A stretch of 59,264 nucleotides of DNA. Origin: Lentisphaerota bacterium. GTDB taxonomy: Bacteria; Verrucomicrobiota; Lentisphaeria; Victivallales; Victivallaceae. The position numbers were made by a program, and so were the translations under genes. The stretch's first letter is position 1, and each line of letters opens with the position of its first letter. Positions 1 through 59,264 of this stretch are shown piece after piece. Where the stretch lies: positions 1-59,264 of the forward strand of contig SUVY01000009.1 of the NCBI GenBank assembly GCA_015061775.1, read 5' to 3'. A model generated the notes under the pieces. That model was not told where the DNA came from and did not search any database. It saw nothing but the letters and a program-made list of their open reading frames with translations.

Positions 1-30
1 CTCATAATATCTTGAAAGAGTGAGAGGGGC

Positions 31-88
31 GCGGGGAGAGAGGGAAAACTTCTTTTCTCGCGAAAAGAAGTTTTCCCGCTTTCCCCGC
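31..88. repeat. Long intergenic hairpin, copy 1
   Basis: A 16-bp perfect stem (42-57 with 62-77, loop TCGC) extends outward to 31-88 with a single mismatch and one G-T pair. It lies just beyond the stop codon of the minus-strand fabB-type gene. A second copy with the same core, AACTTCTTTTC/GAAAAGAAGTT, lies at 31968-32017, also directly downstream of a minus-strand gene. It may act as a terminator or RNA-stabilising element, or be a REP-like mobile palindrome. No long T-run follows it on the minus strand, so simple intrinsic termination is not assured. Confidence 0.8.
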
Positions 89-134
89 ATCATCTCCCCA
101 TATCGGGAACAAGAAAAAACTTTTCAGCGGGTCA

Positions 135-1367
135 TCAATCAACTTTGGATATGACGATCGCGGCGTTTGATCCTCCGAACGCGAAGCTGTTGGAAATCGC
201 GTGTTTGATCTCGACTCCGGTGCGGCATTCGCGGACAAGGTCTGCCCAGGCAAAGTCATCATCGGGATCTTCGAGGTTCACGGTGGGGGATATGAAATTC
301 TTTTCCATCATCATGGTGGTGAAGATGATCTCGGAGCTTCCTGTTGCGCCGACCATGTGACCGGTCTGGCTCTTGGTGCTGTTGATGGCGGCGTGTTCGC
401 CGATGGCGTTTCTGATCGCTTCGAGCTCGATCTTGTCTCCGACGGGAGTCGAAGTGCCGTGGGTGTTGATGTAGTTGATATCTGCCGGCTTGAGTCCGGC
501 GTGAGAAACCGCCATTTTCATGACTTCAGCGGTGCTGACGGCATCCGGAACGACCATGTCTGACGCATTGCTGTTTGCACCCCATCCGGAGATCTCAGCG
601 ATGGCTTTTGCTCCGCGCGCCTTGAGGCTGCGTTCGGATTCAAGCACCATGAAACCTGCGCCTCCGGCGATGACGAAACCGTCGCGGTTGCGGTCGAAGG
701 GGCGGCTCGCCTTCTCGGGGCAGTCGTTGTATTTGGTCGAAAGAGCGCGGCAGGCGCAGAAACCGAGGGCGGAGACCCAGTCGATCTGCTCAGCACCTCC
801 GGTAAGGACGATGTCATATTCACCGCTCCTGATGAGTCTTGCGGCGACGATAGTCGAGAGCGCACTGCTGGCGCAGGCGGCGGTGACATCGTAGCTCTCA
901 CCCTTGATTCCGAAGATGAGCGAGATGTTTGATACTGCGCTGGAGGGCATGATGCGGGGGACGACAAAAGGAGTCACTGAACGCAGACGGAAATCATTTT
1001 TTACATAAGCGTATGCATTTTCCCAGAGGTCATAGTAGCTGCCTCCGGCGACGCCTCCGACGACGGCGATGCGCAGGTTCGGGATGTCTTCTTTGGAAAT
1101 TCCGGCTTCAGTCAGGGCTTCATGAGCCGCTGCGACAGCCATCACCGCTACCGGCGGGCAGAAACGCAATGTTTTGCGGTCGATGATGTCCTGGACATCA
1201 GGAGTGTAATTTGGCATTCCGCCGACCTGACTGGTAAGCTGAGTGTCAATCATACCCTGGATGTTGCTGATGCCGCTGCGTCCTGAACGCAGAGCCTCTT
1301 CGTTGGCTTTCAGTCCGTCTCCAAGCGGAGTGACAAGTCCGCGGCCGGTGATAAAGACCCGTTCCAT
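135..1367 (-). CDS. fabB: 3-oxoacyl-ACP synthase, KAS I (FabB-like)
   Basis: Condensing enzyme of cytosolic type II fatty-acid synthesis, joining malonyl-ACP to the growing acyl chain. At 410 residues it has the usual length. The catalytic triad is visible: Cys165 in TAACASSAL, His303 in THGTSTPVGD and His337 in TGHMVGATG. The stretch ALSTKYNDCPEKASRPFD and the DMVVP motif resemble FabB more than FabF, although KAS II cannot be excluded without a tree. The start is supported by AAGGA about 9 nt upstream. It lies 173 nt downstream of the fabK-like gene on the same strand, so both probably serve chain elongation. The spacer between them is very AT-rich and I see no confident promoter there. Confidence 0.88.
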   Translation of the reverse strand: MERVFITGRGLVTPLGDGLKANEEALRSGRSGISNIQGMIDTQLTSQVGGMPNYTPDVQDIIDRKTLRFCPPVAVMAVAAAHEALTEAGISKEDIPNLRIAVVGGVAGGSYYDLWENAYAYVKNDFRLRSVTPFVVPRIMPSSAVSNISLIFGIKGESYDVTAACASSALSTIVAARLIRSGEYDIVLTGGAEQIDWVSALGFCACRALSTKYNDCPEKASRPFDRNRDGFVIAGGAGFMVLESERSLKARGAKAIAEISGWGANSNASDMVVPDAVSTAEVMKMAVSHAGLKPADINYINTHGTSTPVGDKIELEAIRNAIGEHAAINSTKSQTGHMVGATGSSEIIFTTMMMEKNFISPTVNLEDPDDDFAWADLVRECRTGVEIKHAISNSFAFGGSNAAIVISKVD

Positions 1368-1540
1368 AAAAGAGAATCCTTGTGTTTTATGCGTTATATT
1401 TATAATTGTTCATCTTATAATATAATGCATATAATGAGTTTTTTCTAACTTGAAAGGAATAATTTTTCTGTATATTCACAGAAATCGCGCAAAAACCTGC
1501 AGTTTTCGGTTTGGAATGACGCTATTTCTGTAAAGTATCC

Positions 1541-2572
1541 TCAGTTGAAAAACTGTTTCAGTTGTTCCAATTCAGCCTCTCCGTCGCGCAGGATCTCATG
1601 GATCGCTTCGTTGACGGTGGTGACTTTATCCATCAATCCGACGGACTGACCTGCCATGACTGAGCCGTAATCGACATCACCCTCTACGACAGCTTTGCGC
1701 AGGGAGCCGACCCAGAAGCGTTCGAGTTCCTCCTGAGCTTCCTGCCTTGATATCTCTTCGGCGGCGACTTTGCGTACAAGTTCGAGCTGAAGTTTGGTGA
1801 ATTCCTGCGTTCCGTGGTTGCGGATGACGCGCACAGATACCACCGGAAGTTTGGGGTCGAACTGGGCGGTTGACATGGCATCGCGGGCATTGGCGTGGAC
1901 AAAGTAATCCTTGAATTTCTGATGGGCGAGACACTCTTCGGTCATGACGAAGCGGGTTCCCATCTGGATTCCGGCGGCACCGCAGAGCAGCAGGTGGGCG
2001 GCGAGGCGTCCGGTGGCGATTCCTCCGGCAACGAAGATCGGAAGCTGTTTGCCGAACTTGAAAAGCAGCTGCTGGATGAGCACTGTGGTGGAGACGTGTC
2101 CGATGTGTCCGCCAGCTTCGCTTCCTTCAAGAACGAGCGCGTCGGCTCCGTAACGGATCATGCGCTCAGCGATAGAGATGGTGGAGGCAAAGCAGATGAC
2201 CTTTGCTCCGGTCTCCTTGATCGCATCGATCTCACCCTTCTTGGGAATACTTCCCGCAAAGACGATATAGGGAACCGGCTGCTCAAGGCTCTTGAGCATG
2301 GCGATGTGCTCCTGGTAGGCGGGGGCGATGGTTATCAGGTTTACCGCAAAGGATTTGTCGGTGAGTTTGCGCAGTTCGCTGATCTGGTTTTTCAGGATCT
2401 CTGGAGGAGTGTTTCCTCCGGCAAGGCATCCGAAACCGCCGTTGTTGCAGACTGAGGCGACCAGATTGGGTTCACTGACCCAGGTCATTGCTCCGCAGAT
2501 GATGGGATAGCGGACGTTGAGAAATTTGCTGCCTCTCTCCATGAGGCGTTCCATATAGGGATATTGTTCCAT
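1541..2572 (-). CDS. fabK: Enoyl-ACP reductase II (FabK) / nitronate monooxygenase family
   Basis: FMN-dependent TIM-barrel protein of 343 residues. It carries the family landmarks: PIICGAMTWVSEP near the N-terminus, EGSEAGGHIGH (FMN/His region), FVAGGIATGRLAAHLL and GIQMGTRFVMTEE. The family includes enoyl-ACP reductase FabK, which reduces the enoyl intermediate, and nitronate monooxygenases, which detoxify nitroalkanes. The FabK call rests mainly on the neighbouring KAS gene. AGAAGGA lies about 9 nt before the start, and a consensus promoter lies upstream on the minus strand. Motifs alone do not settle FabK versus nitronate monooxygenase. Confidence 0.75.
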   Translation of the reverse strand: MEQYPYMERLMERGSKFLNVRYPIICGAMTWVSEPNLVASVCNNGGFGCLAGGNTPPEILKNQISELRKLTDKSFAVNLITIAPAYQEHIAMLKSLEQPVPYIVFAGSIPKKGEIDAIKETGAKVICFASTISIAERMIRYGADALVLEGSEAGGHIGHVSTTVLIQQLLFKFGKQLPIFVAGGIATGRLAAHLLLCGAAGIQMGTRFVMTEECLAHQKFKDYFVHANARDAMSTAQFDPKLPVVSVRVIRNHGTQEFTKLQLELVRKVAAEEISRQEAQEELERFWVGSLRKAVVEGDVDYGSVMAGQSVGLMDKVTTVNEAIHEILRDGEAELEQLKQFFN

Positions 2573-2626
2573 AGATATCGTGTCCTTCTAAGTCAAATTT
2601 TTCACCAAAATCTTTCACTAAAAGAT

Positions 2627-2655
2627 AATGTAACATCAAAATCGGTTTTTGTCAA
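2627..2655 (-). promoter_or_regulatory. Sigma70-type promoter of fabK
   Basis: Read on the minus strand this is TTGACA (2655-2650), a 17-nt spacer, then TACATT (2632-2627), about 55 nt before the fabK start. The -35 matches consensus exactly. Confidence 0.65.
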
Positions 2656-2852
2656 GCATTTGCGGTTGTAAAATGGCTTTTTAGGAGTGTTTCACGCGAT
2701 ATCATGCTCCTGAGAAAAAGTATGCTGCGATGAGGGTAATTTTGCCAAAATCTTTTTTTGACGGTGGAAAAAGAGCAACTTGTGCTGTAAAGTATATATA
2801 GGACAATTTGTATTTGATTCCAACAACAGTTCGGCATGGAGTTCATTTTTTT

Positions 2853-3917
2853 ATGGAACGCGTTTTTGATGGTAATATCGGTAAATTGAATATTTCTGCG
2901 GCGGAAATATTTGTCGATAATAAATCCCGCCGCCGCAGCGGACACATGAGTCACGCAATGGTCGAATATGCTCCGGGCAGGCTCATCGCGTTCAACTCCA
3001 ACTGTTCAGCTGTCCGTTTGGATGGTCACTCCGCATTCGGCTGGATTGAGTACCGCTATTCAGACGACGGCGGAAAAAGTTGGTCGGATTTCCATGAACT
3101 GCCGTTTTCAAAAGAGCTTCTGTTTGACGGAGTTTACACTATATCCATCGAAAAAGCCGTTTACCTCGATGGCGTGTTGACCTGCTTTGCCGTCCGCAAC
3201 ACTCAGAGCGGAGCAGTCTGCTGTGAGCCGTGGACAGCTCCTCCGCTTGTGATACAGAGTTTTGATTTGGGCAAAACATGGGAGACTCCCGTCGAGTTTT
3301 CTGTTTATCCCGGCAGAATATATGACGCAGGTGTGAAAGACGGAGTCATCTATGCTGTTGAAGTGTGCGACAAGGATTTTATCAGCGATATCGTTCTTGA
3401 CCGTTACCGTCTTTTTACCAGCACCGATAACGGCAGGAGTTTTCAGGAAAAGAGCATCGTCGATATCAACTCCCATAAGCGCGGATATGCTGCGATGCAG
3501 TTCCGTTCAGATAACTCCATGCTGGTCTATGCCGATGATTTGCTCAACAGCTACATGGTGGACGCCGCGTTGAGTGAAGATAATGGCAAAACCTGGAAAA
3601 GGCTTCCGCAAATACGCCTCAAGTACGGTATCCGCAATATACAGGTTGCACGGCTCGGGAGTGGTTTTGTCATGCACGGCCGCGCATGGCTCAATGAGTC
3701 ATGGGGAATGGGACAAGTCATCTATACCTCGAATGACGGAGTCAACTGGGATGACGGTATTCTGCTCAATGATAAAAAAACAAGTTGCTACTATTCAAAT
3801 ATGATAACGCTGAAAAACGCCGACGGCAAAGACTATGTGATATTGCATTACTCTGATTTGTATGCAGATGATGCCAGAGTCAATGTCATGCAGCGCATTT
3901 TAAGTGTCGGAGAGTAA
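2853..3917 (+). CDS. Sialidase-like BNR/Asp-box beta-propeller protein
   Basis: A 354-residue predicted beta-propeller with repeated Asp-box motifs: YSDDGGKSW, SFDLGKTW, STDNGRSF, SEDNGKTW and a degenerate SNDGVNW. Such repeats mark sialidases and related exo-glycosidases, but the family also includes non-enzymatic propellers, and I cannot point to a full catalytic arginine triad. The chosen ATG has GGAG 11 nt upstream; the frame stays open 15 codons further upstream without a better start. No signal peptide is evident, so it may act in the cytosol. It is the first gene of a dense operon ending with a sialate O-acetylesterase remnant, which fits a glycan-processing role. Confidence 0.7.
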   Translation: MERVFDGNIGKLNISAAEIFVDNKSRRRSGHMSHAMVEYAPGRLIAFNSNCSAVRLDGHSAFGWIEYRYSDDGGKSWSDFHELPFSKELLFDGVYTISIEKAVYLDGVLTCFAVRNTQSGAVCCEPWTAPPLVIQSFDLGKTWETPVEFSVYPGRIYDAGVKDGVIYAVEVCDKDFISDIVLDRYRLFTSTDNGRSFQEKSIVDINSHKRGYAAMQFRSDNSMLVYADDLLNSYMVDAALSEDNGKTWKRLPQIRLKYGIRNIQVARLGSGFVMHGRAWLNESWGMGQVIYTSNDGVNWDDGILLNDKKTSCYYSNMITLKNADGKDYVILHYSDLYADDARVNVMQRILSVGE

Positions 3918-3924
3918 TATCTGC

Positions 3925-4941
3925 ATGAGTGATAAAAAAGACAAATTCCGTTTGCAGGTCAGTAATCTGAGCATTGGTTTCAAAAACGCAAAGGGCGTGA
4001 CCAATGTGGTCAGAGATGTGAGCTTTGACCTCGTTCCGGGCGAGATATTGAGTCTGGTGGGCGAGTCGGGCTGCGGCAAGAGTGCGAGTTGTCTTGCGCT
4101 GGGGCGTCTGCTTGCTCCCAATGCGGTGGTGACTGCTGAGAGCATTCTGTTCCGCGATGCCGCCGGAGTTGTCCATGATCTTGCTTCAGCATCCGCGCGG
4201 GAGCTGCGTAAAATACGCGGTTCCGGAATAGCCTATATCTTTCAGGAGCCGTCTGCAAGTCTCAATCCGGTGTTCAAAGTAGGTGATCAGATAGCCGAAG
4301 TGCTCAAACTGCACCGTCCTGATGTGCAGGATTACCGCAAAGAGTGCATTGAATTGCTCAGTCAGGTCGGTATCCCTGCTCCTGAAAGCCGGGTCGATGC
4401 CTATCCGCACGAGATGTCCGGAGGTATGCAGCAGCGTGTTATGATCGCCATGGCACTTGCCGGAAATCCGCAGATACTTATTGCTGATGAACCGACCACT
4501 GCGCTCGATGTGACGATCCAGTCGCAGATACTTGATTTGGTTGACCGCCTGCGCAAGGAGCGCGATATGTCGGTCATATTGGTCACTCACAATCTCGGTA
4601 TCGTCTCCCAGCTTGCCGACCGGGTGGCTGTGATGTATGCCGGGCGGATCGTTGAAAGCGGAAAAGTCCGCGAAGTTATCGATGATCCGCGTCACCCATA
4701 TACATCAGCTCTTTTGAAAGCGGTTCCGGTGCTGGGGGCAGAGTGCGACCGCCTGCCGACTATTCCCGGAAGCGTGGGAGCTCCTGAAAACTTCCCTGCC
4801 GGATGCCGGTTCTGCGACAGATGTCAGCTCGCCGCGTCTTGCGGCCAGGAGGCACTTGATTTGTGCCGCAATAAATTTCCGTCTCCGGCTGTTGTCTCCG
4901 AAAGTCATACTTATTTCTGTCACTATGGAAAGGAAAAATGA
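3925..4941 (+). CDS. Oligopeptide/dipeptide-type ABC transporter ATPase (DppD/OppD-like), orphan
   Basis: Nucleotide-binding subunit of a peptide/nickel-type ABC importer. It shows Walker [10 protein letters not shown]-loop [10 protein letters not shown], signature SGGMQQRV, Walker [14 protein letters not shown] and H-loop VTHNLG. After the ATPase comes the C-terminal cysteine-rich oligo_HPY region (CRFCDRC...ASC...FCHYG) typical of DppD/DppF. The ATG at 3925 is preferred over a GTG at 3904 inside the preceding gene because GGAG lies 12 nt upstream. No permease or binding protein is encoded nearby, so its membrane partners must lie elsewhere. Its stop overlaps the next gene by ATGA. Confidence 0.88.
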
Positions 4942-5534
4942 CCAAAGAGTTCTACATATTGCTCGGCATTCTGCTTTTGACCGGATTAGGAATCGGTGTG
5001 ACTGTTTCCCTGCATGATGATACTGTGCGGAAAAGCAAGCTCGATGAAGTCCAGCAGAGCGTTGCGCTTGAGCTGCGGAATAAAGCGCTGCGTTTTTTCC
5101 GCCAGCGTGCACTATATGATGCTGAAGCCAATCTGCGTCGTCTGATCAAAATAAATCCGGATGACCGCGAGATGATGTTGCTGTACGGAAGGGTCCTCTT
5201 TGAGACGGGCAGGAGCGATGAGGCTGAAAAGATTTTCCGCAAGATACTCTCTTTTGCCCCATACGACAGCGGAGCCCGCAACAATCTTGCCGTTGCGCTG
5301 CTTATGCGTCATCAGTACGAGGCTGCACTCCGGGAGTTCAGTACGGCTGCCCGCAGCGAATTGGCACAGGAGTATGCAGTTCCCAATGTCAGGACCGCGC
5401 AGCTTGCCGCGCAATGGATGAAAAACGGAGAAAAATTTGTGATAGCGATGAATGCCAGAAAGATATATCAGCGTTGCCCGGGCGCGATAACAGTGATTTT
5501 ATTGAGAACTCCTGAACAGGCGGTGGTGAAATGA
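4938..5534 (+). CDS. Membrane-anchored TPR protein
   Basis: 198 residues. One hydrophobic N-terminal segment (about residues 5-25, FYILLGILLLTGLGIGV) is an anchor or uncleaved signal, followed by helical repeats that read as two to three tetratricopeptide units (ALYDAEANLRRLIKINPDD, SDEAEKIFRKILSFAPYD, QYEAALREFSTAA). TPR modules mediate protein-protein contacts, and the partner is unknown. The gene overlaps both neighbours by ATGA, so it is translationally coupled to the ABC ATPase upstream and mutL downstream. I cannot assign a specific function. Confidence 0.75.
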   Translation: MTKEFYILLGILLLTGLGIGVTVSLHDDTVRKSKLDEVQQSVALELRNKALRFFRQRALYDAEANLRRLIKINPDDREMMLLYGRVLFETGRSDEAEKIFRKILSFAPYDSGARNNLAVALLMRHQYEAALREFSTAARSELAQEYAVPNVRTAQLAAQWMKNGEKFVIAMNARKIYQRCPGAITVILLRTPEQAVVK

Positions 5535-7450
5535 GCAGGATAAAAGTAATGAGCAGAGAGCTTGCGAGCCGTATCGCCGCCGGAGAGGTGGTCGAGCGTC
5601 CGGGCTCAGTAGTCAAAGAGCTGGTCGAAAATTCTATCGATGCCGGAGCTACTAAAATATCAGTGACCGTTGAAAAGGCGGGCAGCCGTCTGATTTCGGT
5701 CATCGACAACGGATGCGGCATGGATGAAGAGGATGCGAAACTCGCCTTTGAAGAGCATGGAACAAGCAAGCTCTCGGATGACAAAGATCTCTTTTCTATC
5801 GGAACGCTCGGATTTCGCGGCGAGGCTATTCCGTCGATCGCATCGGTGAGCCGCTTCTCTTTGCGCACGAGAAGAAAAGAGGATGAAAACGGAGTCAGGG
5901 TCGAAGTCGATGCCGGCATCATGAAGGGGGTAGTGCCCGACGGATGTGCTTCCGGCACGGCGATCGAGGTGCGGGATCTCTTTTATAATGTTCCGGCGCG
6001 CAAAAAATTTCTCAAATCTGCAGCGACTGAGGAGCATCTTATAGAGGATGTGATGATAAATCTTGCGCTCGCCAACTATGAGCTCGCGTTCACCTTGCGT
6101 TTTGACCGCAGAGTATCGTTCAACTCCGCAGGAGCGGATGTTCCGGACATGCGGATAATGGAGCTTTTCGGCCGCAGCTTTTTCAATAATCTTCTGCCCA
6201 TCGACCACCGTGAAAACGGAATCGTTGTCAAAGGTTTTACCGCTGCTCCGGGATTGACCCGCCCTTCGCGCCGTGAGCAGCGCATATTTGTCAACCGCCG
6301 CGCCATCGAGAGTCAGGCGGTATATCGCGGAATACGCGAAGGATACGGAACTCTCAATGCGGTTTCAGGGCGTTATCCTCCGGTTTTTCTCTATATAGAG
6401 ATCGCTCCGGAGGAGGTCGATGTCAACGTCCATCCAGCCAAGCGTGAAGTGCGGTTCAAGTCGGAGTTTTCCGTGAGCAGCTGCATTGCCAATGCCATAT
6501 CCCAGGCTCTGCGCCGCAAGGCTGAGCAGATAGAGGATGTTCCGGAGGCGGATAACGAAGTTGTGAAACAGATATCACACGGTATATCCATCGACAATAT
6601 CATCGATGCCGCGATGGTAACGTATTCGGTCAAAAAGAGCGTCGAGCAGGAGCTGCTTCTGCCGGAAACCCGGGTGGTCATGCCTTCTGAAGAAGATGTG
6701 TGCGTTGTTCCGGAAGAAACAATAGTTGTTTCAGATGGAGCCGATCAGATATCCGCTCCGCCGCAGGTCCGGGAGGATAGGGTTGCGGAGCAGAATATCC
6801 CGGCAGAACCGGAACGGGCTCCGTTTGCTCCCGTTGCCGCGATTCCGGAGGAGCCTGTCTTTCAGGGCAACTGGCCGACTGAGGTGTTGGGGTTCTGGGA
6901 CAATACCTACATTCTCTGCAACTCTCCTGACGGACTGCTTCTGGTAGATCAGCACGCGGCGCACGAGAGACTGCTGTTTGAACGCATAGTCAACCGGGCA
7001 AAGCAGGGCGGAAACGCGTCGCAGATGCTGCTTATCCCGCGAGCAGTTGAGCTGCGGGGCAATGAACACAATCTGCTTATGAAAAACCGCAAGGTGTTTG
7101 AAGATATCGGTTTTGAGTTCGAGTCTGCCGGAGGTTCAACTGTTCTGTTGAGTGCTCTCCCCGCAGACCTTGCGGCGGTGTGCCCCAGTCCGGAAGAGTT
7201 GATTCCCGATATGCTTGAGGAGCTGCTTACCCGTCAGAGCACTCCGTCGATTTCCGTTGATATGGAGGCTGCGGCGCGCGCGGCATGCCACAATGCCATC
7301 CGCGCCAATGATGTATTGACCATTACAGAAGCGGAAACTCTTTTGCGTGAACTTCGCGCCTGCCGTCAGGGTACGATGTGTCCGCACGGCAGACCGACGA
7401 TGGTGACATTTTCCAAAAGGGAGATAGAAAAACGCTTTCAGCGCAGATGA
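5531..7450 (+). CDS. mutL: DNA mismatch repair protein MutL (endonuclease-type)
   Basis: A 639-residue GHKL ATPase that couples MutS mismatch recognition to strand removal. N-terminal ATPase motifs are intact: LVENSIDAGA (Glu33/Asn34), DNGCGMDEED, GFRGEAIPSI and GTAIEVRDLFYNVPARKKF. After a variable linker (about residues 350-440), the C-terminal domain carries DQHAAHERLLFE near residue 473, matching the DQHA(X)2E(X)4E metal site of MutL proteins that nick DNA themselves. ACHNAIRAND and CPHGRP follow, as expected for this class. The enzyme therefore probably acts without MutH. It is coupled by ATGA overlaps to the TPR gene upstream and a short ORF downstream. Confidence 0.97.
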   Translation: MSRIKVMSRELASRIAAGEVVERPGSVVKELVENSIDAGATKISVTVEKAGSRLISVIDNGCGMDEEDAKLAFEEHGTSKLSDDKDLFSIGTLGFRGEAIPSIASVSRFSLRTRRKEDENGVRVEVDAGIMKGVVPDGCASGTAIEVRDLFYNVPARKKFLKSAATEEHLIEDVMINLALANYELAFTLRFDRRVSFNSAGADVPDMRIMELFGRSFFNNLLPIDHRENGIVVKGFTAAPGLTRPSRREQRIFVNRRAIESQAVYRGIREGYGTLNAVSGRYPPVFLYIEIAPEEVDVNVHPAKREVRFKSEFSVSSCIANAISQALRRKAEQIEDVPEADNEVVKQISHGISIDNIIDAAMVTYSVKKSVEQELLLPETRVVMPSEEDVCVVPEETIVVSDGADQISAPPQVREDRVAEQNIPAEPERAPFAPVAAIPEEPVFQGNWPTEVLGFWDNTYILCNSPDGLLLVDQHAAHERLLFERIVNRAKQGGNASQMLLIPRAVELRGNEHNLLMKNRKVFEDIGFEFESAGGSTVLLSALPADLAAVCPSPEELIPDMLEELLTRQSTPSISVDMEAAARAACHNAIRANDVLTITEAETLLRELRACRQGTMCPHGRPTMVTFSKREIEKRFQRR

Positions 7451-7671
7451 TATATGGAGCGGATATCGGAGACAGCGACGGAGTTTTTTACCGCGCCAAC
7501 GCGGTCATCGAGGGAAGCACCGTTGTTTTGAGCTGTCCGGAGGTGTTATATCCTCAAACCGTGCGTTACGCTTATATCGGTTACTGCCGGGTCAATCTTA
7601 CCAATATGGAAGGCTGGCCTGCGCTTCCATTCAGGTCAGATTCGCCTGATTATACACGGATATTCAAGTGA
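7447..7671 (+). pseudogene. C-terminal remnant of a sialate O-acetylesterase-like protein
   Basis: A 74-codon ORF starting in the ATGA overlap with mutL. Its sequence (STVVLSCPEVLYPQTVRYAY, then VNLTNMEGWPALPFRSD) resembles the extreme C-terminus of SASA-type sialate/xylan O-acetylesterases, in which the chain ends with an NxEGLPAxPFRTD-like motif. The catalytic GDSx and DxxH segments are absent because the protein is only about a tenth of normal length. It is either a decayed gene joined to the operon by deletion or a retained small domain. Translational coupling to mutL means it may still be made. The family assignment rests on one short motif. Confidence 0.55.
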
Positions 7672-7719
7672 TTTTTAATTAGAAATACCGAAAAGCATTA
7701 TCTTTTTTACTTTTTGTAA

Positions 7720-7748
7720 TTGAATATGGCTGAAAGATGTGCTATATT
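7720..7748 (+). promoter_or_regulatory. Promoter of the aminotransferase gene
   Basis: TTGAAT, 17-nt spacer ending in TGTGC, then TATATT. The core TGCTATATTAT recurs in three other promoters of this window. Confidence 0.7.
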
Positions 7749-7820
7749 ATATGCCCTGTATATGTACGGTTATTCCGTTATGGATAAAATATTTCACGTT
7801 TTGTGAGGATAAAAAGGGTT

Positions 7821-9098
7821 ATGTCAGAAAATCTTTGTAACAGTTCAACGGCTGTCTTGCAGAAGCTGTATGATGAAGCTGTGCGCCAGTATGAGTCATT
7901 CAAGGCGCGCAACCTCAAACTCGATATGTCGCGCGGTCGTCCGGCAACGGCGCAGCTCGATATTTGCAACGGCGCAATGAATACATTGGACTGTTGGATG
8001 GCTGAGGGCAATGTCGATGCCCGCAACTATGGACAGCTCGCCGGACTCGCAGAAATGAGACGCTTTTTCGGTGAGTGGCTCGGTATCGATCCTGATACGA
8101 TCGTTGTCGGAGGCAACTCAAGCTTGAATATGATGTACGACACTGTTGTGCGTCTCATGCTTTTCGGAACCATGGGCAATCCTGCCTGGAAAGATTGCGG
8201 AAAGCTCAAATTCCTCTGTCCCAGCCCCGGTTATGACCGTCATTTTGCCATTACCCAGGATTTCGGATTTGAGATGATAACTGTTCCCATGACTCCGGAG
8301 GGTCCGGACATGGATATGGTTGAGGATCTGGTCAAGAATGATCCTGCGATCAAAGGTATCTGGTGCGTTCCGCTCTACTCAAACCCGCAGGGAATCTGTT
8401 ACAGCGACACGGTCGTTGCCCGCCTTGCCGGAATGGAGTGCGCTGCTCCTGATTTCAGAATATTCTGGGACAACGCTTACGGAGTGCACCACCTCTACGG
8501 TGAAACCAAACTTGCCAATATCCTTGAGCTTTGCGAAAAAGCCGGCAACCCCGAGAGAGCTTATTACTTCTTCTCGACCAGCAAGATCACCTTCCCGGGC
8601 GGAGGTGTTGCGATGATGGCAAGCGGCAAAGCTTCACGCGCAGAAATGCTCAAACGCATCGGTATCCAGACTATCGGATCCGATAAACTCAACCAGCTGC
8701 GCACTCTGCAGTTCCTCAAAGATCCGCAGAACGCACAGCAGCACATGGAAAAGATCGCTGAGTCGCTCCGTCCCAAGTTTGAGACTGTTGTCAATACCCT
8801 TGAGCGCGAGATCGGCGGTACCGGTCTTGCTTCGTGGAACTCTCCGCGCGGAGGATATTTTGTCGCAGTCGATACCCTTGAAGGATGTGCCAAAGAGGTG
8901 GTGAAGCTCGCCGCCGAGGCCGGAGTCGTTATGACTGGCGCAGGTGCAACTTTCCCCTATGGTAAAGATCCCCGCGACACCAATATCCGTATCGCCCCCT
9001 CGTTCCCGACTGTTCAGGAGCTGGAGTGCGCGATGGAACTCTTCTGCGTCTGCATCAAAGTTTCCTGCATCGGAAAGCTGCTGCGCGAAAGAGCCTGA
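7821..9098 (+). CDS. Class I aminotransferase, aspartate aminotransferase of the PF12897 type
   Basis: A PLP-dependent fold-type I enzyme of about 425 residues, likely moving the amino group of aspartate or a related amino acid to 2-oxoglutarate. The N-terminal FKARNLKLDMSRGRPA and VVGGNSSLNMMYD are characteristic of the MocR-related aspartate aminotransferase subgroup. The PLP lysine lies near residue 255 in STSKITFPGGGV, preceded by FWDNAYGVHHLYG. The ATG at 7821 with AAAGGG just upstream is preferred over an upstream GTG at 7803. It is monocistronic, with its own promoter and a perfect terminator. The exact substrate is inferred from the family. Confidence 0.85.
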   Translation: MSENLCNSSTAVLQKLYDEAVRQYESFKARNLKLDMSRGRPATAQLDICNGAMNTLDCWMAEGNVDARNYGQLAGLAEMRRFFGEWLGIDPDTIVVGGNSSLNMMYDTVVRLMLFGTMGNPAWKDCGKLKFLCPSPGYDRHFAITQDFGFEMITVPMTPEGPDMDMVEDLVKNDPAIKGIWCVPLYSNPQGICYSDTVVARLAGMECAAPDFRIFWDNAYGVHHLYGETKLANILELCEKAGNPERAYYFFSTSKITFPGGGVAMMASGKASRAEMLKRIGIQTIGSDKLNQLRTLQFLKDPQNAQQHMEKIAESLRPKFETVVNTLEREIGGTGLASWNSPRGGYFVAVDTLEGCAKEVVKLAAEAGVVMTGAGATFPYGKDPRDTNIRIAPSFPTVQELECAMELFCVCIKVSCIGKLLRERA

Positions 9099-9115
9099 TC
9101 TCAAGAGTTGCTTGA

Positions 9116-9160
9116 AGATATTATGAGAGACCTCTTGTGTCTCTCATAATATCTTTTTTT
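9116..9160 (+). terminator. Strong intrinsic terminator after the aminotransferase gene
   Basis: A 15-bp perfect stem (9116-9130 with 9140-9154), 9-nt loop, then a run of seven T. It cleanly separates the aminotransferase gene from the secretion operon. The next 220 nt are AT-rich leader sequence; a weak promoter candidate there is TTGAAA (9217), 17 nt, TAAAGT (9240). Confidence 0.92.
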
Positions 9161-9381
9161 GTTATGTAGATGAAGCTGAATGTTAAAAAAACTTAATATT
9201 TTTTTGCTATATACCATTGAAAAATCATTATTTCAAGTGTAAAGTATGTTAAGGTAGTGTTAAGATGGTTTTTTTGAAATTTTGTTTATGGTAAAATAAA
9301 GTTTGCCAAGTTTGCGTTATAGGGGTATATGAAGCTTCAACAAAGATGGTTCCGTAACGCAGAAAACAAAATTTTGAAAGG

Positions 9382-10053
9382 ATGAAGAATATGTTGAAAC
9401 GCTTGTTTGCACTTTTTATTGCCGCAGGAGTATCATTTGCACTCTGTGCAGCTGAGGGAGATGAATTTTCTCCCCGCCAGGGCAGGGGTGGTAATCGCGG
9501 AATGCGCCGCCGTGAGGGTGGTTTCCGTCCGGGAATGGGCGGAATGCACAGAGTTTCTCCGCTTGCGCGTTTCAAGGCTGAAAAAGAGATCAGCCAGAAA
9601 TTTCCCAAAGAGTATGCTGAGATAGAGAAACAGATTGCCGAGGCGGAAAAGAAGATGCAGGAGCTCGCCAAAAAGGCGAAAGTGGATCTTCCGGTCTCTT
9701 TCGAGAGCAAAATGCGTGAACTTAAAGCCAAACAGCCCGCAGCGTTCGACAAACTTGTCGATGAGCAGGACTTCCGCAAGGCGTCGATGGATATGAGAAA
9801 GCTTGCAGAGGAAAACGGGATCGACCTTGGTATGCAGCGTCCCCGCGGCGGCAGAAATATGCGTGGAGAAAACCCGAACGCCGGTGCTCCGCGCCGCCGC
9901 CAGACTGTTAATATCGGACGTCTGCGCCGCGCCTATCCTGCTGAGATGGAAAAACTTGACGAACTTCGTAAAACCGATCCCGCCGCTTACCGTGCGGGCA
10001 TCCGTAAATTGAGTGAACAAATGGAAAAGGGTGCTCAGGCACCGCAGAAATAA
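9382..10053 (+). CDS. Small basic exported protein at the head of the type II secretion operon
   Basis: 223 residues of unknown family. A signal peptide is clear: KRLF, a hydrophobic core LFALFIAAGVSFAL, and a likely cleavage after CAA. The mature protein starts with an Arg/Gly/Met-rich stretch (RQGRGGNRGMRRREGGF), then a charged helical, coiled-coil-like part (about residues 65-145), a second Arg/Gly-rich patch (RPRGGRNMRG) and a final helix. It lies 18 nt before the GspL-like gene, so it is probably co-transcribed with the secretion genes and may act with them in the periplasm. I do not recognise the family and assign no function. Confidence 0.72.
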   Translation: MKNMLKRLFALFIAAGVSFALCAAEGDEFSPRQGRGGNRGMRRREGGFRPGMGGMHRVSPLARFKAEKEISQKFPKEYAEIEKQIAEAEKKMQELAKKAKVDLPVSFESKMRELKAKQPAAFDKLVDEQDFRKASMDMRKLAEENGIDLGMQRPRGGRNMRGENPNAGAPRRRQTVNIGRLRRAYPAEMEKLDELRKTDPAAYRAGIRKLSEQMEKGAQAPQK

Positions 10054-10071
10054 CCGGAGTACACAGCCGTT

Positions 10072-11319
10072 ATGAAAATTCTTGGAAACCGCAACTTCGT
10101 CACCGTGGTCTTTTCAGACAAGACCCTGCGCGGTGCGTACTTTGAACGCAAAGGCAGCCGTTGGAGCGTGCTGCGCCATGCCGAAGTTGAGATTTCCGAG
10201 GGACGCGATGCGGCGTGGAAAAAATTGGTCAAAGAGCTTGATTTCGGCAGTACGGTTCCGCTTTTTGTCGGCGGTTCGGCTTCCGGAGTCACCTTTTTCC
10301 GTGCGCAGTCGGTTGCCATGGATCCCCAGTCGCGCCGCAGCGCGCTCGAGATGGAGCTCGGACACCATTTGCTCCAGCAGGCTCCGGATCACAAGATCCA
10401 GTTTGTTCCGCTTGCCGAACGCAGTGATGGAACAGTTCCGGTCAACGCCTGTGTGGTTCCCGAGAGCCTTTTTAAACTTCTCGCCAGCGCGTTTTCCAGC
10501 TGCTCGCGCCGCGCTGACAACTTTATCTATCCGCTGCTTGCGCTGCAGGAAGACGATCCTGCGGTCTATCTGCCTGAGCTGGAAAATAATTTTGAGTTCA
10601 GCAACGGGCAATGGAGAAGTGTAAACAGCGGTGCCCGCAAAGAAAACGAAGAGAAGTGGACTCAGATATTCAACGCGCAGTTTGCCATTCCTTCAGACAT
10701 GGACGTTCCGGCTTACACCGGAGTCCTGCTGATGGCACGGCTGGTCAGCTCAGATGATTTTTCATCTCTGCGCGACGGAATAAGAGTTCTGCCCGACAAT
10801 CTGCGTCCTGTCCGCTACCGCAAACAGCTTATCTGTGCCGGAGTGCTGGCTTTGCTGCTGGTCATCAACCTCGTTTGGGGAGCTTGGATCAAGTGGCAGA
10901 AGAGCGGAGCAGGCTACCGTGAGATAGTCAAGGAGTCCGTCCGTCTCGACAGCGAGACCAGAAAAATCAAAAATGCGATGCGCCGCGACTCCAGAGCTCA
11001 CAAAGAGCGTCAGCGGATGGTTGCGAGCAAGGCTGGGGCGCATGATGTCCTGACCGACCTTGCCGGATTTTCGCGCCTGCTTCCCGCGAGTGCCATGGTG
11101 ACAAGCTACCGCCGCGGCGAGACAGATATAGATATCGTCATCTCAAGTGAAGACGAGAATATCAATTATCCCCAGTTGCTCAAACCGATTTCCAAACACT
11201 GGAAGATCGGTCAGATACAACAGCGTCAGCGTGGAAACACCACTTCAGTCACGGTCAATTTGAAACTGGTTCCCGCCGATAACGAGGCAGCCAAAGCCAG
11301 GAAGGCGCGCAGGAAATGA
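10072..11319 (+). CDS. gspL: GspL-like inner-membrane assembly protein (PilM/PilN-type)
   Basis: 415 residues. The cytoplasmic half (about 1-245) resembles the actin-like GspL/PilM fold (FVTVVFSDKTLRGAYFE; RSALEMELGHHLLQQAP). It is followed by one membrane helix (about 250-272, ICAGVLALLLVINLVWGAW), a short coiled coil and a periplasmic ferredoxin-like domain. GspL recruits the GspE ATPase to the inner-membrane platform. The identification relies on architecture and operon position more than on sequence motifs. It overlaps the next gene by ATGA. Its position at the front of the cluster rather than near the end is unlike the classical gene order. Confidence 0.7.
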   Translation: MKILGNRNFVTVVFSDKTLRGAYFERKGSRWSVLRHAEVEISEGRDAAWKKLVKELDFGSTVPLFVGGSASGVTFFRAQSVAMDPQSRRSALEMELGHHLLQQAPDHKIQFVPLAERSDGTVPVNACVVPESLFKLLASAFSSCSRRADNFIYPLLALQEDDPAVYLPELENNFEFSNGQWRSVNSGARKENEEKWTQIFNAQFAIPSDMDVPAYTGVLLMARLVSSDDFSSLRDGIRVLPDNLRPVRYRKQLICAGVLALLLVINLVWGAWIKWQKSGAGYREIVKESVRLDSETRKIKNAMRRDSRAHKERQRMVASKAGAHDVLTDLAGFSRLLPASAMVTSYRRGETDIDIVISSEDENINYPQLLKPISKHWKIGQIQQRQRGNTTSVTVNLKLVPADNEAAKARKARRK

Positions 11320-11996
11320 ACGGCAAATTCAAAGATTTCATCAAAACCCCCAAAGGCAAGCTTATTTGTTCGCTGTGCGTGTTGGGTGTCACATGGTTTA
11401 TACTGATACTGAATTTTTCCGGAGGGCTCAAAGATATGGTTCCCTCCGCGGATAAGATACGTAATGCCGAGCGCGATTTGAAGCGCAAACGGATCGCATA
11501 CGAATCCGCCATGGAAGAAAAGAAAAAGGCGGATGAGGTCAAAGAGCTCTATTATGCGATAGTCCGCAACTCCTGGCAGGAGACAAAACACGGCATGGTG
11601 GAAAATACTCTCCGCCAAATGGTCTCCGACGCCGCCAAGGCTCAGAGTCTCAAACTTGCCAGTCTCGGTTCAGTCAAGACCAGCCGGATAAACAATGATT
11701 TTTATTTTGCAGAGATCGACGTGACTTTTCAGGCTCCATATCCGGATACATTGAAATACATGGCAGCTATCCAGAAGCTCTCTCCAAAACTGTCGTGGAA
11801 GCGTTTTGATCTGCGTCCGGACTACCGCAGTCTGCGCCAGATGAACGCCAATGCTTCAAGTATCGCCGGAATGGTCGCAAAAAACAGCGGTGAAAATATC
11901 GAATCGACCATTACAGTCAATTTCAGCGGAACTCTGCGGGTCATCGGATTTGACGGCAGCTCACAGATATTGAAGAGTGCGGAGGCTAAAAAATGA
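11316..11996 (+). CDS. gspM: GspM/PilO-like assembly protein
   Basis: 226 residues: a short cytoplasmic tail, one membrane helix (about residues 12-32, GKLICSLCVLGVTWFILIL), a charged coiled coil (about 45-80) and a periplasmic ferredoxin-like domain. This matches GspM/PilO, which pairs with GspL in the inner-membrane platform. Sequence conservation in this family is poor, so the call rests on topology and on the overlaps with the GspL-like gene before it and the GspC-like gene after it. Confidence 0.65.
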   Translation: MNGKFKDFIKTPKGKLICSLCVLGVTWFILILNFSGGLKDMVPSADKIRNAERDLKRKRIAYESAMEEKKKADEVKELYYAIVRNSWQETKHGMVENTLRQMVSDAAKAQSLKLASLGSVKTSRINNDFYFAEIDVTFQAPYPDTLKYMAAIQKLSPKLSWKRFDLRPDYRSLRQMNANASSIAGMVAKNSGENIESTITVNFSGTLRVIGFDGSSQILKSAEAKK

Positions 11997-12814
11997 TCAA
12001 TTTTTTCCTCATAGTAAATATTTTGCTGGCGATCGGTGTCGTTTCAAGCTTCGGAAGCAATATCAAGAGTCTCAAAGGCTCGAAAGAAGAGATAACTGTT
12101 CCCAAACGGCAGCCGAAAAAGAATTTGGCTTCCGGCAAAGATAATGTTCAGGAAAAAGCTCCTACCGTCGAGGAAAATATTTCCGCAATTCTGGATGGAG
12201 ATATCTTCAACCCAGAGCGTACTCCGAATACCGGTGGTCCCAACTCAGGCAGAGTTGAAATGACCCTTGCCGGAACTTTCAAGGTGGGCAATGTCTCCGG
12301 AGCTATTGTGGTCATGCGTACCCATCAGAGACAGTTCAATCCCTTTATGCCGCACTTTTCATTCGGTCCCGGAGGCAGGTTCGGAGGGAATAATCAGCGC
12401 AATGCTTCCGGCAGGCTGATGAGTACCCGTATGCGTTTTACCCAGTTCAATCAGCAGAACTCAAACAATATCCGCGGAGGTCAGAGCGGAAAGCTTTCCA
12501 CCGGCAACCGTCAATGTGTCAAAGTCGGTGAGAGTCTTTCCAACGGCTACACCCTCGTAGAGGTCGGCAGAGCGTCCGCAACTTTGGTGCGCGGAAGCGA
12601 CCGCGTGGAGCTTATTCTTCAGGATCCCTCCAAGGTCAAATCAAGCGGCAACCGCGGAGGCGGCAGGCGCCTTACCACCGCACAGCAGCTGCAGCAGGCG
12701 CAGATCGCCACTCAGCAGCAGATGATGCGTGTGATGCAGAATATGCAACGCAATATGAATAACGGCGGAGGCGGCGGACGCGGCTTCGGCGGCGGACGCG
12801 GCGGAAGACGCTGA
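11993..12814 (+). CDS. gspC: GspC/PilP-like periplasmic linker protein with Gly/Arg-rich tail
   Basis: 273 residues with one N-terminal membrane helix (NFFLIVNILLAIGVVSSFGS). The periplasmic part contains an HR-like domain (VEMTLAGTFKVGNVSGAIV ... CVKVGESLSNGYTLVEV), as in GspC, which links the inner-membrane platform to the secretin. No PDZ domain is seen. The insert and C-terminus are unusual: an Asn/Arg/Gly-rich middle, a Gln/Met-rich helix, and a tail GGGGGRGFGGGRGGRR. It overlaps gspM by ATGA and precedes the secretin by 49 nt, where a conserved GspC would be expected. Confidence 0.68.
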   Translation: MINFFLIVNILLAIGVVSSFGSNIKSLKGSKEEITVPKRQPKKNLASGKDNVQEKAPTVEENISAILDGDIFNPERTPNTGGPNSGRVEMTLAGTFKVGNVSGAIVVMRTHQRQFNPFMPHFSFGPGGRFGGNNQRNASGRLMSTRMRFTQFNQQNSNNIRGGQSGKLSTGNRQCVKVGESLSNGYTLVEVGRASATLVRGSDRVELILQDPSKVKSSGNRGGGRRLTTAQQLQQAQIATQQQMMRVMQNMQRNMNNGGGGGRGFGGGRGGRR

Positions 12815-12863
12815 CAAATATAAATCAAAATAAAGTTTACATATATCAGGGAGCAGTAACAAA

Positions 12864-15242
12864 ATGTTGAGCGAGAAAAAAAATCTCTTGAACCGTATTG
12901 TCTTCGGAGTGTTTTCCGTTGCGATGCTTTTCTGCACATCGTGTGAGTCAGGAGCTGAAGAGGAGCCGGAAACTCCGGAGGAGAAGGCAGAAAAACGGTT
13001 TGCTTTTTTAAAGAAGAACGCGTCTGCCCACGCAAAATCATACGAAACAGTGGATGCCGAGCGCGTGGTGTTCAAGGCGGACTCTCCGGTGCGCCTGTCT
13101 GCTGATGAGCTGAAAAAGCTCGAAGCTCCTGTGGTCGCCAAACGTTCAGACGAGCCCAAAAAGTCTGGAGCCGCTGTAAAATACGAGCCGCGTTTCTACG
13201 ATGATTTTATCGCACTCAATGCCGATGAAGAGGTGGATGTTTCTCTGATTTTCAACAGTGCTCCGCTTCTCGATGTCCTCTCTGCGTTTGCCGACGTGCT
13301 GGGATTCAACTTTGTTGCCGACAATGATATACGCAGCAATGTCACCATCAACCTGAACAGCCGCATGACCAGACGTGAACTCTGGAACACCTTCGACCGC
13401 ATGCTGCAGGTCGCCAACTGCGGAGTGAAGGTCGAGGATTCGCTTCTGCGCATAATCCCCACAAATAAATTCGCCCGTCAGCCCGGACACAAAGGAGGGC
13501 TCAAGGTCGGAGGCGAGATCCTGCTTTATCCCCTCTCAAGCATCATGGCGCGTGAAGCATTGCAGCAGATCCGCAACTTTATCAGTCCCGGAGCCGTCTG
13601 CGTTGAGCTCACCCGCACCAACGCAGTTCTGGTGTGTGATACCAAAGACAATATTGCCAAACTGCACAACATCCTCACCCTTCTTGACCGCAACAACAAA
13701 GCCCATTGGCCGCGGGCGATCATCCAGTGTGATGAGATCCTTCCGAGCAAAGTGATATCAGAGCTGCAGGAGGTGCTTCCTGTTCTCGGTTTCAACGTGG
13801 TCAAAAACGTTGAGCGCGCCGAGCTTCCCGGCTCCATCCAGCTTATCGGACTTGACCGTCTCAAGATCGTCATCGCCGGAGCTGCAACGGAAGAGGCGAT
13901 CAACACCGTCAAAGAGTGGGTGAAACTTCTCGATACCGGTGATCCGCTTTCCCAGGAGCGCGTCTTTGTTTACAAAGTGCGTCACAACAAGGCTCACCAC
14001 CTTGCTCAGGCGCTCGCCACCATCTACGATACCCAGGGAGCGAGCCTCACCATCGACACAACTACCGGACGCACCCGTCTTGAGAATGTCAATTCTGCGC
14101 GTGCCCGCACCAACTCCACCAATAACGGAACGAATATCACTCCGCGCAACAACCGTACTGCGGCTGCCAACGTGGCTACTCCGATGGAAACAGATCCCTC
14201 TTCAAGCGTGTTCAAGAAGCAGATAAAGGTCTTTGCGGACGGTCAGCTCAACCGTCTGGTCATCCGCGCTACTCCGCACACCTACGCTTCGATCAAGGCT
14301 CTGCTCGACCGTCTCGACGTAGTTCCCGCGCAGGTGCTGCTGCAGGTGATGGTGGTTGAAGTCACGCTCTCAGAGAATACTCAGTTCGGAGTAGAGTTTT
14401 CCGCTTCCGACGAGCATAACGACGCGTTCACCATGTTCGGAACCAATTACTCCAACGACCTTGCTCCGTTTGCTCCCGAGGGAACGACCGGTGCCGGCCC
14501 CAATGGAGCGTTTTCCGTCGGTTCAAACCGTCAGAACGGAGCGACTTTCGTCATCGCCAACCCCAACAACCCCAACGAGAAGTTCGGTTATATCCGCGCC
14601 CTTGCCGGAGACGGGTTGGTCAAAGTTATATCCAGCCCGCAGCTTCTGGTCTCAAGCCATACCGAGGCTTCGATCAAAGTCGGTAAAGAGATTCCGGTCA
14701 TCACCAGCGGAATCACCAACACTTCAAGCAGCGGCTCGATCCAGCAGAACTACCGTTACCTGCAGACCGGTGTTATTCTCACTGTCACTCCGCAGGTCAC
14801 CAGTACCGACCTCATTGCCATCGAGGTCAAGCAGGAGATATCGACCGCGTCAAGGAACACCACCAGTACCACCATCGACTCTCCTGAGGTCAACCAGCGT
14901 ATAGTTGAGACCAATATGACAATCGCCAACGGTCAGACAATGGTCATCGGAGGACTCATCCACGAAGAGAAGAACGACACGCTGCAGTCGCTTCCTGTCA
15001 TCAACCAGATTCCGATACTCAACCGTCTGCTGGGCAACACCGATGCCAGCGTGACCCGCAGTGAGGTTCTGGTGATGATCACCGGTTACATCGTCAACGA
15101 GCACAGCCCTGTCGAGGAGATGATCGGACGTTACAACGATGCCATCAAGGCGATCAACGACTTCAACGAAAGCATCGCTGACGGAGACGGCGACCACACC
15201 AGTCACCGCGGCATCATGACTGATTGGGAGTTCTGGAAGTGA
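12864..15242 (+). CDS. gspD: Type II secretion system secretin GspD
   Basis: Outer-membrane channel subunit of 792 residues. The N-terminus has a hydrophobic signal ending in MLFCTSCES, possibly a lipobox with Cys27 although the -3 position is atypical. An N0-like domain (LLDVLSAFADVLGFNFVAD) is followed by N1-N3 repeats, with a Thr/Asn-rich insert near residues 390-430. The C-terminal secretin core is clear: VLLQVMVVEVTLSENTQFG, VISSPQLLVSSHTEASIKVG, GVILTVTPQVTS, ANGQTMVIGGLIHEEK and PILNRLLGNTDASVTRSEVL. The last codons overlap the gspE GTG start. Confidence 0.93.
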   Translation: MLSEKKNLLNRIVFGVFSVAMLFCTSCESGAEEEPETPEEKAEKRFAFLKKNASAHAKSYETVDAERVVFKADSPVRLSADELKKLEAPVVAKRSDEPKKSGAAVKYEPRFYDDFIALNADEEVDVSLIFNSAPLLDVLSAFADVLGFNFVADNDIRSNVTINLNSRMTRRELWNTFDRMLQVANCGVKVEDSLLRIIPTNKFARQPGHKGGLKVGGEILLYPLSSIMAREALQQIRNFISPGAVCVELTRTNAVLVCDTKDNIAKLHNILTLLDRNNKAHWPRAIIQCDEILPSKVISELQEVLPVLGFNVVKNVERAELPGSIQLIGLDRLKIVIAGAATEEAINTVKEWVKLLDTGDPLSQERVFVYKVRHNKAHHLAQALATIYDTQGASLTIDTTTGRTRLENVNSARARTNSTNNGTNITPRNNRTAAANVATPMETDPSSSVFKKQIKVFADGQLNRLVIRATPHTYASIKALLDRLDVVPAQVLLQVMVVEVTLSENTQFGVEFSASDEHNDAFTMFGTNYSNDLAPFAPEGTTGAGPNGAFSVGSNRQNGATFVIANPNNPNEKFGYIRALAGDGLVKVISSPQLLVSSHTEASIKVGKEIPVITSGITNTSSSGSIQQNYRYLQTGVILTVTPQVTSTDLIAIEVKQEISTASRNTTSTTIDSPEVNQRIVETNMTIANGQTMVIGGLIHEEKNDTLQSLPVINQIPILNRLLGNTDASVTRSEVLVMITGYIVNEHSPVEEMIGRYNDAIKAINDFNESIADGDGDHTSHRGIMTDWEFWK

Positions 15243-16834
15243 GCGAGTTTATTCCGGTAGATTTCAGTTCCGGCGCAGAAAATCTGCGTCAGGAATTTTC
15301 CAGGCGGTTCCCGGGGGAGGGTGTTTACGACTTCTCAAATCCCGAAAAGAGTGACCGCGAGCTGGTGCGTACCGGCAAACTTACAGATGCCCAGCTTGCA
15401 GCGATATATTCTGAAGCGTACAAAGTCGAGCAGCTTATCGAAGAGGAGATCATGCTTCCCGAGCTGCCCGAAAACTCTCCGCTGGAATTTTTCAATTCGC
15501 ACTGCTGTCTGCCCCTTGAGTGGGAAGACGACCGGGTCATAATGCTGCTCTGCGACCCCTACTATCTCGACACTATCGGCTATCTCGCTGAAAAGAACTG
15601 GAACTGCAAAGTAGATCCGCGTTTTGTTCGGCGTCCGTTCCTTGAGCGTATGCTCAGCAAGCTGCAGAATCTCGATCAGGAGGATGATCTTCCGGATCAG
15701 GAAGACGAAAATACTCTGCGCACCATGGCTGGCGAAGCGCGTATCGTCCGTCTGGTCAACGATATATTCACTCAGGCGATCGAACTCGGAGCAAGTGATA
15801 TCCACATCGAGCCCGGGCATGAGCAGGTCTCCGTGCGCTGCCGCGTTGACGGAGTGCTCACCGAGATCATCACAGCTCCCTTGAGTCAGTTCCCTGCTAT
15901 AGCTTCGCGCATCAAGCTTCTCGGAGGTCTCAATATCGCCGAGAGCCGTCTTCCTCAGGACGGACGAACCAATGTACGTCTGGGCTTGATGGAGCTCGAT
16001 ATGCGTATAAGCACCATTCCGATCCTTACCGGAGAGAGCATCGTTCTGCGTCTGCTCAATCAGGAGGCAGTCAACTTCGATCTGCGTACCCTCGGTATGA
16101 GTGAAGAGCTGCTCAAGGATTTCCGCCGCCTGATATCCATTCCTCACGGAATCATTCTGGTCGTCGGTCCTACGGGAAGCGGAAAAACCACCACTCTTTA
16201 CAGCGTGATAAGCCAGCTCAACGACAGCAAAAAGAAGATCATCACCGTCGAAGATCCTGTCGAGTACCAGACTCCGGGACTCTGCCAGATGCAGGTGAAC
16301 CACAAGATCGGAGTGACCTTTGCGACCGGACTGCGCAGTATAGTCCGTCAGGACCCTGATATCATCCTGGTCGGAGAGATCCGCGACCGCGAGACCGCAG
16401 ATATCGCCATCAACGCAGCACTCACCGGACACCTGGTGTTAAGTACGCTCCATACCAACGATGCGGTCGGCGCTGTCACCCGTCTGCTGGATATGGGAGT
16501 GGAAAATTTCCTTGTCTCATCCGCGCTCTTCGGAGTGCTTTCACAGCGTCTTGTCCGCAAAATCTGCACCGAGTGCGGAGGCAGCGGAAAGATCGGAGAA
16601 AACAAATGCCGCCGCTGCAACGGCTCAGGCTACAAGGGCAGAAGCGGAATCTTTGAACTCCTGCTGCTCAACGATGAATTCAGAAGTGCCGTCAACCGCA
16701 GCGCAGACAGCTCCGAGCTCGAGGCTATCGCGGTCAAAAACGGCATGATAACCCTGCGCGAGGACGGAGACGCCAAGGTCAAAGCCGGAATCACTACGCA
16801 GGAGGAACTCGACCGTTCTGCGGCTGAACTTTAA
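15239..16834 (+). CDS. gspE: Type II secretion ATPase GspE with compact DnaJ-like zinc motif
   Basis: Cytoplasmic ATPase of about 531 residues powering pseudopilus assembly. Walker A is GPTGSGKTTT near residue 310. An Asp box (ITVEDPVEYQTPG), Walker B (DPDIILVGEIRDRETA) and His box (LTGHLVLSTLHTND) follow. The zinc region is short, C-x2-C-x10-C-x2-C, with both halves reading CxxCxGxG (CTECGGSG, CRRCNGSG); the usual GspE spacing is wider. I chose the GTG at 15239 (GTGA overlap with the gspD stop, GGGAG 8 nt upstream) instead of a TTG at 15224. Confidence 0.95.
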   Translation: MSEFIPVDFSSGAENLRQEFSRRFPGEGVYDFSNPEKSDRELVRTGKLTDAQLAAIYSEAYKVEQLIEEEIMLPELPENSPLEFFNSHCCLPLEWEDDRVIMLLCDPYYLDTIGYLAEKNWNCKVDPRFVRRPFLERMLSKLQNLDQEDDLPDQEDENTLRTMAGEARIVRLVNDIFTQAIELGASDIHIEPGHEQVSVRCRVDGVLTEIITAPLSQFPAIASRIKLLGGLNIAESRLPQDGRTNVRLGLMELDMRISTIPILTGESIVLRLLNQEAVNFDLRTLGMSEELLKDFRRLISIPHGIILVVGPTGSGKTTTLYSVISQLNDSKKKIITVEDPVEYQTPGLCQMQVNHKIGVTFATGLRSIVRQDPDIILVGEIRDRETADIAINAALTGHLVLSTLHTNDAVGAVTRLLDMGVENFLVSSALFGVLSQRLVRKICTECGGSGKIGENKCRRCNGSGYKGRSGIFELLLLNDEFRSAVNRSADSSELEAIAVKNGMITLREDGDAKVKAGITTQEELDRSAAEL

Positions 16835-16846
16835 AAGAATTTAGTT

Positions 16847-18061
16847 ATGGGTTTATACAAATACATTGCAGCGTTTCCCAACGAGGGAACCCGGGAGATC
16901 CTCATCGAGGCGGATACTCCGCGCGACGCCGCCGACAAACTGCGGGCACGCGGAGGAGTTCCCGTCCGCTTCTGCGGCGAGGACGGCGTTGACGGCAACA
17001 CCGGCAGTATGCGCCGCGTGGGCAAGGTCAATACCTTTGAATTCACGCGCCAGCTTGCTCCGCTGCTTGATTCATCTATCCCGCTCGAACGCGCGCTTGC
17101 GATCATCGCAGAAGGAGCGACAGATCCGGATCAGAAAAATTTTGTAAATTCAATGCGTCAGGGATTGCACGAGGGTAAAAAGTTTTCGGAACTTGTGCGG
17201 TCATACGGCAGATTGTTTCCTCCTTACTACGCAAATCTTATCGAGAGCGGCGAGGAGACAGGATGCCTTCCGATCGTAGTCAATGAGCTTCAGAAGTTTA
17301 TGGCTGAGAGCAAAGAGCTGAAAGATTTTATTGTTTCAAGCTCAATATATCCTGTGGTGATCCTCTCGGTGACGCTGATCGTGACAGTGCTGCTGTTTAC
17401 GGTGTTTGTTCCGCGTTTCACAAAAATATTTATAGATATGGGACGCGAGCTCACCGGAGCTATGAGTTTTCTGGTTACCACAAGCGGCATCCTCGCCTGG
17501 GCATGGTGGCTGGTTCCGCTGCTCGCCGTCGGAGGCTATTACGGACTGCGTGAACTTATCGGTAAAGAGCAGATGAACTACAAGCTCTGTTCCCTTCTGG
17601 TGAACCTTCCGCTCGCCGGACGCATCGCAGTCGATCTTGAGATGTGCAAATATATCCGCACCATGGCGATATTGATATCCAACCATGTTGAGATCATCCG
17701 CACGGTAAGGATCTGCAATAAAATCATCGTCAATCCGGTGATTGCAGAGAAGTTTTCAGATATCGACCGCAAGCTCAAGGGAGGAGAAAAACTCTCAGCA
17801 GCTCTGCGGGACAATTCTTATCTTCCGGCGAGTCTGGTTCCCATGCTGCGCGTGGGCGAGGAGTCCGGAACTGTGGGCGAGATGCTCGAAAAAATCGCCG
17901 GAAATCTGGAAAACGATACCCGTATAAAAATCAAGCGTCTGCTCAATCTTTTTGAGCCGGCGGTCATAATATTTCTCGCTGTGATCGTCCTGATCGTGGT
18001 GGTCTCGATCTTCACGGCGATGATGGAAATCAACTCAATAAGTCATGGAGGTAAAATATGA
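16847..18061 (+). CDS. gspF: Type II secretion inner-membrane platform protein GspF
   Basis: 404 residues with the duplicated T2SSF domain. The first copy contains FTRQLAPLLDSSIPLERAL and LIESGEETGCLP; the second contains MAILISNHVEIIRTVRICNK and MLRVGEESGTVGEML. Three membrane segments are visible, near residues 165-190, 215-235 and 370-395 (FLAVIVLIVVVSIFTAMM). GspF forms the platform on which pseudopilins are assembled. It lies 12 nt after gspE and overlaps gspG by ATGA. Confidence 0.94.
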   Translation: MGLYKYIAAFPNEGTREILIEADTPRDAADKLRARGGVPVRFCGEDGVDGNTGSMRRVGKVNTFEFTRQLAPLLDSSIPLERALAIIAEGATDPDQKNFVNSMRQGLHEGKKFSELVRSYGRLFPPYYANLIESGEETGCLPIVVNELQKFMAESKELKDFIVSSSIYPVVILSVTLIVTVLLFTVFVPRFTKIFIDMGRELTGAMSFLVTTSGILAWAWWLVPLLAVGGYYGLRELIGKEQMNYKLCSLLVNLPLAGRIAVDLEMCKYIRTMAILISNHVEIIRTVRICNKIIVNPVIAEKFSDIDRKLKGGEKLSAALRDNSYLPASLVPMLRVGEESGTVGEMLEKIAGNLENDTRIKIKRLLNLFEPAVIIFLAVIVLIVVVSIFTAMMEINSISHGGKI

Positions 18062-18477
18062 AAAAATCAATCCGCAGACAGCGTTTCACCCTCATCGAGG
18101 TTGTGGTCGCGATCGTTATTGTGGTGACGCTGGCAAGTGTGGCGGCTCCGCTGTATCTCAACTATATCAAGAAGGCGAACGTCGGAGCAGCCAAGACCCA
18201 GATCAAACTGATCGAGGATGCGCTTACCGGATACCGTCTCGATATCGGCAGCTATCCCACCGGAGACGCAGGTTTGCAGAGCCTCGTCGAGAACAGCGAC
18301 AACAATGAGAAGTGGAATGGTCCCTATATCAAACCGGCAGTTCCCAAAGATCCCTGGGGAAATGATTACGTCTATACCTGTCCCGGAGAGCACGGAGATT
18401 ACGATCTTGTCTGCTACGGAGCCGACGGTCAGCCCGGAGGCGAGGGCGACAACGCCGATATCACCAACTGGGAGTAA
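18058..18477 (+). CDS. gspG: Major pseudopilin GspG
   Basis: 139 residues. A short basic leader is followed by the class III signal FTLIEVVVAIVIVVTLAS, then the conserved GspG body: LIEDALTGYRLDIGSYPT, GPYIKPAVPKDPWGNDYVY and a C-terminal Asp/Gly-rich calcium-loop-like segment. GspG polymerises into the pseudopilus. The residue before the processing site is Arg (QR/FTLIE) instead of the usually required Gly. A hairpin follows in the 3' spacer, which could keep this abundant subunit at higher expression than the minor pseudopilins. Confidence 0.93.
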   Translation: MKKSIRRQRFTLIEVVVAIVIVVTLASVAAPLYLNYIKKANVGAAKTQIKLIEDALTGYRLDIGSYPTGDAGLQSLVENSDNNEKWNGPYIKPAVPKDPWGNDYVYTCPGEHGDYDLVCYGADGQPGGEGDNADITNWE

Positions 18478-18544
18478 TAAAAACTCCGATTTCTGCCGGT
18501 GAAACCGATGTTTGCGCGACAGACATATACTTTGAAAAAAGCGG

Positions 18545-18577
18545 ACGGGGAGTGCTGTTATAAAGCAGTCGCCCCGT
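18545..18577 (+). other. Imperfect hairpin between gspG and gspH
   Basis: ACGGGG (18545-18550) pairs with CCCCGT (18572-18577), then an internal loop, then GCTG/CAGT closing an 8-nt loop. No T-run follows. The 135-nt gap here is the largest in the pseudopilin block. A partial attenuator or 3' stabiliser of gspG mRNA is a reasonable guess. Confidence 0.45.
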
Positions 18578-18612
18578 TCTTTGCCTGTGCCGGAAAACAT
18601 CAGAAAAAAAAT

Positions 18613-19284
18613 ATGCGGGCAAAACATTTTGAGTTCACCCTGATAGAATTGGTGGTGGCTATCGCGATCATAGCGATATCGGCAACGATGGCAACTACCT
18701 ATTTGAGGGCAGAGTCTCCTGCGCGCGCGCTGGAGAATGCGTCAAGGGAGTTTGAGGCGTTCTGTTCAAGAGTGCGTTACCGCGCAACCGAGGATGGAGA
18801 AGAGTGGAAGGTCTGTTACGAGCCGGAGACCAAAAGTTTTGTAGCGTTCAAAGCGCGGGAGCAGAAATTGGTGCTTCCGGACAGCGAGGATGATACGATC
18901 GACGAAGATGAGGTCGAAGAGGCGGAGCGTCTCCACTACGAAAAGATAAACAGCCGGGAGATGGGAGCGGACGAGAAAGAGGTCAAAGCTCCGACGCTTC
19001 CGGTGCTGAGGTGGAAACTTCCAGAGCGTCTTGAGTTCAACTCCGAGAACCGGAGCGAGAGCGATCTTGCGGTCGATGAGCGGCTGGAGGTGTTCCGTTT
19101 CTACGCAGACGGAGCAGGCGGCGGAGGCAACCGGCTGGTATTTGCCGTCGGAGAGTTGAAGCAGACTTTTTCCGTATCCAAGCTTACCGGGCAGCTTCTG
19201 GTACAGGAGGGCAGTCCCGAAGAGATAGATGAGCGTCTTGAGTCTGATATCGATGATACTCCGGCAGAGGAGACTTCCAGATGA
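18613..19284 (+). CDS. gspH: Minor pseudopilin GspH
   Basis: 223 residues from the ATG at 18613. This start places the basic leader MRAKHFE directly before FTLIELVVAIAIIAISAT, the class III signal and membrane helix. Starting at 18499 would add a 38-residue leader unlike any prepilin. The body is long and very acidic in the middle (PDSEDDTIDEDEVEEAE). GspH is a minor tip pseudopilin. Position -1 is Glu rather than Gly. The ORF overlaps gspI by ATGA. Confidence 0.8.
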   Translation: MRAKHFEFTLIELVVAIAIIAISATMATTYLRAESPARALENASREFEAFCSRVRYRATEDGEEWKVCYEPETKSFVAFKAREQKLVLPDSEDDTIDEDEVEEAERLHYEKINSREMGADEKEVKAPTLPVLRWKLPERLEFNSENRSESDLAVDERLEVFRFYADGAGGGGNRLVFAVGELKQTFSVSKLTGQLLVQEGSPEEIDERLESDIDDTPAEETSR

Positions 19285-19685
19285 GAAGAGCCAACTTCAC
19301 CCTTATTGAGATAGTTGTCGCGCTGGGAATACTTGCCATCGGACTTGGAGGTATGCTCCAGCTTGCAATAAACGCCCAACTCAGAGTCGCCAATGCTATG
19401 GAAAAATGGCAGGATGTCCACGTGGCAACGCAGGCGGCTGAGTATCTTATGCTGATGGATGAACAGAGTACAGAAATTCCGGAGGAGTATTTTCCGTACC
19501 CTGATTATACGCTCAACGCCTACTATGATGACGCGGACGAGCTTCCGGAGGAGTTCAACGGCCTTGAGGGGCAGCTTCCGCTCAAGAAGCTGGTCATCGA
19601 GTTGAGTCGCGAGCGCGACGGCAAGCTGGTGGAAACCATAATAATCGACAAACTGAGCTATGAGGAAGAACTTGAAACGACATAA
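19281..19685 (+). CDS. gspI: Minor pseudopilin GspI
   Basis: 134 residues. The leader MRRAN is followed by FTLIEIVVALGILAIGLGGM, with Asn at -1 instead of Gly. The short body with QLAINAQLRVANAMEKWQDVHVATQAAEYL matches GspI, which nucleates the tip complex with GspJ and GspK. It overlaps the neighbours on both sides (4 nt with gspH, 26 nt with gspJ). Confidence 0.82.
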   Translation: MRRANFTLIEIVVALGILAIGLGGMLQLAINAQLRVANAMEKWQDVHVATQAAEYLMLMDEQSTEIPEEYFPYPDYTLNAYYDDADELPEEFNGLEGQLPLKKLVIELSRERDGKLVETIIIDKLSYEEELETT

Positions 19686-20382
19686 CAGATTTACCCTCAT
19701 AGAGCTGGTGGTCGCAATGGCGGTCATGATCGTGGTCGCCATGATAATCGGAACGGCAGGACACACGTTCTACAACGCTTATACCCGCAGCCTGAGGACA
19801 ACGCGCCTGCTCAAAACCTATATGGCGATCGACCGCATCTGGGATACCTGTGTCCGGAATATGGTTCCGTTCAAGTGGAAGGATGAGGACGGAGCCTCGC
19901 GTTTCATCTTTGAGGGAACAGAAGATACTCTGCTTTTCACAGCGCTGAGACGCGCCCACGGAGACGATCCCAACGGATTGATATTTGTCAAACTTGAAGT
20001 TGAAAATTCCAAGCTGGTGGCAAGGAGCAGCTTTTACCCCATGCGATTCTGGCTTGAGGACGAGGTGACAGATCAGAAAATAGAAAAAGAGATCCTCGCC
20101 GAAAATGTCAAAGAGATAACTTTCGCGTACGCCGAGATGAACAGCGACGGAGACGGCATCGAGTGGTATGAGTCCTGGGAAGAGGAAGAGCACGCAGCGA
20201 TCCCGCTTGCCGTGCGCATGAAGGTCGAGTGGCTCGACGGAAGCGTTGAGTACTGGCTGAGACGCACCGCCGGAGTCGATTTCAAATCCACTTTCGGAAA
20301 CCGTGAAGTGCTGAGTGAAAGTATGACTTCCGGAAACAGCAACAGTAATAACAGCGGCAGCCGCCAGAGGCAGTCAAGATGA
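19660..20382 (+). CDS. gspJ: Minor pseudopilin GspJ
   Basis: 240 residues. The leader MRKNLKRHNR precedes FTLIELVVAMAVMIVVAMII, with Arg at -1 in place of Gly. The body (YTRSLRTTRLLKTYMAIDRIW ... LEDEVTDQKIEKEILAENVKEITFAY ... ADGSVEYWLR-like ending) follows the GspJ pattern in which an acidic beta-rich domain ends with a segment around VRMKVEWLDG. A Ser/Asn-rich tail (SGNSNSNNSGSRQRQ) follows. It overlaps gspK by ATGA. Confidence 0.8.
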   Translation: MRKNLKRHNRFTLIELVVAMAVMIVVAMIIGTAGHTFYNAYTRSLRTTRLLKTYMAIDRIWDTCVRNMVPFKWKDEDGASRFIFEGTEDTLLFTALRRAHGDDPNGLIFVKLEVENSKLVARSSFYPMRFWLEDEVTDQKIEKEILAENVKEITFAYAEMNSDGDGIEWYESWEEEEHAAIPLAVRMKVEWLDGSVEYWLRRTAGVDFKSTFGNREVLSESMTSGNSNSNNSGSRQRQSR

Positions 20383-21377
20383 ACAGACGAAGAGATGAAA
20401 ACGGTTCAGCACTCGTGGCGGTGCTGTGTCTGATATTCACCGCTGGAATCCTGACTACGGCAACTATTGCCATAGCCAAGTCCGGAGCTTTCGATGTCTC
20501 ATCACACCTTGAGTTGCAGAGATCGATATATGTCGCCGAGGGAGCCGGTAACCGGATACAATGGCTGCTTGCCGCCGACCGTTACAGTTATCCCGGAGAG
20601 ACGCTGGGTTATACCGACTATACCGAATATGATTTCGACCGCTATATCGCCGACGGTGTCATCCACAAAATGAACTATTACGGAACTCCGCTGCAGTTCA
20701 CTATCACCGATGCTCTCGGAGGAATGGATTTTTCCGGAACCAATTACCGCAACGCGGTGACTATGCTGACCAACGGCTTTATGTCCGACAGTGATTGGGC
20801 TGAGAAGCTGGAAAAGCTTCAGGCAAAGATCATCGACTATACCGACAGCGATGATAACTTGACTGAGGATGGCATGGAAAAGGGAGAGTATGAAGAGCTG
20901 CTGGCATCTCCGCTTCCGCGCAACGATGGATTTCAGTTCAGGGAGGAGCTGCTGTATATAGATGGATTCCGCGATATCGTTCCGCTGGACAAACACGGAA
21001 GGTTGAGCAGGGTGCGGCTGATACCGCCGGAAAACACAGTGAATACCCGCAGGGCGACCCGACCGAGCCTGTTTACGGCAGACCTGCTCACGCTCCGCAC
21101 ATACGGAAACCTCACCGATGAGGAGGCGCAGGAGGTGCTTGAGGCACTCAATGACTGGAAAGTCAACCGGACGCTGCTTGCCGACAGTCTTGACCCGCTT
21201 CTTCTGGAGGCGCTTTCAAACTTTTCCGGAGAGGAATCCGGATATTACACCGTAGTCATCGAACCCGACGCCGATGAACCGCGGCCGTTCCGCCGCCTGG
21301 TGCAAAGCTACGAAGGCTTTTCGATCGGAGGTCCCGAGAACCAGACCCTCAAATACCTCGAGTGGATGCTGTTTTGA
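20379..21377 (+). CDS. gspK: Minor pseudopilin GspK (tip protein)
   Basis: 332 residues. The leader MNRRRDENG precedes SALVAVLCLIFTAGILTTAT: this protein keeps the Gly before the cleavage site and lacks the Glu at +5, as is normal for GspK. RSIYVAEGAGNRIQWLLAADR and ALGGMDFSGTN with an SAM-like helical insert match the family, which caps the pseudopilus and interacts with substrates. It is the last gene of the secretion operon; no prepilin peptidase (GspO) gene is present in the window. Confidence 0.85.
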   Translation: MNRRRDENGSALVAVLCLIFTAGILTTATIAIAKSGAFDVSSHLELQRSIYVAEGAGNRIQWLLAADRYSYPGETLGYTDYTEYDFDRYIADGVIHKMNYYGTPLQFTITDALGGMDFSGTNYRNAVTMLTNGFMSDSDWAEKLEKLQAKIIDYTDSDDNLTEDGMEKGEYEELLASPLPRNDGFQFREELLYIDGFRDIVPLDKHGRLSRVRLIPPENTVNTRRATRPSLFTADLLTLRTYGNLTDEEAQEVLEALNDWKVNRTLLADSLDPLLLEALSNFSGEESGYYTVVIEPDADEPRPFRRLVQSYEGFSIGGPENQTLKYLEWMLF

Positions 21378-21425
21378 CCCCAACGTTTCGCAAGTGTGAT
21401 AATGCTGCTGTTGTTTTCAAGGTAT

Positions 21426-21449
21426 AAAAAAGCCCGGGGAAACCGGGCT
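21426..21449 (-). terminator. Terminator of the zinc-ribbon membrane protein gene
   Basis: AGCCCGG/CCGGGCT, 7-bp stem with a 5-nt loop (21431-21449). On the minus strand it is followed by TTTTTT, giving a standard intrinsic terminator 27 nt past the minus-strand stop. For the plus-strand gspK transcript it lacks a T-run but may still slow readthrough. Confidence 0.82.
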
Positions 21450-21475
21450 GCTGGATAATTTACTATGGCGTCTTT

Positions 21476-22132
21476 CTACTCTTCTGAATATCTTTTTGCA
21501 TAAAGAACTGTAAGTAAAGCTCCGAAGAGAGATACTCCTCCCCAGATAAAGAAAATAGAGGCTATCGCGTTTTTTTGGATCATACGGTGGGTCGCAGCTG
21601 TGTTTTCCACCAAGGTTATGGTGTTTTTTGCGCAGGCATAGCCGGATTCTCCGATAGTAACACTTCCCTCATAGTTTGAGGAGGGTTTTGCCGCATAACT
21701 GCTCGCGTAGGCTTTGGAGGCTTTTACCGTTGAATATGTTCCCATCGAAAAGCAGGTCAATGCGGCAATGACAAACAGCCAGAACAATATTTTCCAACTT
21801 CCGTTGTGGCGATTTGTATTATTTCCTAAGTTCTGCATTCCAGCTTTTGCAAACATCTGCTGCTGCATTTGCGCTCTGGCATGGGCTTCAGCTTGTATTT
21901 TTGCCCGTTCCATCTCCTCTGCTTTTGCCCTTTGCATTGCTTCTTTCTGGGCTTTTGCGTTGGCTTCTGCCTGCATTTTGGCTCTGACTTGTTCAATTAT
22001 TTGCGGTTGAACCTGTTGTCCTGCGATAAATGGTTGTTTGCAACTCGGACACTCCAATTCGAGACCTTCCCAGTTATCCTGCGCCTGCAATGCGGCTCCG
22101 CAGAAGGGACAGTTAATTAAAATCTCAGCCAT
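21476..22132 (-). CDS. Zinc-ribbon, coiled-coil membrane protein of unknown function
   Basis: 218 residues. An N-terminal zinc ribbon (Cys8, Cys11, Cys28, Cys31 in CPFC/CPSC) is followed by a long Ala/Lys/Glu/Gln helix (about 40-100) likely to be a coiled coil, a first membrane helix (114-133), a polar loop of about 55 residues and a second membrane helix (190-211). AAGGA lies about 11 nt before the start. The domain order suggests a membrane-anchored adaptor with the zinc ribbon in the cytosol. I do not recognise a named family. Confidence 0.72.
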   Translation of the reverse strand: MAEILINCPFCGAALQAQDNWEGLELECPSCKQPFIAGQQVQPQIIEQVRAKMQAEANAKAQKEAMQRAKAEEMERAKIQAEAHARAQMQQQMFAKAGMQNLGNNTNRHNGSWKILFWLFVIAALTCFSMGTYSTVKASKAYASSYAAKPSSNYEGSVTIGESGYACAKNTITLVENTAATHRMIQKNAIASIFFIWGGVSLFGALLTVLYAKRYSEE

Positions 22133-22281
22133 TTGTTTTTTCCTTGTTTAAGACCATTGATACAGATTTTGGAAGACACAATAAATATAACACGCACGGC
22201 GTATTTTGTCAACAGTTGTGTAACAAAATGATTCTGTTTGCAATAAAATCAAGCTGATTATGCTTTTTTACCCTGTCTTCT

Positions 22282-22309
22282 TTGCTTTTTGCGTTTTGTC
22301 TGCTATATT
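22282..22309 (+). promoter_or_regulatory. Promoter of the first MATE gene
   Basis: TTGCTT (22282-22287), 16-nt spacer, TATATT (22304-22309) within TGCTATATTAT. It lies inside the longest possible reading frame, which argues that translation starts at 22351 rather than 22282. Confidence 0.65.
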
Positions 22310-22350
22310 ATACACCCGTCTTTAAACTGTACGATAGCAATTGGATTTTT

Positions 22351-23709
22351 ATGGATAACTATTATGAATTCGATAAACAGGGCTGTTACTCTTACCGAAA
22401 AATAGCCTTTGTTACTATTCCCATCCTTCTGAGTATGCTCATGGAGCACATTATCGGTATGACCGATACAGCCTTTCTCGGCAGGGTAAGCGAAGTGGCT
22501 CTCGGTGCCTCCGCACTCGGAAGTGTCTATTTCCTCGCATTTTTTGTCCTCGGATCAGGTTTCAGCTTCGGAGCCCAGATACTCATCGCCCGCCGCAACG
22601 GAGAGAAAAACTTTCAGCGCGCAGGTGAGATATGTTATGCCGGAGCATTTTTTCTCGTTATCATTTCTGTCCTGCTGGTTGCCGCCATCAAATATCTTTC
22701 TCCTGTACTTCTTCCATACATGATAAAGTCAAAGGACGTCTGCCGGGCAACGATAGAGTATCTCGACTGGAGAATATACGGTCTCTTCTTCACCTTTATT
22801 ACAGGAGTGTTCCGCGCCTTCTACGTCGGCATCGCCAGAACCAAAATACTTACATACAGTTCGATCGCGATGGTATTGTCCAATGTGCTGCTTAACTACG
22901 CTCTTATTTTCGGAAAATACGGAATGCCTCAAATGGGGATTTCCGGAGCTGCTCTCGCGTCAAGTATTGCCGAAGCTATCGCATTTTTGTTTTACGTATT
23001 CTACACCCTGAAATACACCGATCTCAAAAAATACGGTTTCAATAAATGGAGAGCAGCTTTCGATCGCGGAATATTGAAAAATGTCTTTTCAGTATCCTCA
23101 TGGATGATGCTCCAGCCCTTTCTGTCGATTTCGGTATGGTTCTTCTTCTTTATCGCGGTCGAGCGTCTGGGAGAAAGACAGCTCGCTGTGGTAAACCTTG
23201 CAAGGGCATTGTCAGCACTTCCCTTTATCGTAGTCCACGCTTATGCGGTCACCGCCAATACGCTGGTCAGCAATCTTATCGGTGAGGGAAAAACTCATCA
23301 GGTGTGGCACCTCATCCGCAAAATACTGTTTCTTGCTTACACAAGCGTTACTCCCATGCTGATAATATTTGCCTTCTTCCCGGAGCTTTGCCTCGGAATA
23401 TATACCGATAATACATCGCTTATTTCGGCATCAGTGAGTGTCATATATGTTATGTGTGCGGCAAGTTTTCTCCAGATCGGAGCATTTGTCCTGTTCAACT
23501 CCATGTCCGGAACAGGAGCCGTCAAGATGACCGTCCTGATCGAATCTGTGACGCTCTTCATCTACTGTATATTCGTGTGGATGGTCATTATCCGGATGCG
23601 TCCCACTCCGGCTGTGGCGTGGGGAGCTGAAATATTGTATCAGGGCATCATGATCGTACTCTGCCTGATATATATGCTGCGCGGAAACTGGAAAAACAAA
23701 GCTCTTTGA
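22351..23709 (+). CDS. MATE family efflux transporter
   Basis: About 452 residues with twelve predicted membrane helices. It belongs to the multidrug and toxic compound extrusion family, which exports cationic drugs or metabolites using Na+ or H+ gradients. Family features include PILLSMLMEHIIGMTDTAFLG near the N-terminus, the mid-protein GISGAALASSIAEA and the second-half repeat after LGERQLAVVNLARAL. The ATG at 22351 (MDNYYEF) is chosen because a promoter lies between it and the upstream ATG at 22282; the ribosome site (TTGGA) is weak. Its stop is only 4 nt from the convergent enolase stop. Substrate unknown. Confidence 0.88.
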   Translation: MDNYYEFDKQGCYSYRKIAFVTIPILLSMLMEHIIGMTDTAFLGRVSEVALGASALGSVYFLAFFVLGSGFSFGAQILIARRNGEKNFQRAGEICYAGAFFLVIISVLLVAAIKYLSPVLLPYMIKSKDVCRATIEYLDWRIYGLFFTFITGVFRAFYVGIARTKILTYSSIAMVLSNVLLNYALIFGKYGMPQMGISGAALASSIAEAIAFLFYVFYTLKYTDLKKYGFNKWRAAFDRGILKNVFSVSSWMMLQPFLSISVWFFFFIAVERLGERQLAVVNLARALSALPFIVVHAYAVTANTLVSNLIGEGKTHQVWHLIRKILFLAYTSVTPMLIIFAFFPELCLGIYTDNTSLISASVSVIYVMCAASFLQIGAFVLFNSMSGTGAVKMTVLIESVTLFIYCIFVWMVIIRMRPTPAVAWGAEILYQGIMIVLCLIYMLRGNWKNKAL

Positions 23710-23713
23710 ACCA

Positions 23714-24994
23714 TCAAAGTCCGAAACGCGAAGTAAATCCGAGCTGCTCTTCTATCCTGAGAAGCTGATTGTATTTTGCTGTGCGCTCTCCGCGGGCGAC
23801 CGAACCAGCCTTTATCTGTCCGGAATTCACCGCGACGGCAAGGTCGGCGATGAAGCTGTCGGAGGTCTCTCCTGAGCGGTGACTGATGATGGTTTTGTAT
23901 CCGGCGTATTGTGCAGTCCTCACGGCATCGAGCGTTTCGGTCAGCGTTCCTATCTGATTGGGTTTTATCAGGACGGCATTTGCCGCTTTTGAGCCGATTC
24001 CCCGTTCGATGCGTTCGACATTGGTGACAAACAGATCGTCGCCGACAAGCTGGACTGAGGCTCCGAGTCTCCGGGTAAGTTCGCTCCAGTTTTCCCAGTC
24101 CTCTTCGGCGAGGCCGTCTTCGATCGAGTCTATCGGATAGCGGTCAGTCAGCATGGTAAGATATTCGATCTGTTCTTCGGCGGAAAACAGAGCTCCGTGT
24201 TCTCCCTCGAATTTGCGGTAATCATAAAGCTGGCGTTTTTCGTCGTAAAATTCGTTTGCGGCGCAGTCGAGGGCGATCGATATCTCTTCTCCCGGAGTAT
24301 ATCCAGCCTTGTCGATGGCTTCGAGAAGAAGCTCTATTGCGCGGACAGCGCCTCCCTCAAAAGCCGGAGCAAATCCGCCTTCGTCTCCGGAAAGGGTGCA
24401 GAGTCCTTCCTTCTTGAGTATCTCTTTCAATGAGTAGAATACTTCGACTCCGGCTCTCAGCGCGTCTGAGAAATTTGGGAAACCTTTGGGGCGTATCATA
24501 AACTCCTGAAATGCGAGTTTTGCGTCTGAGTGGCGTGCTCCGTTGAGGATATTCATCATGGGAACGGGAATTACTTTTGCATTGACTCCTCCCAGGTAGC
24601 GGTAGAGCGGAAGTCCAAGCTCATCAGCTGCCGCGCGGGCGACGGCGAGCGATACTCCGAGAGTTGCATTGGCTCCGAGCTTCTCTTTTTCGGCAGTACC
24701 GTCAAGATCGATCAGCGTGGAGTCGATCCCGTTTTGATCGAGTGCGTCCATTCCGGCGAGTTCAGGGGAGATGAGTTCTTCTATGTTTTCCACCGCCCGC
24801 AGAACGCCTTTACCGTTATAGCGGGTGCGGTCTCCGTCCCTCAGTTCAAGGGCTTCAAAACTTCCGGCAGACGCTCCGGAAGGGACAGAGGCTCTTCCGA
24901 CGGTTCCGGATTCAAGTTCGACTTCGACTTCGACGGTGGGATTTCCCCGTGAATCGAGGATCTCTCTTGCGTAAACATTTTTGATATCAGACAT
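23714..24994 (-). CDS. eno: Enolase
   Basis: Glycolytic enzyme converting 2-phosphoglycerate to phosphoenolpyruvate, 426 residues as usual. Visible landmarks: [47 protein letters not shown] (substrate His region), [10 protein letters not shown], metal ligands in [11 protein letters not shown] and [21 protein letters not shown] (catalytic Lys) and SHRSGETSD. The start at 24994 ([13 protein letters not shown]) is preferred to 25057: GGAGGTG lies 6 nt before it, and the longer form would add a non-homologous 21-residue leader. Also common as a degradosome-associated or surface protein, but nothing here indicates this. Confidence 0.97.
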
Positions 24995-25065
24995 AATAAC
25001 ACCTCCACGGAATTCAAGATACAGCTTCTCAGGAGATAATTCAAGTGAAAAGCGCAAAAATCCGC

Positions 25066-25093
25066 ATTATATTTCCAAAAGCCGGGATTTGAA
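25066..25093 (-). promoter_or_regulatory. Candidate enolase promoter
   Basis: On the minus strand: TTCAAA (25093-25088), 16-nt spacer, TATAAT (25071-25066). The -10 is consensus and the -35 weak. It is back to back with the psd promoter, the two -35 boxes being 10 nt apart, so a regulator binding between them could affect both. Confidence 0.5.
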
Positions 25094-25103
25094 CTGAATT
25101 GCG

Positions 25104-25131
25104 TTGAAATATTCCGGAAACATGCTATATT
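25104..25131 (+). promoter_or_regulatory. Promoter of the phosphatidylserine decarboxylase gene
   Basis: TTGAAA (25104-25109), 16-nt spacer, TATATT (25126-25131) within TGCTATATTAT. It predicts a transcript start near 25138 and a leader of about 218 nt. Confidence 0.65.
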
Positions 25132-25137
25132 ATCCTC

Positions 25138-25355
25138 AATATTTGGTATTGTCCCAATTTTTGTGAAAACTTTTCAAAACAGATGAGAAACAATATTTTG
25201 TCATACGATATGTTTTGTCAACATACGCAAAACGCTTGTCAGCACCGGTGGATGCAAGGCGCGAGATTGACCGCGGGGCGCCGCCGCCGTTCAGATTGTC
25301 TCACAACATTTGAGACACTAACCAATATTTATATCTATTATAGAAAGGTGACATT
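25138..25355 (+). other. Long 5' leader of psd with small hairpins
   Basis: About 218 nt without a plausible gene. Hairpins seen: TATGTT/AACATA (25209-25225) and TGTCTCA/TGAGACA (25297-25317, 7 bp, 7-nt loop). Between them is a GC-rich block (25251-25290) unlike its AT-rich surroundings. No match to a riboswitch class is apparent to me. Confidence 0.4.
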
Positions 25356-26255
25356 TTGAAAGAGCAGGCATCCTCAGGAATAATACTTATCGACCGCCGC
25401 ACCGGAGAACAGGTGAAAGAGACGGTTTTCGGTGACTCGACTTTGAAATTCGTTTACGAGACGCTTCTCGGCAGAACGCTGTGGGGAATTCTTTTCAACA
25501 GCTGTTTCCTGTCGTCGGCGCTCGGGTGGTTTTACGACCGTCCTGGCTCAAAAAAGAGTATTGGTAAACTTGCGTCGGTTCCGGGATGTGCTCCGGAAGA
25601 GGCGGAGTTTCCTGTAAGTCAGTATGGCTCATTCAATGACTTTTTCACCCGCAAGTTGAAAGTTGGAGCGCGTCCTTTTGAAGCGGAACAGAATAAACTC
25701 GCGTCTCCTGCTGACGGAAGAGTGCTGGTGTATGAGGATCTCGGATTCGATGACCCCGTTCCGGTAAAAGGAGCGAAACGCACCATCCGCGAGCTCTGCC
25801 GCGGAGCGTTTGACGCAGAGCGTCTCGCGGTCGCTGTGGTGAGACTTGCTCCGGTGGATTATCACCGTTACCATTTTCCGTGTGATTGCGTGCAGGAGTC
25901 CGCTCCGGAGGTGTTTTCCGGAAAATACCATTCTGTAAACCCCGTCGCTCTTGTGAAACGCCCTGATCTTTACGTTGAAAACACCCGCCAGATAACCCGG
26001 CTCGCTTCGGAAGTTTTCGGAAACTTCTGTTTTATCGAAGTCGGAGCCTTTGGCGTCGGCTCCATCGTGCAGACTTCAACTCCCGGAACCCACCTCAAAC
26101 AGGACGAAAAGGGGTATTTTAAATTTGGAGGCTCGACCGTCATACTGGTTTTTGACAACTCCAAACTCAAGTGGTCGGAAGATCTGCTTGAAAACAGTAA
26201 AGCCGGTTTCGAGACCCTCATCCGCTGCGGAGAAACAATAGGATTTCACTCCTGA
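25356..26255 (+). CDS. psd: Phosphatidylserine decarboxylase proenzyme
   Basis: Pyruvoyl enzyme forming phosphatidylethanolamine at the inner membrane, 299 residues. It has the catalytic SPADGRVLVYED and PVDYHRYHFP motifs and, near the C-terminus, FGGSTVILVF, where self-cleavage at Gly-Ser of GST makes the beta chain and the pyruvoyl alpha chain. The length and FNDFFTRKLKVGARPF fit the longer PSD subfamily. The start is a TTG at 25356 with AAAGGTG just upstream; there is no in-frame ATG near the N-terminus. With pgsA at 38.9 kb it covers part of phospholipid synthesis. Confidence 0.93.
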   Translation: MKEQASSGIILIDRRTGEQVKETVFGDSTLKFVYETLLGRTLWGILFNSCFLSSALGWFYDRPGSKKSIGKLASVPGCAPEEAEFPVSQYGSFNDFFTRKLKVGARPFEAEQNKLASPADGRVLVYEDLGFDDPVPVKGAKRTIRELCRGAFDAERLAVAVVRLAPVDYHRYHFPCDCVQESAPEVFSGKYHSVNPVALVKRPDLYVENTRQITRLASEVFGNFCFIEVGAFGVGSIVQTSTPGTHLKQDEKGYFKFGGSTVILVFDNSKLKWSEDLLENSKAGFETLIRCGETIGFHS

Positions 26256-26366
26256 TCCGAGTCGTGTGTCATGCGTCAATATCTGCCGTTGACGTGTGAT
26301 TTTGAGTGTTTGATAAAAAAAACATGAAAAAATCTGCTGTTTTTGAAAAAAAGTAGCCGGAGTGAT

Positions 26367-26395
26367 TTGAAAAAATCAAAAACCGCTGTTATTTT
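26367..26395 (+). promoter_or_regulatory. Candidate promoter of the EIIA gene
   Basis: TTGAAA (26367-26372), 17-nt spacer, TATTTT (26390-26395), giving a leader of about 95 nt. The rest of the 245-nt spacer after psd shows nothing else notable. Confidence 0.5.
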
Positions 26396-26499
26396 AAGGT
26401 TTAGTAAATAACTTTTTTTGTGCGGGACATGGAGCGTTCCAGTCCGGAAACAGAAATAAGGTAATTGCAAACGATATCGTTTTTTACGGAGAATATTTT

Positions 26500-26958
26500 A
26501 TGAAGTACGATTTCACTCAGTATGTGAGCAAGGACTCTGTGATGACTTTGAACGGCAAAAACAAGCTCGAAGTCCTCGACAGCATGATCAGCCGTGCCGC
26601 TGATCTCACCAAGCTCGACCGCGACACGATTTTCCGTCTGGTTTGGAAACGTGAGCAGATGATGACCACCGGTGTCGGCGGAATGCTGGCTCTGCCCCAC
26701 ATCCGCGTCAATGATATCCTGCACCCCTACGTGCTCATCGGAGTCTGCGAGAACGAGATCACCGATTATCAGGGACAGGATGACAAACCGGTCAGAGTCA
26801 TTGTCTTTACCATCGCTCCCGACGAGGATCAGGAGGCTTATCTGCAGCTTCTCAGCGGTATTTCACGCCGCTTCCGCAACGCTGAAATCATCGACCAGCT
26901 CATCGACTCTGTAGGCAACACCGTGAGCATGTACGAACTGGTCACCGCAGAGGCGTAA
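26500..26958 (+). CDS. PTS EIIA type-2 domain protein (PtsN-like)
   Basis: 152 residues forming one PTS_EIIA_2 domain. The phosphorylated histidine is His67 in MLALPHIRV, matching the conserved ALPH site. No EIIB or EIIC domain is encoded nearby, so this is more likely a regulatory protein of the nitrogen-PTS (PtsN) type than a sugar transporter component. It is followed after 8 nt by a zinc-ribbon protein, and the pair probably forms an operon. Its control targets cannot be read from the sequence. Confidence 0.82.
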   Translation: MKYDFTQYVSKDSVMTLNGKNKLEVLDSMISRAADLTKLDRDTIFRLVWKREQMMTTGVGGMLALPHIRVNDILHPYVLIGVCENEITDYQGQDDKPVRVIVFTIAPDEDQEAYLQLLSGISRRFRNAEIIDQLIDSVGNTVSMYELVTAEA

Positions 26959-26966
26959 TAGATACT

Positions 26967-27356
26967 ATGAGCGATAATGCATCCCCGGGAAGCAAGGCTT
27001 TCATCGAATTCAAATGTCCCTCAGGCGACTGTGACGGAGTTTTCCGTCTGACCCTTGAAAACATGTCGCAGCCGGGATATCAGGCGGTGTGTCCTGTGTG
27101 TCATACTCCGTTTGAGTTCGATGAGGTGCTTCGCAGTAAACTTGCGAGGATGCTTAACCTGATTGTTGTCATCCGTGACAGCGAAGACCTGCTCGGCGAC
27201 GCGATGATTTCGGTCAACGTCGCCGGCGGCAGTGTAAAAATACCTTATGCGATGATGCTGACCCGTTTGAACACGGTAATAACTCTTGATCTCGGTGGAA
27301 CTAAAACGGATTTTCATCTCAGAGTGGAACCGTCCGGAGCAGAGATGTTCCGGTAA
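26967..27356 (+). CDS. Small zinc-ribbon protein of unknown function
   Basis: 129 residues. Cys17 and Cys22 (CPSGDC) with Cys42 and Cys45 (CPVC) form a probable zinc ribbon with an unusual C-x4-C first knuckle. The C-terminal half is beta-rich (SVNVAGGSVKIPYAMML, VITLDLGGTKTDFHLRV). No signal peptide or membrane helix is present. It is co-transcribed with the EIIA-like gene and ends before a terminator. I cannot place it in a named family. Confidence 0.7.
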   Translation: MSDNASPGSKAFIEFKCPSGDCDGVFRLTLENMSQPGYQAVCPVCHTPFEFDEVLRSKLARMLNLIVVIRDSEDLLGDAMISVNVAGGSVKIPYAMMLTRLNTVITLDLGGTKTDFHLRVEPSGAEMFR

Positions 27357-27381
27357 ACGGTCATTGAAAAAGATATTCAGC

Positions 27382-27417
27382 AGGCGTCTTCAGGTGGGTA
27401 ACACAGGACGCCTTTTT
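27382..27417 (+). terminator. Intrinsic terminator before secA
   Basis: AGGCGTC (27382-27388) pairs with GACGCCT (27407-27413), followed by TTTT. The loop is long (18 nt). It ends the EIIA/zinc-ribbon operon. Confidence 0.7.
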
Positions 27418-27471
27418 GCTTTAAATAGAGAAAATAGTGCTAAAAACATATAAAATACAAGGTGGTAATGC

Positions 27472-30465
27472 ATGATAAATGCGATAATCAAAGCGATTTT
27501 CGGTACGAAGAGCCAGCGCGACGTGAAGAAAATGCGTCCTCTGGTGGAAAAGATCAACCGCATTGAAGAGGAGTATCAGCAGCTCACAGAGGAGCAGCTC
27601 AAGGCAAAAACTGCTGAGTTCAAGGAGCGTTATGCCAATGGCGAGAGTCTTGACTCTCTGATGTGCGAAGCCTTCGCCGCAGTCAAAAATACCTGCCGCC
27701 GTCTGGTCGGCACCGAGTTTGAAGTCTGCGGACAGCCGGTCGTCTGGGATATGGTTCCCTTCGATGTTCAGCTTATGGGAGGTATCGCGCTCCATCGCGG
27801 AGGAATCGCCGAGATGGCAACCGGAGAGGGTAAAACTCTTGTCGCAACCCTTCCGCTGTACCTCAATGCCCTCACCGGACGCAACTGTCAGCTCGTGACG
27901 GTCAACGACTATCTTGCATTGCGTGACTCCAGCTGGATGGGACAGGTTTACACCTACCTCGGACTTACTGTCGGATGTCTGCAGAATATGCAGAGTCCCG
28001 ATGTCCGCCGCGCCCAGTATGCCTGCGATATCACCTACGGAACCAACAGCGAATTCGGTTTTGACTATCTGCGCGATATGGGAATGGCGAACAGCGCAGA
28101 AGAGTTGGTACAGCGGGATTATTACTATGCGATCATCGACGAGATCGACAGTATTCTTATTGATGAGGCACGTACTCCGCTTATTATTTCAGGACCTGTT
28201 CCGATGTCAACCCACCAGTTCGATCAGCTTCAGGGACCTGTCGCCAAGCTTTACAGCCAGCAGAATCTGCTCTGCAGCCGTCTTGTCCGCGAGGCGAAGG
28301 CTGTTCTGGATAACGAAGCGTCCTCAAGTGATGCCGTCGATGATGCGATGGTGAAACTGCTGCAGGTCAAATTCGGAATGCCGACCCACAAACAGCTTCT
28401 CCACGTTCTCGAGGATGGAGAGATCCTCAAGGAGCTCGAGCGCGTCGAGTCCAAAGTCCGCAGCGACAACAACCGCGGTCTGCTTCAGGAGGTTCAGTCA
28501 GCCCTCTTCTTCACCATCGACGAAAAGACCAATGAAGCCGACCTTACAGAGATGGGCCGCAATGCGATCAGCCCCGATGATCCCAACGCCTTCATCATGC
28601 CCGATATGCTCGCCGAGATCAACCGCATCGACACCGATGAGACTTTGAGCGACGACGAAAAGACTGAGCGCAAAAATGCGTTCCAGGAGGAGTTCGCCGC
28701 CAAGAGCGAGCGTCTGCACGACTTGAGCCAGCTGCTCAAAGCATACTGTCTCTTCGAGAAGGATGTAAACTACGTTGTTCAGGATAGAAAAGTCATGATC
28801 GTCGATGAGCATACCGGACGTCTCATGCCCGGACGCCGCTACTCCGACGGACTGCATCAGGCTCTCGAAGCCAAAGAGGGAGTTCCGATCGAGCAGGAGA
28901 CCCAGACGATGGCGACCATCACTATCCAGAACTACTTCCGTATGTACGACAAACTTTCCGGTATGACCGGAACTGCCGAAACCGAAGCAGCGGAGTTCCA
29001 CCAGATCTACAAGCTCGATGTTACGGTCATTCCGACCAACCGTCCCTGCATCCGTAAAGATGACAACGACTCCATCTTCAAGACCAAGCGCGAGAAGTTC
29101 AACGCGATCCTTGATGATGTTGCCGAGCGTCACGCCAAAGGTCAGCCGGTACTGCTGGGAACTATCTCAGTCGATGACTCCGAGATCCTGTCGCGTATGC
29201 TCAAAATACGCAATATCCCGCACAACGTGCTCAACGCCAAAAACCATGCGCGCGAGGCGGAAATCGTCGCCCGCGCTGGAGAGATCGGAGCCGTTACTGT
29301 CGCAACCAACATGGCAGGACGCGGAACTGATATCAAACTTCAAAAGGGAGTTGCCGAACTCGGAGGTCTCCATGTTATCGGTTCCTCCCGCCACGACTCC
29401 CGCCGTATCGACCGCCAGCTGCGCGGACGCTGCTCGCGTCAGGGCGATCCCGGTTCGAGCAAATTCTATGTCTCACTTGAAGATAATCTCATGCGTCTCT
29501 TCGGAAGCGACCGCATCGTCAAGATCTTCGACCGTTTCGGACTTGAAGAGGGTGACGAGCTTCAGCATCCGTGGCTCAATAAATCCATCGAGACCGCCCA
29601 GAAACGGGTCGAGCAGCACCACTTCTCGATCCGTAAACGCACGCTTGATTTCGACGATGTGATGAACAAACAGCGCGAGATAGTCTATCAGCTCAGACGC
29701 GATGCCCTTCTGTCAGAGGCTCCCCATGATGTCCTCTTCGGAATCATTGAGCAGGCGGTGCAGAACGAGATCATGGCTTCCGGAATATCCTCGCGCAGCG
29801 AGAAATCCGGAGAGTTTGATTTCGATCACTTCCTCGGCTATCTCAATGTAACGTTCCCGCTGAACTTTACCCGCGAAGAACTCACCGAAGGCATTGCCGA
29901 CGGCAGACTTGTCGATGCCGACAAGCTCACCTTACAGGTCGTTGAGCGCATCGAACAGGCATACGCCAACCGCAATACCGGTATGACTCAGGAACAGGTC
30001 GATTACCTTGAACGTCATACCGTTCTCGAAGCGATCGACCGTCTGTGGCAGGAACACCTCTACGCGATGGATGGTCTGCGTTCCAGCATTTATCTGAGAG
30101 TTTACGCAGCCCAGAAAGATCCTCTGGTAGAGTACAAACACGAGGCATACAACCTCTTCAAACGTCTGATGGATCAGGTCTATCACGATGTGGCGCACAA
30201 CCTCTTCCGCATGACTCTCACCCGCATAGAGAGCATAGAAGAGATGCTCGCCAATATGCCTCAGGAGCAGGTGCACCAGCTCCTCGAACAGTTCGGAGGC
30301 AGACTTCCTGAGGAAGAGGCAGCCCGCCAGATGATGGAAGAAGAACCCGAAGAACCGGTCGAAGTTCCCGGAATAACCTTCTATCGTGAAGCCCCAAAAG
30401 TAGGCAGAAACGATCTCTGTCCCTGCGGCAGCGGTAAAAAATTCAAAAAGTGCTGCGGCAAATAA
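27472..30465 (+). CDS. secA: Preprotein translocase ATPase SecA
   Basis: ATP-driven motor of Sec export, 997 residues. NBD1 contains MATGEGKTLVATLP (Walker A) and IIDEIDSILIDEARTPL (DEAD-like Walker B). The long preprotein-crosslinking and scaffold regions follow, then NBD2 with MAGRGTDIKL and RQLRGRCSRQGDPG. The C-terminus carries the SEC-C zinc site CPCGSGKKFKKCCGK used for SecB or lipid binding. An insertion of about 100 residues (around 250-350, Gln/Asp/Glu-rich) makes it longer than the roughly 900-residue E. coli protein. AAGGTGG lies 8 nt before the start. Confidence 0.98.
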   Translation: MINAIIKAIFGTKSQRDVKKMRPLVEKINRIEEEYQQLTEEQLKAKTAEFKERYANGESLDSLMCEAFAAVKNTCRRLVGTEFEVCGQPVVWDMVPFDVQLMGGIALHRGGIAEMATGEGKTLVATLPLYLNALTGRNCQLVTVNDYLALRDSSWMGQVYTYLGLTVGCLQNMQSPDVRRAQYACDITYGTNSEFGFDYLRDMGMANSAEELVQRDYYYAIIDEIDSILIDEARTPLIISGPVPMSTHQFDQLQGPVAKLYSQQNLLCSRLVREAKAVLDNEASSSDAVDDAMVKLLQVKFGMPTHKQLLHVLEDGEILKELERVESKVRSDNNRGLLQEVQSALFFTIDEKTNEADLTEMGRNAISPDDPNAFIMPDMLAEINRIDTDETLSDDEKTERKNAFQEEFAAKSERLHDLSQLLKAYCLFEKDVNYVVQDRKVMIVDEHTGRLMPGRRYSDGLHQALEAKEGVPIEQETQTMATITIQNYFRMYDKLSGMTGTAETEAAEFHQIYKLDVTVIPTNRPCIRKDDNDSIFKTKREKFNAILDDVAERHAKGQPVLLGTISVDDSEILSRMLKIRNIPHNVLNAKNHAREAEIVARAGEIGAVTVATNMAGRGTDIKLQKGVAELGGLHVIGSSRHDSRRIDRQLRGRCSRQGDPGSSKFYVSLEDNLMRLFGSDRIVKIFDRFGLEEGDELQHPWLNKSIETAQKRVEQHHFSIRKRTLDFDDVMNKQREIVYQLRRDALLSEAPHDVLFGIIEQAVQNEIMASGISSRSEKSGEFDFDHFLGYLNVTFPLNFTREELTEGIADGRLVDADKLTLQVVERIEQAYANRNTGMTQEQVDYLERHTVLEAIDRLWQEHLYAMDGLRSSIYLRVYAAQKDPLVEYKHEAYNLFKRLMDQVYHDVAHNLFRMTLTRIESIEEMLANMPQEQVHQLLEQFGGRLPEEEAARQMMEEEPEEPVEVPGITFYREAPKVGRNDLCPCGSGKKFKKCCGK

Positions 30466-30477
30466 AACCGACAACAT

Positions 30478-30500
30478 AAGACCGGCGCAAAGCCGGTCTT
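30478..30500 (+). terminator. Hairpin after secA
   Basis: AAGACCGGC/GCCGGTCTT, a perfect 9-bp stem with 5-nt loop starting 13 nt after the secA stop. It is followed by AATATAT rather than a T-run, so termination may be partial. Confidence 0.6.
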
Positions 30501-30533
30501 AATATATCTGCCCGCGGAAAAGGAGACGACTAT

Positions 30534-31904
30534 ATGTCGAATATGAAGGATATGACGACGGGAAATCCGTTGAAGCTGATTTTGTTTTTTTCCATACCGC
30601 TTCTGCTCGCAAATATCTGTCAGCAGTGCTACAATCTTGCGGATACCTTCATCGTCGGACGTTATCTTGGAAAGGCTGCGCTTGCTGCGGTCGGAGGAGC
30701 TTCCGGTTCGCTGCTTTTTCTTGTGTTCGGCTTTTTCTTCGGCCTCGGAGGAGGTCTCACAGTCATTACCGCCCAGCGTTTCGGAGCGAAAGATTACGAC
30801 AATGTCCGCCGTTCGATTGCAACGTCTCTGGTTATTTGTACTGTGATAACTGTTCCTTGTCTGATACTTTTCGGAGTAATGGCGCGCAAGACGCTCGTAT
30901 TGATGAATACTCCTGCGGATGTTCTTGAGAACGCAACGGTATATCTGCGTATAATGTATTTCTTCGGTTTCTGCAACATCATGCAGACCATGCTCAATTC
31001 GATCCAGAGATCATTGGGAGACAGTAAATCTCCGCTCTACTTTCTCGCTCTTTCAAACTTCCTCAATATCGGAATGAACCTCTATTTTGTGCTTGTTGCC
31101 GGATGGGGAGTTGCCGGAGTGGCATGGGCGACAGTTATTTCTCAGGTGATAGCAGTTGCCTGTTATTTATTCTATATGGTAAAAAAGAATCCGATGATGA
31201 GGCTCAAGCTTTCGGATTGGAAATTCGATAGAAGTTTTTATCTTGAGCATCTGCGGGTCGGACTTCCCATGGCGTTCCAGTTCGGCATAACATCAGTTGG
31301 CGGAGTAGTTCTGCAGCGCGCGGTCAACGGATTCGGTTCTGATGCGGTCGGAGGTATTTCTGCGGTAGCTCCGCTCAATTCCGTGACCTTCATGCCGCTT
31401 TTTTCCATCGGAATCGCGCTGTCAACATTCGTCGCCCAGAATTATGGAGCACGGGATTTGAAGCGTCTGCGTGAAGGTACGCGGCAAAGTCTTATCATCA
31501 CCATTGTTTATACCGCGGCGACATCACTGTTGATGTATTTCTTTGCCTCCAGTCTGGTTGAGATATTCCTTGACCGCACAGCGGAAAATGCAGCAGCCAT
31601 CGGATACGGAGTACATTTTCTGCGGATACAGGCAATATTTTATATACTGCTCGGATTTATTCTTGTTTACCGCAACGCTCTTCAGGGAATGGGATTTCCG
31701 TTCTATCCATTTATGGCTGGAGTGGTAGAGATGTTTTGCCGGGTGTTCGGAGCATTGTTCCTCTCTGTCTGGTTCGGCTTTACCGGAGCCGCATTGAGTC
31801 ATCCGCTCGCGTGGGTCGGTTCGACAGTCCTGCTTGCATGGGATTATTGGCGCAAAATAAAAATGCTCAAACGCACCGGTATTCCTGAGCGTGTGAGCAA
31901 GTGA
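30534..31904 (+). CDS. MATE family efflux transporter (MepA/DinF-like subgroup)
   Basis: 456 residues, twelve predicted membrane helices. The N-terminal MTTGNPLKLILFFSIPLL and NLADTFIVGRYLGKAALAAVG are typical of the bacterial MATE subgroup abundant in gut anaerobes, followed by QRSLGDSKSPLYF and LNSVTFMPLFSIGIALSTFVAQN. It probably expels drugs or metabolites. A strong AAAGGAG lies before the ATG. It is only distantly similar to the other MATE gene at 22.4 kb, so the two are not recent duplicates. Confidence 0.92.
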   Translation: MSNMKDMTTGNPLKLILFFSIPLLLANICQQCYNLADTFIVGRYLGKAALAAVGGASGSLLFLVFGFFFGLGGGLTVITAQRFGAKDYDNVRRSIATSLVICTVITVPCLILFGVMARKTLVLMNTPADVLENATVYLRIMYFFGFCNIMQTMLNSIQRSLGDSKSPLYFLALSNFLNIGMNLYFVLVAGWGVAGVAWATVISQVIAVACYLFYMVKKNPMMRLKLSDWKFDRSFYLEHLRVGLPMAFQFGITSVGGVVLQRAVNGFGSDAVGGISAVAPLNSVTFMPLFSIGIALSTFVAQNYGARDLKRLREGTRQSLIITIVYTAATSLLMYFFASSLVEIFLDRTAENAAAIGYGVHFLRIQAIFYILLGFILVYRNALQGMGFPFYPFMAGVVEMFCRVFGALFLSVWFGFTGAALSHPLAWVGSTVLLAWDYWRKIKMLKRTGIPERVSK

Positions 31905-31967
31905 AAAATACGCTGAGTTCAAGCATCCACCAAAGTACACCGCTTTTCTTGAAAAGGGATGGGGTTT

Positions 31968-32017
31968 GGGGAAGGGGAAAACTTCTTTTCCCGTGAAAAG
32001 AAGTTTTCCCCTTCCCC
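31968..32017. repeat. Long intergenic hairpin, copy 2
   Basis: A perfect 23-bp stem (31968-31990 with 31995-32017) with tetraloop CCGT. Its core is the same as copy 1 (31-88), and the flanks also align: CTTGAAA and G-rich runs on the left, A-rich then ACTTTT on the right. It lies 32 nt beyond the minus-strand amylase stop, as copy 1 lies beyond the fabB-type stop. The remaining bases of the MATE-amylase gap hold nothing else I can recognise. Confidence 0.85.
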
Positions 32018-32048
32018 AAGAACACCCACTCCTTACCAAAAAAGAAAA

Positions 32049-33647
32049 TTACTTTTTCCAGAGCGCGAAACTGCAGGCTCCGAGGGATATTGTTTTTCCT
32101 GAGAAAGAGGTTTTTCCCTGTTCAAGAACAGCAGTGAAGCCGTCGGAGTCAACGTCGATATCGGTCTGGCAATCCTGGTTGGAGGGATTTACCGCGACTA
32201 TCAGTTTTTCGTTGCCGATACTGCGTTCAAATATCGCCGGAACCCGGTTGCTTTCGCAGTAAAGAACTCTGAAGGAGGCATCATTTGAGAGAAGTTTGCA
32301 GCTCCGTTTGAGGAAAAAGAAGCTGCGGACAAAGTTGAGCAGCGAACTTGAGTCATTTTCCTGACTTGCCACATTGTATTTGTCTTTGCTGCCATCAACA
32401 GGCAGGTAGAAGCTCTCAACATCAGCTGTGGAAAATCCGGCCTTTTCAGTTGCGTCCCATTGCATGGGAGTACGGGCTGCCGAGCGGTTGTATGAACCCT
32501 CCTTGTTGCCGAGACCGAGAATATTGTCCATACCGATCTCATCGCCGTAATAGAGGAAGGGAACTCCGGGAAGCGAGAAGAGAAAAGCATACATCATCTT
32601 CATCATTTCATCGCTTCTGCCATTGCCGCGCAGACGGCCCATATCGTGATTTCCTGAGATTATTCCGAACAGACCGTCATTTTTGATGACGTCGTATTCG
32701 GCAGACAACTCATCAAGGAAAGTCTTGGCATCACCCTTGCCGCTTTCATGGAAAAAGCTGACGAGACCGTCCGGCAAACCTCCGTTGCTGATAAGCTCCT
32801 TTTCGGCGCGGGTGAGCATGGAATATCCCGGTTCTCCGAAGTGCGCCTTGAAGTCGATGTGAAATCCCGCCGGAATCGCTTTGGCGGGACGGCACCACTC
32901 GGCGATAAGCACAGCCTGCGGATAGTTTTCGTCGAGCCAGCTGCGATAGCGTTTCCAGAGCAGTTTTATTCCGTGCTCAGCGTTACTGCCTTTGATGAGG
33001 CTCGACGCCATATCGACACGGAAGCCGTCACAGCCCATATCAAGATAAAACTTCATGACGTTCTGCAGTTCATTCTGCACTGCGACTGCATCAGGATGAT
33101 CCATATCGAGCTGCCACGGGTATTCCGCCGGGCAGAAACCGTAATTGAGGGCGGGCTGGCAGGCGAAAAAGTTTATCATAAAATAACCGTCACGCTCAGC
33201 AAGTCCGCTTATGAAACGGTAGTTTCCGGTGTCCTCGTTCCATCCGCGTGTCCAGACAAAGTAGTTGTCGTAAGGAGTCTTCTCTTTTGAGGCGCTCGCC
33301 TTGAAAAAGGGGTGCTCCATTGATGTGTGTCCTGCGACAAGGTCGAGAACCACCTTCATCCCTCTCTTATGGGCCTCAGCGAAAAGGTTTTTCAGATCGT
33401 CATTGCTTCCGTAGCGCGGAGCTACTTTATAGAAGTCTGCGACATCGTATCCGGCATCCTGAAACGGAGACTCAAAACACGGATTGAGCCATACGGCATC
33501 GCAGCCGAGACTCTTTATATAGTCGAGTTTGGATATGATTCCCGGAATATCGCCGATACCGTCACCGTTGGTATCACAGAAACTCTGAGGATAAATTTCA
33601 TAAAAGACAGCATTTTTTACCCATTGTGGGACCGCATTGGAACTCAT
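32049..33647 (-). CDS. GH13 alpha-amylase family glycosidase
   Basis: 532 residues with the GH13 TIM barrel: YEIYPQSFCDTNGDGIGD, GCDAVWLNPCFESPFQDAGYD, KVVLDLVAGHTS, nucleophile Asp212 in GFRVDMASS, acid/base Glu250 in LIAEWCRP and Asp335 in ISGNHDMGR, then a C-terminal beta domain. It acts on alpha-glucosidic bonds; the substrate (malto-oligosaccharide, isomaltose-like or trehalose-like) cannot be told from motifs. No signal peptide, so it is cytosolic. GGAGG lies 8 nt before the start. Confidence 0.9.
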   Translation of the reverse strand: MSSNAVPQWVKNAVFYEIYPQSFCDTNGDGIGDIPGIISKLDYIKSLGCDAVWLNPCFESPFQDAGYDVADFYKVAPRYGSNDDLKNLFAEAHKRGMKVVLDLVAGHTSMEHPFFKASASKEKTPYDNYFVWTRGWNEDTGNYRFISGLAERDGYFMINFFACQPALNYGFCPAEYPWQLDMDHPDAVAVQNELQNVMKFYLDMGCDGFRVDMASSLIKGSNAEHGIKLLWKRYRSWLDENYPQAVLIAEWCRPAKAIPAGFHIDFKAHFGEPGYSMLTRAEKELISNGGLPDGLVSFFHESGKGDAKTFLDELSAEYDVIKNDGLFGIISGNHDMGRLRGNGRSDEMMKMMYAFLFSLPGVPFLYYGDEIGMDNILGLGNKEGSYNRSAARTPMQWDATEKAGFSTADVESFYLPVDGSKDKYNVASQENDSSSLLNFVRSFFFLKRSCKLLSNDASFRVLYCESNRVPAIFERSIGNEKLIVAVNPSNQDCQTDIDVDSDGFTAVLEQGKTSFSGKTISLGACSFALWKK

Positions 33648-33721
33648 TTCGTCCTCCGTTAGAGAAATTTTATATTAGTTTTGTTCGATTTTCCATGAAT
33701 CGATCATTTTTATGAAGCGGT

Positions 33722-34822
33722 TTACACCGAAAATCTCACGTGGATAACGTCTCCGTCCTGGACTTCGTATTCTTTGCCTTCGATGCGGAGTTTTCCGGCA
33801 GTCTGGGCAGCACTCCAGCTTCCGCAGGCTACGAGATCCTCATAAGATACGGTCTCCATACGGATGAAGCCGCGGCACATATCGGTGTGGATCTTGCCGG
33901 CAGCCTCGGGAGCGAGTGAACCCTTTGTGACAGTCCAGGCTTTGGACTCCATGGGACCTGCGGTAAAGAAGGTGATATAGTTGAGCAGACGGTATCCGGT
34001 TTTGATGACGTTGTCGAGACCGGAACTTTTTACTCCGAGCTCTTCCATAAACATTGCAGCCTCCTCCGGATCGAGTCTGCCGAGTTCGTCTTCGAGCTTG
34101 GCGCAGACCGGAATGACTTCAAGAGAACGCTCGGCGGCAAAGTCGAGAAGTTTTTTCGCGTTGTCATCAGCGGCAAAATCTGCGAGCTGCTCTTCCCCGA
34201 TATTGGCGCAGATGAAAGCGGGTTTGACAGAGAGCAGTCCAAGATTCTGGACGATGGCTTTTGCTTTGGGGTCGTTCCGGTCATACTCCGGTCTTTTCCC
34301 CTCGGAGAGCTGAGCGCACATATCTTTGAGCAGTTCAAACTCAAGTTTGGCATCCGGATCATTGGAGCGGGCGAGTTTGCTTGCGCGGTCGCGTTTCTTT
34401 TCGAGCTGCTCAAGGTCAGCGAGCATAAGCTCTGTTTCGATGGTGGCAAGATCGGAAACAGGGTCGCATTTTCCCTCGACGTGCACAACGTCTCCATCGG
34501 GGAAAAGACGCACGACGTGAGCGATGGCATCGACGTTGCGGATGTGACCGAGGAACTGATTGCCGAGACCCTGTCCCTGCGAAGCTCCGCGAACGAGACC
34601 GGCGATGTCGATGAATTTGAGTCCGGAGGGAACTATACGTCCGGATTTCTCAAGTTTCGCAAGCACTTCAAGGCGCTCATCGGGAACCGGAACTATTCCG
34701 GTGTTGGGTTCAATAGTACAGAAAGGAAAGTTTGCAGCCTCAGCTCCGCTTTTGCTCAGAGCATTGAACAGGGTTGATTTGCCGACGTTGGGCAAACCGA
34801 CGAATCCGCAGGAAAAACTCAT
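33722..34822 (-). CDS. ychF: Redox-regulated ATPase YchF (OBG family)
   Basis: 366 residues. The P-loop is GLPNVGKST (residues 8-16), followed by ANFPFCTIEPNTG, DIAGLVRGASQGQGLGNQFL and an NKxD-like region replaced as usual in YchF. The C-terminal TGS domain ends with EVQDGDVIHVRFSV, and GPMESKAWTVTKG and IHTDMCRGFIRMET are hallmark segments. YchF binds the ribosome and prefers ATP over GTP; it affects oxidative-stress responses. The upstream ribosome site is weak. Confidence 0.96.
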   Translation of the reverse strand: MSFSCGFVGLPNVGKSTLFNALSKSGAEAANFPFCTIEPNTGIVPVPDERLEVLAKLEKSGRIVPSGLKFIDIAGLVRGASQGQGLGNQFLGHIRNVDAIAHVVRLFPDGDVVHVEGKCDPVSDLATIETELMLADLEQLEKKRDRASKLARSNDPDAKLEFELLKDMCAQLSEGKRPEYDRNDPKAKAIVQNLGLLSVKPAFICANIGEEQLADFAADDNAKKLLDFAAERSLEVIPVCAKLEDELGRLDPEEAAMFMEELGVKSSGLDNVIKTGYRLLNYITFFTAGPMESKAWTVTKGSLAPEAAGKIHTDMCRGFIRMETVSYEDLVACGSWSAAQTAGKLRIEGKEYEVQDGDVIHVRFSV

Positions 34823-34918
34823 GGTAAAAAATTCCGTATAAAGTTCTTATAAATTAAAATGCTGCTGTCCGGAACACTACCGGGCAGCAGCTCGTTTTGC
34901 AAATCAAACAGTTCCGGC

Positions 34919-35368
34919 TCAGTTGAGCGGGGAGACAGTTGAAGTACGCGGATAGACGAAGTTCTGCCAGTCATGATTGGCATCGATCACCCATGCCGGA
35001 CGCATGATGGGACCGTATCCCGGACCATAGCCGTCGGGGTTGTCCGGGCAGTTGGGCAGCGGGAAGGGGAAGGTGACGATATCGGTCAGACCGACGCCGA
35101 CGCGTACAACGATAAAGCAGACTCCTTTGAGAGTTCCGTAGGTAAGACCGGCGATACCGCCCATATCATTCTGGACATCCCACCACTTCATCGGCAGCTC
35201 GAAGGGAGCGAAAGCGACGTTGGCGACTCCGCGGCCGAGCTTCATCAGCGGACGCATGATGACGTTTTCGCCTTTGAATTGCTCAGGAGCATCCGCGTGA
35301 AGCGGCATAGCTGTTCCGGAAATGAGCGCGAACATCAGAACGAATACAAGAGTTTTGACAGTTTTCAT
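34919..35368 (-). CDS. Exosortase system-associated protein, TIGR04073 family (likely)
   Basis: 149 residues with a signal peptide (MKTVKTLVFVLMFALISGTA, cleavage near HADA). The mature part has RPLMKLGRGVANVAFAPFE, repeated Gly-rich helical motifs (GGIAGLTYGTLKG, RVGVGLTDIVTFPFP) and a Pro/Gly/Tyr-rich stretch. This pattern is that of TIGR04073, small exported proteins found in Verrucomicrobia and Lentisphaerae genomes with PEP-CTERM/exosortase systems. Their function is unknown. The start at 35368 has GAGGA upstream; the longer frame to 35437 would bury the signal peptide. The assignment is from memory of the family pattern. Confidence 0.7.
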   Translation of the reverse strand: MKTVKTLVFVLMFALISGTAMPLHADAPEQFKGENVIMRPLMKLGRGVANVAFAPFELPMKWWDVQNDMGGIAGLTYGTLKGVCFIVVRVGVGLTDIVTFPFPLPNCPDNPDGYGPGYGPIMRPAWVIDANHDWQNFVYPRTSTVSPLN

Positions 35369-35505
35369 TACAATTTTCCTCAGATTTTGAGAGTTTTTTT
35401 GACAAATTACAAATACTTTGTTAAGAATATAGTTCAATTATGTGCAATTTGCAAGTTGATTTTGTGTATATTCTGCTTTTTTTTGCTTCTTGACGGCTGA
35501 ATGTC

Positions 35506-35534
35506 TTGCACCTGATGTCACGCAATGCTATATT
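35506..35534 (+). promoter_or_regulatory. Promoter of the aconitase operon
   Basis: TTGCAC (35506-35511), 17-nt spacer, TATATT (35529-35534) in TGCTATATTAT; start of the aconitase gene is 60 nt downstream. Confidence 0.65.
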
Positions 35535-35593
35535 ATTAAAGCGGCAGGAGCCGTTTGAAATGTGATATCAACAACCTGTAAGGACTTAATAAA

Positions 35594-37543
35594 ATGGCAA
35601 GAGGCACACTTGTTCAAAAGATAATTGACGCACACTACGTGTCAGGAGAAAAAATCCAGGGCAAACCCGTGGCGATAAAAATCGACCAGACGCTCACTCA
35701 GGATGCGACCGGAACCATGGCGTATCTGGAACTTGAGGCAATGGAAGTCGATAAAGTAAAAACCGAGCTTTCAGTATCCTATGTCGATCACAACATGATG
35801 CAGAACGGTCCGGAAAACCGCAATGACCACCTCTATCTGCAGACAGTCGCGGCGGACAAGGGCGTCATCTTTTCTCCTCCGGGCAACGGAATCTGCCATC
35901 AGCTCCACCTCGAGCGTTTCGGAGTTCCCGGCAAAACTCTTATCGGCAGCGACTCACATACTCCTACCGGAGGCGGTATCGGAATGATGGCTATCGGAGC
36001 GGGCGGTCTCGATGTCGCTCTTGCCATGGCTGGTGTTCCCTTCCGTATCCCCTATCCCAAAGTCGTCGGAGTCAAACTCACCGGCAAACTCTCTCCGTGG
36101 TGTGCCGCCAAGGATGTTATTTTGAAGCTGCTTTCGATCATGACCACCAAGGGCAACGTCGGATCGATCGTCGAGTATTTCGGTGACGGAGTAAAGAGTC
36201 TCACCGTTCCCCAGCGCGCCACCATCACCAACATGGGCGCTGAGCTCGGAGTCACCTGCAGTGTTTTCCCGAGCGATGAGTCAACTCAGAAGTGGCTCAT
36301 CCAGCAGAAGCGCGCCGAAGCGTATCAGCCTTTTGCCGCAGATGATGATGCCGAATATGATGCTGTTATTGAAATAGCTCTCGATGAGATCGTTCCGATG
36401 GCTGCGTGTCCGTCGAGTCCGGACAATATCAAAGCCGTATCTGAGCTTTCCGGAATGAAAGTCGATCAGGTGCTTATCGGCAGCTGCACCAACGGAGGTT
36501 ACCGCGATCTTGCCATGGCGGCAAGTGCACTCAAAGGCAGACGCATATCCCCGGATGTGACGCTTGCCATCGCTCCGGGAAGCCGTCCCGTGCTCGAAAT
36601 GCTCTGCCGCAACGGTATGCTTGCCGATCTCGTGGCTGCCGGAGCCCGTATCCTCGAAGTCGGCTGCGGCCCGTGTATCGGTCAGGGACAGAGCCCCGCG
36701 AACGACACCGTCACCTGCCGTACTTTCAACCGCAACTTTGCCGGACGCACCGGAACCAAGGGCGATCAGTCCTATCTGGTGAGCCCCGAGACCGCTGTGG
36801 CGGTCGCTATTACAGGTAAATTCACCGATCCCCGCGAGCTCGGCATCGCCTATCCGGATTTTGATGAACCGGTGGAGTTCTGGAGCGATGATGAGCTTTT
36901 CCAGAAACCCTGTGCCGGAACTGAGATCATCCGCAAACCCACTATCGGAGAGCCTCCGAAGAATGTTCCGCTTCCCGATGAACTGGATGGCTGCGTAGTG
37001 ATAAAAGTCGGCGACAAGATCACCACCGACCACATCATGCCCGCCGGAGTCCACCTCAAGCTCCGCAGCAATATTCCTGCGTACAGCAAAGTCGTTTTTG
37101 AGTGCTTCACCGAAGCCGGAAAACCCTCCTTTGCCGAACGTGCCGCTCAGGTGCGCGATGCCGGACGTCACGGAATAATCGTTGGACGCGACAGCTATGG
37201 TCAGGGTTCCAGCCGCGAACACGCTGCGATCTGTCCGATGTATCTCGGTATCAAAGCTGTGTGTGCGCTTGCGATCGAGCGTATCCACCGCGCCAATCTG
37301 GTCAACTTCGGAATCGTTCCGCTGATTTTTGCCGACCCCGCAGATTATGATGTCATCAGCGAAGGAGACACTCTTTCAATAAGTTCACTGCGCTCCCAGC
37401 TTGCAGTCGGTCAGCCGGTTTATGGAAAAGTGCTCTCTTCTGACGGCAAAGTCAAAAAAGAGATAACCTTCAACCACCCGCTCTCTCAGGAGGATATCGA
37501 TATAATCCTCTGCGGAGGTATGCTCAATTATCGCGGAAACTGA
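35594..37543 (+). CDS. Aconitate hydratase
   Basis: 649 residues. It isomerises citrate to isocitrate via aconitate. Cluster-binding cysteines are visible: GSCTNGG (near residue 299) and GCGPCIGQGQ (near 358-361). SDSHTPTGGGIGMMAIGAGGLD and the C-terminal swivel domain with GRDSYGQGSSREHAA (substrate-binding Ser/Arg) complete the fold. The length and single-chain layout match the shorter bacterial aconitase type (about 645 residues, TIGR01342-like) rather than the 890-residue AcnA. It starts a long operon and overlaps rimO by one base. Homoaconitase is a less likely alternative. Confidence 0.92.
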   Translation: MARGTLVQKIIDAHYVSGEKIQGKPVAIKIDQTLTQDATGTMAYLELEAMEVDKVKTELSVSYVDHNMMQNGPENRNDHLYLQTVAADKGVIFSPPGNGICHQLHLERFGVPGKTLIGSDSHTPTGGGIGMMAIGAGGLDVALAMAGVPFRIPYPKVVGVKLTGKLSPWCAAKDVILKLLSIMTTKGNVGSIVEYFGDGVKSLTVPQRATITNMGAELGVTCSVFPSDESTQKWLIQQKRAEAYQPFAADDDAEYDAVIEIALDEIVPMAACPSSPDNIKAVSELSGMKVDQVLIGSCTNGGYRDLAMAASALKGRRISPDVTLAIAPGSRPVLEMLCRNGMLADLVAAGARILEVGCGPCIGQGQSPANDTVTCRTFNRNFAGRTGTKGDQSYLVSPETAVAVAITGKFTDPRELGIAYPDFDEPVEFWSDDELFQKPCAGTEIIRKPTIGEPPKNVPLPDELDGCVVIKVGDKITTDHIMPAGVHLKLRSNIPAYSKVVFECFTEAGKPSFAERAAQVRDAGRHGIIVGRDSYGQGSSREHAAICPMYLGIKAVCALAIERIHRANLVNFGIVPLIFADPADYDVISEGDTLSISSLRSQLAVGQPVYGKVLSSDGKVKKEITFNHPLSQEDIDIILCGGMLNYRGN

Positions 37544-38889
37544 TGGCTATTATGGAACAGCAGGCGGTTTATCTGGTCTCTCTGGGATGTCCCAAGAATC
37601 TGGTCGATTCCGAGGTCATCGCCGGAAATCTGCTCTCAAACGGAGCAGCATGGGCATATACTCCCGAAGAGGCAACAATATATGTCATCAACACCTGCGC
37701 CTTTCTTCCCGAAGCGCGGGAAGAGGCGGAGCAGGAGATATCTCTCGGCGCAGCGTGGAAAGATGCTCTGCCCGGAGAACGCACCCTCATTGTATGCGGC
37801 TGCCTCAGTCAGTATGACAAAGATGGAGTCTATTCCGCAAAATACCCGCAAGTGGATATCTGGGCGGGTGTCGATGATGTGGCGCGTTTGAGTGATATTA
37901 TTTCCGGCAAAGGCGGAGTATCCCGTTCAAAAGATTACATCTATGACGCTGATACTCCGCTTCTTCAGCTCACATTGCCGCATACCGCGTATATAAAGAT
38001 CGCCGACGGCTGCAACAATATTTGCAGTTATTGTGCGATCCCGCGTCTGCGCGGAAGCATCCGCTCCAGACGTATTGCAGATGTGGTCGCGGAGGCGGAA
38101 AACGCTATCTCTTCCGGAGCTTCAGAACTCATACTTGTCGCGCAGGATATCACCGCATTCGGCAGCGATCATCCGCAGGATAAAGAGGATCTTCCGGCAT
38201 TGCTGAGGGAGCTCGACAAGCTCGATGGCGAATTCGGAATCCGTCTGCTCTACACGCATCCGGCTCATTATACTGATGAATTGTTTTCCCGGCTTGCTGA
38301 GATGAAACACCTTATTCCCTATGTGGATATTCCGCTTCAGCACATAAGCGACCGCATATTGAAGGCGATGAACCGCCATGTGGACAGCAAACGGATCGTC
38401 GAAGTCATAGAGAAACTGCGCGAAGCGGTTCCCGGAGTTACCATCCGCACAACTTTTATCACCGGACTTCCGGGCGAGAGCGAAGAGGAGTTTTCACAGC
38501 TCGAAAAGTTCATCAAAACCATGAAGTTCGACCGTATGGGAGTTTTTCCCTACTCTCCTGAGCCGGGAACTCCGGCTGCCGGGATGGCGGATCAGATACC
38601 GTTTGAAGTCGCCGAAGCACGGGCGGCAAAGCTCATGGCTTACCAGCGCAAAGCGATGGCGCGTGCCAACAAAAAGCTTGTCGGAACTGAACTTGAAGTC
38701 ACAGTAGATTGCATCGAAGGAGATTTCGCAGTCTGCCGCGGAAACGCTGACGCTCCAGATATAGATAACGTGGTCTATGTCGATATCGCGCGCCGACGCG
38801 TGAGCGAGGGAGACCGTCTCCGCGTTGAGGTAGCAGGAACAAGCAAGAGTGATCTTGTTGCAATAATAAAAAAAGGAAAGAAAAAATGA
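37543..38889 (+). CDS. rimO: Ribosomal protein S12 methylthiotransferase RimO
   Basis: 448 residues. It modifies an aspartate of ribosomal protein S12. The N-terminal MTTase domain begins with YLVSLGCPKNLVDSE and carries three cluster cysteines (SLGC, NTCAF, VCGC). The radical SAM motif is DGCNNICSYC (near residue 156), followed by AIPRLRG and LVAQDITAFG; a C-terminal TRAM-like domain ends the chain. VDSEVIAG and AQDIT favour RimO over MiaB. Start codon overlaps the aconitase stop (TGATG). An alternative ATG lies three codons downstream. Confidence 0.95.
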   Translation: MAIMEQQAVYLVSLGCPKNLVDSEVIAGNLLSNGAAWAYTPEEATIYVINTCAFLPEAREEAEQEISLGAAWKDALPGERTLIVCGCLSQYDKDGVYSAKYPQVDIWAGVDDVARLSDIISGKGGVSRSKDYIYDADTPLLQLTLPHTAYIKIADGCNNICSYCAIPRLRGSIRSRRIADVVAEAENAISSGASELILVAQDITAFGSDHPQDKEDLPALLRELDKLDGEFGIRLLYTHPAHYTDELFSRLAEMKHLIPYVDIPLQHISDRILKAMNRHVDSKRIVEVIEKLREAVPGVTIRTTFITGLPGESEEEFSQLEKFIKTMKFDRMGVFPYSPEPGTPAAGMADQIPFEVAEARAAKLMAYQRKAMARANKKLVGTELEVTVDCIEGDFAVCRGNADAPDIDNVVYVDIARRRVSEGDRLRVEVAGTSKSDLVAIIKKGKKK

Positions 38890-39539
38890 GCATGAAAAAC
38901 ATTCCCAATATACTCACCGTGAGCCGCATCATTGCGGTTGTGATCTTTGTTATATTGGCAACCCTCGCAGACTATCCATTTTTCCAGGATAAAGACTGTA
39001 TTTTCGGAATAAGGCTTTCCGCCTATATCCTTGCCGTATTTGCGGCTCTCACCGATCTTCTCGATGGATATCTCGCCCGCAAATACAACCAGATCAGCGA
39101 CTTCGGAGCTTTGATGGATCCTCTTGCCGACAAGATATTTGTCACCGGAGCCATGCTCATTCTCGTCGAGTACCGTCTGATGCCCGCCGTGGTGGTGTTT
39201 GCAGTTCTCAGCCGCGAGTTTATGGTGACCGGTCTGCGTACCCTTGCCGCCAAAAAACAGGTGGTGATCTCCGCCGACCGCTGGGGAAAACTCAAGACTG
39301 CTCTTCAGATGACCATGCTGGCGATCGCCGGAATTCCGTGGTTCAGCGGAACTGACGGCATCAAATGTCTGCGTGAAACCGTACTCGGCATCAGCATCGG
39401 AGGAGGCATCGTCGGAATCCGTCTCTGGTATGTCTGGCTGGTTTTCCTCTTTGTTATCGTTCTGGTCACCGTGTTGTCCGGAATCGGATACTTCTGGCGT
39501 TACAGAGGACTTTTTCTCCCTGAAAAAAAGGATGAATAA
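38886..39539 (+). CDS. pgsA: CDP-diacylglycerol--glycerol-3-phosphate 3-phosphatidyltransferase
   Basis: 217 residues with several membrane helices. The CDP-alcohol phosphotransferase signature is complete: DLLDGYLARKYNQISDFG then ALMDPLADK. The N-terminal NIPNILTVSRIIAVVIF is typical of PgsA, which makes phosphatidylglycerol phosphate at the inner membrane. It overlaps rimO by 4 nt and the next gene by 1 nt (TAATG). Confidence 0.94.
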   Translation: MSMKNIPNILTVSRIIAVVIFVILATLADYPFFQDKDCIFGIRLSAYILAVFAALTDLLDGYLARKYNQISDFGALMDPLADKIFVTGAMLILVEYRLMPAVVVFAVLSREFMVTGLRTLAAKKQVVISADRWGKLKTALQMTMLAIAGIPWFSGTDGIKCLRETVLGISIGGGIVGIRLWYVWLVFLFVIVLVTVLSGIGYFWRYRGLFLPEKKDE

Positions 39540-40594
39540 TGTCGTTTGAAGCGGTCAAAAAAGTACTGTTTTTCATCTTGAAGCTCGGAATCGCAGGAGC
39601 AATAGTCTGGTATCTGCTGCTGCGCGATCCGCACATGCTCGGTTCGACGCTCCGCAATCTTGATGTGCGCTGGCTCGCCGCCGCGGCTGCCTGCTATTTC
39701 GCGCATATAGTTGTCTGCTCCTGGAGATGGAGACGGCTCGCCCTCATGCTCGGCGTGAAGCTCGGCAGGTTTGAGAGCATCTCTCTCACCATGCAGGGAA
39801 TCTTTTTCTCCCTGGTCATTCCCGGAGGAGCGATCGGCGGAGATGTCGTCAAGATGGCAGTCCTCTCCAAACGGACTTCTGACGGAAACCGTATCGAGGG
39901 GGCTTTCACAGTTCTTATGGACCGGATAATCGGCATGATAGCTCTTTTTTTGCTGGTATTGGTGATACTTCCCTTTGCCCTGGAGCTGCTGATGAATTGT
40001 TCGATTCCGGGAGTTCCGCTGACCGACGGGATCAAGAAACTCTGTATTTTGGGGACCGCTCTGCTCTGCGCTGCGGGAATAGGAGCAAGCTGTGTGATAT
40101 TCATGCATAGAACTCTGCACAAAGTTTCCATTTTTGACCGCCTGCTCAAATTTGCCGACAGCCTGACAAAGGGAATGGTCTCCCGTCTTGAACAGGCTGC
40201 GGATACCTATTCCAAAAACAAGACAGAGCTCGCTGTTCTTGTTGTGATAAGCATATTCTTTGTCCATATCATGACGGTGATCCCGATGATGTTCCTGCTT
40301 ACGGGAATCGGAATAAAATACAGCTTGTTTGAAGTGATATGCGCGGTAACTCTGGGTAATGTAGCAGGATTGATCCCGATATTTCCGTCCGGTCTCGGGG
40401 GACGGGATCTGGTGACCGTGACCATCCTCGCCGCCGGAAGCGTGGCTGCTGGCGACGCCAAGACGGCACAGCTTCTCTACACGGCGTTGATAATTTTATT
40501 CAATGTGTCCGGAGGATTGTTTTTCATCTTCGATCCGGGAAAATCCAAACAAAAAACAAAAGAAACTGAAAATGGAACAGAGTCTGCAGCTTGA
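39539..40594 (+). CDS. Lysylphosphatidylglycerol synthase/flippase-type membrane protein (UPF0104)
   Basis: 351 residues with about eight membrane helices, matching the LPG_synthase_TM domain. It has WRRLALMLGVKLGRFES, FFSLVIPGGAIGGDVVKMA (the conserved PxxxGGDxxR-like loop) and GLIPIFPSGLGGRDL. Stand-alone members lack the lysyl-transferase domain of MprF and are usually considered lipid translocases or glycolipid-linked proteins. Overlap with pgsA suggests a role with phosphatidylglycerol, but this is inference. Confidence 0.82.
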   Translation: MSFEAVKKVLFFILKLGIAGAIVWYLLLRDPHMLGSTLRNLDVRWLAAAAACYFAHIVVCSWRWRRLALMLGVKLGRFESISLTMQGIFFSLVIPGGAIGGDVVKMAVLSKRTSDGNRIEGAFTVLMDRIIGMIALFLLVLVILPFALELLMNCSIPGVPLTDGIKKLCILGTALLCAAGIGASCVIFMHRTLHKVSIFDRLLKFADSLTKGMVSRLEQAADTYSKNKTELAVLVVISIFFVHIMTVIPMMFLLTGIGIKYSLFEVICAVTLGNVAGLIPIFPSGLGGRDLVTVTILAAGSVAAGDAKTAQLLYTALIILFNVSGGLFFIFDPGKSKQKTKETENGTESAA

Positions 40595-41996
40595 TATGAA
40601 TTTTGAAAACGGCAGCACAAACCGTTTCCGTACTGCTCTCGATGAGGGAAGATTTACTGCGCTTGTCGAGTGTTCACTTCCCGAAGGAGAGGTTGACCGC
40701 GACGGTGCGGCAAGCCGTCTTGCGATGCTTGAAAAGGCTGTGCTCGGATGCACTGAGATCAATACAGGTCTTGCCCTGACTGATTTTGCAGTAAGCAACA
40801 GCCGCTGGCGTGCCGCTGAGTTTGCCACGCTTCTCTCTTCTGAAAACCGCGACCGCCATGTGGTGTATGTTTCGGGACGCAATACCTCCGGAGAACAGGC
40901 AGCAGATCTGATAAAAATCGCCGCAAACGCCGGTATTTGCAATATCGTTCCTGTTTCAGGAACGCTGAATTCTCAGCTCAGCTCCAGAGATTGCCGCAAA
41001 CTCCGTTTTACTGAAAGCACAATGATGCTCAGAATGATGCAGAACAGTTCCATTTTTTCCGGAGGCGCGGTAAATCCCTTTCAATATATGGCTTATCCGC
41101 TGTTCGCCCAGTATTTCAAGGCGGTAAAGAAACTCAATCTCGGAGCCGGTTTCCTCGTTACCCAAGCCGGATGGGATATGCTGCGTATCCAGAGTTTTGC
41201 CTGGTTCATGATGAACCGCAAGCTCTATTATCCCAAACTTGCGCGGTTGATGATACTCACTCCGGAAAGAGTTGAGGATATTCTGGCGAACAAAATGGCG
41301 GGAATCCGCATTTCAAATGATTTCAGACGCATACTTGAGCGGGAGCTGCACTATTCAAAAAATCAGTTTGAAGCTGCCCAGTACCGCAGGATAGAACTTC
41401 AGGCTGCCGGCTGCCGCCTTATGGGATTTTCCGGAATCCAGCTCGCGGGTGCGGAAAACCCCGCGCGGGTACAGACTATACTTTCACGCATCGACCGGGC
41501 ATTGAAAGAGTATGTTGATTTTTCAACCTGGCTCGAAGAGTACAATGCTTATATGGCAAGTGCGGAAATGGCTCCGTTCTCAAACAATTTCCAGCTTTTT
41601 GATCCCATTCTCAGCCGGGACTACCCGCTGGACGGAGATGGTGTCGCCAGTCATGAGCCGGGTGATCCTGATTGCGGATTGCTCGAGTCGCTCATGCTTG
41701 GAATGCGGCGCTCGCTTTTCCGCAAAGCCGATACTCAGCGGGCGGGCCATCTGAAATTCGCCAAGACTCTGCTTGCCGGCTGCCGGAGCTGCGAAAAATG
41801 CAGACTTCCGCTCACCGAGTACGTCTGCACCGAAACTTGTCCGAAGCGTCTCGCCGACGGTCCATGCGGAGGCATCCGCCCCAACGGTTTGTGCGAGCAT
41901 GGAAATTTTGAATGCATACACAGCAAAATCGTGCGCTACGCCCATTGCCGCGGCGCGCTTCATGAGCTTGAAACAAAAATGGTCGAACAGGCATAA
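40572..41996 (+). CDS. Methylenetetrahydrofolate reductase fused to the MTHFR_C zinc domain
   Basis: About 474 residues. The N-terminal two thirds form a MetF-like TIM barrel (RFTALVECSLPEGEVDRDG, ALTDFAVSNSRW, FAAKAVKKLN-like region AQYFKAVKKLNLGAGFLVTQ). Around residues 405-455 a cysteine-rich segment follows (CRSCEKC, CTETCPK, DGPCGG, GLCEHG, ECIH), matching the MTHFR_C domain, which in acetogens is a separate partner (MetV). The enzyme reduces methylene-THF to methyl-THF for methionine or C1 metabolism. The ATG at 40572 lies inside the preceding gene by 23 nt; the ribosome site is weak. Confidence 0.8.
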   Translation: MEQSLQLDMNFENGSTNRFRTALDEGRFTALVECSLPEGEVDRDGAASRLAMLEKAVLGCTEINTGLALTDFAVSNSRWRAAEFATLLSSENRDRHVVYVSGRNTSGEQAADLIKIAANAGICNIVPVSGTLNSQLSSRDCRKLRFTESTMMLRMMQNSSIFSGGAVNPFQYMAYPLFAQYFKAVKKLNLGAGFLVTQAGWDMLRIQSFAWFMMNRKLYYPKLARLMILTPERVEDILANKMAGIRISNDFRRILERELHYSKNQFEAAQYRRIELQAAGCRLMGFSGIQLAGAENPARVQTILSRIDRALKEYVDFSTWLEEYNAYMASAEMAPFSNNFQLFDPILSRDYPLDGDGVASHEPGDPDCGLLESLMLGMRRSLFRKADTQRAGHLKFAKTLLAGCRSCEKCRLPLTEYVCTETCPKRLADGPCGGIRPNGLCEHGNFECIHSKIVRYAHCRGALHELETKMVEQA

Positions 41997-42021
41997 TATA
42001 CTATATTCAAAGGAGCAAAAA

Positions 42022-42801
42022 ATGTTCAAATCCATCGTTACTGCCGTATTTACACTTCTTCTGTGTTCCGCGTTCCTCTGCGGCTGCGGCAAACAGAGCA
42101 AAGAGAAAACTTTCACCGTAGGCTTCGACGCTGATTTCAAACCTTACGGATATGTTGAAAATGACACATATACCGGATTTGATATCGATCTTGCCCGCGA
42201 AGTGGCGAAACGCAATAACTGGAAACTTGTTCTCAAAGCGATCAACTGGGACGCCAAAGATATGGAACTCAACACCGGCGCCATCGACTGCATCTGGAAC
42301 GGTTTTACCATCAACGGAAGAGAAAACGCCTACACCTGGAGCAGTCCATACGTCGATAACAGTCAGGTCGTGATGGTGCGCAAAGACTCAAAAGTGCAGA
42401 AGCTCTCTGAGCTTGCCGGACTTGTCGTTGCCGTGCAGACCGACACTCCTGTACTGAAGGCTCTCCGGAAGGGCGGAAAACGCGCCGATCTCGGAAGCAA
42501 ATTCAAAAAACTTGTCGTCTCTCCCAACTATAACAACGCCGTGATGGAGCTTGAAGCAGGTTCCGTCGATGCCGTCGCCCTCGATATCGGCGTCGCTCAG
42601 GAAAAGAGCAAAGACGGCAAATTCCGTATCCTCGAAGAGGTGGTCATCACTGAGAAATACGGAATCGGTTTCCGCAAAGGCAATACCGCGCTGAGAGATC
42701 AGGTCGAAAGCACTCTCAAGGCGATGGTTTCCGACGGAACAGCGGCGAAGATATCAGCCAAATATTTCAACGGACGCGACTGCCTTATCATCGGTAAATA
42801 A
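42022..42801 (+). CDS. Polar amino-acid ABC transporter, substrate-binding lipoprotein
   Basis: 259 residues. A lipoprotein signal ends in LCGC (lipidated Cys22). The mature domain is a family 3 solute-binding protein: FTVGFDADFKPYGYVENDTYTGFDIDLAREVAKR, AIDCIWNGFTINGRE, and the C-terminal KYGIGFRKGNTALRDQVESTL. It probably captures glutamine, arginine, histidine, cystine or a similar amino acid in the periplasm. The start at 42022 follows AAAGGAG. It forms an operon with the permease 2 nt and ATPase 6 nt downstream. Confidence 0.93.
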   Translation: MFKSIVTAVFTLLLCSAFLCGCGKQSKEKTFTVGFDADFKPYGYVENDTYTGFDIDLAREVAKRNNWKLVLKAINWDAKDMELNTGAIDCIWNGFTINGRENAYTWSSPYVDNSQVVMVRKDSKVQKLSELAGLVVAVQTDTPVLKALRKGGKRADLGSKFKKLVVSPNYNNAVMELEAGSVDAVALDIGVAQEKSKDGKFRILEEVVITEKYGIGFRKGNTALRDQVESTLKAMVSDGTAAKISAKYFNGRDCLIIGK

Positions 42802-42803
42802 GT

Positions 42804-43508
42804 ATGGAATATCTCTTCTTATCTGCCGTATCCGGTGAGCGGCTCGTTTCCATGACAGGAAAAATCCTGGAAGGTCTCGGAGTAAGTGCGGTAATATTTG
42901 TCCTCACTCTGCTTTTTGCCCTTCCGCTCGGTTTCGTCGTCGCCGCCGGAAGAATGTCCAAACGGCGTCCGGTAAGGTGGTTTTTTCAGCTTTTTATCTC
43001 GGTCATGCGCGGAACTCCGCTCATGCTCCAGCTTTTTATCTGGTATTTCTGTCCCTACTATCTCTTTGATATTTCGCTTTCAGATCTTGCTATATTCGGT
43101 ATAGAGTACCGTTACAGCGCGGTCATCATCGGTTTTTCTCTCAACTATGCGGCATATTTTTCAGAGATATACCGCGCCGGAATAGAGTCTATCCCGCGCG
43201 GTCAGTATGAGGCGGCGCAGGTATTGGGATACTCCGGAAGCCAGACCTTTTTCCGCATTATTCTTCCTCAGGTGATAAAGCGGATAATTCCTCCTGTGAC
43301 CAATGAGGTGATAACTCTGGTAAAGGACACCAGTCTCGCATTTTCGCTTTCGGTTCTCGAGATGTTCACCGTGGCAAAGCAGATCGCCAGCGCAGAGACC
43401 ACCATGATGCCCTTCATCATCGCAGGTGTATTCTACTACATATTCAACTTTCTTGTCGCAGGGGTCATGTCGTTTATCGAAAAACGCCTTGCTTACTATA
43501 AAGGATGA
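42804..43508 (+). CDS. Polar amino-acid ABC transporter, permease
   Basis: 234 residues, about five membrane helices. It has the HEQRo permease features: MRGTPLMLQLFIWYF, YSAVIIGFSLNYAAYFSEIYRAGIESIPRGQYEAAQVLGYS (EAA loop) and NEVITLVKDTSLAFSLSVLEM. The single permease gene implies a homodimer. Confidence 0.94.
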   Translation: MEYLFLSAVSGERLVSMTGKILEGLGVSAVIFVLTLLFALPLGFVVAAGRMSKRRPVRWFFQLFISVMRGTPLMLQLFIWYFCPYYLFDISLSDLAIFGIEYRYSAVIIGFSLNYAAYFSEIYRAGIESIPRGQYEAAQVLGYSGSQTFFRIILPQVIKRIIPPVTNEVITLVKDTSLAFSLSVLEMFTVAKQIASAETTMMPFIIAGVFYYIFNFLVAGVMSFIEKRLAYYKG

Positions 43509-43514
43509 GCTGCC

Positions 43515-44261
43515 ATGAAACTGTTTTCAGCGACAAATATAAAAAAGAGCTTCGGAGACAATACCGTACTTCAGGATATCAGTATCGACATAGAAAAAGG
43601 TGAAGTCGTCAGTATAATCGGTCCTTCAGGAAGCGGAAAGACCACTTTTCTCCGTTGTGCCGCCATGCTCGAAACTCCGGACTCAGGACGTCTTGTTTAT
43701 GATGGAGTTTGCGGATTTGACGATACCCTCCAGATAAGCAAAAGCGATTTGCGGACGGCAAAAAGCAAGTTCGGAATGGTTTTCCAGAGCTTCAATCTGT
43801 TTCCGCACTTTTCCGTATTGAGAAACCTGATCGACGCTCCGTGCTGCGTGCAGAAGCGCTCCAAAGAGGAGTTGGCTGCTGAGGCTTTGGAGCTTTTGGG
43901 CAAAATGGGACTTGCCGGAAAAGAGCACTTCTATCCGTGTGAACTGTCCGGAGGTCAGCAGCAGCGTGTCGCCATCGCAAGAGCCCTGATGTGCAGTCCG
44001 GAAATACTCTTTTTCGATGAGCCGACCAGCGCGCTTGATCCCGAACTTACGCTCGAGATATTGAAGGTCATCCGTGCGCTTGCCGCCGAACACATGACCA
44101 TGGTGATAGTCACCCACGAGCTTGAGTTTGCCAAAGAGGTGTCCGACAGGATAATCTTTATGGCGGACGGAGTCATCGTCGAAGAGGGAAATGCGAAAAA
44201 GCTGATAGATGAACCCGAAAATGAGCGCACCAGAGCGTTTATTTCCGGCTTCAGAAAATAG
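43515..44261 (+). CDS. Polar amino-acid ABC transporter, ATPase (GlnQ/HisP-like)
   Basis: 248 residues. Walker A GPSGSGKTT, Q-loop MVFQSFNLFPHFSVL, signature ELSGGQQQRVAIARAL, Walker B ILFFDEPTSALDPELT and H-loop VTHELEFA are all intact. It completes the three-gene importer with the preceding binding protein and permease. Confidence 0.95.
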   Translation: MKLFSATNIKKSFGDNTVLQDISIDIEKGEVVSIIGPSGSGKTTFLRCAAMLETPDSGRLVYDGVCGFDDTLQISKSDLRTAKSKFGMVFQSFNLFPHFSVLRNLIDAPCCVQKRSKEELAAEALELLGKMGLAGKEHFYPCELSGGQQQRVAIARALMCSPEILFFDEPTSALDPELTLEILKVIRALAAEHMTMVIVTHELEFAKEVSDRIIFMADGVIVEEGNAKKLIDEPENERTRAFISGFRK

Positions 44262-44270
44262 GTGATTTCT

Positions 44271-46000
44271 ATGGAGAAAATCGGAAATTTGTGGTTTTTG
44301 AAAGGTGATATGCATATTCACAGCCACTATTCCGACGGAGAGCGGCTGGAAAAAAATATAGCCAGAGTGGTCAACTGCGGATTTGATTTCTGTGCCGTGA
44401 CCGACCACGATTCGTTTTCCGGAAGCCGCGCCGCGCTCGATTTGTCTGAACGCATCGGCAGCGGTTTTCCCATTATTATCCGCGGGCAGGAGTCAACCTG
44501 TTCCGGATGCCACATCCTCTCTTACGGAACACTCAACGATTACGTGAAAAGTTCTCCGCTCGAAGAGGTGTGCCGCAACATCCGGGCCGCCGGAGGATAT
44601 TCCGTTGCGGCTCATCCTGACTGGGAGTTTACCCGCAGTTATTTCCGCGAAAGCGGTCTCTTTGCCCGGCTGGTGGAAAACGGTTTGCTCGACGGAGTTG
44701 AGTTGATGAATTTTCCGGCAGGGGAAAATATCAGAAAAGAGTGGACAAACAGCTATTATTTTGAACGGAGCGCAGCCGGACTGCCTTTTGCCGTTACTTG
44801 CGGTTCAGACGCTCACCGGGCGAACGAGATCACTCCGGAGCGTTATCTGGCTGTATTTGCAGAAACTCCGGACGAAAAAGGTATTCTCGAAGCGATATTT
44901 CTTCACCGCCGTTCGGTGGCGGTCTGGAGAGATTGTGTCATCGGCACTCCTGAGGCTTGCAAACTCTTTTCCGCTGTAAGTAAAAAGAGACGCATCGAAG
45001 CTCCTTCAATCACCCGGAGTGAGACGCTGGACGGAATAATTTTCAATATAGAAAACGCCGACCGCAGTTTTGTCAGCGGCGATTTGAAGAAAATATCAGA
45101 AAACAGCTTTTTTAAATCCGGTTTCGACCACGGAGTCGCTCTTCTTATGAGCACCCGGGACGGAGAAAAGTTTGCTGAATATATAGAAATACCCGATCGT
45201 GTCGATGTCAGATGTATTCCGGAAGATGACGGAAACCAAGCTGCGGCGCATTTCACCTTGAATTCAGAAGAAGAGCTCTCCGTAATGTGTGAAGTAAACG
45301 GAGTCTGCCGGAAGTTCGACTGCATTCCGGGAGAAGCAGGTCTCACTTCAGGCGTTTTGCAGGAAAGAGATAACAGTATATTCGTTGAAGTCACCAATAA
45401 GAGTGGAGTTGTCATGTGCCGCAAGAGCTGGGATTTCCCGATCAGCTATCTTGACACGTGGTGTCAGCTTGAAAGATATACGGTGGATTCTCCCTCTCCT
45501 GACGGAGTTGAGCCATCTGCAAAGTTCCGTTTCAGCCGCAGCGGAGAAAACGTCATCCTTGATATGGAAGTCACCGACCCTCTTTTCTGTCAGCCCTGCC
45601 GCGGTATCGGTATGTATATGGGGGACTCCGTCCAATTCGGACTTGACTTGCCTGTGCTGCAAGCGAAAATGATCTTGTGGAGCGCAAAATATGGGAGTTC
45701 GGCATTTCAGTCACCGATACTTTCGAGTGTGATTTTGTGGTTTACAACTTTCCGGCTGATGCGGATAAATCAAGTGCAGATAAAATAAAACGCTCCGCAG
45801 TACGCCGCGGAGACAAAAGCATTTTTCAGGCGGTGATCCCCGTTGAGTTCTTCAACGAAGATATGATATGCGGTTTTAATATGATCTATAATATCAATGA
45901 CGGCAGCGGCAGACGCGGATATCTCGCCTGGCGCAACGGGATCGGCGACCGTAAAAAATCTGCGGATTGGGGCTTTATATTGCTCAAGCAGCCGAAATGA
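44271..46000 (+). pseudogene. PHP-domain protein with DOMON-like C-terminus, interrupted by a frameshift
   Basis: The N-terminal PHP metallophosphatase domain is intact: DMHIHSHYSDG, FDFCAVTDHDSFSG, YSVAAHPDWEF and TCGSDAHRANE supply the metal ligands. A carbohydrate-binding, DOMON/CBM9-like domain begins around GMYMGDSVQFGLDL. The original frame then stops at 45788 after an unrelated 35-residue tail, while the -1 frame continues as SENDLVERKIWEFGISVT...WGFILLKQPK to 46000. The frame change lies near 45650-45677. Full length would be about 576 residues. This is either a real mutation or a sequencing error; without raw reads I cannot say which. The ATG at 44271 has AGGTG upstream. Confidence 0.72.
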
Positions 46001-46001
46001 T

Positions 46002-46030
46002 TTGAAAAAGATGCTTAGAAGTATTACAGT
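46002..46030 (+). promoter_or_regulatory. Weak candidate promoter of hisB
   Basis: TTGAAA (46002-46007), 17-nt spacer, TACAGT (46025-46030). Only 28 nt before the hisB start, so it is tentative. Confidence 0.35.
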
Positions 46031-46058
46031 ATATGAAAAACATGGAGATAAATAAACT

Positions 46059-46649
46059 ATGAAAAGATTTGCCGAAGTTGAACGCAATACCAAAGAGACC
46101 CGGATCAAACTGTCGATCGACCTCGACGGAACAGGAAAAAGCTCCATTTCGACCGGAGTAGCCTTCCTCGATCACATGCTGACCCTTTTTGCCCGTCACG
46201 GACTGTTTGATCTTGTTATTGATGCAAAAGGCGATCTTGAGGTCGATGCCCACCACCTCTTTGAAGACCTCGGACTGGTTATGGGTGAAGCCCTCAATCA
46301 GGCTCTCGGAGGTAAAGAGGGCATCCGCCGCTACGGAAACTTTCTGCTGCCGATGGATGAGACGCTGGTTATGATCGCGCTTGACCTGTCCGGCAGACCG
46401 GGACTCTATTACAGCGTCAATCCTCCGGCACATACCGTTGGCGGAGTCGATCCGAGACTCTTCCATGAGTTCTTCCAGTCTCTCTGCGTCAAGGGAGGAG
46501 TCAATCTGCATATCCGTCAGATCGCAAGCGAAGAGATACACCACCTTTACGAAGGTATTTTCAAGGGATTTGCCAAGGCTCTTGATATGGCGACCGGATT
46601 TGACTCAAGAATAGACGGAGTTCTCTCTACAAAGGGTTGTCTTGAGTAA
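46059..46649 (+). CDS. hisB: Imidazoleglycerol-phosphate dehydratase
   Basis: Histidine biosynthesis step 6, 196 residues, single-domain form. The duplicated metal-binding repeats are clear: FLDHMLTLFARHG and DAHHLFEDLGL in the first half, LFHEFFQSL and EIHHLYEGIFKGFAKAL in the second, and the C-terminal STKG. No phosphatase domain is fused. No other his genes lie nearby. ATGGAG sits 13 nt upstream as a partial ribosome site. The stop overlaps the next gene's proposed TTG start. Confidence 0.97.
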   Translation: MKRFAEVERNTKETRIKLSIDLDGTGKSSISTGVAFLDHMLTLFARHGLFDLVIDAKGDLEVDAHHLFEDLGLVMGEALNQALGGKEGIRRYGNFLLPMDETLVMIALDLSGRPGLYYSVNPPAHTVGGVDPRLFHEFFQSLCVKGGVNLHIRQIASEEIHHLYEGIFKGFAKALDMATGFDSRIDGVLSTKGCLE

Positions 46650-47382
46650 GATCATGCAGTTTCTTCCCCGCAGGATCCTGGTTACCGGCGGCGCAGTACG
46701 CACCGGCAGGGCAATAGTAAAATTACTCTCTGAGCGCGGAGCTCAGGTAGTCATACACGCAAGAGTGCACCGCAGCGAGGCTGAAGATTTGCTGTCTCTC
46801 CTTCCCGGGCGGGGACACTCGGTGATATACGGAGACCTTTCCGATGACCGTGACGTTGAGCGTATAGCAGACGCAGCTTCAAAATGTGACGGAGTCGTGC
46901 TCAATGCTTCATGTTACCGCCACGGTTATCAGGGCGGAGACGCTGAATTCGACGCGCTGCTTGAAAAGGTCAATCACGCTTCGCAGGTAAAGATCATACG
47001 CGGTTTTCTCTCTGCTCCCCATCCGGATGGCGGAGCTGTGGTCGCCATGCTCGATCAGGAGACGGCGTCGGAAAATGACAACCCCTATCTTGCTTCCCGC
47101 CGCGCTCTGTGGCTGGATATGAAAAAGTTTGCCGTTGAATACGGAAAAGATGATATCCGTTTCAATGCTCTCCTGCCGGGCCCCATGCTGCCGCCTCCTG
47201 AGCTGGGGGATACGCGCATGGTAAAGACGCTTCCTTCGCTTCCGTTGCGCCGCAACGTCGCGCTTGAGGATGCTGCTGAGAGCGTGGCGTTCCTTCTTGC
47301 CTGCCGTTCGCTTACCGGAACCGTCTTGTTTGCCGATTGCGGACAGTCATTAGCCAACAGAATAAAATCAAACATGATATAA
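46642..47382 (+). CDS. Short-chain dehydrogenase/reductase with YxxxR active site
   Basis: 246 residues. The nucleotide site is TGGAVRTGRA, the arginine-containing form seen in NADPH-dependent, pteridine-reductase-like SDRs. VVLNASCYRH covers the NNAG-like region. The catalytic motif reads NPYLASRRAL, giving Tyr-x3-Arg instead of Tyr-x3-Lys. The end (DIRFNALLPGPMLPPPE, SLTGTVLFADCGQSL) is typical. TTG at 46642, with AAAGGG 6 nt upstream, is the likely start; an ATG at 46654 is possible. Substrate unknown; FolM-like dihydromonapterin reductase is one option. Confidence 0.75.
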   Translation: MSKIMQFLPRRILVTGGAVRTGRAIVKLLSERGAQVVIHARVHRSEAEDLLSLLPGRGHSVIYGDLSDDRDVERIADAASKCDGVVLNASCYRHGYQGGDAEFDALLEKVNHASQVKIIRGFLSAPHPDGGAVVAMLDQETASENDNPYLASRRALWLDMKKFAVEYGKDDIRFNALLPGPMLPPPELGDTRMVKTLPSLPLRRNVALEDAAESVAFLLACRSLTGTVLFADCGQSLANRIKSNMI

Positions 47383-47393
47383 AGGGTATAATT

Positions 47394-49172
47394 ATGAAAA
47401 AAGAGTTGAAAGCCGGAAATCTCGATGTCATTTTGAGTTGCGCAAATCCCGGAAACTGGCAGTTCGCCTGTACCAAAGGCGGTTCCGATGGAGTGCATTA
47501 CATCTTTATTACACTTGAAAACGGGAAGGAAGAGTACTTTCCGGAATTTACCGCAACGGTGCGTTTTCCGCAGCACGATGTGGCGGCACGCTGGCAGGCA
47601 GACGGCTTTTTCAATAAAAACCTTCCTCCGGAGTGGAACAGCCGCTTCGAGAGCGAGCTCGGAGTCGGTGCTCCGCTGATCGGCTTTTGCGGAGAAAACG
47701 GAAACAACCGTCTCATCTGCAGCTCATCAGATGCGCTCCGCAAAACGGTTTGGGCTGGAGGTCCCCACGAACATGATTTCTATATAGAGACCCGTCTTGT
47801 GTTTTTTACCGCGCCAGAGTCTCCTGCTTCAAGTTACAGCGTGGTTCTCCGTCTCGATACCCGCGATATAAATTTCAGCGATGCGCTGGCTGAAAACTTC
47901 AAATGGTTCGAGGATTTCTACCATCCGATACCGGTTCCCGAAGCTGGACTTGAAGCGTGGTATTCCACCTGGTACAGCTACCACAAAGAGCTGACTTCGG
48001 ACGAGATCGAAGCCGAGTGCCGTCTGGCTAAATCCCTCGGTATGGGCGGAGTGCTCGTCGATGACGGCTGGCAGACCGATAAACACGACGGTATCTACGA
48101 TTATACCGGAGATTGGGAGGTCGCTCCATCGAGAATTGCCGATATGAAAAAACACGTGGATACTGTCCACAGTTACGGATTGAAATATATGCTCTGGTAC
48201 TCAGTTCCGTTCGTCGGAGCAAAGAGCAGGAATTTTGAACGTTTCAAGGGAAAGTACCTCTTTTTCAACGAGCGTCTCCATGCGGCGATCCTCGATCCGC
48301 GTTTCCCCGAAGTGAGAGAGTTCCTTATCGGAATTTACCGTGATGCCCTGATAAATTACGGGCTCGACGGCTTCAAGCTCGACTTTATCGACCGTATGTC
48401 TATCGCTCCCGGAATGGTCGATCCGGCGGAAGCTGAAGATTATGCCGGACGGGATATCAAAAACGTTCCTGAGGCTGTCGATGTTCTCTTCAATGACATT
48501 ATCCGTGAACTGCGGAGCATAAAAAGCGATATACTCATCGAGTTCCGGCAGCGTTATATGGGGCCAGCCATCCGCCAGTACGGAAATCTCATCCGGGCTA
48601 CAGATTGCCCCGGAGACATCGTCGCCAACCGCGTCCGCACCATCGATCTGCGCCACAGCTCCTGCGGAAGCGCAGTTCACGGAGACATGCTGCGCTGGCA
48701 CGAAGGCGACAGCGTTGAAAGCGCAGCCCGCCAATTTCTCGCCGTGCTGTTCTCTGTTCCACAGATATCAGCGCGCCTTGCAGATATTCCTGAGTCGCAC
48801 CGCGAGATGATCCGGCACCGTGTGGAGTTTTATCGCCGTTACCGCGACACGCTGGTATTCGGAAGGATATCCGCTCCTCACTTTGATCAGAACTATCCCG
48901 TTGTGAAGAGTACGGGAAAATGCGATGCTGTCACCGCAGTCTATAACGAAAACGTCTTTGCCGATATCACTTTCGCGGATGTCAATACTGAAGTACTGGT
49001 CAATGCGACCGCCTCTTCTTCCGTGATCGTCAATATCGCCGCAGACTGCAAAGCAGTGTTTTACGATGTCTGCGGAAAAGTCACTCAGGAACAAGACGTT
49101 TCAGCCGGACTTCAGAAGCTTGAAATTCCGATTTCCGGAGAGTGTGTGTTTACCAAGATGATCAACTGTTGA
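47394..49172 (+). CDS. GH36-like alpha-galactosidase family protein
   Basis: 592 residues. A beta-sandwich N-terminal domain precedes a TIM barrel with SLGMGGVLVDDGWQTD, YGLDGFKLDFIDRM (nucleophile Asp near 328) and GNLIRATDCPGD (acid/base Asp near 403), the layout of melibiase-type GH36 enzymes. A small beta domain closes the protein. It probably hydrolyses alpha-galactosides or related sugars. No signal peptide. AAAGGG lies 8 nt before the ATG. It is followed after 18 nt by a sialidase-like gene. Confidence 0.82.
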   Translation: MKKELKAGNLDVILSCANPGNWQFACTKGGSDGVHYIFITLENGKEEYFPEFTATVRFPQHDVAARWQADGFFNKNLPPEWNSRFESELGVGAPLIGFCGENGNNRLICSSSDALRKTVWAGGPHEHDFYIETRLVFFTAPESPASSYSVVLRLDTRDINFSDALAENFKWFEDFYHPIPVPEAGLEAWYSTWYSYHKELTSDEIEAECRLAKSLGMGGVLVDDGWQTDKHDGIYDYTGDWEVAPSRIADMKKHVDTVHSYGLKYMLWYSVPFVGAKSRNFERFKGKYLFFNERLHAAILDPRFPEVREFLIGIYRDALINYGLDGFKLDFIDRMSIAPGMVDPAEAEDYAGRDIKNVPEAVDVLFNDIIRELRSIKSDILIEFRQRYMGPAIRQYGNLIRATDCPGDIVANRVRTIDLRHSSCGSAVHGDMLRWHEGDSVESAARQFLAVLFSVPQISARLADIPESHREMIRHRVEFYRRYRDTLVFGRISAPHFDQNYPVVKSTGKCDAVTAVYNENVFADITFADVNTEVLVNATASSSVIVNIAADCKAVFYDVCGKVTQEQDVSAGLQKLEIPISGECVFTKMINC

Positions 49173-49190
49173 TGTTGAAGAGAATAAAAA

Positions 49191-50351
49191 ATGCGTCTTA
49201 TCGCTGATGAAAAAATATTTTACCGTTCTCCTGATCCGGAAAATCTCTATTGCTATACTCCGTGGCTGGACTACGGTTTTGACAAACGTCTGATCGCGTC
49301 ATTCGACATCGCCGGAAGCGGCTTGAAGAATGAACTCGGACCGAAATCTGAAAAGGGCGACTACGGCGGCAACCAGATGCGTATATTCGTCTCAGACGAC
49401 TCAGGGGCGACATGGAGAGAGACAGGAAGACTTCCAATGCTCCATGCCCGGGTCTTTGCCGCAGGAAAATGCCTTTACGCGCTCGGACACGGAGGCAAAC
49501 TGCTTATCAGCAAAAGCAGCGACAACGGCGAGACTTGGAGCGAACCCGCAGTGCTTGATTCCGAAATGGTCTGGCACCAGAGCGCGTGCGGATACGAGAA
49601 GATCGCAGGAAAAATATGGATAACGATGGAAAAAGTTCCGTATCAGGACCATTGGCAGGGCGGAGATCCTGTGCTGATGTGTGCCGATGAGAACAGCGAC
49701 CTCACCAAACTGGAGAGTTGGAAATTTTCCAATCTTCTGAAGTTTGAGGACATAGCTCCCGCTTATGAGGCGATGGCTCCGGCAGGCGAATTGGGTTACG
49801 CTTATCTTGAGTCCAACGTGGTGTTTGAGCGTGATGTGACGAGCGAATTTTACGGAAAATTCCTGATATTCCTGCGTTCAAACCGTTGCCGTTTCCCAGA
49901 TACAGCGCACGTCATCACTGGCGGCGAGGATACCGATGGCTCACTTTACCTCAAGCCTGTGTCTGATAAACTCTTTTACGTGCCGTTCCCCGGAGGCGGA
50001 ATGAAGTTCCAGACCATCTATGACGAGAAGAGCAAACTCTACTGGCTCATCGCGAGCCACAGCACTTATACGACCTTCACCCGGGCTGATGCGCTCAATG
50101 CCGAAGTCCGCCGTTTCTCGGAACGCAACCGCCTTGAGCTCTTCTATTCTCAGAACTGCTTCGACTGGAGCAGCGCAGGTGTAGTTGCCTGCGGAGAAAG
50201 CTATCTTGAGTCAAGACACTATGCATCTCTGCTTCCGGACGGAGACGATCTGCTCGTTTTGAGCCGTTCCGGAGACAAAGAGGCAAAGAATTGCCACGAC
50301 ACAAATCTGATAACCCTGCACAGAGTCCGGGATTTCCGGAGTCTGGCGTAA
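49191..50351 (+). CDS. Sialidase-like Asp-box protein
   Basis: 386 residues with Asp-boxes VSDDSGATWRE and SSDNGETWSE and later degenerate blades, consistent with a six-bladed beta-propeller of the exo-sialidase superfamily. Segments LHARVFAAG, WHQSACGYEKIAGKIWITMEK and YLESNVVFERD look specific to a subgroup I cannot name. No signal peptide. It sits between the GH36-like and hydrolase genes, so glycan degradation is likely, but the exact bond cleaved is unknown. Confidence 0.7.
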   Translation: MRLIADEKIFYRSPDPENLYCYTPWLDYGFDKRLIASFDIAGSGLKNELGPKSEKGDYGGNQMRIFVSDDSGATWRETGRLPMLHARVFAAGKCLYALGHGGKLLISKSSDNGETWSEPAVLDSEMVWHQSACGYEKIAGKIWITMEKVPYQDHWQGGDPVLMCADENSDLTKLESWKFSNLLKFEDIAPAYEAMAPAGELGYAYLESNVVFERDVTSEFYGKFLIFLRSNRCRFPDTAHVITGGEDTDGSLYLKPVSDKLFYVPFPGGGMKFQTIYDEKSKLYWLIASHSTYTTFTRADALNAEVRRFSERNRLELFYSQNCFDWSSAGVVACGESYLESRHYASLLPDGDDLLVLSRSGDKEAKNCHDTNLITLHRVRDFRSLA

Positions 50352-50381
50352 CGTTTTCAACTCATAAGGAGAATATAACTC

Positions 50382-51242
50382 ATGGCAGACAATCATACCA
50401 TCGACTACGCGCTTTTGCGTAATGCCGGAACCGAAAAATATTTCTTTGAGACCAATAAGAAAATCGCTTATCCCGAGGGAGAAGTCGTAGAGTGGTACGG
50501 CTACCGCCGCCATAATTTCGAGCTTGAGGGATGCAAGGGATTTATCGTAGAGCCTCCGCATCCCGCTCCGGGACTGCCGTGGCATTGGTGCACCCAGTGG
50601 GCAGAGGCATTTGTTCCGCGAACTCCTGCATTGCAGCTTCTGGAGCGAGGATTTCACCACGTGCACTTCAACGTATTTGAGACCTATTTCAACGATGAAG
50701 GAATAGCAAAAGTTGAAAAATTCTACGCAATGCTGCAATCAATGGGATTTCATAAGAAGGCTGCGCTTACCGGAATGAGTTACGGAGGTTTGTTTTCGCT
50801 GCGCTGGGCGGCAGAACATCCGGAAACGGTTGGAGCGATCTATTTGGATGCTCCGGTGTGCAACCTTGCATTTGCAGCGGAAAAGACCGAGCAAAATTCT
50901 CCTTATGAAATCTATGAAAGACATAGTGGGGAAGCTCGAAAGCATTTTGTAGCGTATAATGTAAAGGATTACGAGGGATTGCTTGAGCATCCGAAAAATC
51001 CGTTGAACAACTATCTTCCGATAGCGAAGGCAAGAATTCCGATATTGGCATTGCGGGCTGGTCAGGATAAGACGGTGTTTCCGGAAAGTAACATAGATGC
51101 CTTCAGCAGCCGTCTGATAGCAGCTGGAGGAGATATCAAGATAATCAACCGTAATCTTTACGGCCACCATCCCCACGGAATGGATGATCCGACACCGCTG
51201 ACAGGATTCATACTGCAGCACTACCCGGATTTTGAGATTTGA
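50382..51242 (+). CDS. Alpha/beta hydrolase
   Basis: 286 residues. The nucleophile elbow is GMSYGG (Ser133). The acid is probably the Asp in RAGQDKTVFPES and the base a His in the GHHPHGMDDP stretch. The N-terminal oxyanion region is IVEPPHPAPGLPWHW. It resembles prolyl-oligopeptidase/acyl-esterase-type hydrolases and could remove acyl groups from sugars, given its neighbours. AAGGAG lies 12 nt before the start. After it, codon and base composition shift toward AT-rich sequence. Confidence 0.82.
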   Translation: MADNHTIDYALLRNAGTEKYFFETNKKIAYPEGEVVEWYGYRRHNFELEGCKGFIVEPPHPAPGLPWHWCTQWAEAFVPRTPALQLLERGFHHVHFNVFETYFNDEGIAKVEKFYAMLQSMGFHKKAALTGMSYGGLFSLRWAAEHPETVGAIYLDAPVCNLAFAAEKTEQNSPYEIYERHSGEARKHFVAYNVKDYEGLLEHPKNPLNNYLPIAKARIPILALRAGQDKTVFPESNIDAFSSRLIAAGGDIKIINRNLYGHHPHGMDDPTPLTGFILQHYPDFEI

Positions 51243-51337
51243 CCGTTAAAAAGAGGCAAAAAGAGCTGCGGAATGAAAAATTCCGCAGTATTTTATATAA
51301 AAACGCCTGAAAAAAGCTAAAAAAGAGCAAAAAAGGC

Positions 51338-51365
51338 TTGACATCTGAGTAAAAAGATATATATT
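51338..51365 (+). promoter_or_regulatory. Promoter of tRNA-Phe
   Basis: Consensus TTGACA (51338-51343), then TATATT at 51360-51365 (16-nt spacer; TATTAT with 18 nt is also possible). Confidence 0.75.
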
Positions 51366-51380
51366 ATACACATACAAGGT

Positions 51381-51456
51381 GGCAGGTTAGCTCAGTCGGT
51401 AGAGCAGGGGACTGAAAATCCCCGTGTCCCCAGTTCGATTCTGGGACCGGCCACCA
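51381..51456 (+). tRNA. tRNA-Phe (anticodon GAA), acceptor stem with one mismatch
   Basis: 76 nt folding as a full cloverleaf: D-stem GCTC/GAGC, anticodon stem GGGGA/TCCCC with loop CTGAAAA, variable loop GTGTC, T-stem CCCAG/CTGGG with loop TTCGATT, encoded CCA. The acceptor stem GGCAGGT/ACCGGCC has an A4-G69 mismatch while the other six pairs are canonical. The 3' side may derive from an integrated element. Confidence 0.93.
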
Positions 51457-51488
51457 TTTTTTTGCCTTTTTTCTGAAGGCAAAAAAAC

Positions 51489-51671
51489 ATGAAGCCTAAA
51501 AAGGCTTCGCTTCATGCACCTAAGGTGTGCTTCATGGCACGCAGTGCCGCTTCATACGCCGCCAGGCGTGCTTCATAAATCCGCCTTTTCAGATGAAGCA
51601 GCTCCACTTTGTTCCGCTATGAAGCATTTGCTGTTCGCAAATATGAAGCACAAGCGTCTTAAGCCGCTTGT
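51489..51671. repeat. Array of palindromes separated by GCTTCAT / ATGAAGC heptamers
   Basis: GCTTCAT occurs at 51509, 51529, 51549 and 51570; its complement ATGAAGC at 51489, 51593, 51619 and 51643. Six of the seven spacers are distinct sequences, and most are short hairpins: GAAGCC/GGCTTC, GCACC/GGTGT, GGCAC/GTGCC, ACGCC/GGCGT, ATTTGC/GCAAAT and ACAAGCG/CGCTTGT. The central spacer 51577-51592 is not palindromic, and 51600-51618 only weakly so. The heptamer flips orientation around this centre. It is not a CRISPR (repeats too short, spacers self-complementary). Confidence 0.88.
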
Positions 51672-51700
51672 ATAAAGAGGAATTATCGAATAAAATCTAC

Positions 51701-51725
51701 GCCAGTCAAACCGACTGGCTTTTTT
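51701..51725 (+). terminator. Intrinsic terminator downstream of the palindrome array
   Basis: GCCAGTC (51701-51707) pairs with GACTGGC (51713-51719), followed by six T. No protein gene precedes it, so it probably ends a transcript from the tRNA promoter or across the array. Confidence 0.8.
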
Positions 51726-51731
51726 CGTTTT

Positions 51732-51796
51732 AAATTCTCCGTTTGGAGAATTGGGAGAACGGGAGAACGCCATAAAGCAGCCAAAATTCTCCGTTT
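51732..51796. repeat. 13-bp direct repeat and adjacent palindrome
   Basis: AAATTCTCCGTTT occurs at 51732-51744 and 51784-51796. The first copy is part of an inverted repeat ATTCTCC/GGAGAAT (51734-51751); a tandem GGGAGAAC pair lies between the copies. The remainder of the gene-free stretch to 51984 is plain AT-rich sequence with no feature I can identify. Confidence 0.6.
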
Positions 51797-51984
51797 TGCC
51801 CTTACCGGGGACACCGCGTTTATGCTCAAAATCCATTGATTTTTCGCTTTTCAAGTGGAGAAAAAATAAATCCCCGACCATTTTCCTCTGAATCAAAACT
51901 CCAACCATTTTCAAAATTCTAAAACCAATGATACCCGACTATGATTAAATCCTATCAAATACAATTAAAATCTGTAAAAGCGGT

Positions 51985-52013
51985 TTGACAATGGGAAGCT
52001 TTTATGATATATT
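51985..52013 (+). promoter_or_regulatory. Near-consensus promoter of the defence operon
   Basis: TTGACA (51985-51990), 17-nt spacer, TATATT (52008-52013), about 53 nt before the first gene of the three-gene operon. Confidence 0.75.
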
Positions 52014-52066
52014 TCTGCATGTAGATTACGGATGCTTGTTATATGAAATTTTGAGACACAAATATA

Positions 52067-54115
52067 ATGGAACGTTTTTTTTACCAAAATAATATTACTG
52101 GATTTCTTGCGGATTCCGAGGATACCATTCTTGGAGCTTTAGCGAGAAACAACTCTTTTGATTTGGTAGATTTACAGCGTAATGCTTGGCTTTATGAAAT
52201 TACTTTTCTGAAAAATCTCTTGCGTAAAGAAAGTTCCGGGCATATAATATTTGAATATTCAATTCCCCGCTTGGGCAAGCGTATTGATGCAGTTTTATTG
52301 CTTCATGGCATTATTTTTGTCTTGGAGTTCAAGGTAGGAGCAAAAGAATTTTTGCGGCAGGACTTGGAACAAGTATGGGATTATGCTCTTGACTTGAAAA
52401 ATTTCCATGAAGCCAGTCGGAACTTGACTATCGTTCCGATATTGGTTGCAACAGATGCAGATAGCCCATCTGTCTGTAAAGAGGTTTCCCAGTACGACGA
52501 TCAGGTGTTTGAGCCAATTCTTTCCAATGCTGAGAGTTTATCTTCAACTATTGCTCAATTTGTGGAAGAGTATTCTACTAATAAAGATTTAAGTCGCTGG
52601 GTATTCAGCCGCTATATGCCAACACCCACTATTATTCAGGCTGCCAGTTCTCTCTATTTGAATCACTCCGTTGCTGATATTACTAAAACAGAAGCCTCCG
52701 GAGAAAATTTGCAGCGAACCAGTGAATTTGTAATGAATGTTATTGATCACACCAGAACTAATGGCGAAAAATCCATTTGCTTTGTCACCGGCGTCCCTGG
52801 CGCTGGCAAAACTCTGGTTGGTTTGAATATCGCTGTTCGGCAGTTTGAGAAAAAAGATTTGGCAGTTTACCTTTCCGGAAATCAGCCATTGGTATCGGTT
52901 TTAAGTGAAGCATTGGCGCGAGACAAAAAACGTCAGGAAGAAGAACGAAATCCCGGTGTGCGCTACAATTTGACAGAAGCTCGCAGAAATGTGAAATCTT
53001 TTATTCAGATAGTCCACCATTACCGTGATGTGACTTTGAATAAATTGAAAAAGCCGATAGTTAACGGCGTTTTGGAAATTGATCCAGCAAAAGTCGATAA
53101 GCATCAGGATGACGGCTACTCCGAAGTTGAGCATGTGGCAATCTTTGACGAGGCGCAGAGGGCGTGGACAAAAGAACATTTGGCGAATTGGCTTAACCGT
53201 AAAAAAGGTATTTCCGGCTTCCCCATGTCAGAACCGGAATTTTTGATTTGGTCGTTGAATTTGCGAGAAGATTGGGCTGTTGTGATTTGCTTGGTCGGCG
53301 GCGGACAGGAAATCAATACTGGAGAAGCTGGAATTGGTGAATGGTTGCGGGCAATCAATGCAAATTTCCCCGATTGGAACGTGTTTATTTCCGATCAGTT
53401 AACTGGTAAAGAGTACGCAGAGGGGGAGCTTGAAGATTTGTTGCAAGCTAACGATCATGTTGCACGCAGCTCCAATTTGCACTTGGATGTTTCTATGCGT
53501 TCATTCAGAGCAGAACAACTTTCAAACTTTGTGCATCACTTATTAGAGGGAAATGTTTCGCAAGCACAGACTCTTTTGGCAACGCTTAAAGACAAATATC
53601 CGATTGTGATAACTCGTGATCTCAACGCCGCAAAAAATTGGTTGCGCAAGCAAAAACGCGGTACGGAACGTTACGGTATGGTGGTTTCATCACAGGCCCA
53701 GCGTTTACGCCCATTAGCGATTGATGTGCGCTGCAAGCCCGACACGGTGCATTGGTTTTTGGATGATATTACGGATATTCGTTCGTCCTTGTTCCTCGAA
53801 GATGCAGCGTCGGAGTTTGATGTGCAAGGTTTGGAATTGGATTGGACTTGTCTTGTTTGGGATGGGGACTTGCGCAGAAAAAATGACACTTGGCAAAATT
53901 TTTCTTTTACCGGTAATAAGTGGCTGAATATTCGTTCTGAAGAGCGCAAGGCATATCAAATTAACGCCTACCGAGTGTTGCTTACGCGAGCAAGACAGGG
54001 AATGGTTATCTGTGTGCCAGAAGGCAATCCTGAAGATGCTACCAGTCAACCGGAGTTTTACGACGGTACTTATGAATACTTCAAACAAATCGGGCTTGAT
54101 GAAATTGGAAACTGA
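52067..54115 (+). CDS. PD-(D/E)XK nuclease fused to SF1 helicase (DUF2075/Schlafen-like)
   Basis: 682 residues. The N-terminal domain has PD-(D/E)XK residues: Asp74 in KRIDAV, Glu87 and Lys89 in VLEFKVG, followed by the helix DLEQVWDYALDLKNFH. The helicase follows: Walker A GVPGAGKT (242-249), motif Ia-like YLSGNQPLV, DEAQ box IFDEAQRAW (361-364), motif III-like CLVGGGQEINTG and motif VI YRVLLTRARQGMVI near 640. This matches the DUF2075 helicase family seen in defence loci. It likely senses or unwinds nucleic acid and cuts it. AT-rich compared with flanking genes; its last 17 nt overlap the next gene. Confidence 0.85.
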   Translation: MERFFYQNNITGFLADSEDTILGALARNNSFDLVDLQRNAWLYEITFLKNLLRKESSGHIIFEYSIPRLGKRIDAVLLLHGIIFVLEFKVGAKEFLRQDLEQVWDYALDLKNFHEASRNLTIVPILVATDADSPSVCKEVSQYDDQVFEPILSNAESLSSTIAQFVEEYSTNKDLSRWVFSRYMPTPTIIQAASSLYLNHSVADITKTEASGENLQRTSEFVMNVIDHTRTNGEKSICFVTGVPGAGKTLVGLNIAVRQFEKKDLAVYLSGNQPLVSVLSEALARDKKRQEEERNPGVRYNLTEARRNVKSFIQIVHHYRDVTLNKLKKPIVNGVLEIDPAKVDKHQDDGYSEVEHVAIFDEAQRAWTKEHLANWLNRKKGISGFPMSEPEFLIWSLNLREDWAVVICLVGGGQEINTGEAGIGEWLRAINANFPDWNVFISDQLTGKEYAEGELEDLLQANDHVARSSNLHLDVSMRSFRAEQLSNFVHHLLEGNVSQAQTLLATLKDKYPIVITRDLNAAKNWLRKQKRGTERYGMVVSSQAQRLRPLAIDVRCKPDTVHWFLDDITDIRSSLFLEDAASEFDVQGLELDWTCLVWDGDLRRKNDTWQNFSFTGNKWLNIRSEERKAYQINAYRVLLTRARQGMVICVPEGNPEDATSQPEFYDGTYEYFKQIGLDEIGN

Positions 54116-56396
54116 ACTTTGCAATATGTGTATGGTTACTGATCCGGAAGGGCGGGTGTTGGTGCAAGAGAGATTGCCGAAGCCGTCGAATCCGTGGTCG
54201 GGATTGACTTTCCCCGGGGGACACGTTGAGCCGGGGGAAACGGTTATGGCTTCGGTGATCCGGGAGGTTCAGGAGGAGACGGGACTGATCGTTTCAAACT
54301 TGCAGAATTGCGGATATATTCAGTGGTATAATCCCATTAAACAGTCGCAGTATTTTGTCTTTCTTTTCAAAACCAGTACCTTTTCCGGAGAACTGACCGG
54401 TTCCGTTGAGGGCAACGTCAAGTGGATGACTTTAGATGAAATGCTTTCCGGGGAACTCGCTCCCAACATGACCAAATACCTCGCCGTCTTCCAAAACGAA
54501 AACATCCCCCAGGCGTATGGCATTTCTGGCAAAGGGTTGAATTTAATAGATAATAATGGGGGAAGATATACAAATATGAATGCTTCAAGCAGTCCAATTG
54601 GTAATGAAAATAAAAAAATTGGTCAAATTTCTTTGACTGATTTATGTAACGGAAAATATGAATTTATTATTCCTACTTATCAACGTGGATATCGTTGGCG
54701 CACTAAACATGTTGAAGCTTTGATCAATGATCTTGCATCTATTCCCAAAAATAAAACCTATTGTTTACAGCCGATAGTACTGCAGAAAAACAAAAATGGA
54801 AATGGTTTTCTTGTAGTCGATGGTCAGCAGCGGTTAACGACATTGATGTTGCTGCTCAAGGCTTGGGATGTTGAGCATTTTGGGGGAATGGAACCGGAAA
54901 ATAAGCAGGAAAAACAAGGTGTTTTAAATGAGGCTTGTCGACAAAATACGACAAATATTGCGAAAAATACTGAAGATAAAAATAAAAACGAAATCAAAGG
55001 AAAGTTAGATAAGATATTTTTTATTTGGTATTTGCTGGATGATGATGAAGATGGTCATGCCGCTTTTCAGCGGTTGAATTCAGGAAAGATACCTTTGACC
55101 AGTTCTGAATTGATCCGGGCAAAACTGGTAGGTCCCGGATGCGCCAATCGTTATGAATTAGCAGCTGAGTGGGAACGCATTGAACAGCGTTTGCGCGATG
55201 ATCGCTTCTGGTTTATGTTCAATGATAAAGCGTCAGAAAGTTTTACCCGTATTGACAAGCTTTTTGAAATCATTACCAATACCGAAGAAAAAGTCAAATT
55301 TGATCGGCTTGCTCCATATTATGCCGTAGAGAAAAATGATACGGAATCATGGTGGGAAAAGTTGCTTAATCTTTTTTGGATGTTGGAACAATGCTACAAC
55401 GATGTGGAACTTTATCACTATATCGGATGGCTTAGACATTTCCGTAATTGGCAATTCCATTCTATATATGATATATACCGGAAAGATAAAAAAATTTTTA
55501 CTCAAATGCTGCAGCAGGAGATAGTAAAGGCTCTCAGGCTTCAAAAAGATGATGGTTCTCTAAATATTGATGAGTTTAATTATGATACCGATAAATCAAT
55601 TCTACGCAGTTTCTTTGTTCTTCTTAATATCGAAAGCTTGAATACCAAAGTTCGATGCAAAGATGAAAAGTCCAGAAAACGCAACGAATACGAACGTTTT
55701 CCCTTTGACCTTTATGCCAATTTATCATGGGATATTGAACACATAGATTCACATACCAATAATCCGATGGATGACCCGGCGGAACAAGTAGAGTGGGCAA
55801 TTGAAACTTATCTGGAAAGCAAAGATAAAACGAAAACGATTCTTAACTGGTTACAGCATTGCAATGAGCAAAAATATATAGAGGAGAAAAAGAAGGTTGT
55901 CGCGAAGATTTCAGGATACAATAATGATGAATCGAAAAATAAAGATAAAGATCTTTTAACATGGTTAAGAAAAACACAAAAAGAAGATTATCTGAAATTT
56001 TTTAATATCGAAACGAACAATGAAAGTACTCTGGATTTTAAAGATGTATATAAAGATTATATAAATGAATATTGTAAAAACTGTATAAATGATGATGACA
56101 AAAATCAAATAGGAAATCTCACCTTGCTGGATTATCATACCAATCGCAGTTATCACAATGCAATTTTTCCACGAAAGCGGCGAACGATTATTGAAACCGA
56201 TCAAACTTGTACCGATGATACCTTTATACCTCCTTGCACCAGGAATGTTTTTACCAAGTATTATACTCAAATGGCAGTGTCCATAACTCAATGGACACTG
56301 CAGGATGCTGATTCTTACCGCAATGCGATCGTAGAAACTTTTGCCAGATTGATTAAGGCGGCAGGCTATAAGATTAAAAAGGATAATGAAAAATGA
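54099..56396 (+). CDS. NUDIX hydrolase fused to DUF262-DUF1524 (GmrSD-like)
   Basis: 765 residues from the ATG at 54099. Residues 1-140 form a complete NUDIX hydrolase of the 8-oxo-dGTP-diphosphatase type; the box GX5EX7REUXEEXGU is exact at 41-63 (GGHVEPGE...REVQEETGL). From about 174 comes DUF262: IPTYQRGYRW (191-200) and the NTPase/nicking motif DGQQRLTTL (241-249), then FQRLNSGKIPLTSSELIRA. Near 543 the DUF1524 HNH-type nuclease begins (WDIEHIDSHTNN), with NLTLLDYHTNRSYHNAIFPRKRR near 670. GmrSD enzymes cut modified phage DNA. The NUDIX part has higher GC than the remainder. Its stop overlaps the next gene by ATGA. Confidence 0.85.
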   Translation: MKLETELCNMCMVTDPEGRVLVQERLPKPSNPWSGLTFPGGHVEPGETVMASVIREVQEETGLIVSNLQNCGYIQWYNPIKQSQYFVFLFKTSTFSGELTGSVEGNVKWMTLDEMLSGELAPNMTKYLAVFQNENIPQAYGISGKGLNLIDNNGGRYTNMNASSSPIGNENKKIGQISLTDLCNGKYEFIIPTYQRGYRWRTKHVEALINDLASIPKNKTYCLQPIVLQKNKNGNGFLVVDGQQRLTTLMLLLKAWDVEHFGGMEPENKQEKQGVLNEACRQNTTNIAKNTEDKNKNEIKGKLDKIFFIWYLLDDDEDGHAAFQRLNSGKIPLTSSELIRAKLVGPGCANRYELAAEWERIEQRLRDDRFWFMFNDKASESFTRIDKLFEIITNTEEKVKFDRLAPYYAVEKNDTESWWEKLLNLFWMLEQCYNDVELYHYIGWLRHFRNWQFHSIYDIYRKDKKIFTQMLQQEIVKALRLQKDDGSLNIDEFNYDTDKSILRSFFVLLNIESLNTKVRCKDEKSRKRNEYERFPFDLYANLSWDIEHIDSHTNNPMDDPAEQVEWAIETYLESKDKTKTILNWLQHCNEQKYIEEKKKVVAKISGYNNDESKNKDKDLLTWLRKTQKEDYLKFFNIETNNESTLDFKDVYKDYINEYCKNCINDDDKNQIGNLTLLDYHTNRSYHNAIFPRKRRTIIETDQTCTDDTFIPPCTRNVFTKYYTQMAVSITQWTLQDADSYRNAIVETFARLIKAAGYKIKKDNEK
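54558..54578 (+). promoter_or_regulatory. Possible internal ribosome site and start for DUF262-DUF1524 alone
   Basis: GGGGGAAG at 54558-54565 precedes an in-frame ATG at 54576 with about 10-nt spacing, exactly in the linker between NUDIX and DUF262. A second product of 606 residues without NUDIX could be made. Confidence 0.4.
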
Positions 56397-58483
56397 GCGA
56401 GAATAACTATCTCAAAAATATAAATTTTGTCGATTTTATGGCAGATAACCAGGTTGTTATTCCGCTGATTCAGAGAGAATATGCTCAGGGAAGGAATAAT
56501 GCACAGGGAGAAGAAGTTCGCAAGAATTTTGTCCCGGAATTGATCAAGGTATTAACCGGAGAGAAAGAATCATTAAAACTGGATTTTGTCTTTGGTGTAA
56601 AGGAAGATGGAACATTTATTCCGCTGGATGGCCAACAGCGATTGACTACTTTACTTTTATTGCACTGGTATTTCGGAGCGCCCCAAGGGAAAAAGTGGTC
56701 TTTCTCATACGAATCCCGGCGGATGGCAAACTCTTTTACAATGGAAGTATTAGCCAATTCATATGATAGAAAAGAGGATGAGATTCCTTCTGATTGGATA
56801 AAAAAACAGGAATGGTTTTTTGAAAACTGGTTGACCGATCCCACTGTAAGCGGTATGCTGCTGATGCTGGATGAGATTCATGAGAAGGCAAAAAGCAAAA
56901 ATTGCGACGAAAATAATCTCGAAAAAATAACCTTTTATCTCTACCCCATTGAGCAATTGGATGCTGATAACGCATATACAAAAATGAATGCCAGAGGAGA
57001 ACCGCTGACCGAATGGGAAAACATAAAAGCATTGCTGGATAAAAAAGTGCAGGAATTTTGCTCTACAGATAATCCTGCATTGTGTACGCAAAAAACTTGT
57101 TCATTATCTCAGTGGTTGATGAATCTTGATGGGGATTGGTTATCCAAATTGGAGGAATACGCAAGTTTAAATACGGATAACCTACGTGATGATAAAAGTT
57201 TGGAGTCGGCTATCAAAAAAATTAACTGTGCGTTCCGCAATATTTTTGATTTGGCAGTTTGTATTGATCTGGCAAATAAGATCAATAAAAGCCGCGATAA
57301 AGAAGAAAAGAATGATATTGCTGAAAATATCTCAATTTTTCATTCGCATCAAGCGTTGTTAAGTGATTATAAAAAACAAGTTACCAGGCAAACATTTGAA
57401 ATCGCCACAGATTTGTTTCACTCTCTTTGCAACAGACAGACTGTCCTCTCCCAAGGCTGGACTAAAGATCGTTCCAGTAACTGTCTTTGGGGGGACGGTG
57501 AAGATGATGAAGAATTTACAAAAGATTTTCTTTTTAACGAAAAAGCCAGTTACGATAACAGTGTAAGATTTTTTGCGCTTTCTTTGAGTTGCGATGAAAA
57601 TAAACGAGTTATCAGAGTGATATTGAATTTGCTGGATAATAGTGACGCCATTGGCAAAGATAGTTTTGCTCAAGTTATTATCGGAATATCAAAATTAATT
57701 TCAGATGACCTCTCGGAAGAAGTTTTGAAATCATTGACCTTTTTTAACACCAGACAAATTGAAGAAGAGATTAATAAATATAAAAATGCTGATGATTCGT
57801 GGTTTAAATTTGAAAAACATCCGTTATTGTACGGCAGCATCGGCTTCCTTTGGGATGGAGAAAAATTCAGCAACGATCGTTATAAATTCTTTGATAAGAC
57901 ATTTAATATAGACAAAACATGGCAGCCTGACCGATTTTATGAGTTGCTGAACTATTACAATGAAAACTTAACGGCTGCAGTTAATGTTCCTGGAGAAGAT
58001 GCAACGAAATGGCGAAAACTTTTTAAACAGAAAGATGCACGAGAAGCTTTTGCGCGTATGGCAAATCCAAATCGCCAAGAGCAGATTATTTCGCCGCAAT
58101 GGATTGAGTTTTTCGTTAAGCATAAGGTGAATAATTACAGGTTAGTACCTTATGGTTCGGACATATATGACTATAATACCGATTATAAAATATCCGGAAA
58201 TGCAGTGCGTTTAAATTATAAATCTGCCGAATTAAAATTGTTAGAGATAATTACTCCATCGTATTTGTGTTTCGGACAATCGGAAGCTAAGTTGAACTTG
58301 GAAAAATGCGAATGCAAATGCAAATGCGAATGCAAATGGTGTGGAAATATCTCCGACCAGCAAAAGCAGACAGCAAAAATAAAGCTTCAGGAATTCAGGG
58401 ACGGCAAGTACACGATTTATGATGATAAAGATAACGCTATAGGGACATTGATCCCGCAAGCTGATGATGCGGAAAAATCGTAA
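56393..58483 (+). CDS. Second DUF262 protein without HNH domain
   Basis: 696 residues. The N-terminal DUF262 signature is present: VIPLIQREYAQGR and PLDGQQRLTTLLLLHWY, with YTKMNARGEPLTEWENIKALLDKK as the family's second landmark. No DUF1524 HNH motif is visible; the C-terminal half is a helical region with no recognised domain, ending in a Cys/Glu/Lys microsatellite-coded segment. It probably forms a complex or works in parallel with the preceding DUF262-DUF1524 protein. The ATGA overlap indicates translational coupling. Base composition is AT-rich like the two genes before it. Confidence 0.82.
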   Translation: MSENNYLKNINFVDFMADNQVVIPLIQREYAQGRNNAQGEEVRKNFVPELIKVLTGEKESLKLDFVFGVKEDGTFIPLDGQQRLTTLLLLHWYFGAPQGKKWSFSYESRRMANSFTMEVLANSYDRKEDEIPSDWIKKQEWFFENWLTDPTVSGMLLMLDEIHEKAKSKNCDENNLEKITFYLYPIEQLDADNAYTKMNARGEPLTEWENIKALLDKKVQEFCSTDNPALCTQKTCSLSQWLMNLDGDWLSKLEEYASLNTDNLRDDKSLESAIKKINCAFRNIFDLAVCIDLANKINKSRDKEEKNDIAENISIFHSHQALLSDYKKQVTRQTFEIATDLFHSLCNRQTVLSQGWTKDRSSNCLWGDGEDDEEFTKDFLFNEKASYDNSVRFFALSLSCDENKRVIRVILNLLDNSDAIGKDSFAQVIIGISKLISDDLSEEVLKSLTFFNTRQIEEEINKYKNADDSWFKFEKHPLLYGSIGFLWDGEKFSNDRYKFFDKTFNIDKTWQPDRFYELLNYYNENLTAAVNVPGEDATKWRKLFKQKDAREAFARMANPNRQEQIISPQWIEFFVKHKVNNYRLVPYGSDIYDYNTDYKISGNAVRLNYKSAELKLLEIITPSYLCFGQSEAKLNLEKCECKCKCECKWCGNISDQQKQTAKIKLQEFRDGKYTIYDDKDNAIGTLIPQADDAEKS
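58307..58336 (+). repeat. Hexanucleotide microsatellite inside the second DUF262 gene
   Basis: Five tandem copies of TGCRAA, encoding alternating Cys and Glu/Lys (CECKCKCECK), followed by WCG. Slippage would add or remove residue pairs without a frameshift. Confidence 0.8.
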
Positions 58484-58575
58484 TATACGGCGGTCTTAAC
58501 GGGAATTTTCAAAACAGCTGATTTTGCATTGAAATGTAGGATAAGAATTTAGGCAAGTTTACAATAGGATAAAAG

Positions 58576-59264
58576 ATGAATTATAATATTTATTTCAGCC
58601 CTACTGGCGGTACGAAGAAGGTGGCGGATATTCTGGTGAGCAATCTCGGGGGAGAGGTTTGCGAGGTGGATATTTGTTGCGATATTGAAAATATGACTTT
58701 GCAAGCGGAGGATGTTTGTTTGGTTTCGGTTCCGTCGTTTGCCGGACGGGTTCCGCAGATTGCTGTTGAAAGACTGAAAAAGATTTCTGCCAATGGGGCG
58801 AAAGCGATTTTGAATTGTGTTTACGGCAATCGGGAATGGGATGACACTTTGACTGAATTGCAGGACACCCTTGAGAGTTGCGGCTTTGTTTGTGTGGCGG
58901 CGGTTGCCGCTGTGGCTGAACATTCCATCTTCCGGCAGTTTGCCGCCGGTCGTCCGGATGTTGACGATGCCAAAGAACTTGCGGATTTTGCCCGCAAGAT
59001 TACTGCAAAACTTGATAGCGGCGTTTTCGGAGAGTTGAACCTTGCCGGAAGTCATGGCACATACAAGGAACTTGTTGATATTCCTTTCAAGCCCGAAGCC
59101 AATGACGGTTGCGGTAAATGCGGAATTTGTGCTGCCGGGTGTCCGGTGGGAGCAATCGACAAAGCCGATCCCCGCAAGACCGATAAAGACCGCTGTATCA
59201 GTTGTATGCGCTGTCGGGACATTTGCCCCAAACACGCCCGCGACCTTGATCCGGCGTTCATGCA
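58576..59264 (+). CDS. EFR1-type flavodoxin/ferredoxin protein (incomplete at window end)
   Basis: The open frame runs from ATG 58576 to the last base, at least 229 residues. The N-terminal flavodoxin-like domain has NIYFSPTGGTKKVADIL (FMN phosphate loop) and SVPSFAGRVP. Two 4Fe-4S motifs follow: CGKCGICAAGCP and CISCMRCRDICP. This matches the EFR1 family of electron-transfer proteins, function unclear. AGGAT lies 8 nt before the start. Its composition is closer to the chromosome than to the defence operon, so the AT-rich island probably ends between 58483 and here. The C-terminus lies outside the window. Confidence 0.85.
   Translation, partial: MNYNIYFSPTGGTKKVADILVSNLGGEVCEVDICCDIENMTLQAEDVCLVSVPSFAGRVPQIAVERLKKISANGAKAILNCVYGNREWDDTLTELQDTLESCGFVCVAAVAAVAEHSIFRQFAAGRPDVDDAKELADFARKITAKLDSGVFGELNLAGSHGTYKELVDIPFKPEANDGCGKCGICAAGCPVGAIDKADPRKTDKDRCISCMRCRDICPKHARDLDPAFM

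Follow-up and report, generated by a model that had tools for sequence, protein, structure and literature searches.

In a gut bacterium of the Lentisphaerota, the tRNA-Phe gene is followed by a mirror-symmetric row of hairpins at positions 51489-51671 of the window, by which we mean the whole stretch of 59,264 nucleotides that was analysed. The hairpins differ from one another in sequence and are held apart by a heptamer, which reads GCTTCAT in one part of the row and ATGAAGC in the other. The question raised by this locus is what kind of DNA keeps its self-complementarity while its sequence varies, and whether it belongs to a known class of repeats, encodes an RNA, or is an element of another kind.

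Anatomy of the array behind tRNA-Phe

The heptamers start at 51489 (S0, ATGAAGC), at 51509, 51529, 51549 and 51570 (S1 to S4, GCTTCAT), and at 51593, 51619 and 51643 (S5 to S7, ATGAAGC). There are thus eight copies in 161 bp of the array, compared with 12 in the other 59 kb of the window. The preliminary description had reported heptamers separating hairpins at a spacing of 20-26 nt, with a switch of orientation around 51577-51592, and all of this was confirmed, the spacing being counted from heptamer start to heptamer start. It had also called the hairpins mostly perfect. This holds for the left ones, which are near-perfect (GCACC-TAA-GGTGT, GGCAC-GCA-GTGCC and ACGCC-GCCA-GGCGT), but the right ones are larger and less perfect; in one of these, AGCTCCACTTTGTTCCGCT, the stem is interrupted by a symmetric internal loop, TCC/TCC (GGA/GGA on the opposite strand). 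The array folds beyond chance on both strands (z = -6.65 on the plus and -4.78 on the minus strand), and none of 200 shuffled sequences folded as well.

The host site, tRNA-Phe (GAA), lies at 51381-51456 on the plus strand and was identified by ARAGORN, with 64.2 bits for the Rfam tRNA model. The gene and the array are enclosed by a sigma-70-like promoter site (51338-51365, plus strand, TTGACA-16-TATATT), found by a consensus scan, and by the intrinsic terminator of the tRNA-Phe unit (51701-51725, plus strand, GCCAGTC-AAACC-GACTGGC-TTTTTT). Between the tRNA and the first heptamer, a junction hairpin extends from the tRNA 3' end (51457-51487, plus strand, T7-GCCTT..AAGGC-A7) and forms a 12-nt perfect inverted repeat. 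We take it as the left boundary of the copied unit, because the homology between copies begins at the tRNA 3' end. The feature begins earlier than had been supposed, at this poly-T/poly-A hairpin.

The first hairpin (51489-51508, plus strand) consists of the heptamer S0 (51489-51495) and a segment that we call the key, CTAAAAAGGC (51496-51505). It is followed by the near half (51509-51576, plus strand), in which S1 to S4 alternate with hairpins at 51516-51528, 51536-51548 and 51556-51569, then by the centre (51577-51592, plus strand), and finally by the inverted far half (51593-51671, minus strand) with S5 to S7 and hairpins at 51600-51618, 51626-51642 and 51650-51671. The centre had been described as non-palindromic, and the heptamers do invert around it, but it is not inert: its segment 51583-51592, the key-prime GCCTTTTCAG, is complementary to the key at nine of ten positions.

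The same plan was found in about 55 arrays of the genus, the family and the order. It runs from the CCA end of the tRNA through the junction hairpin, S0, the key, S1 to S4 with three hairpins, and a centre ending in the key-prime, to S5 to S7 with three further hairpins. Over 56 arrays, key and key-prime covary, the kind of evidence that the preliminary description had called for, with at least four key types: CTGAAAA (28 arrays), CGTCAGG (13), CTGCAAG (2) and CTGTCAA (2). The observed score was reached in 0 of 10,000 permutations, a result that is inflated by shared descent, yet the key types span different tRNAs and species.

The hairpins behave as modules that swap places between arrays, drawn from a pool of 161 distinct spacers in the Lentisphaeria, in which many stems are compensated. 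In Clostridia, the heptamer itself varies by locus and the architecture stays constant. These data agreed with the earlier view that structure is kept while sequence varies. A small palindromic insert (ACTTGGCACGGCGTAGCCCGCAGGGCGAAGACGG and variants) was also observed nested within arrays at L173, L051, L076, L368 and L344.

Copies at other tRNA genes and in other bacteria

A DNA search of the same genome gave 15 matches and a three-heptamer pattern gave 28. All 28 pattern matches fall into eight symmetric arrays. Every array has its own tRNA gene (Phe, His, Pro, Leu, Val, Gln, Ser and Pro) and lies no more than about 35 bp beyond the 3' end of it. The association with tRNA genes, which had been put forward for checking, is systematic. 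The arrays behind tRNA-Leu and tRNA-Gln share 98% identity over 244 nt, and their homology begins directly after the tRNA; between the window array and that of tRNA-His, the identity is 91%. That nearly the same array occurs behind different tRNAs in one genome supports the mobility of the element. Where the tRNA is Ser, Val, Pro or Ala, the junction hairpin repeats the 3' end of that tRNA in inverted orientation.

Orthologous tRNA-Phe genes within the genus carry no array, an array of the GCTTCAT type or one of a CTTCAC type. At the tRNA-Phe of another species (L360), which is array-less, a terminator similar to the one found beyond the array in the window follows directly after the tRNA. The CTTCAC/GTGAAG separators define a sister family with its own key pair (GCAAGGC/GCCTTGC) at tRNA-Phe and tRNA-Ser (L342, L343, L344, L350, L358, L508, L513 and L515). 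In the genome of the window bacterium, a second set of arrays (L014 and L017) also has these separators. At the tRNA-Phe genes of L351, L352 and L357, the 3' end of the tRNA is directly repeated and its 5' half recurs in inverted orientation farther downstream, possibly as a remnant of another integrated element. The region that adjoins the array in the window (52067-58483) holds three large genes, by eye one nuclease-ATPase and two DUF262-like genes, which may form a defence island.

When 388 Verrucomicrobiota genomes were searched with the pattern, 36 matched, mainly in the same family and order and in one family of another class, compared with three for a reversed control pattern. In other Lentisphaeria genomes and in Clostridia (Bacillota), most array copies lie downstream of tRNA or tmRNA genes. 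An exact scan of species genomes also located Clostridia arrays with the same heptamer, 3' of tRNA operons and beyond the terminator, at Lys, Val, Ser, Asn, Cys, Ser and Tyr sites. Their order is ATGAAGC half, centre, GCTTCAT half, which is opposite to that of the Lentisphaeria relative to the tRNA. In Clostridia, the separator is locus-specific and the constant plan consists of a pairing arm, three hairpins, a second pairing arm and an inverted half. Because the separator order is opposite in the two phyla, common descent rests on the architecture, the linked S23 gene (see below) and the shape of the far-half hairpins, and not on alignable sequence. An exact-pattern scan of viral contigs gave matches, none of them with two palindromic spacers.

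The location of most arrays 3' of tRNA or tmRNA genes and beside terminators in two phyla could indicate a functional tRNA 3'-trailer or an insulator, serving in processing, termination or as a barrier between the tRNA unit and its neighbours. However, most of the 44 tRNA genes of this genome have no GCTTCAT array, and the orthologous tRNAs of related species are array-less or carry another array family. Arrays also occur away from tRNAs, and such a function is very improbable. These latter arrays are one-sided heptamer-hairpin arrays inserted within the part of prepilin-like genes that codes for FTLIELL (L080-L096, L133 and L163); they are in frame by eye, flanked by a second FTLIELL copy and near-identical between species. 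Rickettsia palindromic elements are palindromes that insert in frame in genes, and the prepilin arrays resemble them in this respect. The present family is different in that it occurs mainly at tRNA 3' flanks and has several separated hairpins instead of one palindrome.

The preliminary description had held that the array is neither CRISPR nor REP, and the tests made here upheld this. A CRISPR identity was rejected, since the repeats invert and the spacers are palindromes reused between arrays. The likeness to REP, BIME and REPIN sequences with their RAYT transposases is closer, as these are also dispersed, non-autonomous hairpin elements in inverted doublets. In REP families, however, the palindrome sequence is kept, carries a GTAG or CGTC tag and is moved by a Y1 transposase, whereas the present arrays are tagless, with 161 different spacers between the same heptamers. 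Y1 transposases (PF01797) were found in just 11 of 34 congeners with no relation to array content, and the array-bearing genomes G015, G020, G031 and G002 have none; a REP/RAYT identity was rejected on this survey. Arrays with this heptamer do exist elsewhere, and they are not decayed copies of a known repeat; the nearest known sequence is the orphan Gut-1 motif, which corresponds to half an array only. In the open-licence PMC literature, we found no account of hairpin arrays near tRNA genes, of S23 with repeats, or of heptanucleotide repeats. On the literature searched, the window array is a member of a family of mobile-looking post-tRNA elements, present in two phyla, that had not been recognised before.

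The Gut-1 RNA and the strand preference of the hairpins

The near half of the window array, read on the minus strand, aligns to the whole Gut-1 model (Rfam RF01706, positions 1-77) with 27.3 bits, below the gathering cut-off of 50, and many sister arrays score 25-46 bits, the best in the order of the window bacterium reaching 39 bits. The Gut-1 consensus has three hairpins with the separator GUGAAAU, and the near half likewise has three hairpins in a row, set apart by a short separator that recurs, a plan that is also present at genuine Gut-1 loci. Both come from gut bacteria. They are different in that the separator is (G)UGAAAU in Gut-1 and ATGAAGC in the window, and in that Gut-1 as defined is one half only, with no key-prime, far half, tRNA context or S23. 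The authors of Gut-1 knew it only from human gut sequence and graded it as a certain RNA (PMC2864571). Our search located Gut-1 above the cut-off in 87 of 245 genomes of the order of one Clostridia carrier. Most of the 25 loci inspected lie downstream of a tRNA or an apparent tmRNA 3' end, and many have a key pair, TAAATCCACCC ... GGGTGGATTTA, and an inverted ATTTCAC far half. As these loci have the key, the centre and the inverted far half, Gut-1 is half of the same kind of element.

The perfect hairpins of the Lentisphaeria have a loop design that depends on the strand. On the GCTTCAT strand, 48 of 79 have GNA or GNNA loops, compared with 2 of 79 on the other strand, and 75 of 79 loops are closed by a C-G pair. 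Of the 48 long hairpins, those of the far half above all, 34 have GGA/GAA-type internal loops when read on the GCTTCAT strand and none when read on the other; the far half of the window array has such GA-type loops when read on this strand. The favoured design is also present in Clostridia (14 of 20 hairpins, none on the opposite strand; C-G closure in 19 of 20). In DNA, loops of the C-GNA-G and C-GNNA-G types have an unusual stability, as do tandem sheared G-A pairs. The two halves are oppositely oriented, and therefore each strand bears one half in the favoured sense. The folding energy is better for the GCTTCAT strand with DNA as well as RNA parameters, clearly in Lentisphaeria and weakly in Clostridia; as both favour the same strand, folding energies cannot separate DNA from RNA.

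These results bear on the idea that the array is a noncoding RNA, as proposed for Gut-1, produced either from a promoter of its own or when transcription from the tRNA promoter reads through, with S23 as its protein partner and the key pairing as an RNA switch between the first hairpin and a closed multi-hairpin form. The window array does have the tRNA promoter on one side and an intrinsic terminator on the other, and its fold (z = -6.7), the covarying key, the grading of Gut-1 by its authors and the strand preference obtained with RNA parameters agree with this idea. On the other hand, a single transcript would have only one half in the favoured sense, as the purine-loop and GA-type design lies on opposite strands in the two halves. 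Wobble pairs in the Lentisphaeria spacers showed no strand bias (6 G-U and 8 A-C), the Clostridia arrays are usually beyond the tRNA terminator with the separators reversed, and the turnover of hairpins and copy sites is that of a repeat and unlike a conserved gene. With the halves optimised on opposite strands and the wobble test unbiased, an RNA of fixed polarity was demoted to a rival explanation, which we regard as rather unlikely.

The S23 gene and the proposed element

The gene linked to the arrays encodes S23, a four-helix bundle protein (PF05635/TIGR02436; E values of 6e-26 and 3e-28) with a solved relative (PDB 2RLD). S23 forms pentamers and is a relative of Avd, an accessory protein of retroelements. 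Among 28 distinct S23 genes examined, 22 start 19-194 bp downstream of an array on the same strand, a sample that was partly gathered via the arrays; among the 22 are Lentisphaeria genes behind arrays of either separator type, as well as two loci from Clostridia and one from a third class. As these loci were partly selected by array, the reverse search in Clostridia gives a less biased figure: in four carrier genomes, an inverted array was present upstream of 11 of 11 S23 genes of usable length, eight of them beside a tRNA by eye. The separators at these arrays are ATGAAGC, AATGATGT, ATGATAT, GCGATAT, AGTGAAG and others, and the key pairs are 7-16 nt long and unrelated in sequence. A promoter-like sequence lies between the array and S23, indicating that the array is not merely the S23 leader. 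The window contains no S23 gene, and most array copies likewise have none.

The intervening sequences (IVS) of 23S rRNA, which have been termed selfish elements, encode S23, and the function of this protein was given as unknown (PMC4990558). The IVS, for example in Coxiella (PMC4990558), is similar to the full form proposed for the present family in being a selfish sequence with an S23 gene and inverted repeats in a stable-RNA gene region. It differs in lying inside the 23S rRNA, whereas the arrays lie beside tRNA or tmRNA and that of the window follows tRNA-Phe; in having a single stem and not a hairpin array; and in carrying S23 in its loop, whereas here S23 stands beside the array and is missing from the window copy.

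S23 genes with no array are also accompanied by repeats. Short tandem repeats were found in 19 of 34 of their flanks (7 of 90 control stretches), and for S23 genes of other phyla in 38 of 59 flanks (8 of 131 controls). The left and right repeats were inverted complements of each other in 29 of 44 pairs, compared with 21 of 162 control pairs. These repeats are locus-specific, often have a period of 7-9 and are inverted between the two sides, Nostoc included (L490-L505, L519 and L520-L549). Inverted rows of short repeats are thus common beside S23, and the hairpin arrays seem to be a more elaborate version of them.

Such flanking repeats, together with the inverted copies of the adjacent tRNA end in junction hairpins and the modular hairpins common to several arrays, might also come from a by-product at the DNA level. 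Fold-back or template-switch synthesis at tRNA and terminator hairpins would make palindromes, and recombination at the heptamers would shuffle them, with neither an element nor selection. Such a process does not readily account for the fixed plan of about 3 + 3 hairpins with its covarying key and centre, nor for the fact that the arrays of two phyla are consistently linked to a protein gene, and a mutational process need not yield the bias to GNA/GNNA loops with C-G closure on one strand. We consider this origin quite unlikely.

We favour, with a probability of roughly 55%, the reading that the window array is a solo, S23-less and slightly decayed copy of an S23-linked selfish or mobile element that copies to tRNA 3' ends. 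The full element would comprise the tRNA 3' end, a junction hairpin or terminator, the inverted hairpin array, a promoter of its own and the S23 gene. Its cis part is two inverted groups of about three hairpins each, joined by short separators, and the key in the first hairpin pairs with the key-prime at the centre and closes the near half into a multi-hairpin fold. Since the hairpins and separators vary freely while the fold is kept, we infer that the element is probably recognised by its shape on a single strand. S23 may bind the folded single strand and aid copying or insertion by a host enzyme or another enzyme, and solo copies may be mobilised in trans. An autonomous element with genes between the halves was rejected, as ordinary genes lie between neighbouring arrays, except for S23 directly downstream. 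The element could be connected to no recombinase, transposase or reverse transcriptase, and the cutting or copying enzyme was not found. The window array fails the Gut-1, IVS, REP and CRISPR tests that were run, and in our analysis it would act most like an IVS-type element, that is, a selfish element with S23 that resides in a stable-RNA gene, or like a REPIN, an inverted hairpin doublet moved in trans.

A wider reading is tentative. In a selfish class defined by its fold, S23 might recognise single strands that carry short hairpins or short tandem repeats in inverted rows, almost regardless of sequence, and drive the copying of these rows beside tRNA and tmRNA genes. If this is true, the same machinery would explain the Gut-1 RNA, the 23S rRNA IVS and the locus-specific inverted repeats, including those of the heptamer type in Nostoc.

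These findings join three loose ends, namely the orphan Gut-1 motif, the S23/IVS protein of unknown function and the palindromic repeats next to tRNA genes. Gut-1, which was metagenome-only in the literature searched, is now placed in a Clostridia order and has S23 as a candidate protein partner. The family keeps its fold and not its sequence, and is therefore missed by sequence-based repeat finders. The link between S23 and the array is directly testable by biochemistry, and if recognition by shape is true, the array behind tRNA-Phe would represent a new kind of element.
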